Below, in pieces: positions 1-53,237 of a DNA stretch of 53,237 nt. A program made the position numbers and the translations under genes. The notes beneath the pieces are model-generated. The model had not been told where the DNA came from, did no database searches, and saw only the letters and a program-made list of their open reading frames with translations. Within the stretch, counting starts at the first letter, position 1, and each line of letters starts with the position of its first letter. Origin of the DNA: Candidatus Altimarinota bacterium (lineage in GTDB: Bacteria > Patescibacteriota > Gracilibacteria > BD1-5 > JAGOOR01); NCBI GenBank assembly GCA_023268615.1, contig JALQUC010000006.1, positions 1-53,237 of the forward strand, read 5' to 3'.

Positions 1-73
1 AGTATTTTTTTCTCTGAAAATCGTGTGTTTTTTCGAAGTCTTGTTTTTGGCTTCATGGAGAGAATAGTAAGGA

Positions 74-910
74 TTACTGGAAGTAATCAACTACTCTAGA
101 CCCTTCATTATTCATTCGTCATTGTTCATTTCATTTGGGTATTTTGTACCCTGAGAGTGCCGCACGGCTCAGGTGGCATCACTTCCCTTGGTTATCAATC
201 AGTCGCACCATCATCTCATAGAGCGGCTGAATCTCCAGATCTGTAGCGAGATATTTGAGTCTATTGGTCGCCGAGATATATCGGTGCGGGATGAATTCAG
301 CAAATACCTCTTCTCGGAGACTGGGGGCATTTTTACGAAGCCAGCGCTCGATGATGGCGGTATCATTCACATCTGCCCCTGTACGGGTCGTCAGAGCCTC
401 CAGGAGAGCATGTTCGGGCGCTGTCACCATGAATTGGACTCATTCTATGGTCAGGCGAGTAGAGTATTTCTTGATAAGCGGGTAGAGCGACTTCTTCTCC
501 CCTCTCACCACCTGAGACACGAGACGGTAATCTCCGAGGAGTGCGAGCTTGGCTGCGTCCTTTTGCGTGACTATCTGCATCGTCTCCGGGAGCGAATAAT
601 CACGGAGCGAAAAGGCGAGAGCCTTTGAGCCAGTGATAATCCCCTGCCCCAGATAATTTTCGGCGATGACTTTTTTGAGAATAGGCCAGTAGAAATCCTC
701 TGGGTCCAATTTCTCACCCAAATTCCACAGATACATACCCTTGCGAATCGAGACGAGAACTCCGGTCGAGACAAGTCGATGGACGATCTTGTACGCTGCA
801 CCTTTTTTCACATCACCCCGGGCGGATTCGAGCATGGCTTCTATATCAACAAGTGACCATAGCTTTTGTCATTTCTTCCTCATTTTTTGAACAATTTTAT
901 CAAAATCCAT
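74..910 (-). CDS. AbiEi-like winged-helix protein (type IV antitoxin/abortive-infection regulator family), UGA=Gly
   Basis: Stitched ORFs 440..835 and 179..430 through TGA; start MDFDKIVQKMRKKGQKLWSLVDIEAML; 'YKIVHRLVSTGVLVSIRKGMYL' resembles the AbiEi N-terminal wHTH. The C-terminal tail past 181 depends on code 25. Confidence 0.5.
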
Positions 911-1093
911 ATCAGTCAATTATATTATAAAATAGGGCTATACCTGTTATAATTTTAGTATATTTTTATCTATAAAATTGCAATAGTTTTTTCTATAAAT
1001 ATATGATTTTATTATCCTGTATGAGTCATAATTGTATCCAGGAAAATCGCTCTCATATGTCCTTTTTACTGCTTTTAGACATTGGCACTTTTA

Positions 1094-1274
1094 CCGTCAT
1101 CCTCGTGCAAGTGAGTTCATTGCGAAGCGGGGACGAACGAAGACACGGGGATCCAGGTAAATAAACTACGCAAAGCGTTCCCTCTATACTTTTAGGGATT
1201 TTTATTATTCACCTGGATTCCGGCTCGATATTTCCCCTGACTTCGTCAATGAGAAACATCGTCCGGAATGACGG
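1094..1274. repeat. Imperfect palindromic intergenic element
   Basis: Left arm ccgtcatcctcgtg...ggggatccaggt is the imperfect reverse complement of right arm cacctggattcc...ccggaatgacgg. Confidence 0.6.
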
Positions 1275-1371
1275 AACTGATACTTTTTACATTTATAAAA
1301 ATTTCCTATACTTCCTGTATTCAAAAAGAGGAAAACCTCTCTTTTGGCATTTGTATTTCGTATCTCGTATT

Positions 1372-2829
1372 ATGAATCTCAGTACCGCTTCTCTCATCGA
1401 TATGCTCGCTGGTCTCCGTGACGGCACTCTCACCCAGGCTCAGATCTGGGAACACTTTGACCATGTGACCACAGAACTCGATGATGAGCTCCAGGCGTAT
1501 AATCACAGGACGAAAGAAAAGCCCGAAGCGGCTCAAGGTCCTCTCGCAGGTCTCCCTGTGGCTATCAAGGATGTCTACAGTGAAACTGGCGTCCCAACGA
1601 CCGCTTCAAGTAAAATGCTCGAGAACTACATCGCTCCCTACGAATCAACGGCGACGAAGCGTCTCAAAGAAGCTGGTATGGTCAGCCTCGGAAAAGTAAA
1701 CCACGATGAATTTGCGATGGGTGCGACGGGTGAAAACTCCGCTCTCCGAATCTCTCGAAATCCCTGGGATACCTCTCGCGTCCCTGGTGGAAGTAGCTCT
1801 GGCTCTTCTGTCGCTGTCGCCTCAGGCATGGCTCCTGTCTCTATCGCCACTGATACAGGCGGAAGTATTCGTCAGCCTGCGTCTCTCACGGGTGTCGTCG
1901 GATTCAAGTGAACCTACGGGACTGTCTCTCGCTACGGTGTCATCCCGATGGCGTCCTCTCTCGATACGATGGGTGTCCTCTCTCGCACTGTCCGAGATGC
2001 TCACCTCGTCTGGGATGCTATGCAGGGTCACGATCCTCTCGATGCTACCACGCTCGATGGCAGAATCGAAGTCTCACCTGACATCTGGAATCGCACAGAC
2101 CTCAAGGGTGTAAAAATCGGACTTCCAAAAGAATACTTCGGAGACGGTATCGAAGCCGGAACACGAGAAGTCATCGAACAAGCCAAAAAAACACTCACAG
2201 ACCTCGGAGCCGAGCTCATCGAAGTCTCTCTCCCCTCGACAGACTACGCTCTCGCTGCCTACTATGTCATCGTCCCGAGTGAAGTTTCTTCAAACCTCGC
2301 ACGATTTGATGGTGTGAGATTCGGACATATCACGGGCGAGGAATTCCGCGACTACGCAGACTGGATCAGCCATACGAGAAGTGAAGGATTCGGTGCAGAA
2401 TCAAAACGCCGTATCATGATCGGAGCATTTGCGCTCTCATCTGGATTTTACGATGCATACTACCACCGCGCGTCTCTCGTCCGAGAACTCGTGAGAAAAG
2501 AATTCGCTGAAACATTTGAAAAAGTCGATGTCCTCGCCACTCCTGTCTCCCCTATGGTCGCATGGAAAATCGGTAAGATGGACAACGACCCTCTCGCCAA
2601 CTACATGGCAGACATCTTCACCGTCCCTGGTGCTCTCGCTGGTATCCCTGGACTCTCTGTCCCAGCTGGCTACGCCGCACCGGCAGACGACGCCTCGATC
2701 GAGCTTCCCGTAGGTCTCCAGATAATGGGACCAAAACTCGGAGAAGAAAAAGTCCTCATGGTCGGTCATCTCTTCGAACAAGCTATGCAAGAGAAAATCA
2801 ATGCACAGAGACCGAAAGTTTGGAAGTAA
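1372..2829 (+). CDS. gatA: Glutamyl/aspartyl-tRNA amidotransferase subunit A
   Basis: Amidase signature [41 protein letters not shown](G)TYGTVSRYG; one in-frame UGA. Confidence 0.93.
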
Positions 2830-2835
2830 GAGATA

Positions 2836-3549
2836 TTATCTCGCGAGAAGTTCTCCTGCCATGTCCTTGAAGTCCGCAAATACATCAGCCGTACGAGAAC
2901 GGTACATTTTTTGTTTCTTTGTATTGAGGGGCATACTTTTCAGGAGAGCTGTCCACGCTTGGTAGGTAAGAGGAGTGTATGTTCACGAATGAAGAGCTGA
3001 GGGTATCATATAGTCAGGAGGGATATATGAGAAAGGTTTTTTTCTAAGAGCATTGCCCTTGGCTATGTCTCATAGATCCACTCGATACGACGGTGCGTAG
3101 ATACCGTGTCCGAGTGGAAAAAGTATCTCACATACTGCTTCTTGTGCTGTTATCTGTATACGAAATATTCCTCCTGCGGAACGGATATCCGACAATTCAA
3201 ACTCATTTATCACATGACGAAAACAGAGCCAGGTCATGGCATCCATGGTTCGCTGATGTTTTTCTTGAATAGCTATTATTTTCGATGCGGCAGATTGGAC
3301 ATCTTTCAATAGTCCAGAAAATCCAGGAATCTCTGGCACAATAGTACCAATACCTACTTTCTTTTCTCTATAGTCTGTGTCAATAGTCTCTATGCGACCA
3401 ATGGTCGGTCGAACAATTCCTATAGGTGTGCACGCTGTATGTGGTATATCATAGAGCATTCCTGCGTGTATTATCGGTGTCCCCAATTCAACTCACTCGT
3501 ACTCGAGATAGCGGTCTGCTTCAGCAATGAGTCCTTGTAGTTCTTTCAT
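2836..3549 (-). CDS. Hypothetical protein
   Basis: MKELQGLIAEADRYLEYEGVELGTPIIHAGMLYDI...; open through several TGA codons to TAA. Confidence 0.6.
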
Positions 3550-3624
3550 ATCTAACAAGGAATTATATTTATACTGAAAAACTTACAAGTATTTTATTCC
3601 CTTATTTACCATCAATTAGTTCAA

Positions 3625-4290
3625 CTACTTATCAATATCTGAGAATTTGCTGAGATAAACACGCCATTTATTATGATAGTATTCCCTCCTTTCAATATCC
3701 ATACTATCAAATGCAGGATGTACTATTACTTCTTCGAGTAGATTCATGAGATTACACATTTCTTGGTAGAGTCTGTCTCTCGCGAGTATACATCTCGTTT
3801 TATACATAGACAGTCCCCTGCTTTTTATTTCTTTATGAGCGTAAAGTATCAAAAAATATCACTTCATACTTCTAAAATTTGACCATAAAAAATCAACTGT
3901 TTGTTCAGTGTGTTCTATCTGGGAAAGAAGAGAGTATAGCTTTAGCTGCTCTAATAAAATCTGAAATCTATTATTTGCTCTCACAAGATAATTCCAATAT
4001 CTGTCTTGATCTCCTTGTGGCAGCACTGCATAATCAGGACTATCCGTAAAATCTAGAGCCCTATCTGCAGATTCTTTTACTGCTTGAGAAGGTAGATCTA
4101 GGTGATCAGTTCAGTTATTCCAAGCAGTCAAAATATCACGCTTATTGGCTCATTCCGAAGCTACAATAACGGTATCAAGTAATTCACGAATCGAATTTGA
4201 AAATTCTGAAATTCTCACCGTACACTCACGGAGATAAGGATGCACTTCAGAAATGGGACGATTTGATCCTTCCATATATTTATAACACAT
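3625..4290 (-). CDS. Hypothetical protein
   Basis: Stitched through TGA (…LLDTVIVASECANKRDILTAWNNGTDHLDLP…); TAG stop. Start uncertain (4275 or 4290). Confidence 0.5.
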
Positions 4291-4321
4291 GGTAGACAAA
4301 TATCCTTCTCTGTAAAGAGGA

Positions 4322-5176
4322 TTAATGACTATCTCTGTGCATCATCATAGTCTCTCCGAGCATGAGCTTCATCTGAGCTATTTCTTCACTCTGGACGCGG
4401 ATGACCTCTCGAGCAAAATCTGAGACTTCTTTGCGGGCGTCGAGTCGGAGAAGTGATTCTGCCATCTGGACTGCTCCCATATGATGCATAATCATCCCCT
4501 GGAGGAATCATGTATCGAGGGCTTTTCCTGAGAGCTTTGTCCCATCCCCCATCATATTCTGGTAGCTCGACTTCACGGTCGAATAATTCCAGTCTTTTGA
4601 CCATTTCTGCATCATGGCGATTTCTTTTTCCTGAGCGGTGATGATAGCCTGAGCGAGCTTGCGAAGTTCTGCACTCTCCCCTCGTGCTACGACGAGACGA
4701 GCTGTCGTGACGGCTTCCTGGTGATGAGGAATCATATTGACGACAAATGCTTCTTCGAAGGTCACCATACTGCTATGGTCCATCATGTCGTGATTCATGC
4801 CTCCCATAGGGGCCTCGTTAAATTTTTCACAACCCTGCATCTCTGGCATCTCTCGACAATGTTCGCGGAGAGCGAAGTCTTTGTCATATTCTTGTTCTAC
4901 CATAGCATGGCCATCTCCGTGATGATCATCAAATTGTGCGGGAGTAATGCGGGCAAGAGGATAGCAGATAAGAAAGAGAATGCTCGTTATGAGAACAGCA
5001 CGACCGAGAGTATCAGAGAAAGAATTTTTGATACCTTCTTTTTCACGAAAAACTAAGAGCGAGATAAAATATCCGAGAGGAATAATCCAGGCACTCCTCC
5101 ATGGAGAATCGAGAAAATGCTGGAAACCACCCGCAACCATCGCTGTACTAATGGAGAACACTACACCTATAAGCAA
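4322..5176 (-). CDS. Membrane protein with C-terminal DUF305 domain
   Basis: DUF305-type motifs FVVNMIPHHQEAV and FLQGMIMHHMGAVQMA, N-terminal TM segments; UGA read through at 4508; TTG start in the supplied track. Confidence 0.75.
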
Positions 5177-5376
5177 AACTCTCCCATATCAATTTTTGAA
5201 CCTGAGAGATTTCGTTCATAGGCGAGACCAACGACAAACACTACGACACCTATTACTGCCGTGACGAGACTCCGAAATCCAGAGAAAAATCAGTGACTAA
5301 TCGCACCTGATATGAGACCAATACCGATATACTGAAGCATGATAGCTGTATGACGAGGGAAAAGTGGTTCCTTCAT
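5167..5376 (-). CDS. Small membrane protein or N-terminal part of the DUF305 protein (frame break)
   Basis: MKEPLFPRHTAIMLQYIGIGLISGAISHGFFSGFRSLVTAVIGVVVFVVGLAYERNLSG...; overlaps the next ORF in the -1 frame. Confidence 0.45.
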
Positions 5377-5384
5377 AGAGAGAA

Positions 5385-5672
5385 TTATTTACGAGTAGAG
5401 ACATCCCAGATGCGAGTGAATTCTTCGACGAATTTTTCACCTTTTTTAGGATTCTTATCAGAGAGATCAGTGCGACCACAGCAGAGGAGATGATTTTTCA
5501 TCAGGTCCACATTGACACCTCTGAGGAGTCCGATAGCAGCATTTATTTGTTGGCCAATATCTCCACAATAACAATCATCTTCTATCATTTGACTCACCTT
5601 GGTGAGCGTTCCTTGGGCTTTTTTGACAGCCAGGAGGAGTTTTTTTTGCAGTGCAGGATTTGATTCTATCAT
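5385..5672 (-). CDS. csoR: CsoR/FrmR-family metal-sensing repressor (probably copper)
   Basis: MIEDDCYCGDIGQQINAAIGLLRGVNVDLMKNHLLCC: C-x-H-xxx-C metal ligands of the CsoR fold. Confidence 0.85.
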   Translation of the reverse strand: MIESNPALQKKLLLAVKKAQGTLTKVSQMIEDDCYCGDIGQQINAAIGLLRGVNVDLMKNHLLCCGRTDLSDKNPKKGEKFVEEFTRIWDVSTRK

Positions 5673-5678
5673 AAGAAA

Positions 5679-6065
5679 TTAATTAACATTTATAACAAAA
5701 TTATACATACCCATACTACAGGTTCCCTGAATTTTTTCACCTGTTTTGGGGATACCGAGATCTATTTCAGTCTCACCACTGGCAGGAAGAGATGAACGAT
5801 AATTGACCGACCTGATAACGAGAGCCGATGAACAGTCGTAGGTTCCATTTGTTTTCACAACAAGCTTTGTTGGTATACCTCATGTTATAGTTGAGGTTCT
5901 CGGACGATAACCACCCCTAGCATTTATAGTCACATACTGGACACCCTCACTCACAACTACATTCGCGACTGGATTTTCGACTGACACTCCATTCTTTGGT
6001 ATCATAATAAATACGCTCACAAGAGCAAGGATACCAACCAAAATCCATGGAAGATTTTTTTTCAT
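5679..6065 (-). CDS. Cupredoxin-like secreted/membrane-anchored protein
   Basis: N-terminal TM MKKNLPWILVGILALVSVFI; C-terminal GTCSMGMYNFVINVN resembles type-1 copper motif; UGA read through. Confidence 0.65.
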
Positions 6066-6069
6066 ATAA

Positions 6070-7083
6070 TTAGAGATTAATAATTGGAGGAATAATACCG
6101 AATCATGCCAATCATGCAAGGAGCGCAAAAATACCTAATCCTAAAACTACAACTCCAGCTGACGCAAAAAAGAGAGGTGCGTGTTTTGATCTAGAGAAAC
6201 CTTCAACACCAAAAGAAAGCAAGGCTAAAACTGGAAAAGTACCAAGAGCAAATGCAGTCATGATCAATCCTCCCGAAATAATTGAGCTGCTTGAAAGTGC
6301 CGCAATTTGCATTGACTGAGTAAAACCACATGGCAGAAAAAAAGTACCAAATCCTATGAAAATCGGTGTAAGAGTTTTGTGTTCTATTTTTTTAAAAAAT
6401 TCAAAAATGCCAACAGGAAGTGTTATTTTACTATGATGAAAAATCCCCATCAAGTCCGCACCAAGAAGAATCATCACCAACGCAGCAAGAATACCAAGTA
6501 AACTCGTCAGAAAATAATTTATCTCAAACACATGTCAGAGTGCTCAAAGAAATCATCACAGTATCGCAAAACCAACTATTCGAGAGAGATGAAAAAGAAA
6601 TATATTTTTCTTATCACTCACGGTATCTTGAGATATTTTTGCTGAGAGGGATAATACGAGTCCTCCAACAACAGCCAAACAGCTCGAAACTGATGCAATC
6701 AGACCAATAATAAAACTCGTTACTGGGGTCACCTGTCCCCCGATGCCAAAATTAAGAATACCTGTTTTCTGGAGAAGAAAGAAGACCGACAGAAAGACAA
6801 GACCAATTGGCAATGCTTGCCAGATAACTCCGTTATCTTTCTTTTCTTTTACTTTTTTCTCAACTGAAAGCGAATAGCCATTGTGTCGTATCTTCTCAGT
6901 TAATATCGCCGCCAGCTTGTGCTGGGTATCCTCAAGGGTTGTATCGATCGAGACGGTTTCGTGCTTCAGATCAACATTGGTATGATCAATGCCGATCTGT
7001 TCATTTAGAGTATCTTCTATGAAGATTTTGCACGATGGACAGTGAGTACCGGAAATATGAAATGTATAAGTTCTTGTTGTCAT
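6070..7083 (-). CDS. Heavy-metal-associated domain fused to TauE/SafE-type membrane transporter
   Basis: N-terminal HMA-like TFHISGTHCPSCK, then multi-TM with SSCLAVVGGLVLS and FFLPCGFTQSMQ; several UGA (AILGGFLGALGHVFEIN). Confidence 0.8.
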
Positions 7084-7102
7084 ATAATTTTATTAAAAAT
7101 AG

Positions 7103-8236
7103 TTACGGGGTACCGCCTGTTTCTTTATTCCATATACTAATGCCGTTCGGCATTTCTCCAACCTTTAAGCGAGCAATCTCTTTATTTGTTGCTGTTGCTA
7201 TGATTGAAATATCCTTACTGAGAAGATTTGTCACATAAACAAACTTCCCAGCCTTGTCCACGACAACGCCATGTGGGGCGTCTCCAGCAAGAATAATCTG
7301 GTCAACTTTTCTTTGATTAATATCAATGCGATAAACTGTATTTCCAGTTGGCTGTTCAAAATAATATCCCTGATTTACGGCATACAAGTACTTTGAATCA
7401 GGAGTAACATAAAGCTGTACTGAGCCTTTTGCATCTTCAGGAAGGTTGATATAACCCTGTTCATCTGTCTTTGTATTGATCCAAGCGACCTTTTTTGTTT
7501 CATACACCGATCCAAAGATGTAATTGCCGTCTGGGGTAACAGCAGTTTGAATCACTGAGCCAGATAGCGGGTATTTTTTTATCGAAACATCCTGAAGGTT
7601 AACTTCAGCAATTGCTTTTCCGCCAATCAGGGCAATGTATAATTTTGTACCGTCAGTAGAGAGGCGCAGCCCATGGGGAGCGCTGCCTTCATTTAGAGAA
7701 ATGGTTCTCATGATTTTTTGATTTGTCAGATCAATGATATAAATTTTACTTTTCTCTTGAGATGCTATGTAAGCCAAAGTGCCTTCGGCATTAACAACAA
7801 CATGTGCAAGATGAGAATCAATTTCAATTGGCAACGATCCAGTAATTGTATCGGTAAGCGGATCGATGATAAAAATCTTATCTAATAAACCGTCTGATAT
7901 TTCATCTGCCTTTTCCGATCCATTTTCTCCCATGACACCACGCTCAACATTCGCTGTCACCAGTACAACTTTTCCATTCGGAGCAACTTGAACATTGTGT
8001 GTCGTATATTTTACAAATTTGTTATTTTGAACTTCGGATAAATCAATCGACTTGATCATCTTTCTGCTCTGCGTGTCAATAACACCAACTCTTCCTTCTG
8101 CCTCAATTGCAATATAAACCTTTTCTTCATAATTTTGACTAGAACCTTCCTTATTTTGAGAGCTCAAAACAACCGCGCCAATTATGAATGGCGATAGTGC
8201 GAGTCCAATTACTGTGATTAATGTTATTTTCTTCAT
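7103..8236 (-). CDS. YVTN-family beta-propeller repeat protein
   Basis: Repeated YIIDLTNQKIMRTISL / DKAGKFVYVTNLLSKDISIIATATNKEIA blades; no internal TGA. Confidence 0.85.
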   Translation of the reverse strand: MKKITLITVIGLALSPFIIGAVVLSSQNKEGSSQNYEEKVYIAIEAEGRVGVIDTQSRKMIKSIDLSEVQNNKFVKYTTHNVQVAPNGKVVLVTANVERGVMGENGSEKADEISDGLLDKIFIIDPLTDTITGSLPIEIDSHLAHVVVNAEGTLAYIASQEKSKIYIIDLTNQKIMRTISLNEGSAPHGLRLSTDGTKLYIALIGGKAIAEVNLQDVSIKKYPLSGSVIQTAVTPDGNYIFGSVYETKKVAWINTKTDEQGYINLPEDAKGSVQLYVTPDSKYLYAVNQGYYFEQPTGNTVYRIDINQRKVDQIILAGDAPHGVVVDKAGKFVYVTNLLSKDISIIATATNKEIARLKVGEMPNGISIWNKETGGTP

Positions 8237-8260
8237 AGATTTTTGATTAAATATTTGGCA

Positions 8261-10573
8261 TTACAAATTCTTGGCCTTTAAGCGCAGCGAGTTTCCGACG
8301 ACAGACACGCTCGACATCGCCATAGCAAACCCGGCGAAAACGGGAGATAACAGCCAGCCAAAAATAGGGAAAAACAGTCCGCTCGCTAATGGAATACCGA
8401 CGATGTTATAGATGAACGCCCAGAACAGGTTTTGCTTAATGCCTCGCATAGTAAACTTTGACAGACGCACCGCTTTTACAAGCTTGGAAATATCGCCATG
8501 AAGGAGGGTGATCCCGGCACTTTCGATGGCCACATCGGTTCCGGTGGCCATAGCGATACCTACGTCTGCTTGGGCCAACGCCGGAGCGTCGTTGACGCCA
8601 TCGCCAGCCATAGCGACAACATGGCCCTTATTCTGCAACTCTGTGATTTTAGCGAGTTTATCAGCGGGCATCACTTCAGCCACGACTTCATCAATTCCGA
8701 CCTGATCTGCGATATAGTGAGCCGTGTTTTTATTATCACCTGTGAGCATTACCATCTTAATTCCGAGCTTGTGTAGATTTTTTACCGCTTCGACAGCTTC
8801 CGGTTTTATCGCATCTGCGACCATAAAGATTCCTAGAAGCTCTTTTTTTGTTGCGAGTAAGACTGGCGTTTTGCCCTCGATTGTTTCTTTCGTGATTGAA
8901 TCAGTGTCGAAATGTATTTGAAGGTCGTCCAGTAGTTTTGTATTACCCGCATAATATTCAATACCATCGATGCGTCCTTTCACGCCCTTGCCCTTTATCG
9001 CTTCAAAGTCAGCAACGGCAGGAAGATCAATGTTTCTTTCTTTGGCAGAGAAAGCTATCGCATGGGCGATCGGATGTTCAGATTTATTTTCAAGTCCTGC
9101 CAATACTGAAATAATTTCGGTCTCTGATTTATCCGAAAGATTGTTGATGGAAACCAATTCAGGCTTCCCTCGTGTAACGGTACCAGTCTTATCGACCACT
9201 ATAGTATTAACTTTGTGGAGTTTTTCCAGGGTGGCAGCATCTTTTACGAGAATTCCTTCACGCGCACCTTTGCCTACTCCGACAATGATTGCGGTAGGGG
9301 TAGCTAGACCCAAAGCGCATGGACATGCAATAACCAATATGCCGACAAAAGAAACCAAACCATATGAAAGCGCCTGTGAAAAACCTAAGTACTGTGTACC
9401 AATGAGCAGCCAAGCATCCAGAGCGAGCACCGCTAATACCAAAACTATCGGAACAAAAACGGAGGAAATTTTATCGGCTAAAGCTTGAATTGGAGCCTTG
9501 CTTCCTTGAGCCTCCTCAACCATTTTGATGATTTGAGCAAGCAAGGTTTCAGATCCGACTTTCGTCGCTTTAAAAGTAAATGCTCCCGAAGTATTGATAG
9601 TTCCAGCTACAATAGAATCACCAGATTTCTTTTTTACTGGCATGGGTTCACCAGTAATCATTGACTCATCCACAAATGAAGATCCATCAACCAATATACC
9701 GTCAACTGGAATTTTCCCCGCAGGCTTTACAACAATAATTTCACCATGAACAACCTGATTTATTGGAATCTCTATTTCTCGGCCATCTCTTACAACGAGT
9801 GCAGTCTTCGCCTGAAGGTTTAAAAGTTTTTCGATGGCATCGCCTGTTTTTAATTTTGATTTCGCTTCAAGATATTTACCAAGCGCAATAAAGGTGATTA
9901 CCACGATCGTCACATCGTAATAACCTTGTTCAACATTCAAATAAGGACGCAGTGGTATCTCGAGAGCTGCAATCATCAGGCTATAGAGGTATGCAGCCAT
10001 GGTTCCCATCCCAATCAATGTATCCATGTTGGCCTTACCGTATCTAAGAAACCGATATATTCCAAGCAGATACGGCTTACCCACGACGAAGAGAACATAA
10101 GTAGCAAATGCTGGAAGGATATGATGAAAAAAATCTGACCAGACATACGGCATTGCTGAAACTATTTTAAATTGGGCGAGCATATCCCAACTCATAACAA
10201 AAATACTAAATATAGCCAGCGGAATAGCTGAAGCTACTTTTGATTTCATTTCGGCGATTTCGGCAAGTTTCTCTGTTTTGGATTGGTTAACTCCAAAATG
10301 AGAATCATGCTCATTCTCGCTCATGCCCATTTCGTGCACAGAGGATGTATATATATCGTGTTTTTCAATAAGAGAATATCCGAGTGGTTCTATTTTTTTT
10401 GAGAGATCAATAGGATTTATTTTTAACTCATCAAATATAATTTTGATTTTTTCTGCTCCATAGTTCACAGAAGCATATTCTACTCCGTCAATTTTTCAGA
10501 GAATTCTCTCAATAATACTTGCACACGATGCACAGTGCATTCATTTGATGGAGTAAGTATTTTCCTTGTTCAT
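8261..10573 (-). CDS. copA: P1B-type copper-translocating ATPase with N-terminal HMA domain
   Basis: CPC (VIACPCALGLATPT), DKTGT, SEHP, GDGVND motifs; N-terminal GMHCASC recovered only by reading UGA as Gly upstream of 10468. Confidence 0.95.
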
Positions 10574-10587
10574 AAATACAAAATATA

Positions 10588-10803
10588 TTATTTGATATCT
10601 TTTTTCATGCTCTCGAATTCTTCACGAGTTATTTCTCATTTCACATAGCGCTCCTTAAGTATATGTATAGCACTCTGCTTTTCTGGATTTCAAATCTGTT
10701 TTAGGAGAAAATATATTCCATAAATTACCACTCCCCAAAAGAATATGATAAAAAAGAAGCTGAAGGTATGAAATGGAAAATGCCCGTTGAAATAGTTCAT
10801 CAT
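10588..10803 (-). CDS. SHOCT-domain small membrane protein
   Basis: TM FHTFSFFFIIFFWGVVIYGIYFLL followed by NPEKQSAIHILKERYVKGEITREEFESMKKDIK; UGA at KGEI Gly. Confidence 0.75.
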
Positions 10804-10821
10804 AAAATATATATTAAAAGT

Positions 10822-10843
10822 CCATCCCGATTTGTCGGGATGG
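10822..10843. terminator. Perfect hairpin between metallothionein-like and SHOCT genes (terminator/attenuator candidate)
   Basis: ccatcccga tttg tcgggatgg. Confidence 0.5.
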
Positions 10844-10853
10844 AGAAATAGAA

Positions 10854-10928
10854 CTATTTACCACATCCTGTGCAAGAACAACTCTCACACGCGCATGCGC
10901 CAGTAGACTGACAAGCACAGTTTCCCAT
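10854..10928 (-). CDS. 24-aa Cys-rich metallothionein-like peptide
   Basis: MGNCACQSTGACACESCSCTGCGK (7 Cys of 24 residues), first ORF downstream of a CsoR-like operator. Confidence 0.6.
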   Translation of the reverse strand: MGNCACQSTGACACESCSCTGCGK

Positions 10929-10967
10929 AATAAAAATAGTGAGGAAATAATGTACCTGGTGTATATA

Positions 10968-10988
10968 ACCTATACCTCAGGTATAGGT
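10968..10988. promoter_or_regulatory. CsoR-like operator candidate
   Basis: Perfect 9-bp inverted repeat acctatacc-tca-ggtataggt immediately upstream of the copper operon. Confidence 0.5.
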
Positions 10989-11018
10989 ATACTACTAATA
11001 AAATCAGGAATGCCAAAT

Positions 11019-11720
11019 TTATATTCTATAAGATGTCTTGACATATCTTGAGGCATCATCAGAAAATCATATCAGCTCTGCTTCTGTAAAACTCTCTCAA
11101 GAAAATTCTGGATCCAGAGTACTTCAGGGACGGTAGTTTTGGAGATAGTAGTGTTGTGCGCCAGCGAGAAAAATGGCGATGGATATGATATCATCTCGTG
11201 TGTGAATTCACTTGATAACCGTCGTTCGAAATTCATAGTCTACATGAGATTGGCGAATTACATTTATACTTTCTTCAAATTTTTTCATAGGGATATCTAA
11301 TCCTATTAATTTATTATAACTAGGTGAAAAACTATGTTTGACATCCATAGCTATATAATCAACTACTTTTTCTTCTATTAAGCGACTTAAAACCTCTGGA
11401 TGGCTTCCATTAGTGTCGAGTTTTACGAGCAATCATAACGATTTGATTTTTCTACAAAAATGAAGCAAATCACCATGAATTGTGGGTTCTCCTCCACAAA
11501 TGACCACTCCATCAAGGATATTTTTTCGGGATTCCAGGAAGCGGAAAAAAATACCTTCGCCAATCATATGGGATGATCTTTTTTTGATCTCTTCCGGCAC
11601 AACAAAACGCCAATTATGACAATATCAGCACTTCATATTACATCCCGAAGTGAAAATGATGGTGGCCACTTTTCATGGATAGTCCAACAAAGTGGTTTCT
11701 TGAAGTCCGGCAATAAACAT
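11019..11720 (-). CDS. nrdG: Anaerobic ribonucleoside-triphosphate reductase activating protein (radical SAM)
   Basis: TSGCNMKCGYCHNW radical SAM cluster, VVICGGEPTIHGDL; multiple UGA; TAA stop. Confidence 0.88.
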
Positions 11721-11725
11721 AATAA

Positions 11726-11920
11726 TTACTTATAACGATCAATAAATCGAGAATTATGCATGCACTGCTCGTCAAAATAGGTACGGGAATAATATTCTGA
11801 TTTCTTTCCTCGATTAAATTGTGTTACAGGACGATAATACCCCATAACACGAGTGTATATTTCACACCGAGTCCTCTGGCGAGAAGTATCCTCTGGCCCC
11901 CGTCAAAAATCCTTGCTCAT
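11726..11920 (-). CDS. Small NrdD-associated protein (resembles conserved C-terminal segment of anaerobic RNR)
   Basis: MSKDFGRGPEDTSRQRTRCEIYTRVMGYYRPVTQFNRGKKSEYYSRTYF between nrdD and nrdG. Confidence 0.65.
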
Positions 11921-11943
11921 AAATAAAAAAATAAAAAAATAAA

Positions 11944-14157
11944 TTATTCCACTCCTACAAGAGCGTGTTCGAGAGATGCTATTTTAGCCTGACCTGCAGT
12001 ATATTTTTTCCGGATATCAAGATCATATTTCTGCCCCATATATCAGATTTCATGATCACACTTTGGGCAAAAATCATGTTCTCAGTTGATATACCCATGC
12101 TTCGGACAAATAGAAAAGGTCGGAGTAATAGTAATATAGGGAAGCTGATACTGAGAAATAATCTTCTTCACAAGATTTTTGCAAGATTCAGCATCAGAAA
12201 CTCTTTCCCCCATGTATACATGTAATACGGTTCCTCATGTATATTTACATTGGAGTTCATTTTGATAGTCGAGTGCCTCAAATATATCATTAGTAAATTC
12301 CACAGGTAGTTGAGAAGAATTTGTATAATAAGGATTCTCTGGGGTGCCTGCCTGAATAATATCTGGTAATTGCTTTTTATCTTCTTTGGCAAATCTATAA
12401 GTTGTTCATTCAGCTGGGGTAGCTTCCAAATTATACATATTTCCAGTTATTTCCTGAAACTCCTTAAGCATATCTCTCATAAAATCAAGTATTTCCAGAG
12501 CAAATTGCTTTCATTTATCTGTTGTAATATCCTCTTTCCCTTCTGTAAAATTTACTATAGACTCGTTCATACCATTGAGGCCAATAGTAGAAAAGTGATT
12601 CCTAAATGTTTTGAGATATCGGTAGGTATAGGGGTATAGTCCTCTCTCTAGCCATTCTGTGAGAACTTTCCGCTTCATTTCAAGGGCATTTTTTGCTAAT
12701 TCCATAAGAGTGGCTATGCGTTTTTTATACTTCTCTATATCTCCCTTGTATTGATGCCCAATTCTTGCCATATTCAGAGTAACAACGCCTATAGATCCCG
12801 TCATTTCTGCCGATCAAAAAAGACCGTTGCCGCGTTTGATAAGTTCTCTTAGATCAAGTTGTAATCGGCAACACATTGATCGTACTGCTCAAGGCTTATA
12901 TGCATTTTCGTTGGGAACAAAAATATCATTGCCTTCTTTATCTTTTGTTTTCTTAAATTGAGAACCAATAAAATTCTGAAAATATGGTAATCCATATTTT
13001 GCCGTCATATCAAAAATCCTCAAAGCCTCTGGTGATTCCCATGGAAAATCTTCGGTAATATTATATGTTGGTATAGGGAAAGTAAAGGCTCTTCACTTTC
13101 TATCTCAGGCCATATACACTTCAATTAAAGCTCTATTTATTATTTCTCTTTCTCTATCAAGTTCACCAAATTTTTTTTCATATGAACCGGCCTGTATTCC
13201 TCATAAAAAGAGCGCCTTTTCTCTCAAGTCTTCAGGGCATGTCCAATCAAGAGTAATATTGGTAAAAGGGGTCTGCGTTCACCAACGAGATGGGACATTA
13301 AGCCCAAAAACAAAATTCTGCATTTGTTGATACACATAAGCATATGTCTTCTCGGAAATATACTGCTGCTCTTTTTCTTCATTAGAAAAAGAAAATCTGT
13401 GAGTTTTTATGTCTTTCTTTATTTCCTCTTCATATTTATGAACAAATGGCGAAAGGTAAGTATCAAATGAAGAAAATGCCTGTGCTCATGCCCATTCATT
13501 TTGAAGTGTTCCTAGAAAGTTAATCATCTGATTTACTGCCGCCTGAAGATTCTTGGGTGGAGCTGATTCAATCCTATTTGGCATACCATTGAATCATTCT
13601 TCTAATAATTGTCTCAAACTCCAGCCAGCACAATATCCGCAAAACATATCTAAATCATGAATATGATAGTCACCATTTCTATGAGCATCTCCAATATTCT
13701 TTGTATAAACATGAGAGAGCCAATAATTTGCAGTGACTTTTCAAGATGTATTAAGAATAAGTCATCCAAGAGAATATCATGAATTAGCATTGGCATTCAC
13801 CCTCCAATCTGATTGGTCAAGGTATTCTTGCATAGTTTTCTCTACCTCTACTACTACTGATCTAGTCGATCGATTCATGGCCCGCTTTTCTCGATAGAGA
13901 ATATACGCTTTTGCCGTTTTTATATACCCTTCCTGCATTAATATAAACTCTGCAATATCTTGAACATCTTCCACATCAGGAATAATATCAATGAATTTTC
14001 TCTCCAATCATTGCACGATATTCTCCACTAAAACAGGAATATTATCTTTTCCTAACTCACCCGTAGCCGCAAAAGCCTTCTGAAGTGCCGCCATAATTTT
14101 AACAGCATCAAAGGTAACGATAGCCCCTGTCCTCTTCCTCACTTTGTATACTGGCAT
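11944..14157 (-). CDS. nrdD: Anaerobic ribonucleoside-triphosphate reductase with N-terminal ATP cone
   Basis: ATP-cone MPVYKVRKRTGAIVTFDAVKI; FCGYCAGWSLRQLLEEGFNGM; FGLNVPSRWGTQTPFTNIT; C-terminal Zn site SICPKHGYINGEHDFCPKCDHE; about 18 in-frame UGA. Confidence 0.9.
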
Positions 14158-14171
14158 ACTATATATGGTAT
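14156..14171. promoter_or_regulatory. NrdR-box-like site (proximal)
   Basis: atactatatatggtat, matching acaCwAtATaTwGtgt in the core; overlaps the nrdD start. Confidence 0.6.
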
Positions 14172-14187
14172 TAAAAAAATAAAAGTA

Positions 14188-14203
14188 ACACTACATATAG
14201 TGT
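14188..14203. promoter_or_regulatory. NrdR-box-like site (distal)
   Basis: acactacatatagtgt, near-perfect NrdR consensus, 32 bp from the proximal site. Confidence 0.7.
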
Positions 14204-14404
14204 TTATAAAAAAATAGAATCAAATTATTTTGGCTTGAGAATAAATTTATTATTCAATAATATAACAAATTTATGCAGAAATTAGCTCAATCTGATCCAT
14301 TCTTCTCCTTCACATCACCCGCGAAACTAGATTAAATCTATCATTTTCTCTCCTGGAAGATTAATACATTCATTTCGTATCCTATTATTTTTTCAGTTGA
14401 AGAA

Positions 14405-15004
14405 TTAGCAATTAAATTCTCCCTGCGTACAAATCTCACCAGTATCTTCTTGCATTTCACTCGACACAGTCTCAGAAACTATATAGTCTTCAACTTTGCT
14501 TGGCGTTTCTCAGTCATGATTCCAGAGATTCCAAGAGTACCTCCACTCATTCCAGCCTATTGCAAGATGCTTTACATAGATGCCTTTTTCTGAGAGCATT
14601 TTCCCTATTTTTCGTCCTGTCATACAGGCACTACTATAACAATGTACTATGATTTCCTTTCAAGGATTTTCGAGTATAAGCTTTTCAAAAGATGAAGTTA
14701 TTCTCTCTTTGTCATCATACGCTGACTTATCTGGAGTTTTATATGCTGGTATATTAACAGCACCTATGATATGTTCCTTTTTATACTCCTCTGCGCTGCG
14801 GAGATCAACCAAGATAAAATCATTCTTCTTTTCTGCCATTTTTTTACGAAGACTGTGCGGACTAATAATAGCTGCGTTCTCGGATTCATAAAAATCCTTT
14901 ATGAATTCATTCTGATTCTTTTCAATAAAATTGTCCAGATAAAAAAATCCAGAGACTGACACCGCCAAACTCACAATAAGCGGAACAATAATAGAACGCA
15001 ACAT
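14405..15004 (-). CDS. Membrane-anchored rhodanese-domain protein
   Basis: FILVDLRSAEEYKKEHIIGAVNIPAYKT ... IIVHCYSSACMTGRKIG; UGA read through. Confidence 0.8.
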
Positions 15005-15106
15005 AATAAAAGGGTAAAGAATTAATCTAGACCGAGAAATCGTGTGCACTATTAATTTGTCTGTCTATACAGGTATAATTATAGATAGATTTTTATTTTT
15101 TCAAAA

Positions 15107-17584
15107 CTAAATTCTTCGTAACATATATCATTTTTTAGCAAGCTTTTGGATAACTAGATCCTGGACTTTGGCTGCCTCTTCATCGGTAATAGTCGCAACA
15201 TTATTGCGTATGAGGAATGAGACAACGACAGATTTTTTATCAATTCCTATATGCGATTCATCGCGGTATATCTCTGATACACCAATATCTGATACCCATT
15301 CATGAGAAGCACGAACTATGGCGGTGACGACAGCAACAGGGGTAGACTCTGGCATGATGATATTGAGTTCTCGGCGAGTTCCTGGGAATTCTACGATTGG
15401 CGTGAATTTTATTGGTCTATGAAGCTCTGGCATTTTCACGATCTCAAATGCATACACATCAATCTGATCAATATCAAACAATGGCAGAAGTGTCGGACGC
15501 ACGAGACCAAATCGGAGAGCAATATCTCCTGATTCATCGACTATTTCTCCATACGCCTGTGGTGCGAAGAGTTTTGTATCACTTGTCCCCTGTGCTATCA
15601 TACCTGCAGTACCAAAGTAGGTCATCATATAGCTCGTTAGATCTGACTGGATGTCTTCCATATCTCGTCACCATACGACACCTGCTCATTGGAGAGATTC
15701 TTCTCCATCAAATATAGGTCCAAATTCAAAAAATGCACCATCCCCGTGAGTACGATAACTATTTGCGACGAGTTCGAGGAGATTTTCTGCGAGATGTGCA
15801 CGGAGGTGCGTCCTATTTTCAGAAGTATTCTGGATAACAGCCGGACTTTTATCAGAAAATCGTGCAAATCTCTCCGCGAGTGTAAATGGGTAAGTATAGA
15901 CATCGTGATATCCCTTCTCTGAGAAAAATCCAGTGATATCCTGCGTCATCACATCGTGTCCATGGACTCGAGCAGTCGCGAGCGGTCCTGGGATTGGTGC
16001 GCTTGGGATATTTTCATAGCCAAAATGTCTCGCAATTTCCTCGATGATATCCTCTGATAAAGTGATATCACCTGTATCTCTCCATGATGGCACTGTCACA
16101 ACAAAGTTTACTGAGTTTACTGCGTTTCCTGAGTTTACTGAGTTATTTTGTACTACTTCTACAGTAAATCCGAGACGAGTGAGGATATCCGTGACATCTT
16201 TTTCAGAAACAGTCTGTCCGATTTTCGCCACGAGTAATTCCTGTGAGAGCGTGATAATAGTCGCTGTTCGTGGTGAGAGGATGGCAGTTTGTTTTTCTTG
16301 TTTTACGCCAGGGACGAAGTGTGTGAGAAGCTGAGCATAGCGAGTCTGAGCAAGTGATGGGATAGTTCTATCGACTCATTTCTCAAAACGAATCGAGCTA
16401 TCAGTACGGATACCGAGCCTCTGAGAAGTCTTGCGAACTGTGACAGCATCAAACGAAGCAGATTCGACGAAGATACGACGAGTTGATTGAGTCGTCCCCG
16501 AGGATTTACCACCCATGATACCTGCGAGAGCGAGGATTTTTGCGTCATCGACAATCACGAGATCATCTGGCGTCAGTGTATATTCTTTGTCATCGAGTCA
16601 CAGAAATACTTCTCACTTTTTTGCCATACGGAGGACGATATTTCCATCAATAGTATCCGCGTCAAATACATGCATCGGTTGGCCCAGCTCAGTCATCACG
16701 ATATTTGTGAGGTCTGGGAGGAGTCCGTGTGATCACTGATTGGAGCGACGAAGAAGGGTCTGGATGAGAAATGGTGAAGCAGGAACATCTGGGAGGGTGT
16801 ATTCTGTCAGCAGATAATTGATGACTTTGTCTGATTCGACTTTGACTCAAAGCTCCTTTGCAAAGGAGCTGTCTGAGCTTTGCGAAGACTGAGGATTTCT
16901 TGACTCAAAATCCCCCTTCTTTCCTTCTGTCTTTCCATCCCCCTTTGCAAAGGGGGTTTTATACATGCAGGCTATCTCCCGAGCATTTCCAACAACAGAA
17001 AAGAGGTCAGGACGGTTGGTGATAAATTTGTTATCGAGGTCAAAAACTACATCATTCATCGCGTATTCGATATCTCCATCATGACCTGGGAGAGCGAGAG
17101 TGAGCTGTCCAAAAGGCTTCCCGAGATGTTTTTCAAGTACCTTCTCATCCCACGCTGTTTCGAGTGGAAATATTCCCTCAGCACGATCAGATTGGAGACC
17201 TAATTCATCGAGACTACAGATCATCCCACAGCTATCAATACCACGAATCTCGCGGCGGGTGATGACGAGACCCCCTGGGAGTTCGGCATTCTCGAGAGCG
17301 ACAGCGACATAGTGAGCAGTCTTGGCATTTGGAGCGCCACAAACTATCTCATGTTGACCACATTTCCCGGCATCGACCTGGACAAGACCGAGCTTATCAG
17401 AGTCTGGATGTGGTTTCCATGCGAGGACTTTTCAGACGACGATTTTATCATCATAGAGATAGGAATCGATACCTTCTACTTCGGCAGTATAGGTCGAGTA
17501 TGTGTGGGAGAATTTTTCGAGAGCTACAGGAGTATACTCAGGGACTTGCGTCCAATGACGTGCCCAGTTAAGAGAGATTTTCAT
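15107..17584 (-). CDS. pheT: Phenylalanyl-tRNA synthetase beta subunit
   Basis: [11 protein letters not shown]..., tRNA-binding domain, [67 protein letters not shown] pieces share one frame through UGA. Confidence 0.92.
16105..16146. repeat. 9-bp-period repeat inside pheT
   Basis: agtttactg agtttactg cgtttcctg agtttactg agtta; translated [15 protein letters not shown]. Confidence 0.85.
16851..16956. repeat. Double palindrome insertion inside pheT
   Basis: Perfect palindromes agctcctttgcaaaggagct (16851-16870) and ccccctttgcaaaggggg (16939-16956), translated in frame. Confidence 0.85.
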
Positions 17585-17681
17585 ACGATAAGAAAAAAGA
17601 ACTACTGTAAGTATAGAAAAAAACAGTCTATATGCAAGACAACTCGTCGCATTTGCATACGGAAAAACAGTAGGGTAAAAT

Positions 17682-18305
17682 ATGTCTATGAATTCTCATA
17701 AGATCACCATAGAATTCCCCGATAAAACTCAACATCAGGTCGATACTGATGCTCTTATAGCGACCCTTCCTGGAGATACTATTCGAGAAAAGGTGATACG
17801 ATATGCAGAATGAGTACTGGAACCAGAGTTCATACGTCTCGATAAAGAAACTACTACCCCAGATTGAATTCATGTCGAGGATAGAGAATTATGACAAATC
17901 TGTGCTCTTCGAAATAAGCTCGTTGATGTAGTATTTTTACAGAACTTAGAAAAAGATGAACCAGAAAAAGAACTCATCTCACAAAAACTAACACCCTTCA
18001 TAGAATGAATCGCAACTCGATATGCGAGGATGGTGGTTGCTTATTGTGAAAGAGAACTCGATAGACTCCAAAAATTAAAAGAAAATATGTGGCAAGAAGC
18101 AGAATCTCGTCAGTATAATGAATCACACTTTCATCCTCTTATAGAATGACTCCAACATGTGCAAAAGATAGCGGCAGGAATTCCTCAGGAAACAATAAGA
18201 AATAGCATACTCACTGAATGCAAAACTCTCGCTGAGAGTTACAGATCCATAATACGGTATAACGATGATTACGTCGGTCGAAAAGCCCGACATCAAGATG
18301 ACTAA
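17682..18305 (+). CDS. Hypothetical protein
   Basis: MSMNSHKITIEFPDKTQHQVDTDALIATLPGDTIREKVIRYAEGVLEPEFIRLDKETTTPDGIHVED...; several UGA, TAA stop. Confidence 0.65.
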
Positions 18306-18935
18306 CTATTTCTGAACTGCAGTTATATCAGCCTGATATTCGGCACTACAACCAGCGTAGAGAGCGATTTCTGAGAGCGGACGTTCGCCTGTGACGCGAC
18401 CAGCCATATAGACAGGACGCTCTATGAGTGTCTCATTTGGGCCATCAGTCAGAACTGTGAGTTTTACGAGTTTTTCATACTCTGGGATATTTGATGCTAC
18501 AAGTTTCTCTGTTTTTTGTCTAAATGCTTCTACATCTTTCAGAAGTTCTGGCTTATTTGCTTTGACAGCATTAGCATAGATGTCAGTTGCGCTACGGACT
18601 TTGGCAAGCTCTGAGTTAAAGAGATTTGTAATCGCTTCTTTAGGGAGTGATTTGATGGTGGCATCAGGAAATTGCCATGTAGGGTAACTCATGATACCTC
18701 TGTCACTACATTCTTTTGCCTGCCCAGAGCCAACAGCACATTCAAAATATGGCATATCCTTCACTGATTTTCCAAACATTTTTTTCTGAGCAGCACAGTG
18801 TGGGCACCAAGAAGCACCAAACATAACGGCTTGATTTTTCTCTAAACAAGCTGTGAGATTATTATAGGTCTTTGCTGGTGTACCACATGATGCGAGGAGG
18901 AGAGCGCATGAGGCGATGAGAATAGTTTTTTTCAT
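18306..18935 (-). CDS. Lipoprotein with thioredoxin-like CPHC active site
   Basis: Lipobox LLLASCG; VMFGASWCPHCAAQKKMFG. Confidence 0.8.
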   Translation of the reverse strand: MKKTILIASCALLLASCGTPAKTYNNLTACLEKNQAVMFGASWCPHCAAQKKMFGKSVKDMPYFECAVGSGQAKECSDRGIMSYPTWQFPDATIKSLPKEAITNLFNSELAKVRSATDIYANAVKANKPELLKDVEAFRQKTEKLVASNIPEYEKLVKLTVLTDGPNETLIERPVYMAGRVTGERPLSEIALYAGCSAEYQADITAVQK

Positions 18936-18994
18936 AGAGAATGAGAATAAAGAAATATCGTGAGGATTATATGAGAAAAACCCAGATTTCCTCG

Positions 18995-19030
18995 CTTTTT
19001 GTACTTTGCACTTTCTGCTTTGCATTTTTG
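18995..19030. repeat. 7-bp-period TTTGTAC-family repeat
   Basis: tttttgtactttgcactttctgctttgcatttttg. Confidence 0.7.
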
Positions 19031-19041
19031 ACTAAAGTTCC

Positions 19042-19371
19042 CTAGCAAGTAGAACAAGTGTCACAACCACCACTCGTACAGGTTCCGCAGCCAGATTTTT
19101 GTTCTTCTGAACCAAAGAGAGAGATAAAAAGGCTCGTGAGCTCAGATTGTTCTGGAGTGACTCACTCAAATATCATATCGCGGAAATCAATAGAGGATTC
19201 TTCGATACAGAGTGCTGGGAGCTGAGTGATCTTCATCTGTTCTCTATATTCTGGCGTATCGTAGAGCTCGACGGTCGTATGTGACAAAAGTCCAAGCTCC
19301 TCAAGGGAAGCCTGGACTCGTGACAGAAGTGTCTCTGTATCTGGGGATGTACCGACGATACGGATGAGCAT
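19042..19371 (-). CDS. Small thioredoxin-like protein with Cys-rich C-terminal tail
   Basis: MLIRIVGTSPDTETLLSRVQASLEELGLLSHTTVELYDTPEYREQMKITQLPALCIEE...GVTPEQSELTSLFISLFGSEEQKSGCGTCTSGGCDTCSTC. Confidence 0.6.
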
Positions 19372-19374
19372 AGT

Positions 19375-20034
19375 TTATTCAGATTTTTCTTCAGCAGGTT
19401 TTTCGCCCTCATCACCTTCTTCTTTCTTTTCTGTGAGGACTTCTACCTCTGCTGGTACTTCCTCAGGGACATATTCCTGGAATTCTGAAGCCAGTACGAC
19501 TGCTTCTGTGAGTTCATGGTGAAGGATTTCATGCTTCTCTGGATTGAGAGGGAGATCTGAGACATGGAGAACATCACCAACTTTTTCAAGTTTTGATATA
19601 TCAACGGTAATATCAGCTGGGATGTCAGCAGGGAGACATCGAATTTCTATATCCTGGAGTACATGATCGATGATCGCACCATCACGAGCAGCCTGAGATT
19701 CACCAGTGAGAGTGATTGGAACAGTGACTGTGAGCTTGTCAGTAGCACTGACAGCGAGGAAATCAACATGGAGAAACTGACCAGATACTGGATGCACATC
19801 GACATCGTGGATAATTGCTTGGTGTTTTTTACCGTCGAGAGAGAGATCGATAATGTGTGAAAACCCTGCTCCTCGGAAGACGCGGAGGAGATCAGAAGTA
19901 TCAACTGAGAGAGGAGTACTTGGGCATTTTTTGCCGTAGATAACACCTGGGACAGAGCCTTTGCTATCAGAATTTCCTCGGATAGTTCGGAGGTCTGTTT
20001 TGGGATCACGAGTGACCGCTACTAGAGACAACAT
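19375..20034 (-). CDS. rplY: 50S ribosomal protein L25 (general stress protein Ctc family)
   Basis: GSVPGVIYGKKCPSTPLSVDTSDLLRVFR..., L25/TL5 C-terminal domain; no UGA. Confidence 0.88.
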   Translation of the reverse strand: MLSLVAVTRDPKTDLRTIRGNSDSKGSVPGVIYGKKCPSTPLSVDTSDLLRVFRGAGFSHIIDLSLDGKKHQAIIHDVDVHPVSGQFLHVDFLAVSATDKLTVTVPITLTGESQAARDGAIIDHVLQDIEIRCLPADIPADITVDISKLEKVGDVLHVSDLPLNPEKHEILHHELTEAVVLASEFQEYVPEEVPAEVEVLTEKKEEGDEGEKPAEEKSE

Positions 20035-20192
20035 AAATAAAAAGTAAAAAATAAAAAAAGAAAAGATAAAAGATTGTGGACTTTTATTTCTCAATGCGGG
20101 GATTATAGTGAGAGAGCCCGAATGTCAAACGAAAAACCACCTTTCTTCTCTTTTATCTTTTCTTTTTTCTCTTAGAAAATTCTTGGAATTTT

Positions 20193-21149
20193 CTACAACC
20201 ACTCCACCTCTATTCCCCTCCCTCTCACCAACTGAGTCCGAAAAGGCTCCAGAAAGGAGAGTAAATCTGGGCAGCGTACCAGTATTTTTTGTCGGTACTT
20301 CCCTGCTCTCTTTTCTACGAGGAGATGATCATATATCACCGTAGCATCTGGTGTGTTTTTCGCTGCTTCTATCATGGATGAAGCGGTGCTCGCAATCCTC
20401 TGTTTGACGAGATTTTCTGTTGTATCACTGATATAGATAGTCACCATTTGGGTAAATGGTGGGAGGTGAAATTGTTTTCGTTCTGCGACAGTATGTTGAA
20501 AAAATGACCGAAAATTACCACCCGTCACATCGGCGATAATCGGAAGTTTCGGAGAGCGGGTCTGGAGCACGATATCGCGTGATCGAGAAAAAAAATGACG
20601 AATCTGGTGGTAGAGGCTCTCCTCTATATCATAATCTGGAACAGCGAGGTCTGACTCGACGAGGAGAAATGCTGTGAGTCCGAGGTTTTCTATAGGGAGT
20701 GAAGAAATTTTCTGCGTTCAGATAAATATATCATATTCTGTGAGAGTTTTTGGTGTCACCTTCTGCAGATCTTCGATAAGGAGAATCCGTGCCTCTGGGA
20801 ACAACTCTCGGACGCTGACATCCACTGACTGGACACGGATACCACCCTGAACGAGATGATACGAACCACATTTGGGACATTTCTCTGGTATAGTGCCCTT
20901 TGCTTCACAAAAATGACAGAGGAGGCAATTCTCTGGTCGGAGATGAACGCGCATCATGAGGTCACATGATGGACAACGAGCTGCCCAACCACAATCACGA
21001 CAGACGAGCGTACTCATAGCACCACGACGATTGAGGGAGAGGAGGATTTTTTCTCATTTTGCCAGCACTTCCCCCATTCTCTCAAAAAGAACCTCCGATA
21101 TGAGAGGTTTGACCGGGCGAACTTGGTTCATGTCTATGACGGTGATCAT
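20193..21149 (-). CDS. priA: PriA-like primosomal helicase, C-terminal half only
   Basis: ILLSLNRRGAMSTLVCRDCGWAARCPSCDLMM zinc motifs and ILLIEDLQKVTPKTLTEYDIFIGTQ; motifs I-III absent. Confidence 0.8.
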
Positions 21150-21595
21150 TCTTCGAATTCTTCGAGGATAAACTTCACGAAATCACTATGACTCTCAAAA
21201 TGATTATATACAGAGGCAAATCGCAAACAGGCTACTTCGTCGATATCCTTGAGCTTATGAAGGACATCCTTTCCTATTCGTTTTGAGGTAACGCCAGTTT
21301 TATTTTCTGCCCATTCTATCTCCAGAGTATTCAGCATGGATTCTATTTTCTCGGGTGGGATATTTCGCTTGTTGCAGGCCTTGAGAATTGAAGTCTCCAA
21401 TTTTGAACGATTATAGAGTTCTTTTTTTCCTCCTGTTTTTGATACAAAGAAACTCACGAATTCCATCCTCTCAAATGTCGTAAATCTGGCGCCACAAGAC
21501 TCGCACTCACGACGACGACGAATAGAAAGTCCGTCCTCAGAAAGACGAGAATCTATGACACGGGTTTCGAGATTTTTACATTTGGGACAACGCAT
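21134..21595 (-). CDS. nrdR: Transcriptional repressor NrdR
   Basis: MRCPKCKNLETRVIDSRLSEDGLSIRRRRECESCGARFTTFER zinc ribbon plus ATP cone; with UGA=Gly extends to EEFEEGSPS*. Confidence 0.95.
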
Positions 21596-21636
21596 GCGGA
21601 GATATTAGAGAAAAACGGTAAAAAGTAAAAGTGAGA

Positions 21637-22605
21637 TTAAGGAATGAGCTTCATAAAATTTTCTTTTCCGAATTCGTGGAATTTCTCCAAAGCAGCGTAA
21701 TATCTCATAATTCATTCACCATAATTTTCCATATCCAGGCCACTTTCTGGAATGTAGGGAGCCAAAACAATATTGAGCATGCGACATTCGATACATCAAA
21801 AAAGACACTTTTTCTCATTCAAAGTTAATTTTCTCACAGATTCATATCAGCGTAGATATTCAGTCACACCTTCGGGGTGCCAAAAGTGGTGAAAGCACCA
21901 AGAAAAAAGTGAAATAGCTATCTCCTGAGCAACAGATCCCAGTAGAAAATCAGAAAAATCTATGAAATAGAGTTCGTCATTTTTAAAAATAATATTATTG
22001 CTATGCAAATCATTATGAATGAGCTGTGTGGGTAATTTTTCAAATGTAGACTGAATCTCATCTATATCTGTCCAAACTTGTCACAATAACACAGGATCTG
22101 CATAATCAGGTACATAAGTGCGGAGTTCTAGATGTCTAAAAATATATTTCAAATCGTATACATGAGTTTCTGGAATCAGATATTTTCCAGATATTTGTGC
22201 AAGATTTTGATTGAGGGTTGCAATGCTCTGTCACAACAAAAATAACATGTCATCACTCAGAGGCTTATCTCGATACTTCGTACCATCTATGTATTCCATC
22301 AATATTACCTCTTTTTCTCACGGACCAATAATGATAGTTTCGCCATTTTGGGCGACGAATATCTCTGGTACATTGGATTTTAGTTCTCTCAAATGAATTA
22401 AAATACTTACCTCTGCATGAATTTCCTCGCTTTTATTTTTAAATCCTTCGAAAATTTTGAGTATATAATTAGCGCCCTTTGTTTCTATCAGAAAATTACT
22501 GTTCTCTATTCCCCCATCACAGAGAGAATACTGAATAATCTCCTTCTCGGGGAAATATTGGTGGAAGAGTCACTCGATAATGTTTTTGTCGTAATTTTGT
22601 TTCAT
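21637..22605 (-). CDS. Aminoglycoside phosphotransferase/homoserine-kinase-like phosphotransferase
   Basis: SLCDGGIENSNFLIET and LIHNDLHSNNIIFKNDELYFIDFSDFLLGS; stitched through UGA. Confidence 0.75.
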
Positions 22606-22608
22606 AGT

Positions 22609-23241
22609 TTAGAACTCATGAGAATCTCCTTCCACCATCGGGATAAATTCTATACCATTTTCGGGAAGAATTTTTGAGGGAGCCATATGTGATCATCCGT
22701 ATCGGAAATGATCGTGGACTGGGAAGGCTACTTTTGGCTTGAGTTTGAGAGCATAATCAATAGCTTCGCCAATTTTTACCCAAGGACCAGAGACTGGGAG
22801 AGCCAATATCTCAACAGGACAGCCCGGATCAGTATAGGCATCTCAGGGATAGAAAAATCGGTTCTCAAACATAAATCCAGTATTTGCGGAATACGGAAGT
22901 GAGCTATGTATCTCGGCATGCTGCACTCCATATCCAGTCAAAATAATGCCCTCAAAATCAACCGTTTCTCAATTCTGTATCGTGATGTGGGAAATATTTT
23001 CTTGGGTTAAGAGCTCAGCCACAGAAGTATTGGCAAAAATCTGCACTTCGGGATTTTTCTCGAGAAGTGTGCGAAGAGAATCGAGATGGTAATGATCCGA
23101 GTGTTCGTGTGTGAAGAGGACTGCGTCAATATTTTCGAGCTTGGTGTGTGCCTCGACGGTGAAACACCCTGGATCGGTCAGGAGTCTTTTTCCTTTTGTT
23201 TCTACGAGCAAGCAACAATGTCAGAGTTTGGTAATTTTCAT
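22609..23241 (-). CDS. MBL-fold metallohydrolase
   Basis: AVLFTHEHSDHYHLDSLRTLL, VAFPVHDHFRYG; UGA read through. Confidence 0.8.
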
Positions 23242-23285
23242 ATAGTAATTTAAAAAATAATTCCGCAATTATTCATTCTTCATTA

Positions 23286-24461
23286 TTAATTTTTCATTGC
23301 GAGAGTTGATTCTATAAATTCAAACATCTCTCGCTCGAATCTCTGTTCAGAAAAACTCGCTCCGTGCTCACGAATAAAATCATGATTCCACTCGATATCA
23401 TCCATTCTCTGGAGAGCAGTCGCGAGAGAAGCAGGAGCCTGCTCAGAGAAGAGAAGCCCTGTCTGCCCATGAATGACTGTCTCCGTCGCACCACCCTCAC
23501 CATACGCGATCACAGGAGCTCCGTGTACCATCGCCTCGAGTGCTACGATGCCGAAGTCTTCTTCCTGAGGCATGATAAACCCCTTCGCTCATTCGAGCGC
23601 ACGAGATACCTCAGCATCAGGAGCATCAAAAATCCACTCAATCGTCGGACCCGATATTTTCTGCAGTCTCTCGGATTCTGCATTTCTCGTATTAGTAAAT
23701 ATACGGAGTGGGTAACCGAGCTCATTGCACGCCTCGATAGCGAGATCGAATCGCTTATAAGGAACGATACGCCCGAGACAGACGAAGTAGTTCGTGTTTA
23801 ATTTGTTTGATTCGTTTTGTTCGTTTAATTCGTTAAAAATCCTTCATTTTTCATTGTTCATTATTCATTGTTCATTTGAATTATAGAAAGGATAAACAAC
23901 CACACTTTCTCGATTATAAAAATCTGCAATTCTGGCCTGTGTCGTGGCAGAATTGGCTATAAATATATCTGGTCTCTGAGCCGCTCTATAATCCCATTTT
24001 TTCATGACCTTGAAAGCTACAGGAATCACGAGCTTTGCGAGCCAATTGAGGGCTCAGAACTCGAGAAAGCTCCTATAGGCATCGCTATGGCTCCAGAGAT
24101 AGCGCGTCGGTGTGTGACAATAGCAGACATGCTTGGTTTTTCAATTTGTGTGAATACCCTTTGCTTCTGCAGAACTCGAGCTGATGACTATATCGTATTT
24201 TCGGAAATTGAAGCTCCAAAACGCGAGAGGGCGCAAGAGCATACAGAGCTTGTGACGGCGATTGAGAAATGGGAGATAATGAATAAAGCTCTTATGTATT
24301 TTTCTTCATTTGAAAAATTCTGGTCGAGTCGGGAAAAACACGCTCGTATAGATATCCGCCTCAGGGTACATCTTCATGAGCTTCACAAACACCCTCTCTG
24401 CCCCACCCCAGTGAGTGATCCAATCGGCGACGAGTGCTATTTTTTTCTGGTTTCCGTTCAT
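23286..24461 (-). CDS. Glycosyltransferase family 4
   Basis: KIALVADWITHWGGAERVF, YFVCLGRIVPYKRFDLAIEACNELG, GFIMPQEEDFGIVALEAMVHGAPVIAYGEGGATETV. Confidence 0.85.
23796..23877. repeat. Adjacent 9-bp and 7-bp repeat arrays inside a GT4 gene
   Basis: gtttaattt gtttgattc gttttgttc gtttaattc, then ttcattt ttcattg ttcatta ttcattg ttcattt. Confidence 0.9.
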
Positions 24462-24508
24462 AAGTATAGAGATAGTATATTGTATAATGAATATCATCAA
24501 AATCCTAT

Positions 24509-24539
24509 ATTTTGTACTTTGTATTTTGCCTTTTGTACC
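24509..24539. repeat. 7-bp-period TTTGTAC-family repeat upstream of metG
   Basis: tttgtac tttgtat tttgcct tttgtac. Confidence 0.8.
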
Positions 24540-24559
24540 GAGACAATATAATAGCGCTC

Positions 24560-26110
24560 ATGTCCAAAAAACTCATCACAACAGCCATTCCCTATATGAA
24601 TGGTGTACCACATATCGGTCATGCCCTCGAAGTCATCCTCACCGATGTCATCGCTCGTGGCTATCGTCTGCTAGGAGAGGAAGTGTTTTTCCTCACAGGT
24701 GCAGATGAACACGGGAGCAAGATACTCAAAACTGCAGAAACAGCTGGACGAGATGTCATGGATATGCTCGATGAAAATGTGCGTCATTTTCAGGATATGA
24801 ACACGGCTCTCTCTATCTCAAACGATGGCTATATCCGTACAACGGACAAAGAAAAGCACTGGCCAGTCGTCCAAGCGCTCTGGATGAGAATGTATAATAA
24901 TATAGATCCAGAAACATGAGAACGAGATATCTACAAAAAAACCTACGCTGGATATTACTGTGACCGTGAAGAGCGATTTGTGACGGAGGAAGAACTCGAT
25001 GAAAATAAATGTCTCAAGGAAGGTGGAGCTCCTACCCGTTGGACCGAAGATGAGAATTATTTCTTCCGACTCAGCAGATACAGCGACACCATCAAAGAAA
25101 AACTCATGAATGGTGAAGTCAAAATCACCCCAGAATTTAGACAAAATGAGATGATAGCGATGATCGGTGACGGCCTCGAAGATGTCAGCTTTTCTCGGAC
25201 AAAAAAACAGCTCACCTGGGGTATTCCTGTGCCAAATGATTCAGACCATGTGATGTATGTCTGGTGTGATGCACTCACGAACTACTTATCGTGAAGTCCT
25301 TTTTTTGAAGAGCAAAGAGCAAAGAGCAAAGAGCAAAATGAAGGAATCGAGAATTTGTTTAAAAACTGGAATTGTGAACTCCATGTCATCGGAAAGGATA
25401 TTGCACGATTTCACTGTCTGACCTGGATAGGCATGCTGTTATCTGGATGAATCAATCTACCAAAAAATATCCTCGTACATGGATTCGTGAATGATAAAGA
25501 TGGTGCAAAAATGAGTAAATCTGTCGGCAATGTCATCGATCCACACGCTATGATAGCAGAATATGGCTCAGATACTGTGCGTCTCTATATGACGAGTGAA
25601 GTGGGAGTCGGACAAGATCTCAACTTCAGCGATGAACGAATCAGATCAATACACAACGATGTCCTGGCAAATAACTACGGAAACCTCGTTAATCGGGTTA
25701 TTTCGTTGTGGATTGCACACAGAGATAAAGAACCTACACCTGCTTCATTAGAAAGAAAAGGCATAGGAGGCTTAAAAATATTTAGCACAAGGTATTTAGA
25801 TGCGCTAAAAACTAATAACACTCAGTGAATGTTTGCAGTCATCCAGGAACTTCTCAACGACGCAAATATTATGCTCAATACCACCGAACCATGGAAGAAG
25901 CAGGGTGAAGAGAAAAGCAACATCCTGATCGATTGAATCAGCTATGTCTACTACATCACACACATGCTCTCCCCTTTTATCCCCAAAGCCACGAGCAAAG
26001 TGATGAAGGCAATGGGAATAAAAGAAGGTACAACGCTCGATGATCCAATTTCAATAGACCTCAATACCATAACTAAACCAGAGATATTGTTTGAGAAGAA
26101 ATTCTCATAA
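24560..26110 (+). CDS. metG: Methionyl-tRNA synthetase
   Basis: TTAIPYMNGVPHIGHALEVILTDV, KMSKSVGNVIDP; UGA at GERDIYKKTYAGYYC. Confidence 0.95.
25308..25338. repeat. 7-bp-period GAGCAAA repeat inside metG
   Basis: gaagagcaaagagcaaagagcaaagagcaaaa, in frame as EEQRAKSKEQN. Confidence 0.9.
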
Positions 26111-26171
26111 TTTTCTTTTTTTATTATTCTCTATTTCTTGTGAAAGAGAGAAAACCTTCTATGATGTTTTT

Positions 26172-27578
26172 GTGAAATCTATAACTACACAAGACCTCCC
26201 TATCATAATTCAATGAGGTATGGGAGTCAACATATCAAATTCCTACCTTGCGAGGACCGTGTCAGGTCATAGTAAGCCTGGGAAAGAAACTCTCGGAACT
26301 GTCTCAGGGACAGCGGCTGAGAGAGTGGTAGCACGGATACTTCAGTGAGGATGAGATGAAGCTGATGCTGTCATACATGCCCTTGATGATTTTCCGCATC
26401 CAGATGCCTCTGCTGGAGTAATCAAAAAATACCACAATAAAATAGCAAACATACCTTTCTTTACGCTCAATCCATCCAGAGAACTCTTAGAACTCACTAT
26501 CTGTGCAAATTATGCTCTTGTCAAACTTGCTCAACAATGACACAAGAATTCAGTGAGTGTGAACTATCTCGAAAAGATAAGTATGCCTCACCTGGCTTCT
26601 ATCTACGGAGTGATGCTTGCTGGTGGGGATTATATAACTATGTGAGCAGGGATACCTATTGGAATTCCTGCAATATTTCAGGATTTTTTGGAAGGAAAAG
26701 AAGGAAAATATACCATACCGGTCTCTGGATCAAAAGGAGGATATACGATGCGATTCAACCCAAAAGACCTATTCGGTGATAAAACGCCAGACATGAAAGC
26801 TCCTCATTTTTTACCAATCGTTTCCACAGATACCCTAGCAACAATACTCAGCAAAAAAATACCTGGATGAATCACAGGTTTCATAGTAGAAACGCCTCAG
26901 GCAGGTGGACACAATGCTCCTCCAAGAGGTGGTAAAAGTGAGTATGGGGAGAGGGATACTATCAATTTTGACCGCATGAGAGACATCTGACTTCCCTATT
27001 GGTTAGCAGGCTCGTATGCTTCTCCTGAATGACTCAAAAAAGCACATAATCTTGGTGCAGTTGGTATTCAGGCAGGATCAATTTTTGCTCTTTCAGAAGA
27101 ATCTGGTATGAGACCTGACCTCCGAACAAAAATATTAGAAATGGCATACAACGGGGAACTCACAGTCGCAACCGATTGGCACGCTTCTCCAACTGGTTTC
27201 CCTTTTAAGGTCGCACAAGTACCCTGAACCTTGTCAGATGATACTCTCTATACGACCAGGACTCGAATGTGTAATGAGTGAGTACTGAGAGTTGCTTTCG
27301 AGAGACAGGACGGTACGATAGGATATAGATGCCCCGGAGAACCTACAGCAGTATATAAGATAAAATGAGGTGATTCTGATGATACTCATGGTGTAAAATG
27401 TCTCTGTAATGGTCTGATGGGAACTGCAGGGTTGAAAGATGAAATTCCAATAGTCACTCTTGGAGACACGGTTCGAGAATTTGTCATGGCACTACTCTCA
27501 GAACCTGATGACTCTTATTCAGCTTGTCAAGCTATTGACTACATATTTTGAAACTCTTCTCCAGCTTCTTCTCAATAA
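26172..27578 (+). CDS. Nitronate monooxygenase / 2-nitropropane dioxygenase family protein
   Basis: LPIIIQGGMGVNISNSYLARTVS, GAGIPIGIPAI; many UGA at glycines. Start uncertain (GTG proposed). Confidence 0.75.
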
Positions 27579-27783
27579 TCCAATATCCATTTAGAGAAAA
27601 TTCTCATCTCCAAAAATAGCAATTTTATGGTAAATGGTAGGAGTTGCTACACTTTTTCACAAAAAAATCTCCAACGAATTGAAGATTTAATGGTGGACCG
27701 GAACGAGATTCACGCCGAGCGAGCGAGGATGAAGTGAATCGAAGTAAGTGGCAATGGCGTCCACTGCTGACATAATGTATATT

Positions 27784-27859
27784 TGGTGGACCCACCTGGG
27801 ATCGAACCAGGGACCAATCGGTTATGAGCCGACTGCTCTAACCCCTGAGCTATAGGTCC
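27784..27859 (-). tRNA. tRNA with CAU anticodon (Met or Ile2)
   Basis: Reverse complement ggacctatagctcaggggttagagcagtcggctcataaccgattggtccctggttcgatcccaggtgggtccacca; anticodon loop CTCATAA, encoded CCA. Confidence 0.9.
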
Positions 27860-27962
27860 ATAAAATGCTAGGAAAAGTAAAAGAAGAAGTAAAAGAGCGG
27901 AATTGTGTAATAATCCTGTGTTTTTCTTTTTCTTTTGTCTTTTTCTGTTCGCCAAAAGCGAA

Positions 27963-27988
27963 CTGGCGGTGAGTGAGGGATTTGAACC
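27963..27988. repeat. 26-bp duplicate of the tRNA-Ser 3' end
   Basis: ctggcggtgagtgagggatttgaacc occurs here and at 28050-28075. Confidence 0.85.
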
Positions 27989-28050
27989 GGAGATATGCCC
28001 GCAGGCATGTCGAGTGGTAATGGGTTCAATTCTCCTGACTGTCAAAATTC

Positions 28051-28144
28051 TGGCGGTGAGTGAGGGATTTGAACCCTCGCGGCGGCTTTTGGCCACCCTA
28101 CAGGATTAGCAATCCCGCCCCTTCAGCCACTTGGGTAACTCACC
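28051..28144 (-). tRNA. tRNA-Ser(GCU)
   Basis: Reverse complement ggtgagttacccaagtggctgaaggggcgggattgctaatcctg...gcgagggttcaaatccctcactcaccgcca; loop TTGCTAA, long variable arm. Confidence 0.9.
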
Positions 28145-28221
28145 GTGTGAGAGGGATTGTAGATAATTTTTGCAAAATGCAAAACAAGTACAAGGAAAAG
28201 AAAAAGTAAAAGAGTGGATTT

Positions 28222-28740
28222 TTAACTAATTTCATTCTCGTCATTGTCTGCGTACTGGTCTGTTTCAAAGCCTCCATCCTCTTCATTTTCTTCATTTCAC
28301 AAACGAAGCTCATCCTCTTCCCCGTCTTCATCAAATCCCATATCAACCATATTTTCTTCTTCTTGTTTCTTTTCTTGTAGAAAACTCACCAGCATATCCT
28401 GCTCAGACTCAGAGAGATCATCACCAAAATCAGCAGCATAATCTCGTATCTCCGTAGGCTCATGCTGGAGAAATTGCCAGATAATGAGTCATGGCTGATC
28501 GTACCTGTGCAAGAGGAGATTATTGAGGCGAACGAGGGACCGACGAACTGTGGGATCGGCATCATCGTAGTATGGGATATTTGCGACGAGATGGAGGTGG
28601 ACATCTTCTTCGTGAATTCTGTGTGCTTTTTGTGTTTCCTCCGCGATTCTCTGCTTTTCTACTGCATAATAATCATCTGTCTCAACAGCATCATTTTGTG
28701 TGTTCTCCGGTAGACTCTTTTTAGCTCTTTTTGTTGTCAT
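28222..28740 (-). CDS. Acidic hypothetical protein
   Basis: MTTKRAKKSLPENTQNDAVETDDYYAVEKQRIAEE...; stitched through UGA to TAA. Confidence 0.6.
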
Positions 28741-28799
28741 AGGGAGGAAAAGTACTACAATTTTACCAATGAAATAGGAGTTTTCAATCTAATCCTCTG

Positions 28800-28831
28800 T
28801 TTTATACTTTGTACTTTGTCTTTTGTATTTA
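28800..28831. repeat. 7-bp-period TTTGTAC-family repeat upstream of recG
   Basis: ttttatac tttgtac tttgtct tttgtat tt. Confidence 0.75.
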
Positions 28832-28841
28832 TAAATAGTAA

Positions 28842-30899
28842 ATGAAGCTCACAAAAACTCTCCTCAGAACGACCGACAGCTATATCCAGAGGCTGGCTCG
28901 AGGGGGTATAGAGACTGTGGAGGATTTGCTCCTCTTTTTCCCTCGTGATATCGAGAATACTGCTGATGTCCTCGACAGCTTTGCCTATGTGAATATCCGA
29001 GAAAAAAACACCATCAAGGTCACACTCATTAATGTCATTCAGGAGCGGACTCGATTTCAGAAAAATCTCACAAAATTTCTCATATCAGATAAGAATGGCA
29101 TGTCCTCGGAGTGTGTCTTTTTTCGGACTCCTTTTTTCAAACAACCAATCAAGCCAGGAGATACTATCATCGTCCATGGGAAGCCAAAATACGAATACGG
29201 AAAACTCTCATTCCCCCAGCCTGATATAGAGCTCTTTGACGAGAAGAGGCAGGCCTATCTCCCGATATATACAGAAATCCAGGGCATCAATACCAAGTGG
29301 TTCCGTGAGAAAATACCGCTCCTCTTTGAATACCTCAAATACATACCTGAGATACTGCCTGAGGAAATACAAGAAGTCCGCAAACATCGCCCTCGTACGA
29401 CCAATATCCGAGCACTTCATGCGCCAGAGACCCTCGAGACCTACGAGCTCGCAAAGCATGAACTAGCTTATGAAGAACTCTTTGAACTCCAATACAAGGC
29501 TCTGCAAAGGAAGAAAATCATCCAAGAAGCGAGTATAGGTCATGTGAAGTGAATACCGCTCGATGCTGATTTTGTCAGAGATGCTCTCGAGAAACTCCCT
29601 TTTCCCCTCACAAGCCACCAAAAAATCACCCTCTTTGAGATTCTCAAGGATATGGAAAAGGATATCTGTATGCAGAGACTTCTTCAGGGCGATGTCGGTA
29701 CAGGGAAAACTATTGTCGCATTTCTCTCGCTCATTCACTGGATACAGGGAACTGGCTGACAGGTCGCCTATATGGCACCGACGACTATCCTCGCGACACA
29801 AGTGGCAAAAAAACTCGCCCAATTTCTCGAACCATACGGCATCAGCTCAGCACTCCTGTTCTGAAGCCTCAAGGCAAAAGAAAAAAAGGAAATCAAATCA
29901 GCACTTCAGTCAGGAGAGCTCTCTGTCGTCGTAGGAACGCATGCACTCATATCGGAGGATACGCATTTCCGTCATCTCTCGTATGTCATCATCGATGAAC
30001 AGCACCGATTTGGCGTCGAACAACGAGAAAAGCTCACGGAGTATGTTTCTCGAGTTTCCAGTTCAGAGTTTCAAGTTTTAAGCCTTGCTAACAACGGAGA
30101 AGACATCGCCGGTACTGAAAACTCAAAACTCAAAACTCAAAACTATTCCCACAGAATCGTCCCCCATGTCCTCATGATGACGGCGACACCAATCCCGCGG
30201 ACACTCTCTATGGCGCTGTACGGTAATCAGGATATCTCTATCATCCGTGAATACCCAGCGAACAGGAAACCAATTACGACGAAAATCGTCACTCCAAATC
30301 ATGCTCATGAGGCCTATGCATGGATCGAATCACAGATTCAGCTCTGACATCAGGTCTACTGGATATCTCCTCTCGTGGAAGGAAGTGAAAAAATCGATGC
30401 GGTCTCCGTCCATGAAACAGCAGAAAAACTCGGTATGCTCTTTCCCGAGAGAACCATAGGAATACTGCACTGACGCATGTCAGCAGATGAAAAGGATACC
30501 ATAATGAAAGACTTCATCGCTGGTCACTACGATATCCTGTCCTCGACTTCGGTCGTAGAGGTAGGTGTCGACAATCCCAATGCAACGGTTGTATGCATAG
30601 AAAATGCAGAACGATTCGGACTCTCACAGCTCCATCAATTCCGAGGTCGTGTGGGTCGTGGAGAAGCTCAGTCATACTGCTATCTCCTCTCGGACAATGC
30701 CAATGCCGATCGACTGAGAGCGCTCGAGAAGACCAATGATGGATTTGAGATATCAGAGATAGATATGCAGCTCAGAGGGCCAGGAGAAGTCTACGGAGTG
30801 CGTCAATCAGGCGTTCCAGACCTGAAACTCGCCTCTATCATGGATCTCGAGAAAATCTATGAAATACGCAAGGATATAGAGCAATATCTCGGAAAATAG
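28842..30899 (+). CDS. recG: ATP-dependent DNA helicase RecG
   Basis: [54 protein letters not shown] (G=UGA), QFRGRVGRG. Confidence 0.95.
30052..30144. repeat. Inverted 7-bp-type repeat element inside recG
   Basis: Left gagtttccagttcagagtttcaagttttaag, right gaaaactcaaaactcaaaactcaaaact; imperfect inverted arms. Confidence 0.85.
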
Positions 30900-31012
30900 A
30901 TACTACAACACTATTTTAGTATTTTGCAAGTTATTTTCCTGCTTTTTTTATAAGAAAGGAGTGGAAAAGAAGAAAAATGTATGGTACATTGCTTGTGTAT
31001 AAATAAATCTTT

Positions 31013-31339
31013 ATGAAAAAATACACCCTCATCCTCGCTGCATGTCTCATCTCTAGTATGGCATTTGCGCAAATCCTCCCTGATACAGTCTCTGGTGAAG
31101 TCGATGCTAATATCGTCCTCGATTCAGCTCCGACTATGTCTGGTGAAATCGACATCGCTCTCCCATTTGACCCATTGGAAGTAGAAACTGAGACAGATAA
31201 CTCTGGAGAGCTTCCTCCGTATTCTCTCAATTCAGCTACCTATGTACAGACTGGCCCAGAAGCTGTCATTGCTTTTATGCTTATCGCACTTCTCGGAACA
31301 GCTCTCTATAGCTACCGCGTTCGTACACAAAAAGATTAA
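31013..31339 (+). CDS. Small secreted/membrane protein with C-terminal TM
   Basis: Signal peptide MKKYTLILAACLISSMAFAQ; C-terminal TM AVIAFMLIALLGTALYSY. Confidence 0.65.
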   Translation: MKKYTLILAACLISSMAFAQILPDTVSGEVDANIVLDSAPTMSGEIDIALPFDPLEVETETDNSGELPPYSLNSATYVQTGPEAVIAFMLIALLGTALYSYRVRTQKD

Positions 31340-31363
31340 TTAAAAAAATAGAAACAAGGACAA

Positions 31364-31390
31364 AGGGCAACTTCGGTTGCTCTTTTTTTG
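31364..31390 (+). terminator. Rho-independent terminator
   Basis: agggcaac ttcg gttgctct ttttttt. Confidence 0.8.
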
Positions 31391-31494
31391 TTATGCATAT
31401 TCTAGAAGTGAAAGTTGCATCTACCCGGAACAATGGTCTTAATACCTAATACCTACTACTTAATACTGAATTCTATTCAATAACTCCACTCTCT

Positions 31495-32862
31495 ATGACT
31501 CATCTCTGACTCATCGGTCTCGGCACTATGGGCGAAAATCTCGTCCGAAACATCATCTCTCATGATGAATCCATCGTCGTCTGGAACAGATCGCTGGATA
31601 AAGTCGATGCGCTCGTCGCAGAAACAGGTAATACTGTCATAAAAGCAGACACTATCGCTGATCTCGTCCAAAAAACTGAATCTCCACGCAATATCATCCT
31701 CCTCGTCCCTGCTGGAAAGGTAACGACAGAGGTCGCGCAAGAACTCTTCGGAATACTCAGCCCCGGTGATGCCATCTGGGATCTCGGCAATGCTCACTGG
31801 GATGTGACACTTGCGAATCAAGCAGAAGCACTCAAACACGGTATTCACTGGGTAGGGTGTGGGATATCTGGTGGCTCTGAGTGAGCTCGACTCTGACCCG
31901 CTCTCATGCCAGGCGGTGAAGAGGAAACTGTCAAGAGAATGCTCCCTCTCCTCGAGAAAATCGCCGCAAAAGACTTCGCGGGAAAGCCATGTGTCACCTA
32001 TGTGGGTCGAGCTGCTGCAGGAAATTTCGTCAAAATGGTTCACAATGGTATCGAATACGCCATCATGCAGTGAATCGCTGAAATCTACGATATTCTCCGT
32101 TCTACGAACACATCTCAAGCAGAAATGAAGACCATATTTGAAGAGCTGAATACCGGACTCCTGAAGAGTTTTCTCCTCGATATCACCGTGGATATCCTCG
32201 GTACGAAGGACTCTGACGGTACAGATTTACTCGAGAAAATCAGCGATATAGCGGGCAGTAAAGGAACAGGTGGATGGACTGTCGAAGCAGCACTCAAGCT
32301 CGGTGTCCCTGTACCGACTATTGCTGAGTCACTGTTTGCGCGGTGGATGTCGGGGAGAAATCATCAAAACTCACTCTGAAAAATGAATAATGAAAAATGA
32401 ATAATGAATAATGGAGGAATATCAAAAATTGAAACAAATCTCCTCAAGCAAGCACTCAAAACCGCCTATCTTGCTTCATATTTTCAAGGAATCGAACTCA
32501 TTCTCGTAGCGGAAAAAGAGTGGAATTGGTGAATCGATATCCAGGAAGTATTGAGAATCTGGCAAGGAGGATGCATCATCCGCAGTGAGATGCTCAGGGT
32601 TCTGCCAGATTTTTACAGAGAATGATCCGCTCCAGATGCAGAGTCTAAGGATATTGAAACATTGCTACAAGAAGCGAGAGAGATAATCAATAGTTCAATG
32701 GTTCCAACACCTGTTCTCTCAAGCAGCTATAGCTATATGCTGACACGGACTAGTGAGAAGCTCCCTACCAATCTCATCCAGGCTATGCGTGATAGCTTCG
32801 GTGCTCATGGAGTGAAGAGGATATGAAGTGATGTGAGCGAGAGTTTTCAGTGGAATTCGTAA
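31495..32862 (+). CDS. gnd: 6-phosphogluconate dehydrogenase (decarboxylating)
   Basis: LIGLGTMGENLVRNI, GISGGSEGARLGPALMPGG (two G=UGA), GRAAAGNFVKMVHNGIEYA. Confidence 0.92.
32379..32414. repeat. 7-bp-period ATTATTC-family repeat inside gnd
   Basis: aaaaatgaataatgaaaaatgaataatgaataatgg, in frame as KMNNEKGIMNNG. Confidence 0.9.
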
Positions 32863-32919
32863 GAATATTGACTTACATACAATATGTATAATATTAATAA
32901 ATAATATTAAATATAATTT

Positions 32920-34146
32920 ATGTCTACACTAACATCCACCTCTGCTTCTACTGCGGAATCAGAATCAAAAATACAGATACGATGAAATGAAGTTATATTT
33001 AATTATGTTCTTATAACTCCTGAAACAGTCCTAAACTACGAAGGCAAAACTATTCGTTTCGTAGATTGCACCTTTGAAGAATGAATCAGTGAGATACCTT
33101 CTGGTTCTGAGATCAAGTGACAATTCACTATGTTTCGTGGTCCATGTAAATTTGGAGATGCAATAAAAATCAGCGGAGTCAAAAATGGGCTCTGAGATAA
33201 TCATACGCTCTGAAGCTGGTGTATAATCCAGAATACGACAATAGGAAATCATAATACTTTTGGTTTTGGTACAGAAATTTCTGCAGGAGCTACTATTGGC
33301 GATAACAATACATTTGACAGTGGAACTGAGGTGGGAAATTTGGCTACTATAGGGAGAAATAATACTTTTGGACGAAACTCAATTGTTTCTGTCGAAGAAA
33401 TAGCTGCTATAGGGAGAGATAATTTATTTCGCCCCGGAAGCCAGGTGGGAAGTTGTGTATGATTTTTTGAAGGATATAACATCATCGAAGAACAAACAAT
33501 AGGGCAAACTCATGAATCTGTCACTTTTGACGAGAATCGTACTTTTCCTGAATGATGTGTTTTCAAGAACTGCAAATTCTTAAAGTCTTGTACATTTGGA
33601 GATGCTACGAGGTTTGACGGAGGAGATACTGTATTTGCAGAGCCATGTAAATTCTGAGACAGAACGCAATTTCATATTCATAATTTTGGCAATGGTCATA
33701 CTGTTGGTTCTTGGTGACACATTCAATATTTTTCTGAATCTAGTAAAGACAAACAACCTGGATCAGGAAAATATCGAGTTATGGTAGGCGATGATAATAC
33801 ATTTGGCTATGGTCTGAGAATAGATCATGGTGCTGGACATTTCGGAAATAGAAACATATTTGATAGTGGTGCAAAAATCTGAAATTTTAGCACTTTTGGA
33901 GATGGTAATGTGATTGGTAGATTTGCTCGTGGTGGTAAAGAATTGAGAATAGGAGCAGACAATATCTGGAGACCTGGCTGTCAGGTGCAGAGTTTTGCCG
34001 AGATGTGAAAAAATAACGCATTTGACACTGGGTCTCCTGTTTATGCTATGACGGGAGGTGCGCTGGATCGAGGAGAGCGTACAGATACCCGAGAATGAAT
34101 GCTTATTAGGACAGCAAGAGTCTTGAAAAAGATCCTTCCAGGTTAG
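32920..34146 (+). CDS. Repetitive protein with IGxxNTFGxG repeats (predicted beta-helix)
   Basis: ATIGDNNTFDSGTEVGNLATIGRNNTFGRNSIVSVEEIAAIGRDNLFRPGSQV...; many UGA. Confidence 0.6.
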
Positions 34147-34325
34147 AAAAACTAAAATATTTCACTTCTCTGTGAAGAATCAGTGAACTTCTGCGGACAA
34201 CATGCAAGAAGAGTTTTTCGCATACAGGGAGACAACGCGAGCAACAAGAGTGAAGAGAGAAACCCTTGCTCTGTTATATGATTTCTCTTATGATGTTCGG
34301 GCTTATTTTTTAACCAAATACAATT

Positions 34326-34862
34326 ATGAAAAAAGCCCTCTCAACCGCTATCATAGCCACAGTCCTCATCGCCAGTTCGGCATGGGCAAGTACCAATACA
34401 GGCTCAAACAATTCTGGAGAAAAACGCGAAATGCGCCAGGAACGCCGCGAAATGCGTCGTGAGCATCGTGATGAAGTCAAGGATTTCCGTCGTGAGCATC
34501 GTGATGACATAAAAGAGATGAAATCAGAGTGCAAGGCTCGCCTCGATGCTGCTACAACTGATACAGAGAAGGAAACAATCAAGGCAGAGTGCAAGGCTGA
34601 AGCCAAAGCAGCTCGTGAAGCTCTTCGAGAAAACATCCGCGCTCTTCGAGAAGCGAGATTTACAACAGTCCTCGCGAATCTCAAGACCCAGATAGAAGGT
34701 AAGCTCGATACTATCAAGGCTCTCCCTGCTGATAAAAAAGCTGAATGGAAAGCACGGGTAAACGAGAGACTCGATGATCTCGAGGATAAAGCAAATGAAA
34801 GAGAAAATGATAATCTCATCCTCACTATCACTGCTATTCGTGAGATTGTGAATTCTATTTAA
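34326..34862 (+). CDS. Secreted charged helical protein
   Basis: Signal peptide MKKALSTAIIATVLIASSAWA; then R/E/K-rich REMRREHRDEVKDFRREHRDDIKEM. Confidence 0.65.
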   Translation: MKKALSTAIIATVLIASSAWASTNTGSNNSGEKREMRQERREMRREHRDEVKDFRREHRDDIKEMKSECKARLDAATTDTEKETIKAECKAEAKAAREALRENIRALREARFTTVLANLKTQIEGKLDTIKALPADKKAEWKARVNERLDDLEDKANERENDNLILTITAIREIVNSI

Positions 34863-34878
34863 TACACTGACTGATTAT

Positions 34879-34906
34879 AAAATCCCTGTATCTGCAGGGA
34901 TTTTTT
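34879..34906 (+). terminator. Rho-independent terminator
   Basis: aaatccctgtatctgcagggatttttt hairpin plus T-run. Confidence 0.8.
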
Positions 34907-34934
34907 AAAATATCCTCCATTATTCATTTCTTCA

Positions 34935-35840
34935 TTATTCATTATTCATTTCAGTATACCGTCTGAACCATGTAAGCTGACGCTTCGCATAATTGCGACT
35001 ATTTTGTTGGACGAGTTCTAGTGCTTGTTCGAGTGATATCCTATCTGCGAGGAAATCTATCACTTCTCTGTAGCCTATAGCATTGAGTCACGGTAATTCT
35101 TTTAATATTCCATCATTCTTCATTATTCATTCTTCATTATTCATTAGTCGTTGGACTTCTTCAATAAGTCCTGACTGAAACATCTCCCCGACCCGCTGAT
35201 TAATTGTCTCATAGAGCTTGTCACGGTCTCCATCGTAGGGCGTGATGCGGAGAAAATCATATGGGCTCTCAGTTTTTTGTCAGAGGACTTTCTTTGACTT
35301 CCCAGTTTCCTTCCATATCTCGAGCCCTCGAATCACATAGCGGTAATTTCTCGGATCGAGGTCTGCGGCATAGTCTGGATCGACGGCATTGAGTTTTTCC
35401 CAGAGAGCCTCATTGCCGTGCTCGAGGCGAAATCTCTCCATCTCATCGCGGTATTCCCAGTCTGCGACGACTTCTGGAATAGTAAAATTACCAACCACTG
35501 AATCAATAAAGAGTCCCGTCCCTCCGGAGAGAATTGGGAGCTTCCCGCGAGCATGAATGTCCTCTATAATCCGTCTCGCCTCTGGAGCATACTCCCCTAC
35601 CCCATACATCTCACTGATATCTCGGATATCCAGCATATGGTGGACGACTCACTTCATCTCCTCCTGTGTCACTTTCCCTGTCCCGATATTCATCCCTCGA
35701 TAAATCTGCCGAGAGTCAGCATTGATAACCTCGCCATTATATTTCTGTGCGAGCTCTATCGTGAGGGCAGTCTTGCCACACGCCGTCGGTCAATAAATCA
35801 CGAGGAGTCTGGGTTTACTTGCCTTTGCGTAGTCCGCCAT
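34935..35840 (-). CDS. miaA: tRNA dimethylallyltransferase
   Basis: [20 protein letters not shown] (G=UGA in Walker A), [45 protein letters not shown]. Confidence 0.92.
35114..35146. repeat. ATTATTC-family repeat inside miaA
   Basis: cattcttcattattcattcttcattattcatt, identical over 32 bp to 41391-41422. Confidence 0.9.
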
Positions 35841-35978
35841 TGAGGACGAAGCGAGGTCGGAGGATGTAGAAATCCAAGAATTTAACATGCTTGTATTTTA
35901 GGTAGCAATAATCAAAATCAATATTGCAATGAAAAAATAAATAAAGATAATGGATACTGAATTCATTAATAAAAAAAT

Positions 35979-37468
35979 ATGAAAAAAGAAAAACTCATTA
36001 TAAAAAATAAGCCTGCTGGAAATATTATATGGAAGTGATTATGAGGCCATTTTGACTCAATGTCTCAAATCCTAAACGAATTTTTAGACAACTCAATTTC
36101 AAATTTCAAGAAACATAATCCTATATTGAAAAATATAGTTATATGTATTACTGAATTACCTGAAAACAAAGTGTTTTTCTCTGTAGAAGATTCTTGAACA
36201 GGTTTCAAAAATCTTGATTCCGCTTTTTCTTTATGAACACAGGACTCCAAAGACTCACCAATGAATGAACACTGATTTGGTTTTAAACACGCTCTTGCAA
36301 CAGCAAATCCAGACAATAACAACTGGAAAATCTGTACCCGAGATTCAGAACAATTAAAAAATAGTTGTTACACAAAAATAGAAGCGTCATATCAATTTGA
36401 GGATTTTAACGCTTATATTATTAATGAGAAGGATGAAAAATGGCCATGACAGCTACATACATCTTGAACATATATATCATTTTCATGTTCTGATAATTTA
36501 TTTAAAACAGTGACAGAAGGACATTCAGGTAATTTTTGATTTGAGAAAAAGTAGAATACTTAATTGAGGATATTGGTTTTATATACTCTAATTTAATCAA
36601 AGATGATATTGCGACAATCTCTGTTGTATATACAGATATAAAAGGCAATATAAAAAATAAAAATGTTAAATCTGTAGAGCCAGATTTTGAAAAATATATT
36701 AGCCCATGAGAATGAACAACCAAAGTCAATCTCGATGGGCAAGAAGTTACTGTCAATTATAAATTCTGAGTCATGCGAGATTCGGAAAACAAAAAATATT
36801 ATAAAAGAAACATGTCAACATCTGGGGTTGAAATAAGACTTAATGGCAGAGCAATCGCTACTAATATCTTTAAAGAAATTTGGTGAATAGAAAAACATAA
36901 TAGTTATAACTATCTATTAATCATAATTAATATCATTTCAGACAAGTCGGAGCATTTACCTACTACAAGAACATCAAAAAATGGAATTAGGAAATGAGAT
37001 AAGAAACTAGAAGATTTATTTGAATGGATTAGAGGGCATATCAATATTCCATCAAAAAGCTCTCGTGATATTGACCACGAAGTTGATTTATTTGAAAAAT
37101 TAAAAGATTTAAAATTACGGCAATTACCAGATCCAAAAACAATCACAACAGAACAAAATGTATTTAGAGAGATAAAAGAAAGAATTAGGATAGATTTATA
37201 CCAAAAAACAAAAGACGATTTAACTATTTACGAAGGTAAAAAAGACAGTACCAGTGTTCAAGATCTATATCAATTAAAAATGTACTGGGATGGCTGCGTA
37301 ATAGATGGTATTAATCCGAAAACTGGCATACTAATTGCCAGTTCTCATCCTGAGTCAGTAAAAAGTCTAATAAAGTATGTAAATCAAATGAGGGATTCAA
37401 ATGGGAATAACTACAACTTGGAAATAAAAACCTGGAAAGAAGAAGGTATCGATTATCCTGCTATATAA
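35979..37468 (+). CDS. GHKL (MORC/Hsp90-like) ATPase with PD-(D/E)XK-like C-terminal region; one -1 frame change near 36550
   Basis: ILNEFLDNS, EDSGTGF and NEHGFGFKHAL motifs (G=UGA); C-terminal IYEGKKDSTSVQDLYQLKMYWDG. Frame 1 stops at 36552-36554; remainder in the -1 frame. Confidence 0.7.
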
Positions 37469-37473
37469 AAACC

Positions 37474-38169
37474 CTATCTCTCCAAATAATACCTCGCGGT
37501 ATAGAGCACATCCTCATCAGTAAAATCAGATTTATTGACCACCCAGTCGAGGTAGTCTCGAGGAACTTCGCTCCAGAGTGTGCCTTTGTATTTGCCAAAT
37601 CGGCACATATAGAGGACAGATGGATGCGACGATATCTCTATCATCATATTTTTTAGTGCTTGTTCGTCTTTTTGAGGTTCCGCAGCTTTGAGGAGGTCAT
37701 GGAGTTTGTAGAAGACTTTTTCGAGGACGAGGACATCACCGAGAGCATCATGTGCTTGTGGTTTTTCACTAAATTCTATTCCGAAATAATATCGGAGATA
37801 CTGCATCTTGTGCTGTTCGAGTTCTGGCAGGAGGTAGCGAGAGAGGCGGAGAGTACAGATAGGTGCAGTCACCTCTATGCCTGTGCGTTCGAGGACATCG
37901 ACATCAAATACGGCATTATGAGCGACGAGAGTGTAGGTCTCGAGGAGCTTCTGAAGAGTATCATGGTCAGGAGTATCACGAAATACTGGCTTGCCAGCTA
38001 TCTCGGACTCTGTGATATGGTGCACTGCCATCGAGCTGATCTCGATAGGCGCACCACCAGTACCGTAGAGCGATGAGAAATAATCGAGTCTATCAGAGGG
38101 CTTGTAGGCGAGCTGGATGAGGATGGGATTTTCGGTGTGATGTGTTTCTGTATCAAGAAAGAGGTACAT
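37474..38169 (-). CDS. DEDDh 3'-5' exonuclease (ExoX/DnaQ-like) with C-terminal FGKYKG domain
   Basis: MYLFLDTETHH, VAHNAVFDVDVL, QAHDALGDVLVL; C-terminal FGKYKGTLWSEVPRDYLDWVV. Confidence 0.85.
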   Translation of the reverse strand: MYLFLDTETHHTENPILIQLAYKPSDRLDYFSSLYGTGGAPIEISSMAVHHITESEIAGKPVFRDTPDHDTLQKLLETYTLVAHNAVFDVDVLERTGIEVTAPICTLRLSRYLLPELEQHKMQYLRYYFGIEFSEKPQAHDALGDVLVLEKVFYKLHDLLKAAEPQKDEQALKNMMIEISSHPSVLYMCRFGKYKGTLWSEVPRDYLDWVVNKSDFTDEDVLYTARYYLER

Positions 38170-38262
38170 GATGACTGCTATATATTAGATACTAGATATT
38201 AGATGATTCGTCCGAAAAAGAAAGTTTTTTGCAGAAAGTTATTTTTTGTATATGATAGAGTT

Positions 38263-39069
38263 ATGAACACGGTCTCCCTTTGCTGAATTGATTTTTATAA
38301 GTGAAGCTACCATCATTGTCTCTCTGAAATTCAGTGCAGGGCATCGGATAAAATAACGACTCTGGTCGTCACTCCAAACCCTGAGATGCTCTACGAAGCA
38401 CATCAGAATAAGAATCTCAAGAAAATCCTCCAAAATGCAGACTATGCACTCCCAGATGGTGCTGGTATATTTGTCGCATACCAGATAGAGCAGAGCTCAC
38501 TTCCTCGGATTCTGAAATACCTCTTATTCCCCTATTGGTGTGCGAGAGCAGTATTCCATGGGAAGCGAATGAGAAAACTCTATGGCGAACGAATCACAGG
38601 ATCCAGGCTCACGCGAGATATACTGCGATATGCTGAGCAGAGGAAAATCACTGTGACCATTATCGATCCTATCGTCCATGGTAAAACAGCCTGAGACAAA
38701 ACAAAGAAGCTCTCTCAGGCATCTATGGAGACGAATATTCTGCGGAAATATCCAGACATATCTCTCAATATCATCATCAGTGATAGCGTCCCGGATGATC
38801 TGCCTCATCATGGTATCATCCTCGCCACACACGGAAGCGGAAAACAAGAAAAACTCCTCGCAGAGATACTCCATGAATTTCCTCACTGCGGTGTCGCTTT
38901 GGGTGTATGAGGCTCTATAGATCTGATAACAGGATTTCGTGCCCCTGCTCCAGTATTTTTCCAGCGATTCGGTGGTGAATGGCTCTATCGTCTCTACAAA
39001 AATCCGAAGAGACATCTGGTGAGAATGAAAAAAGTAGTATCATTTCTTCATCAACGCATAAAAAAATAA
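38263..39069 (+). CDS. WecG/TagA/CpsF family glycosyltransferase
   Basis: PNPEMLYEAHQNKNLKKILQNADYALPDGAGI, CGVALGVGGSIDLITGFRAPAPVFFQRFGGEWLYRL. Confidence 0.88.
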
Positions 39070-39095
39070 CCCCTCTGAAAAGAAGGGTTATTTGT
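39065..39095. terminator. Convergent terminator hairpin
   Basis: aataacccctctgaaaagaagggttatttg. Confidence 0.7.
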
Positions 39096-39108
39096 ATGTC
39101 CTAGAGGA

Positions 39109-39678
39109 CTAATTAAGTCCAGTAAGTTCAGAAAAGCTATCAGCTCCACTCATTTTCTTCTTGAGGCTTCCGTCAGCATTGAGAGAGACAAATGTGTGCT
39201 GGTATGTGACGCCATATTTCTTTCGGAGGTCAGTATTTGAATCGTAGTCAGTCTTGAAGACGACTGTATTTGCTGGTGCTGTTTCCTTGAGGAAATTTGC
39301 ATCTGCAGCTTTGCAAGTAGGACACCACGGAGCGTGGAAAAAGAGGATAACATTTCGACCAGCAGCGAGAGCATCAGAAACTGCAGAAGCATTATACATG
39401 GTATATCCAGAGACTTCTTTTTTCATCATAGTGTCATCCTTCTTCATCATAGTGTCATCCTTCTTCATCATAGCATCCTCTGGTGCCTCATCTTTCTCCA
39501 TAGCTGCTGCATTTTCTTCTGTTTTTTTCATCATAGCATCGACTGCTTGTTGATCCTCTTTTGGCATCATACCTTCGAGTTTCATAGCATCTTCCACTTC
39601 TCGCTTCGGAGCTCATGTATAGCTAAAGATGATAATCGCTAGAGCGATAAATAGACATATTACGATAATTTTTTTCAT
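39109..39678 (-). CDS. Membrane-anchored thioredoxin-like protein with Met/Lys tandem repeat
   Basis: N-terminal TM MKKIIVICLFIALAIIIFSYTG; DDTMMKKDDTMMKKE; FFHAPWCPTCKAADANF. Confidence 0.8.
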
Positions 39679-39722
39679 AAGAGAAAAATAAAAATATAAA
39701 TAGTTTTACGCCAATTCTGGCG

Positions 39723-39808
39723 AATACAAAGTACAAAGTACAGTATACAAAGTAGTGGATTTTTATGATCCGCCATTTTGTACTTTGTCTTTTGCATTTT
39801 GTATTTGT
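39723..39808. repeat. Inverted TTTGTAC-family repeat pair at the 3' end of msrAB
   Basis: gaatacaaagtacaaagtacagtatacaaagta and ttttgtactttgtcttttgcattttgtattt in opposite orientation. Confidence 0.85.
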
Positions 39809-40914
39809 GTGATGTACTCACCATATCCCTCCTTTTCCATATGCGCGAGTGGGATAAATCGGAGCGCTGCAGAATTCATACAGTACCTCTTCCCAGTCGT
39901 CTCACGAGGACCATCGTCAAATACATGACCGAGGTGACTATCACCGTATTTTGAGCGGACTTCTGTTCGTGGTAGTCCTATTTTGAAGTCTGTTTTTTCT
40001 GTGACGAAGTGAGGATTAATAGGACGATCAAAGCTCGGCCAGCCAGTCCCAGAATCATATTTATGACTCGAGCTAAAGAGTGGCTCTCCTGTGACAATAT
40101 CCACATAAATTCCTGCTTCTTTATTGTCCCAGTATGCATTTTCAAATGGTCGCTCTGTGCCTTCGTTCTGCGTCACATCACATTGCTCCTTGGTTAGCGT
40201 ATTGCAGATGGTCGCATTATCTGGTCGACGATATTTCTTGGCATATTCTGCGTCTTTACCAGCGATAGCCTCTCTCTCTTCTGTTGTCCAATTCTCATCG
40301 ATAAATGCCTCACGACCAGATCCCTTTTTATACAGATTGTAGTGGAGAGAAGACTTGAGATAGTATTCCTGATGATACTCTTCAGCTGGATAGAAATTGG
40401 TAAACGGAAGTACTTTTACGGCAACTGGTTTATCAAATTTCTTTGATTCATCGAGTTCATGAATGAAGTCTTCGGCAATTTTTTTCTCTTCATCTGAGGT
40501 ATACCAGATAGCCGTCGTATAGCTCTCTCCCCTATCTGCGAATTGCCCCTCAGCATCGGTCGGATCTATCTGATGGAAAAATATCTCAACCAGTCTCGCA
40601 TACGATACCTTGTCTGGATCATAAGTGACCTGAATTGCTTCGCGATGACCTGTTTTATTTGAGTAGACTTCTTCGTAGGTCGGATTTTCTGTACGGCCGC
40701 CAGCGTAGCCGACAACAGTTTTGACGACGCCAGGCTCAGCATCGTATGATGGCTCGAGACACCAGAAGCATCCTCCGGCAAATGTCGCAACTTTTGCATT
40801 TTCTGGGATAATTGCAGGTTGTGTGTTCATAGTTTTTTGGCTAGGAAATAATGTACAGCTGGCGAGAATTATGGCAACAATTATTGGAATAGTGAGAGAG
40901 GTAAAGTATTTCAT
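39763..40914 (-). CDS. msrAB: Fused peptide methionine sulfoxide reductase MsrA-MsrB lipoprotein
   Basis: FAGGCFWCLEPSYD, SGTGWPSFDRPI, RYCMNSAALRFIP; no UGA in 383 aa. Confidence 0.95.
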   Translation of the reverse strand: MKYFTSLTIPIIVAIILASCTLFPSQKTMNTQPAIIPENAKVATFAGGCFWCLEPSYDAEPGVVKTVVGYAGGRTENPTYEEVYSNKTGHREAIQVTYDPDKVSYARLVEIFFHQIDPTDAEGQFADRGESYTTAIWYTSDEEKKIAEDFIHELDESKKFDKPVAVKVLPFTNFYPAEEYHQEYYLKSSLHYNLYKKGSGREAFIDENWTTEEREAIAGKDAEYAKKYRRPDNATICNTLTKEQCDVTQNEGTERPFENAYWDNKEAGIYVDIVTGEPLFSSSHKYDSGTGWPSFDRPINPHFVTEKTDFKIGLPRTEVRSKYGDSHLGHVFDDGPRETTGKRYCMNSAALRFIPLAHMEKEGYGEYITQIQNAKDKVQNGGS

Positions 40915-40917
40915 AGG

Positions 40918-42678
40918 CTAAGATCAAAAAGTAAAGGCGTGAAGACGGAGTCACGGTGTCACAGAAATACGAATCATGGCTTCATCTTGAAATTTCTCTG
41001 ACCCAAAGACCTGATAAATAGTGTCCTCTATGACTCTTACAGGATTTTCCGAAATAATATTTCCATCCTTGTCTAACTCTTGAACAAATATCATTCCCCC
41101 CTTTCTCTCCGAATTTGAAGAAACTACGAGAAATACATTTTTTGCAGAAAATTTCAATGTCAGAATTGATGGCTCCGATGCCTGTAGAAATTCTTCCTGG
41201 ACATCCCATTCTCACTCCAGAGTCCATTGATGAGTACTAAGCAGTGGGTAAGGTGTGAATTTCTGGACTCCTTTTATCAGTTTTCCAGAAGAAAAAATCA
41301 TATTCTCTGCTCTCGCCGTACCCAGATATGTCTCTGGAGTCTTCTTTTTCCCCTGACTCAGAGAGCTATTTTCTCAATTAAATAATCCACCATTCTTCAT
41401 TATTCATTCTTCATTATTCATTCCAAGCAATGATTGAATCTTTTGTTCCGTCTCGGCGTATTCTCCTTCTCAGAAATGCTTATAGACAATATTACCATTT
41501 TGGTCTATCAGGTACTTCGCTGGCCAATAACGATTCGCATAGGCATTCCAGGTCGCAAAATCATTATCGAGCGCTATAGGGTATTTTATTCCGGCTTTTT
41601 GTGATGCTTCTCGGACATTATTTTCTACTTTTTCAAAGGCAAACTCTGGAGCATGAACACCTATGATGACGAGTCCATCATCCGCATATTTCTCGTGCCA
41701 TGCATTGAGGTATGGCTGAGTACGGATACAGTTGATACAGGAATATGTCCAGAAATCTATGAGAACAACCTTTCATCGAAGTCACTCAAGTGTGAGTGGT
41801 TTAGAACCCGCCTGTCCGGCAGGCAGGTTGATCCAAGCGGCTATACCCGTGAGCTCAGGAGCGCGTGCGACATCCATCATGAGATTACCCTCTCGGCCTT
41901 CATCACATTTCCCATTAGCACACATATTATTCACGGTATTGTGGTTCCGGAGAATGATTTCATTGAGGGTATTATCTATGGCAAAAGTATTTACAAATAT
42001 ATTTCTCTCGATGATAAATGTTTCAATTTTCTTGATATAGCCTGTGACAATGAGCAGTCCGACAATGAGTATTATGATACCCAGCAAGCGACGAAAGATG
42101 CCGTGAGGATTGCTAAAAAATCTGAATCGACCGATAATACTCCGCCCAAAATGAACAATCAAGAGGAGGATGATTCCAAGGCCAATAAAATAAGCGAGGA
42201 GTCCAATCATTCCCATGGTGAAGCTCGCTGGGAGAATAGTCGCGAGGAGAATTGTATAGGTAGGATTACAGCTCGAAAAAACTGGACCAAGTGCAGCTCC
42301 GAGAGCAATAGGTCACCAGATTCATTCACGATGACTCGCTGATTCGAGAGAATTTTGAGAGAGTTTTTCTATGCCAGTAATGTCCATGAGCCAGACCCAG
42401 ACATGAGGAAATATGAGCGTGATAGAAAAGAGTACGAGGAGTCCGCCTGCCACATATTCCCAAAATGATGGATCCACACCGATGAGTACCGTCGAAGCCT
42501 TGAGAAGTATGGTGAAGACGAGGAGCGAGAGGATGAGTGAAGCGATGATGATATAGGGTCGTTTCCTGTCAGTTCCAGCGAGTCATCCTCCGAGAATAAC
42601 AGGGAGAAGTGGGAGTACACATGGTGCGAGGACTGTGAGAATACCAGAGAAAAATGATATGAGAATAATGGTGACCAT
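40918..42678 (-). CDS. CcdA/DsbD-type membrane domain fused to TlpA-like redoxin and C-terminal domain (DipZ-like)
   Basis: Multi-TM N-terminus, AAWINLPAGQAGSKPLTLE redoxin entry, C-terminal beta domain TLKFSAKNVFLVVSS; frame continuous through UGA. Confidence 0.75.
41391..41423. repeat. ATTATTC-family repeat inside dipZ-like gene
   Basis: cattcttcattattcattcttcattattcattc; in frame as MNNEEGIMKNGG. Confidence 0.9.
41807..41830. repeat. CCTGCCGGCAGG-type palindrome inside dipZ-like gene
   Basis: cccgcctgtccggcaggcaggttg; in frame as NLPAGQAGS. Confidence 0.8.
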
Positions 42679-42704
42679 GGAGAGAAAGTATTATGTATTA
42701 GATA

Positions 42705-43031
42705 TTAAGACTCGATTAGACCTCTCAAAATAGGAAGCATCTGTTTCACGAGAGCATTCTCATAATTGAGAGAATAATAGATGTTGAGCCATTCACGGCG
42801 AGTTTCGACCATGCGAGTACGCTTCATCATAGAGAGCGCTTGAGAGACTGCCGATGGTGTACAGTTCGTCACCTGAGCGATGTCTCATGAAGATAATTCT
42901 CCTGCTTCCATGAGCGCGAGTACCATCTCGAGGCGACATTCATTGCCGAGAATATCAAACACCTCTGCCCCTCCCCGCAGTTCATCACTGTGAGAAAAAA
43001 GCTTTTTCTGGAGTCTAGCAACATGTACCAT
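42705..43031 (-). CDS. ArsR/SmtB-family HTH regulator
   Basis: VFDILGNECRLEMVLALMEAGELSSGDIAQVTNCTPSAVSQALSMMKRTRMVETRREW; UGA at SSGDIA. Confidence 0.85.
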
Positions 43032-43120
43032 ATTAGTATTTTATAAAAAACTAAAATAATAGCAAATTAAAATATATTTCTGTGGTGAAGATGAAATCCT
43101 CCTCTTTTCTTTTTTCTTTT

Positions 43121-43816
43121 TTATTTCTTCTTTCGACAAAAAAATGACACTATTTTACTCCCCTCTCGTCGCCCCATTATCTCAAATTCTGTCGCCGTTT
43201 CTGGAGAGAGTTTTTTATCTGGTTCTTCATTATCATTTTTCTCGTAGGTGAAATACGGACACCGAGCGAGATGCTCCTCTATCCATAGGGCATACGAAGC
43301 CTCATCAGTTTTGATGAGGAAGATTCCACCAGGAGCCAGGACAGAAGCAGCATCACGGAGAAAATCATCCTGAATCACTCGATTCTTATGATGTCATTTT
43401 TTTGGCCAAGGATCTGAGAAGAGCAGGTAGAGCTCGTCGATTTCTCCGGGAGCGAATATTTCTGGTATCTTTTGTCCAAATACTTTGAGGAGAATGACAT
43501 CTTCCCTGCCCTTTCTCGCACATTTTTCATAGGTACGAATGAGTCGTTTGTATTTGAGTTCTATTCCCACACATGCTGTATCTGGATGATTTTCGACATA
43601 ATTACTCAAGAAGTTTCCCATACCAGTACCTATCTCGAGCATGAGTTTAGGGTAAATAAATGAAGCTTCCTTCTCATTTTTCATTATTCATTTTTCATTA
43701 TTCATTCACGAACACAGTTCGCGCCACTTCCCTTTTTGAGCAAACATCTTTGCCTCATCGCTCCAAATACTTGGATGTTCGGCAACTTTCTGGATATAGA
43801 TATTCTCGTAGGGCAT
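43121..43816 (-). CDS. trmB: tRNA (guanine-N7-)-methyltransferase
   Basis: KLMLEIGTGMGNFLSNYV, GIELKYKRLIRTYEK, ELYLLFSDPWPKKGHHKNR. Confidence 0.92.
43673..43708. repeat. ATTATTC-family repeat inside trmB
   Basis: ctcatttttcattattcatttttcattattcattcac; in frame as MNNEKGIMKNEKE. Confidence 0.9.
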
Positions 43817-44008
43817 GTGCAGATTGTCGCGAAGAAGGAAATATTGCAAGTGAAAAATAGACAAATTCCTACAAAAAATAAAAAAATAATTCTCTACTAC
43901 AAAACGAGTAAAAAGATATGTCCAGTATAAAACTCCAAAAATGCTCGTGACAAAAAATAATTGTTTATAGAATCGCCCGTTATTCCTTTATCCATATCAT
44001 CAATTACT

Positions 44009-45277
44009 ATGCTTGCTTCTGGTCTCATTTTTATGCTCGGTTATTTCTGTATCACGCTGGAGCACAAACTCAAAACACACAAGTCTGCCATCGCCCTCTT
44101 CATAGCATCAGTTCTGTGGATTATGGCAGCATTTTCTGGCATTCCTCATGAAATAGTTATAGAAAAACTCCATCATACGGGAGGAGAAATATTTGGACTA
44201 ATAGTGTTCTTGCTCGCTGCTATGACCATCGTCGAGACACTCATTCATTTTCGATTTTTTGATATTGTTCGGTCAAAAATTGCAGCCATAGGACTCGCAG
44301 ATAGAGGTCAATTTCTCCTCATATCTACACTCACTTTCTTCTTTTCTGCTCTCCTCGATAATCTCACAGTAACGATTATTATGATACAGATAGCTCGTCG
44401 ATTTTTCTCTTCTGAGAGACTCTTTGCTGTTGTCGTCGGGATAGTCATTGTAGCAAATGCTGGTGGCGCATGGAGTCCCATAGGAGATGTAACGACTATC
44501 ATGCTCTGGCTCGCTGGGAAATTTAGTGCAATTCAGATAATCACCGAATGATTCCTCCCCTCTCTCGCTATGTGAATCACCTCAACTCTTATGATAGCAC
44601 AGAGACTGTCCAAAAAATCATGAGGTGGTGAAAAAGTAGAAACTGTCACTCTCTCTTGGCAAGAGAAAATAATTATTACTGTTGCTTTTGGGAGCTTCGT
44701 CCTGCCTATTATCATGAATATAGTACATTTGCCTCCATATCTCGGACTCCTCTTGGGCCTCGGAATCATGTGGCTCCTGATAGAATATTTCAAGCACTGG
44801 ACGACTGGTTTTTCTGATAATCAGGAAACTTCTCTCGAGAAACTCCTCCAGAAAACTGATCTCTCTTCTATCAAATTTTTCATCGGTATACTCCTCGCAG
44901 TAGGAGCACTAGAAGCAACAGGATTACTAGAACTCCTCTCGCATTCACTCTTTGGAAGTGCTCCAAGTGATATTCGCATCATCGCGGGAAGTGTCCTGAT
45001 GGGACTCGTATCAGCGGTCGTAGATAATGTCCCCCTCACTGCTCTCGCTATAGTCATCATCCATGTGACAAATCCTCAGCTCTGGGTACTTACTGCACTC
45101 ACTGTCGGTACTGGTGGTTCCCTCCTTCTCATCGGTTCTGTTTCTGGAGTCGTCGCTTCTGGTATGGTACCTGAACTCACTTTTGGTAAATATTTTCAGA
45201 TTGCATCATTACCAGTTCTCCTCGGATACTTTATCGGCGTAGGTGTCTGGGCGATACAATACTACTTCTTGTTTTAG
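44009..45277 (+). CDS. nhaD: NhaD-type Na+/H+ antiporter (ArsB/NhaD superfamily)
   Basis: FFFSALLDNLTVTIIMIQIARR, VVANAGGAWSPIGDVTTIMLW, ALEATGLLELLS; UGA-linked pieces in one frame. Confidence 0.88.
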
Positions 45278-45279
45278 GA

Positions 45280-46251
45280 TTAGCTCCCAAGAGCTATATC
45301 TGAGTCCTCTTTTTTCTCAACAAAACGAAGAATAGGTCTCTCTCGTCCACCCTTTCAGATTCTGAAGATATCAGCCTGATCACCCATCCCCTGAGAAACA
45401 AATATCCCGTAAGGCTCACCTGTTGTTGCTGGGTAATAACCAGAAATGTAGGGCGTATCATTCTGCATATCTATCCACTTCCTTGCTCCATTGGCGAGCT
45501 TCTTCCCAACGAGGGGGATATCCTGGAAACCCAGGAGTCCATGTGTGTGACCACAGAGAAAAAGTGTTGGTACATTGATACGGAGTCCTAGCTGAGTTTT
45601 CATGGCTTCAATTTGTCTCACACCATCAGGATTATGTACCATCACGATATTTACTCCTGAATGTTTATTTATATTTCAAATAAGCTCTTTGACTGCCTCG
45701 GGAGTATAGAGTTCTTTTTGGGTATTATAACATGGCATGCCGTGGATTTTTACACGACCGCCTGCGAGTTCTTCTGGCTGAAGGATTTGTCTAAAGCCAA
45801 AACTTTCCATATTTTCTCTGAGAGCTCGGAGTTTTTTTGGTCCTAATTTTTCATCCATTCTCCTATCATGATTACCCTCTACTCACCAGATGAGTCTTCA
45901 TTCTCACTGTTGACCAATTCCGTACAAGAAATCCCCTAAATTTCTCAAACTATCAAATCAGGTGGGTTCGTGATTTTGTGATCCGAGCGTCATTCTGTCT
46001 CATGGATTGAGCACAATACACGGTGTGCTCCCTATGATTTTATTGGCTCTCGTTTGTGATTCCCTGAGGACTTGATTGAGATTACGATGTACTCCACCGA
46101 TGTGAAGATCGGCAAGAATATCTGCTGTCAGATTTGCTACCCCATCAGCATAAATCTTTATTTCATGCGTACGAATACCTTCTTGAGTGAGATGACAACC
46201 CGAGAGTGCTTTTCATACAGCGGGAAATGCAACATTGCGAACAAAAGCCAT
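45280..46251 (-). CDS. Calcineurin-like metallophosphoesterase
   Basis: ILADLHIGGVHRN, GNHDRRMDEKLG, FLCGHTHGLLGF; many UGA. Confidence 0.8.
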
Positions 46252-46351
46252 ATACTATTATTTTAGTATTTTAATTTATTTGTCAAATTATTACATAGGT
46301 TATAGAGACAAATTTTGACAAAATCTGATAATCAATATGCTCATATATAAT

Positions 46352-47347
46352 ATGGAATGAAACTGAAAAGGAATTAGTTCAATATCCGAACATGAAATAG
46401 TCAGATCAACCGTTGATTATCTCTCTTCCATGTGGGAAGAAGGTCTCCAACCATTGATACAACTCCCATTACCAGGAGAAGTGACTCATGTAGAACCTTA
46501 CGATTTTGAATTTTCTATTGAATCATGTCTCGGGGAGGGCATTGATACACTCAGTGTGAGAGGTGCTGTAATGGATATACTTGCTGGTATTGAATTACCT
46601 GAGTCGAGAATTATAGATCTATCAAAACGCGTCGTCCAAGAAGTAAACAGACGAGTCATGCGAAATCCTAGCGAACCCAGCACAGCAGAACTCAAGGAGA
46701 GATTGCTTCATGAATATCTAGAAAATGAAGATACTATCAATTATATTTGTGAAGATAGTGTCCCTCTCAAGGTAGAAACCTACCTCCAACCTAACAATGA
46801 GAAAAATCGTCGTTTCATTCACAAAGAGATTGATTATAAAATCCAAGAAGCTGACGCTCTCCTGAGACGCAATAATCTCATAGCATCACTATGGTCGCTT
46901 AACATAGATGACCTGTACGATAATTCTTGATTCGAGGTCGATGAAGATGAATGGCTCGAAAGAATAGACGACGCGGATGGTGAAATAAAATTCTTTGGTC
47001 CCGATGAACCATGGAAAGAAGAACATGAATCACAGGATCAAGAAGAGGAACGCGATCTCCCCCTAAGCACCAATGAACAATTCTTCCTCAATGTCGTCCC
47101 AGGCTATCTAAAGAAAAATCACAGACTCCTCCCTCGTGCACATATTGGGTTGATTTTTGATATCGAAACACACTGACATATACTCAAAAAATTATTCATC
47201 AGAAAGAGTCTCATATATATATACGCTCAAAATCATCCCAAGAGAAACAAGTGAAGTAAAAAGAGCAGAAATAAATATGAAGAACACCTGGAACAGCTCC
47301 AGTATGAAATAGAGTCGATCCGATACCAGCTCGAGAATAGCGACTAA
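46352..47347 (+). CDS. Hypothetical protein
   Basis: MEGNGKGISSISEHEIVRSTVDYLSSMWEEGLQPLIQLPLPG...; UGA codons near the start; TAA stop. Confidence 0.6.
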
Positions 47348-49047
47348 TTGGAAGACTCCTCTATAGCCATCCTATCCTCCACCGAGAGAAATAACCGTGC
47401 TATGCGCAGCTCATCAAATGTGTATTCTTCTTCGTAGGCCTGAAAGAGATATTGGCGGACGGTCGCGAGCTTGAGTGTGCCAGCATCGACGAAGGCATCA
47501 TGGATATTCTTCATTCTCCCATCATCTTCGGGTGTATAGGGAGTGAGGTCGATCACTTTCTCTTCGTCAAGGAGTTTCTCGAGATGGGTAAATATGGTTC
47601 AGACCTTGAGGCTGCGAATCTCAGCAATTTCGTCGAGTGGGATTCATTGCATCAGGTACGGAAGTGTCTCGTGGTGTGGTGGAATCTTTTTTCATGAAGT
47701 ATCGAGCGTTGCCTGTTTTGGAATTTTCTTGGCTTCGAGTGTTCCACCAAATCGGAGAATTGTCGCTTCTTGGGCTTCCTGAATTTGTCTGGGGCTCATC
47801 ATCTCTAAATCCTCGACAACTGTGAGCGATGAGCGAGCGAGCGTCTGGTCATATTCTCGGACTCGTGGATCGACCTCGAGGGACATAGAATTGAATCCAC
47901 GAAGTATCAGACCATCCAGCGAACGCACTCGTGAGAGAGCGACATACCCCTGACCTGGAACAAATGCATCCAGGAGATTTATCACAGCGCTATCCATCGT
48001 CATGCCCTGAGATTTATGCACGGTGATGGCCCATGCGAGACGAAGTGGTATCTGTTCTATTGCTCATTTGGTCTTGCCATTTTCCTCTATCGACCAGGAT
48101 GTAGTCTCACACACTACGGCCGTCCCATCGAGGAGCTCTACGACGGGCATCCCCTCATGAAATCCCGTCACATGACCAATAGAACCATTCATATATCCTT
48201 CTTCGGGATTATTTTTCACGAACATCACACGAGCCCCCCTTTTCACGACGAGCGTCTCTGGAGCGAGGCATCACTTCTTGAGGGCTTCGACAAATTTCTC
48301 GGCACCACTCCCCCGCATCTGATAGGTATGAGACTCGGCGCTGAGTGCTGCCAGTCTGTCCATGTTGTATGCATCAACTGCGATATTGCGGGTGAAGAGC
48401 TCCGTATGGTCTTCTGTCATCACGGGAATATCCCTCGAACGAAGGAGATTTTTGGAAAGTTCTGAGACCTCTCCACGACGGATATCATTCAAAATCGTGA
48501 GCAATGGATCACCCTCTGCATCCTGTCGGAACTGGGTTGTGAGGACACACGGCACGAGACGAAGTGACCGCCACACGCTATGCTCAAATGCATACTCTAC
48601 CATACCACGAGACACTGGAGGAAGTTGGAAAAAATCTCCCACGAGCACAATCTGTATCCCACCAAATGGCTCAAGAGAGACCATCGTCGAGCGGAGGAGT
48701 CTATCGAGCGTCGCGAGAAATTGACCACCGAGCATCGAAATCTCATCGATAATGAGGACTGATGTTTTCACAAATCGCTTCACGAGGTACTCACGAGACA
48801 CGAGGTCATCTATCTCATCATCCGAGAGTGTATCACGAATCCCCATCCCACTCCACGAATGTATCGTCATCCCTCCGATATGCGTCGCCGCAATCCCCGT
48901 CGAAGCTGTCACAGCCACAGCAATACTATGTTCCTGACAATAGGTGATAAAACGGTTAATGAGAAAGGTCTTCCCACTCCCCGCCGCACCCGTCAGGAGG
49001 ACATTCTTCCCCATCGTGAGGATCTGAAATGCTTGGTCTTGATTCAT
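47344..49047 (-). CDS. PIF1-like DNA helicase
   Basis: [88 protein letters not shown]. Confidence 0.9.
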
Positions 49048-49549
49048 TGCCGCCAGTGTATTCGAAAGGGGGGATATGGCAAAAAGAGGTTTCTATTTTT
49101 ATTTACTTTTCAAAGAAAATATTTTTAGATACACTCGTAAAAAGTTGAAAAGCTTTTACTGATGCTGTAAACAAGGTATTTCAGAGAAGAGGAATATAGA
49201 ATACAATTCTTTTGACAAAATACTCAATATAAATCAGATAAACTCGATTTGACTAGATATAGTGTCTGAATATAAATTCATAACACAACATAGCTGATTC
49301 TACAAGAAAAAAATGTGATTGTGATACTAACTATTTTGACCAATGCTTCTTCTTTTTGGAACATAAAAAAACTCACCTAACAGATGCAACTCTATGAGAG
49401 TTTTACTGAGCAGGCGAGTTACTTTAGACAAGTCACACGATTCTATCAGATTTTAGGAGATTGCAAGACCTTTGAAACAATTACTCGATTTACGAGACTG
49501 AGTGAAGATATCTTCTGTTAAACTCAGAAAATTCATTAACAAATTATTT

Positions 49550-49759
49550 ATGGCTAAAGACGCTGAAGGTATGAGAGGAATTCGCTCACGGAATCTTCCT
49601 GGACAGTTAAGAGACAAAAGAGATGATACCCATATGTCCACTATCGAAAACATATATGGTAGGGATTTCAATGTTCGTTGAAATATGCATCTTGGAACTT
49701 ATCTGGAAAGAAAATGAATAAAATCTCTCAATGATCTCATCAACTGAAAGAAAAAGTAG
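49550..49759 (+). CDS. Small hypothetical protein
   Basis: MAKDAEGMRGIRSRNLPGQLRDKRDDTHMSTIENIYGRDFNVRGNMHLGTYLERKGIKSLNDLINGKKK; followed by a terminator. Confidence 0.6.
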
Positions 49760-49764
49760 AAATT

Positions 49765-49790
49765 AGGCGGCCTTCGGGCCGCTTTTTATT
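49765..49790 (+). terminator. Rho-independent terminator
   Basis: gcggcc ttcg ggccgc ttttt. Confidence 0.85.
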
Positions 49791-49826
49791 TTTGACTAAA
49801 ATACTCCAACTTATAAACTTAATCTT

Positions 49827-50291
49827 ATGAAAAAAATTATTCTTCCTTTTCTGCTTATCGTTTTGCTTTCAGCTTGCTCTGAAAAAACACCTTCTACAGA
49901 ACAGACAATTCCAATTGTTAAACCAATTGAAAATAAGATTACTAAAAGTTGAGAATATGCCCTCGATTGTAAGAGTAAATATTATACTACTTCCATGATT
50001 GGTGGTGATGGATTAGTAAAAGATAGTTATATTGAAATATCAGAATGACACGAACAGAACATCATGTATGTGACAAATGAAACTGCTAAATTTTTTGGAG
50101 CTACATATCAAGTTATACAAGATGATGGCTCTTCCTTGATTATTATTAGACACTATGAACCAAGCTGACTAACTGAGACAGTTTCAATCGATAAAAACTC
50201 CTGAATTGGTTTCGATGTAAAAACTCTTACTTCTGGGCTTTCTGGAAGACCAAACTCAGATACCTTTATTTTGACTTGTACTCAAGTTTAA
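49827..50291 (+). CDS. Lipoprotein of unknown function
   Basis: MKKIILPFLLIVLLSACSEKTPS lipobox; UGA read through to TAA. Confidence 0.65.
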
Positions 50292-51536
50292 TTACTCCTC
50301 CCCCTCCTTCTTCTCCATCTTCGCACTAATCTTCTTCGCAGAGGTGAGCATATCAGGAGATACGGCGGGCTGTGGTGAGGTTAGTCGGTCTATCTCTTCT
50401 TGCTGGACCTGGGCATCTATCATGAGGGATTTTATCTCTGTCGGTGAGAATTGTTGGAGACGCATGGTGGATTTCTTCATCACGATTTCATCTTTGATTT
50501 CCTTTTTGAGGTTGCGAGATTTCGCGAGGACGGAGACGCCGCTCTGTGATGCGATGAGGTCGAGAGCATTTCGCATATTGATATGATGGTCGAATTCTGC
50601 TATGAGATTGACGATATTGTCTCTGTCTTGTGGATCGAGCTGTTCGGCGAGTTCGTAGGCGCTGATTTTCTTCAGTGCTGAAAATATAGCAGGAACTGCC
50701 TCTATCGGGATGATGAAGAATTCGTAGCTTTGTTCGAAGAATCGAGTCTTTGTGAGTGATGCGAAGGCTTCTGTTGGGACTATGAAAAAGACCATTGGAT
50801 AGATCTTTGGATCGTTGTTGATCTTTTCGACGGTGGATTTCACATTATTGGTCACATAGTTCTGGAGATTGTCAGAGCGAGAGACCTTTGCATCGAATAT
50901 GACATATTTCCCGAGGAATTCTATCATAAAGTCGGGCTTGAATTTGCCACCAAATCCTTCAGGAAGATTCTTGTTATCATACATCGGAAATGCATACTGC
51001 GGGAGCTTGCAGAGATCTGTGAGCTGAGTCTTCACGACATCCTCGTGTTCTGCCCACATACGATCACGATTTTCTCGGATTTGTAGTTCCTTTTCTTCGT
51101 CCTCCTTTCGTATTCTCTTTCGCTCGTCTTCGAGAGCATTTCTCGCTTCTTCGAGCTGTGCTATCTTGCGATTGAAGTCATCAGTTTTTCTCTTCTCATC
51201 TGCCTGGAAGTGGCTGAGCTCAGACGCGATGCGGTCTTTTTCTTTTGCGAGCGATTCGTGTTTTTCCTTGAGAGTGGTTATCTCGACGAAGAGTTGCTTG
51301 CCTTTTCCTGAGAGCTGGTCTCTCTCTGATTTTTCTGTTTGGAGGTCTTGGGTGAGCTGACCGATTTCTTTATGTTTCTGAGCGAGTTCAGCCTTGAGCT
51401 GAGCATTTTCTTGGATGAGTCGCTCTGTATTGCCTCATGAAGTATCTTCACTCGGGGATTTTCATCGTGTATACATGGCAAATCCGATAGAGACAAAGGC
51501 AATCAGTGCGAATATGAGCGGGAGAAGGAGATCCAT
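50292..51536 (-). CDS. rmuC: RmuC-family protein
   Basis: N-terminal TM and coiled coil; GGKFKPDFMIEFLGKYVIFDAKVSRSDNLQNYV, YPMVFFIVPTEAFA. Confidence 0.82.
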
Positions 51537-51720
51537 ATGAGTTTACTAGGTTATTAAGTTTTCTAGGCTTACTAAGTTTGGAGGTATTATAGAGAAATAT
51601 GACAGTTTTCTAGGGAGAGTTGAGATTTCCAAAAAAAGGATACAATCCGTCTTGTTCAGAAATAAAGAAACAAATCCGTCTCTTTTATCTCTTCTCTTTT
51701 ATTTTTTATCTAAGTGAATT

Positions 51721-52032
51721 ATGGACTACTCAAAAGCTAAAGAAATGATGCGTCTCCAACAAGAGATGGCAAAAATCAAAAAAGACCTCGCAAATACACA
51801 TATCGAAGCAGAAGTCGATGGTCTCGTCATCACGATAGACGGTGAGATGAAGGTCGTCTCAGTCGTCTTTGAAGACAAGGCTATCATCGGCGATGAAGCA
51901 AAACTCCAGAATGCTATCATGGAAGCAACGAATAAAGGTATGAAAAAAGCTCAAGAAGTCGCCTCTACCAAGATGCAATCTGTCGCAAAAGACATGGGTA
52001 TTGATCTGGGGGGGATGATGGGCGGGATGTAA
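51721..52032 (+). CDS. ybaB: YbaB/EbfC nucleoid-associated protein
   Basis: MDYSKAKEMMRLQQEMAKIKKDLANTHIEAEVDGLVITIDGEMKVVSV... Confidence 0.9.
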   Translation: MDYSKAKEMMRLQQEMAKIKKDLANTHIEAEVDGLVITIDGEMKVVSVVFEDKAIIGDEAKLQNAIMEATNKGMKKAQEVASTKMQSVAKDMGIDLGGMMGGM

Positions 52033-52040
52033 TGGTGCAA

Positions 52041-52083
52041 GTTTAACAGGTTTAATTCGTTTAATGGGTTTAATAGGTTATTT
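52041..52083. repeat. 9-bp-period GTTTAATTC repeat, left flank of S23 gene
   Basis: gtttaacag gtttaattc gtttaatgg gtttaatag gtta. Confidence 0.9.
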
Positions 52084-52085
52084 GC

Positions 52086-52445
52086 ATGACTACAATTCAA
52101 AAGTTTGAAGACCTCGAATGCTGGAAAGAAGCAAGAAAAGAAACTAATCTTATCTACACTTATCTAAAAGAATGTCGAGATTTCAGTTTTCGTGATCAAA
52201 TCCAAAGAGCTTCAGTGTCAGTCATGAACAATATTGCTGAGTGATTTGCTCGTACAACTGCAAAAGATAGAATTCAGTTTTTCATGATAGCCACATCGTC
52301 ACTCTCAGAAGTTCGCTCAATGGTATATTTATGACAAGATATCTGATATTTTTCAAAAGAACAAACTGATAAGCTCTTTGAACAAAATCTCCACACATCT
52401 CAAGTAACATATGGATTTTTGAGGTATCTTAATACACTCAAGTAA
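52086..52445 (+). CDS. Four-helix-bundle protein (S23 / 23S rRNA intervening-sequence protein family)
   Basis: MTTIQKFEDLECWKEARKETNLIYTYLKECRDFSFRDQIQRASVSVMNNIAEGFART; NIAEGF glycine is UGA. Confidence 0.85.
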
Positions 52446-52454
52446 ATTTTCCCC

Positions 52455-52482
52455 GAACGAATTAAACGCATTAAACCTATAA
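52455..52482. repeat. 9-bp-period repeat, right flank of S23 gene, inverted relative to left
   Basis: gaacgaattaaacgcattaaacctata; reverse complement tataggtttaatgcgtttaattcgttc. Confidence 0.9.
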
Positions 52483-52488
52483 AAACAT

Positions 52489-53237
52489 ATGAAACCCTGT
52501 CTCCTCATAATGGCTGCTGGACTCTGAAGTAGATACGGTGGTCTCAAACAAATCGATCCTGTCGGACCACATGGTGAGATACTCCTCGAATTCGCACTCC
52601 GTGACGCTCTCAGTTTTGGTGTAGAGGAGGTCGTCGTCATCGTGAGTGAGGCTATTCGTGCTGATTTTGAATCCATGATAGTACCAAAATATCCTGAACT
52701 GAAGATAACTCTTGTCACACAGACGCTCACTTCCCTACCAGAAGGGATCTCACAGAATCCACAGCGAAATAAACCGTGGTGAACAGCTCATGCAGTCTGG
52801 TGCGCACGCGATGTTATCCGAGGACCATTTATCGTCATGAATGCCGACGACTTCTACGGTCGAGATGCACTCAAACAGGCATTTGATTTCCTTACGAGCG
52901 AAGTTGATAGTTTAAAGTTTAAAGTTTTAAGCGATGAATCAAATACCCCTGAACTCAAAACTCAAAACTTAAAACTTAAAACTTTGAGCCACTGTATAAT
53001 CACCTATCCTATTACGAGTACTCTCTCAGAATACGGAACGGTCTCTCGCGGAATCTGTGAAGTACAGGACGGTAAACTCATAAAAATAGTAGAACACACA
53101 AAAGTGGAGTGGAAAAATAACGAATTAAACTGATTAAACGAATGAAACAAATTAAACCCAAGCCGTAGGCTTGTGCATACAGCTGAAGATGGTCACGAAG
53201 TACTCATTCCTGAAGATGCTCCTGCAAATATGAATCT
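52489..53237 (+). CDS. Nucleotidyltransferase (sugar-1-phosphate type), 3'-truncated by window
   Basis: MKPCLLIMAAGLGSRYGGLKQIDPVGPHGEILLEF (G=UGA), FIVMNADDFYGRDALKQAF. Confidence 0.85.
52908..52988. repeat. Inverted 7-bp-type repeat inside nucleotidyltransferase gene
   Basis: agtttaaagtttaaagttttaagc / gaactcaaaactcaaaacttaaaacttaaaactttgag. Confidence 0.85.
53118..53158. repeat. 9-bp-period repeat inside nucleotidyltransferase gene
   Basis: ataacgaattaaactgattaaacgaatgaaacaaattaaacc, in frame as NNELNGLNEGNKLN. Confidence 0.85.

Follow-up and report, generated by a model that had tools for sequence, protein, structure and literature searches.

The recG gene and its insert

The window analyzed here, 53,237 nucleotides long, is the whole of contig C36 of the 966-kb draft genome G000. 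It carries a recG gene whose frame runs from 28842 to 30896, with a stop ending at 30899, and contains five in-frame TGA codons under code-25 translation. The Pfam domains RecG_wedge, DEAD, Helicase_C, and RecG_dom3_C all score above cut-off, and the protein has the make-up of RecG, with the wedge domain, helicase motifs I, II, III, and VI, and the C-terminal RecG domain. The features of this region, with motifs placed by translation and by alignment to the solved Thermotoga RecG (1GM5), are as follows.

28842..30899, forward strand: recG gene, 685 amino acids (code-25 translation), open only with TGA read as glycine
29994..30035, forward strand: RecG motif II region
30052..30144, forward strand: RecG insert of 31 codons, in frame, absent from the RecG of most relatives (RecG alignments)
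30052..30082, forward strand: left arm of the insert, degenerate AGTTT-type heptamers GTTTCCA GTTCAGA GTTTCAA GTTTTAA
30083..30117, forward strand: spacer of the insert, 35 nucleotides, unrelated to the spacer of the nucleotidyltransferase element described below (shuffle test)
30118..30144, forward strand: right arm of the insert, AAAACTC AAAACTC AAAACTC AAAACT
30174..30206, forward strand: RecG motif III

Translation and the 1GM5 alignment indicate that the RecG motifs are intact despite the insert. The insert is 93 nucleotides long, giving 31 extra residues compared with a relative that lacks it, and the stretch from DEQH to TATP counts 62 residues, against about 31 in most relatives. Its left arm reads GAGTTTCCAGTTCAGAGTTTCAAGTTTTAAG and its right arm (AAAACTC)3AAAACT. 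In the 1GM5 alignment, the gap lies between RecG residues 399 and 443, corresponding to 1GM5 residues 511 to 519, and only seven 1GM5 residues span the gap that the insert fills. A sequence-only reading of this DNA had proposed a hairpin-forming insertion between motifs II and III, coded by inverted AAAACTC-type arms. Its position at 30052–30144 holds to the base, as 31 residues in frame; the inverted arms are confirmed, and as DNA the insert folds better than 199 of 200 dinucleotide shuffles (z = −3.45).

The congeneric genome G001 encodes a RecG that is 87% identical to that of G000 and lacks the 31 residues. In keeping with the earlier expectation that distant RecG proteins would not share it, the alignment shows the insert missing from G001 and most relatives, and the idea that it is a conserved RecG feature is rejected. 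The one structural alignment, to 1GM5, and the inserts found in relatives suggest placement in a surface loop. The insert is probably a tolerated, disordered loop without a specific role, and on balance it appears to belong to a class of period-7 tandem arrays spread across the genome.

A second inverted element in a nucleotidyltransferase gene

Near the end of the window, a nucleotidyltransferase gene carries a comparable element.

52483..53235, forward strand: nucleotidyltransferase gene, truncated by the contig end, open with TGA read as glycine
52904..52989, forward strand: second inverted heptamer element, inside the nucleotidyltransferase gene, with an AGTTTAA-type arm, a spacer, and an AAAACTC/AAAACTT arm
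53118..53157, forward strand: separate period-9 array of AACGAATTA type in the same gene, where G001 is 45 nucleotides shorter

The G001 orthologue is 83% identical, and relative to it the inverted element amounts to a net gain of 42 nucleotides; as DNA, the element folds with z = −2.92 against dinucleotide shuffles. Arrays of the period-9 family occur in the nucleotidyltransferase, a glycosyltransferase, and PepD (in the window at 53118–53157, 23796–23835, and 52456–52484, with PepD in L001).

The sequence-only reading had taken the RecG and nucleotidyltransferase inserts to be homologous. The repeat arms and their inverted order are indeed alike, but the spacers are not: 300 of 300 shuffles score as high as the real RecG–nucleotidyltransferase comparison. 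The shared phase of the encoded peptides, also offered as evidence, carries no weight. Because seven and three are coprime, a heptamer run gives one cyclic heptapeptide in all three frames, so (AAAACTC)n yields KTQNSKL in every frame and (GAGTTTT)n yields EFGVLSF in every frame under TGA as glycine.

Nor do the two genes form a special pair. The 625 kb of G000 surveyed contain about 20 AAACT/AGTTT arrays and six inverted AGTTT...AAACT pairs, four of them in addition to these two; the RecG pair, in which one left-arm unit is AGTTC, was identified by eye. All six pairs have the identical order, with arms 25–37 nucleotides apart, and among the 15 pairwise spacer comparisons only RnpA–XerC beats all 300 shuffles. 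A six-frame search for FxVLS-x(3-20)-LKTQN over about 840 kb (G000 plus G001) did find the peptide pair in RecG and the nucleotidyltransferase only, but as an element it has plenty of company, because seven-base arrays of this and other families lie in many other genes. What the two inserts have in common is the heptamer family and its arrangement.

Period-7 arrays across the genome

The array survey covered 625 kb of the 966 kb of G000 and 214 kb of G001. In G000 it identified 76 lag-7 arrays, or about 12 per 100 kb, and none in a shuffled copy, so the seven-base tandem unit exceeds chance as in heptanucleotide SSRs; other lags in the same 625 kb gave 55 (lag 14), 14 (lag 9), and 13 arrays (lag 6). 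G001 has 18 lag-7 arrays in its 214 kb. The G000 heptamer families are AATGAAN, AAAACTC, AAAAAGA, ACAAAGT, TAATACY, and a few others. The notion that each heptamer has five fixed bases and two variable ones next to each other is unsupported in G000, with 5 of 15 adjacent, equal to expectation. The further arrays in the window are listed below.

23839..23878, reverse strand: AATGAAN array in a glycosyltransferase gene, with a period-9 array after it
25304..25343, forward strand: GAGCAAA array in metG (methionyl-tRNA synthetase), missing in G001 (+36 nucleotides)
28801..28830, no strand assigned: ACAAAGT/TTTGTAC array directly upstream of recG, with the tail CAGAGGATTAG after the array on the A-rich strand
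31438..31471, no strand assigned: TAATACC heptamer array, intergenic
32376..32418, forward strand: AATGAAN array in a 6-phosphogluconate dehydrogenase-like gene, common to G001
35109..35154, reverse strand: AATGAAN array in miaA, near-identical in G001
41388..41425, reverse strand: AATGAAN array in a thioredoxin-like/DsbD-type gene, missing in G001 (+33 nucleotides)
43670..43708, reverse strand: AATGAAN array in trmB (tRNA methyltransferase), missing in G001 (+54 nucleotides)

Exact search of G000 for AAAACTYAAAACTYAAAACT returned eight sites, one between rpmJ-like and rpsM-like genes and seven in genes for conserved proteins: PepD, an RlmI-type methyltransferase, RnpA, YbeY, an XerC-type recombinase, RecG, and the nucleotidyltransferase (names assigned by sequence, those of RnpA and YbeY backed by Pfam). 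Arrays are also hosted by FolD, MutY, PrmC, an RsmF-type methyltransferase, a PorA-type protein (2-oxoacid oxidoreductase alpha subunit), Zwf, MiaB, transketolase, a glycosyltransferase, MetG, 6-phosphogluconate dehydrogenase (Gnd), MiaA, a thioredoxin-like (TlpA-like) protein, and TrmB. Pfam hits and alignments together give at least 21 conserved genes interrupted by in-frame heptamer arrays.

Length differences between G000 and G001 are all multiples of three in the 17 genes aligned. The first set of alignments gave 48, 42, 45, 57, 21, 69, 21, −24, and 18 nucleotides, and the second 0, 66, 21, 39, −42, 84, 60, 48, 36, 0, 0, 33, and 54; in YbeY and PepD the difference is exactly 21 nucleotides, or three heptamers. 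By hand count, the purine-rich, hydrophilic strand is the one read in 26 of 27 internal arrays, five upstream inverted arms being excluded from the count. Each of the 13 verified AATGAAN arrays within genes contains one or two in-frame TGA codons and would therefore end the protein under the usual code.

Arrays of (TTCTTTT)n type, with the opposite, hydrophobic reading, code an N-terminal signal-peptide-like stretch in four secreted-looking proteins, for example MKKTFLFSSFFFLLSSFGIAHG (L243 3164–3206; L249 7324–7365, 14897–14940, and 15736–15768). Elsewhere, two heptamer arrays stand tail to tail around a GGATTTTT...AAAATCC-like center (L249 12565–12650; in G001, L219 9792–9884 and L223 5237–5336), forming palindromes larger than that of RecG.

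Turnover, shared tail, and distribution

The arrays are patchy between species. At three orthologous sites, G000 and G001 carry different heptamers: a 108-nucleotide stretch of prmC carries AATGACG units in one genome but ACAAAAG units in the other, at equal length; ybeY has AAAAAGA units in G000 where G001 has AATGAAN, its first array being equal in length; and mutY has AAAAAGA versus ACAAAAT, with the length changed. Some arrays predate the species split, because the miaA array is near-identical in both genomes.

A GGNGGATT-like tail lies 3′ of 16 of 31 AATGAAN arrays and 11 of 19 AAAAAGA arrays, read on the A-rich strand, compared with none on the 5′ side and a background of 1.7%. It follows AATGAAN, AAAAAGA, and ACAAAGT arrays alike.

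Among 59 genomes, AATGAAN arrays are found in G000, G001, G003, G014, G033, G037, and G051. Long AAAACTY arrays were found neither in G001 nor in the other relatives searched, except 2 of 98; the reversed AAAACTY pattern is unusable as a control here, as it matches the same repeat in another phase. Further afield, the AAAACTC repeat is widespread in unrelated phyla: a pattern scan for (AAAACTC)n returned, among the matches listed, cyanobacteria, Bacteroidales, Chloroflexi, Levybacteria, and others. The AAAACTC loci among these listed matches hold 310 lag-7 arrays versus no more than 20 at any other lag tested. Although a single heptamer was the basis for choosing these loci, 144 of the 310 consist of other heptamers.

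RecG insertion sites in relatives

RecG alignments show that the loop between motifs II and III takes inserts repeatedly across relatives and is an insertion hotspot. G003 has a heptamer array there, encoding KIQNSKFKIQN, G055 a palindrome-coded peptide, and G001, G034, and G040 other peptides. Domains also occupy the loop in frame: a DUF559 nuclease domain of 184 residues with palindromic flanks in G015 (L340), and an acetyltransferase-like domain of 161 residues, named from sequence, in G039 (L345).

A second RecG insertion site lies about 85 residues before motif II (reference residue 314), where 13 of 20 RecGs contain a DUF559-like endonuclease domain; four of these domains were located by Pfam search and the rest by sequence. 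The domain is in frame and flanked by palindromic-repeat peptides (e.g., PHPNPLPEGEG ... PLSSGRGVGGEG). Its carriers are G016, G021, G035, G022, G041, G051, G053, G058, G059, G062, G072, G055, and G054 (loci L341, L342, L343, L344, L348–L355, and L357), and G014 has repeat-type residues alone at this site.

DUF559 domains also appear in other proteins. The MiaB of G000 (L243 16946–19018, contig C11) contains a whole DUF559 domain, residues 342–448, inside its radical SAM part, and the RsmF-type protein of G024 (L258) carries a DUF559-like domain in the loop that a heptamer array occupies in the G000 RsmF. Searching the literature for DUF559 insertions returned nothing pertinent.

Origin of the arrays

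With moderate confidence, we propose that the heptamer arrays arise by slippage or template switching and are tolerated in surface loops after filtering for frame, stop avoidance, and hydrophilicity. Short seven-base seeds would be duplicated by replication slippage or template switching, and strand switching near an array could then produce an inverted second arm and with it a hairpin. Most products inside genes would not last, since a single unit moves the reading frame by one base. The survivors would be those with a net length divisible by three, no in-frame TAA or TAG, a hydrophilic reading, and a position in a surface loop such as that between motifs II and III of RecG, where the insert would be neutral. 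Reassignment of TGA to glycine may have widened the survivable set, because AATGAAN arrays are read through TGA.

The slippage or template-switching account, which we hold to be somewhat probable, is favored over a mobile palindrome resembling Rickettsia palindromic elements (RPEs) or MITEs, which we consider unlikely. Such an element would be a discrete hairpin moved by a transposase in trans and open in frame by chance. The inverted arms with their fixed order and spacing, the in-frame insertion into many unrelated genes as for RPEs (PMC10969869), and the 3′ tail common to several heptamer families would all suit it, and G000 has one Y1 transposase gene (PF01797). That transposase was not found in G001 (85% complete), however, though G001 has arrays. 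Single-arm arrays are common (PepD, YbeY, FolD, MiaA), insert size varies from copy to copy, and the RecG and nucleotidyltransferase spacers are unrelated; target-site duplications are not apparent on viewing the G000–G001 alignments. Descent of the two inserts from one ancestral element is less credible again, at the foot of what we would call very unlikely. It would account for the likeness in arms, order, and peptide pair, and for the restriction of that pair to RecG and the nucleotidyltransferase in the sequence searched, but the heptamer by itself dictates frame and peptide, the spacers are unrelated, and four further inverted pairs carry the same arms elsewhere.

It is also very unlikely that the hairpin or its peptide was selected for a function in RecG or the mRNA, for instance by pausing translation or by providing a binding module between motifs II and III. 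The fold is stable, the insert sits between two helicase motifs, and some arrays are conserved in both species (MiaA, Gnd), yet the congeneric RecG and most relatives do without the insert, wholly different inserts occupy the loop in other relatives, and the peptide recurs in unrelated enzymes. To assembly artefact or chance we give almost no credence: low-complexity repeats can mislead metagenome assembly, but for the array class this explanation is refuted by the absence of arrays from shuffled sequence, the miaA array of one sequence in two independent genomes, and the frame of the conserved gene that resumes after every array.

Simple slippage does not explain everything. The GGNGGATT-like 3′ tail common to different heptamer families, the change of heptamer at constant array length in PrmC and YbeY, and the uniform order and 25–37-nucleotide spacing of all six AGTTT...AAACT pairs count against it. 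A bolder reading, possible but doubtful, is that an undescribed process in these and other bacteria lays down and exchanges seven-base arrays, using the GGNGGATT-like tail as an anchor and swapping the heptamer at a fixed site and length. TGA read as glycine might then have let this process invade housekeeping genes, turning seven-base repeats into a general supply of novel loops and signal peptides for proteins.

Comparison with known repeat systems

Repeat units that are not divisible by three are expected to stay out of genes. According to Mrazek et al. (2007), as relayed in PMC4679880, heptanucleotide units are the commonest among the longer repeats of many bacteria, and units divisible by three are noted as likeliest in coding regions. 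Published heptamers, such as TAACTGA of Beggiatoaceae (PMC4679880) and the G-rich heptamers of Xanthomonas and Nostoc (PMC4692102), are reported to be mainly intergenic or under-represented in coding sequence. The G000 arrays resemble heptanucleotide SSRs in their seven-base unit, several copies, dispersal, and patchiness between species. Unlike the published cases, about half of them lie inside conserved genes, at least 21 of which are affected, several families coexist, and they show inverted pairs, a common 3′ tail, and a TGA-to-glycine code that keeps one major family open. We read the mainly intergenic rule as a description of earlier heptamer cases and not as a definition; as the G000 case departs from the divisible-by-three rule, it is therefore classed as a variant of the known heptamer repeats.

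In the REP/RAYT system, palindromes tagged with GTAG or CGTC are served by a dedicated Y1 transposase. In G000, no GTAG or CGTC tag was noticed on viewing the listed array flanks, and Y1_Tnp occurs once, with none found in G001. RPEs are hairpin-forming repeats of about 150 bp that belong to defined sequence families and lie in frame in unrelated housekeeping genes (PMC10969869). The G000 repeats likewise form hairpins and are inserted in frame in conserved ORFs, but their arms are heptamer arrays, their sizes vary, and often only one arm is present; RPEs are alike over the whole palindrome, whereas the spacers here are unrelated apart from the RnpA–XerC pair. Borg proteins contain in-ORF tandem repeats whose unit lengths are all divisible by three (PMC9879509). 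Both sets are tandem repeats that evolve quickly and give rise to new protein segments, probably disordered ones, and the unit of seven in G000 sets its arrays apart. The PTD tripeptide repeat of a gracilibacterium, a nine-base unit in one surface-protein gene (PMC6851277), is similarly a coding repeat in a lineage that reads TGA as glycine, whereas the G000 arrays are inserts in housekeeping enzymes.

The presence of these arrays in at least 21 conserved genes, including those for RnpA, MetG, MiaA, and YbeY, makes the origin of the long-known, unexplained bacterial heptamer arrays testable, along with whether a stop-codon reassignment opened coding space to them and which core-enzyme loops can accept an insertion. 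It also carries a warning that KTQNSKL or MNNEEGIMKN peptides in metagenomic proteins are marks of a repeat and not of homology. Set against the systems above, heptamer repeats as such are already known, and their use inside genes on the scale found in G000 looks new.
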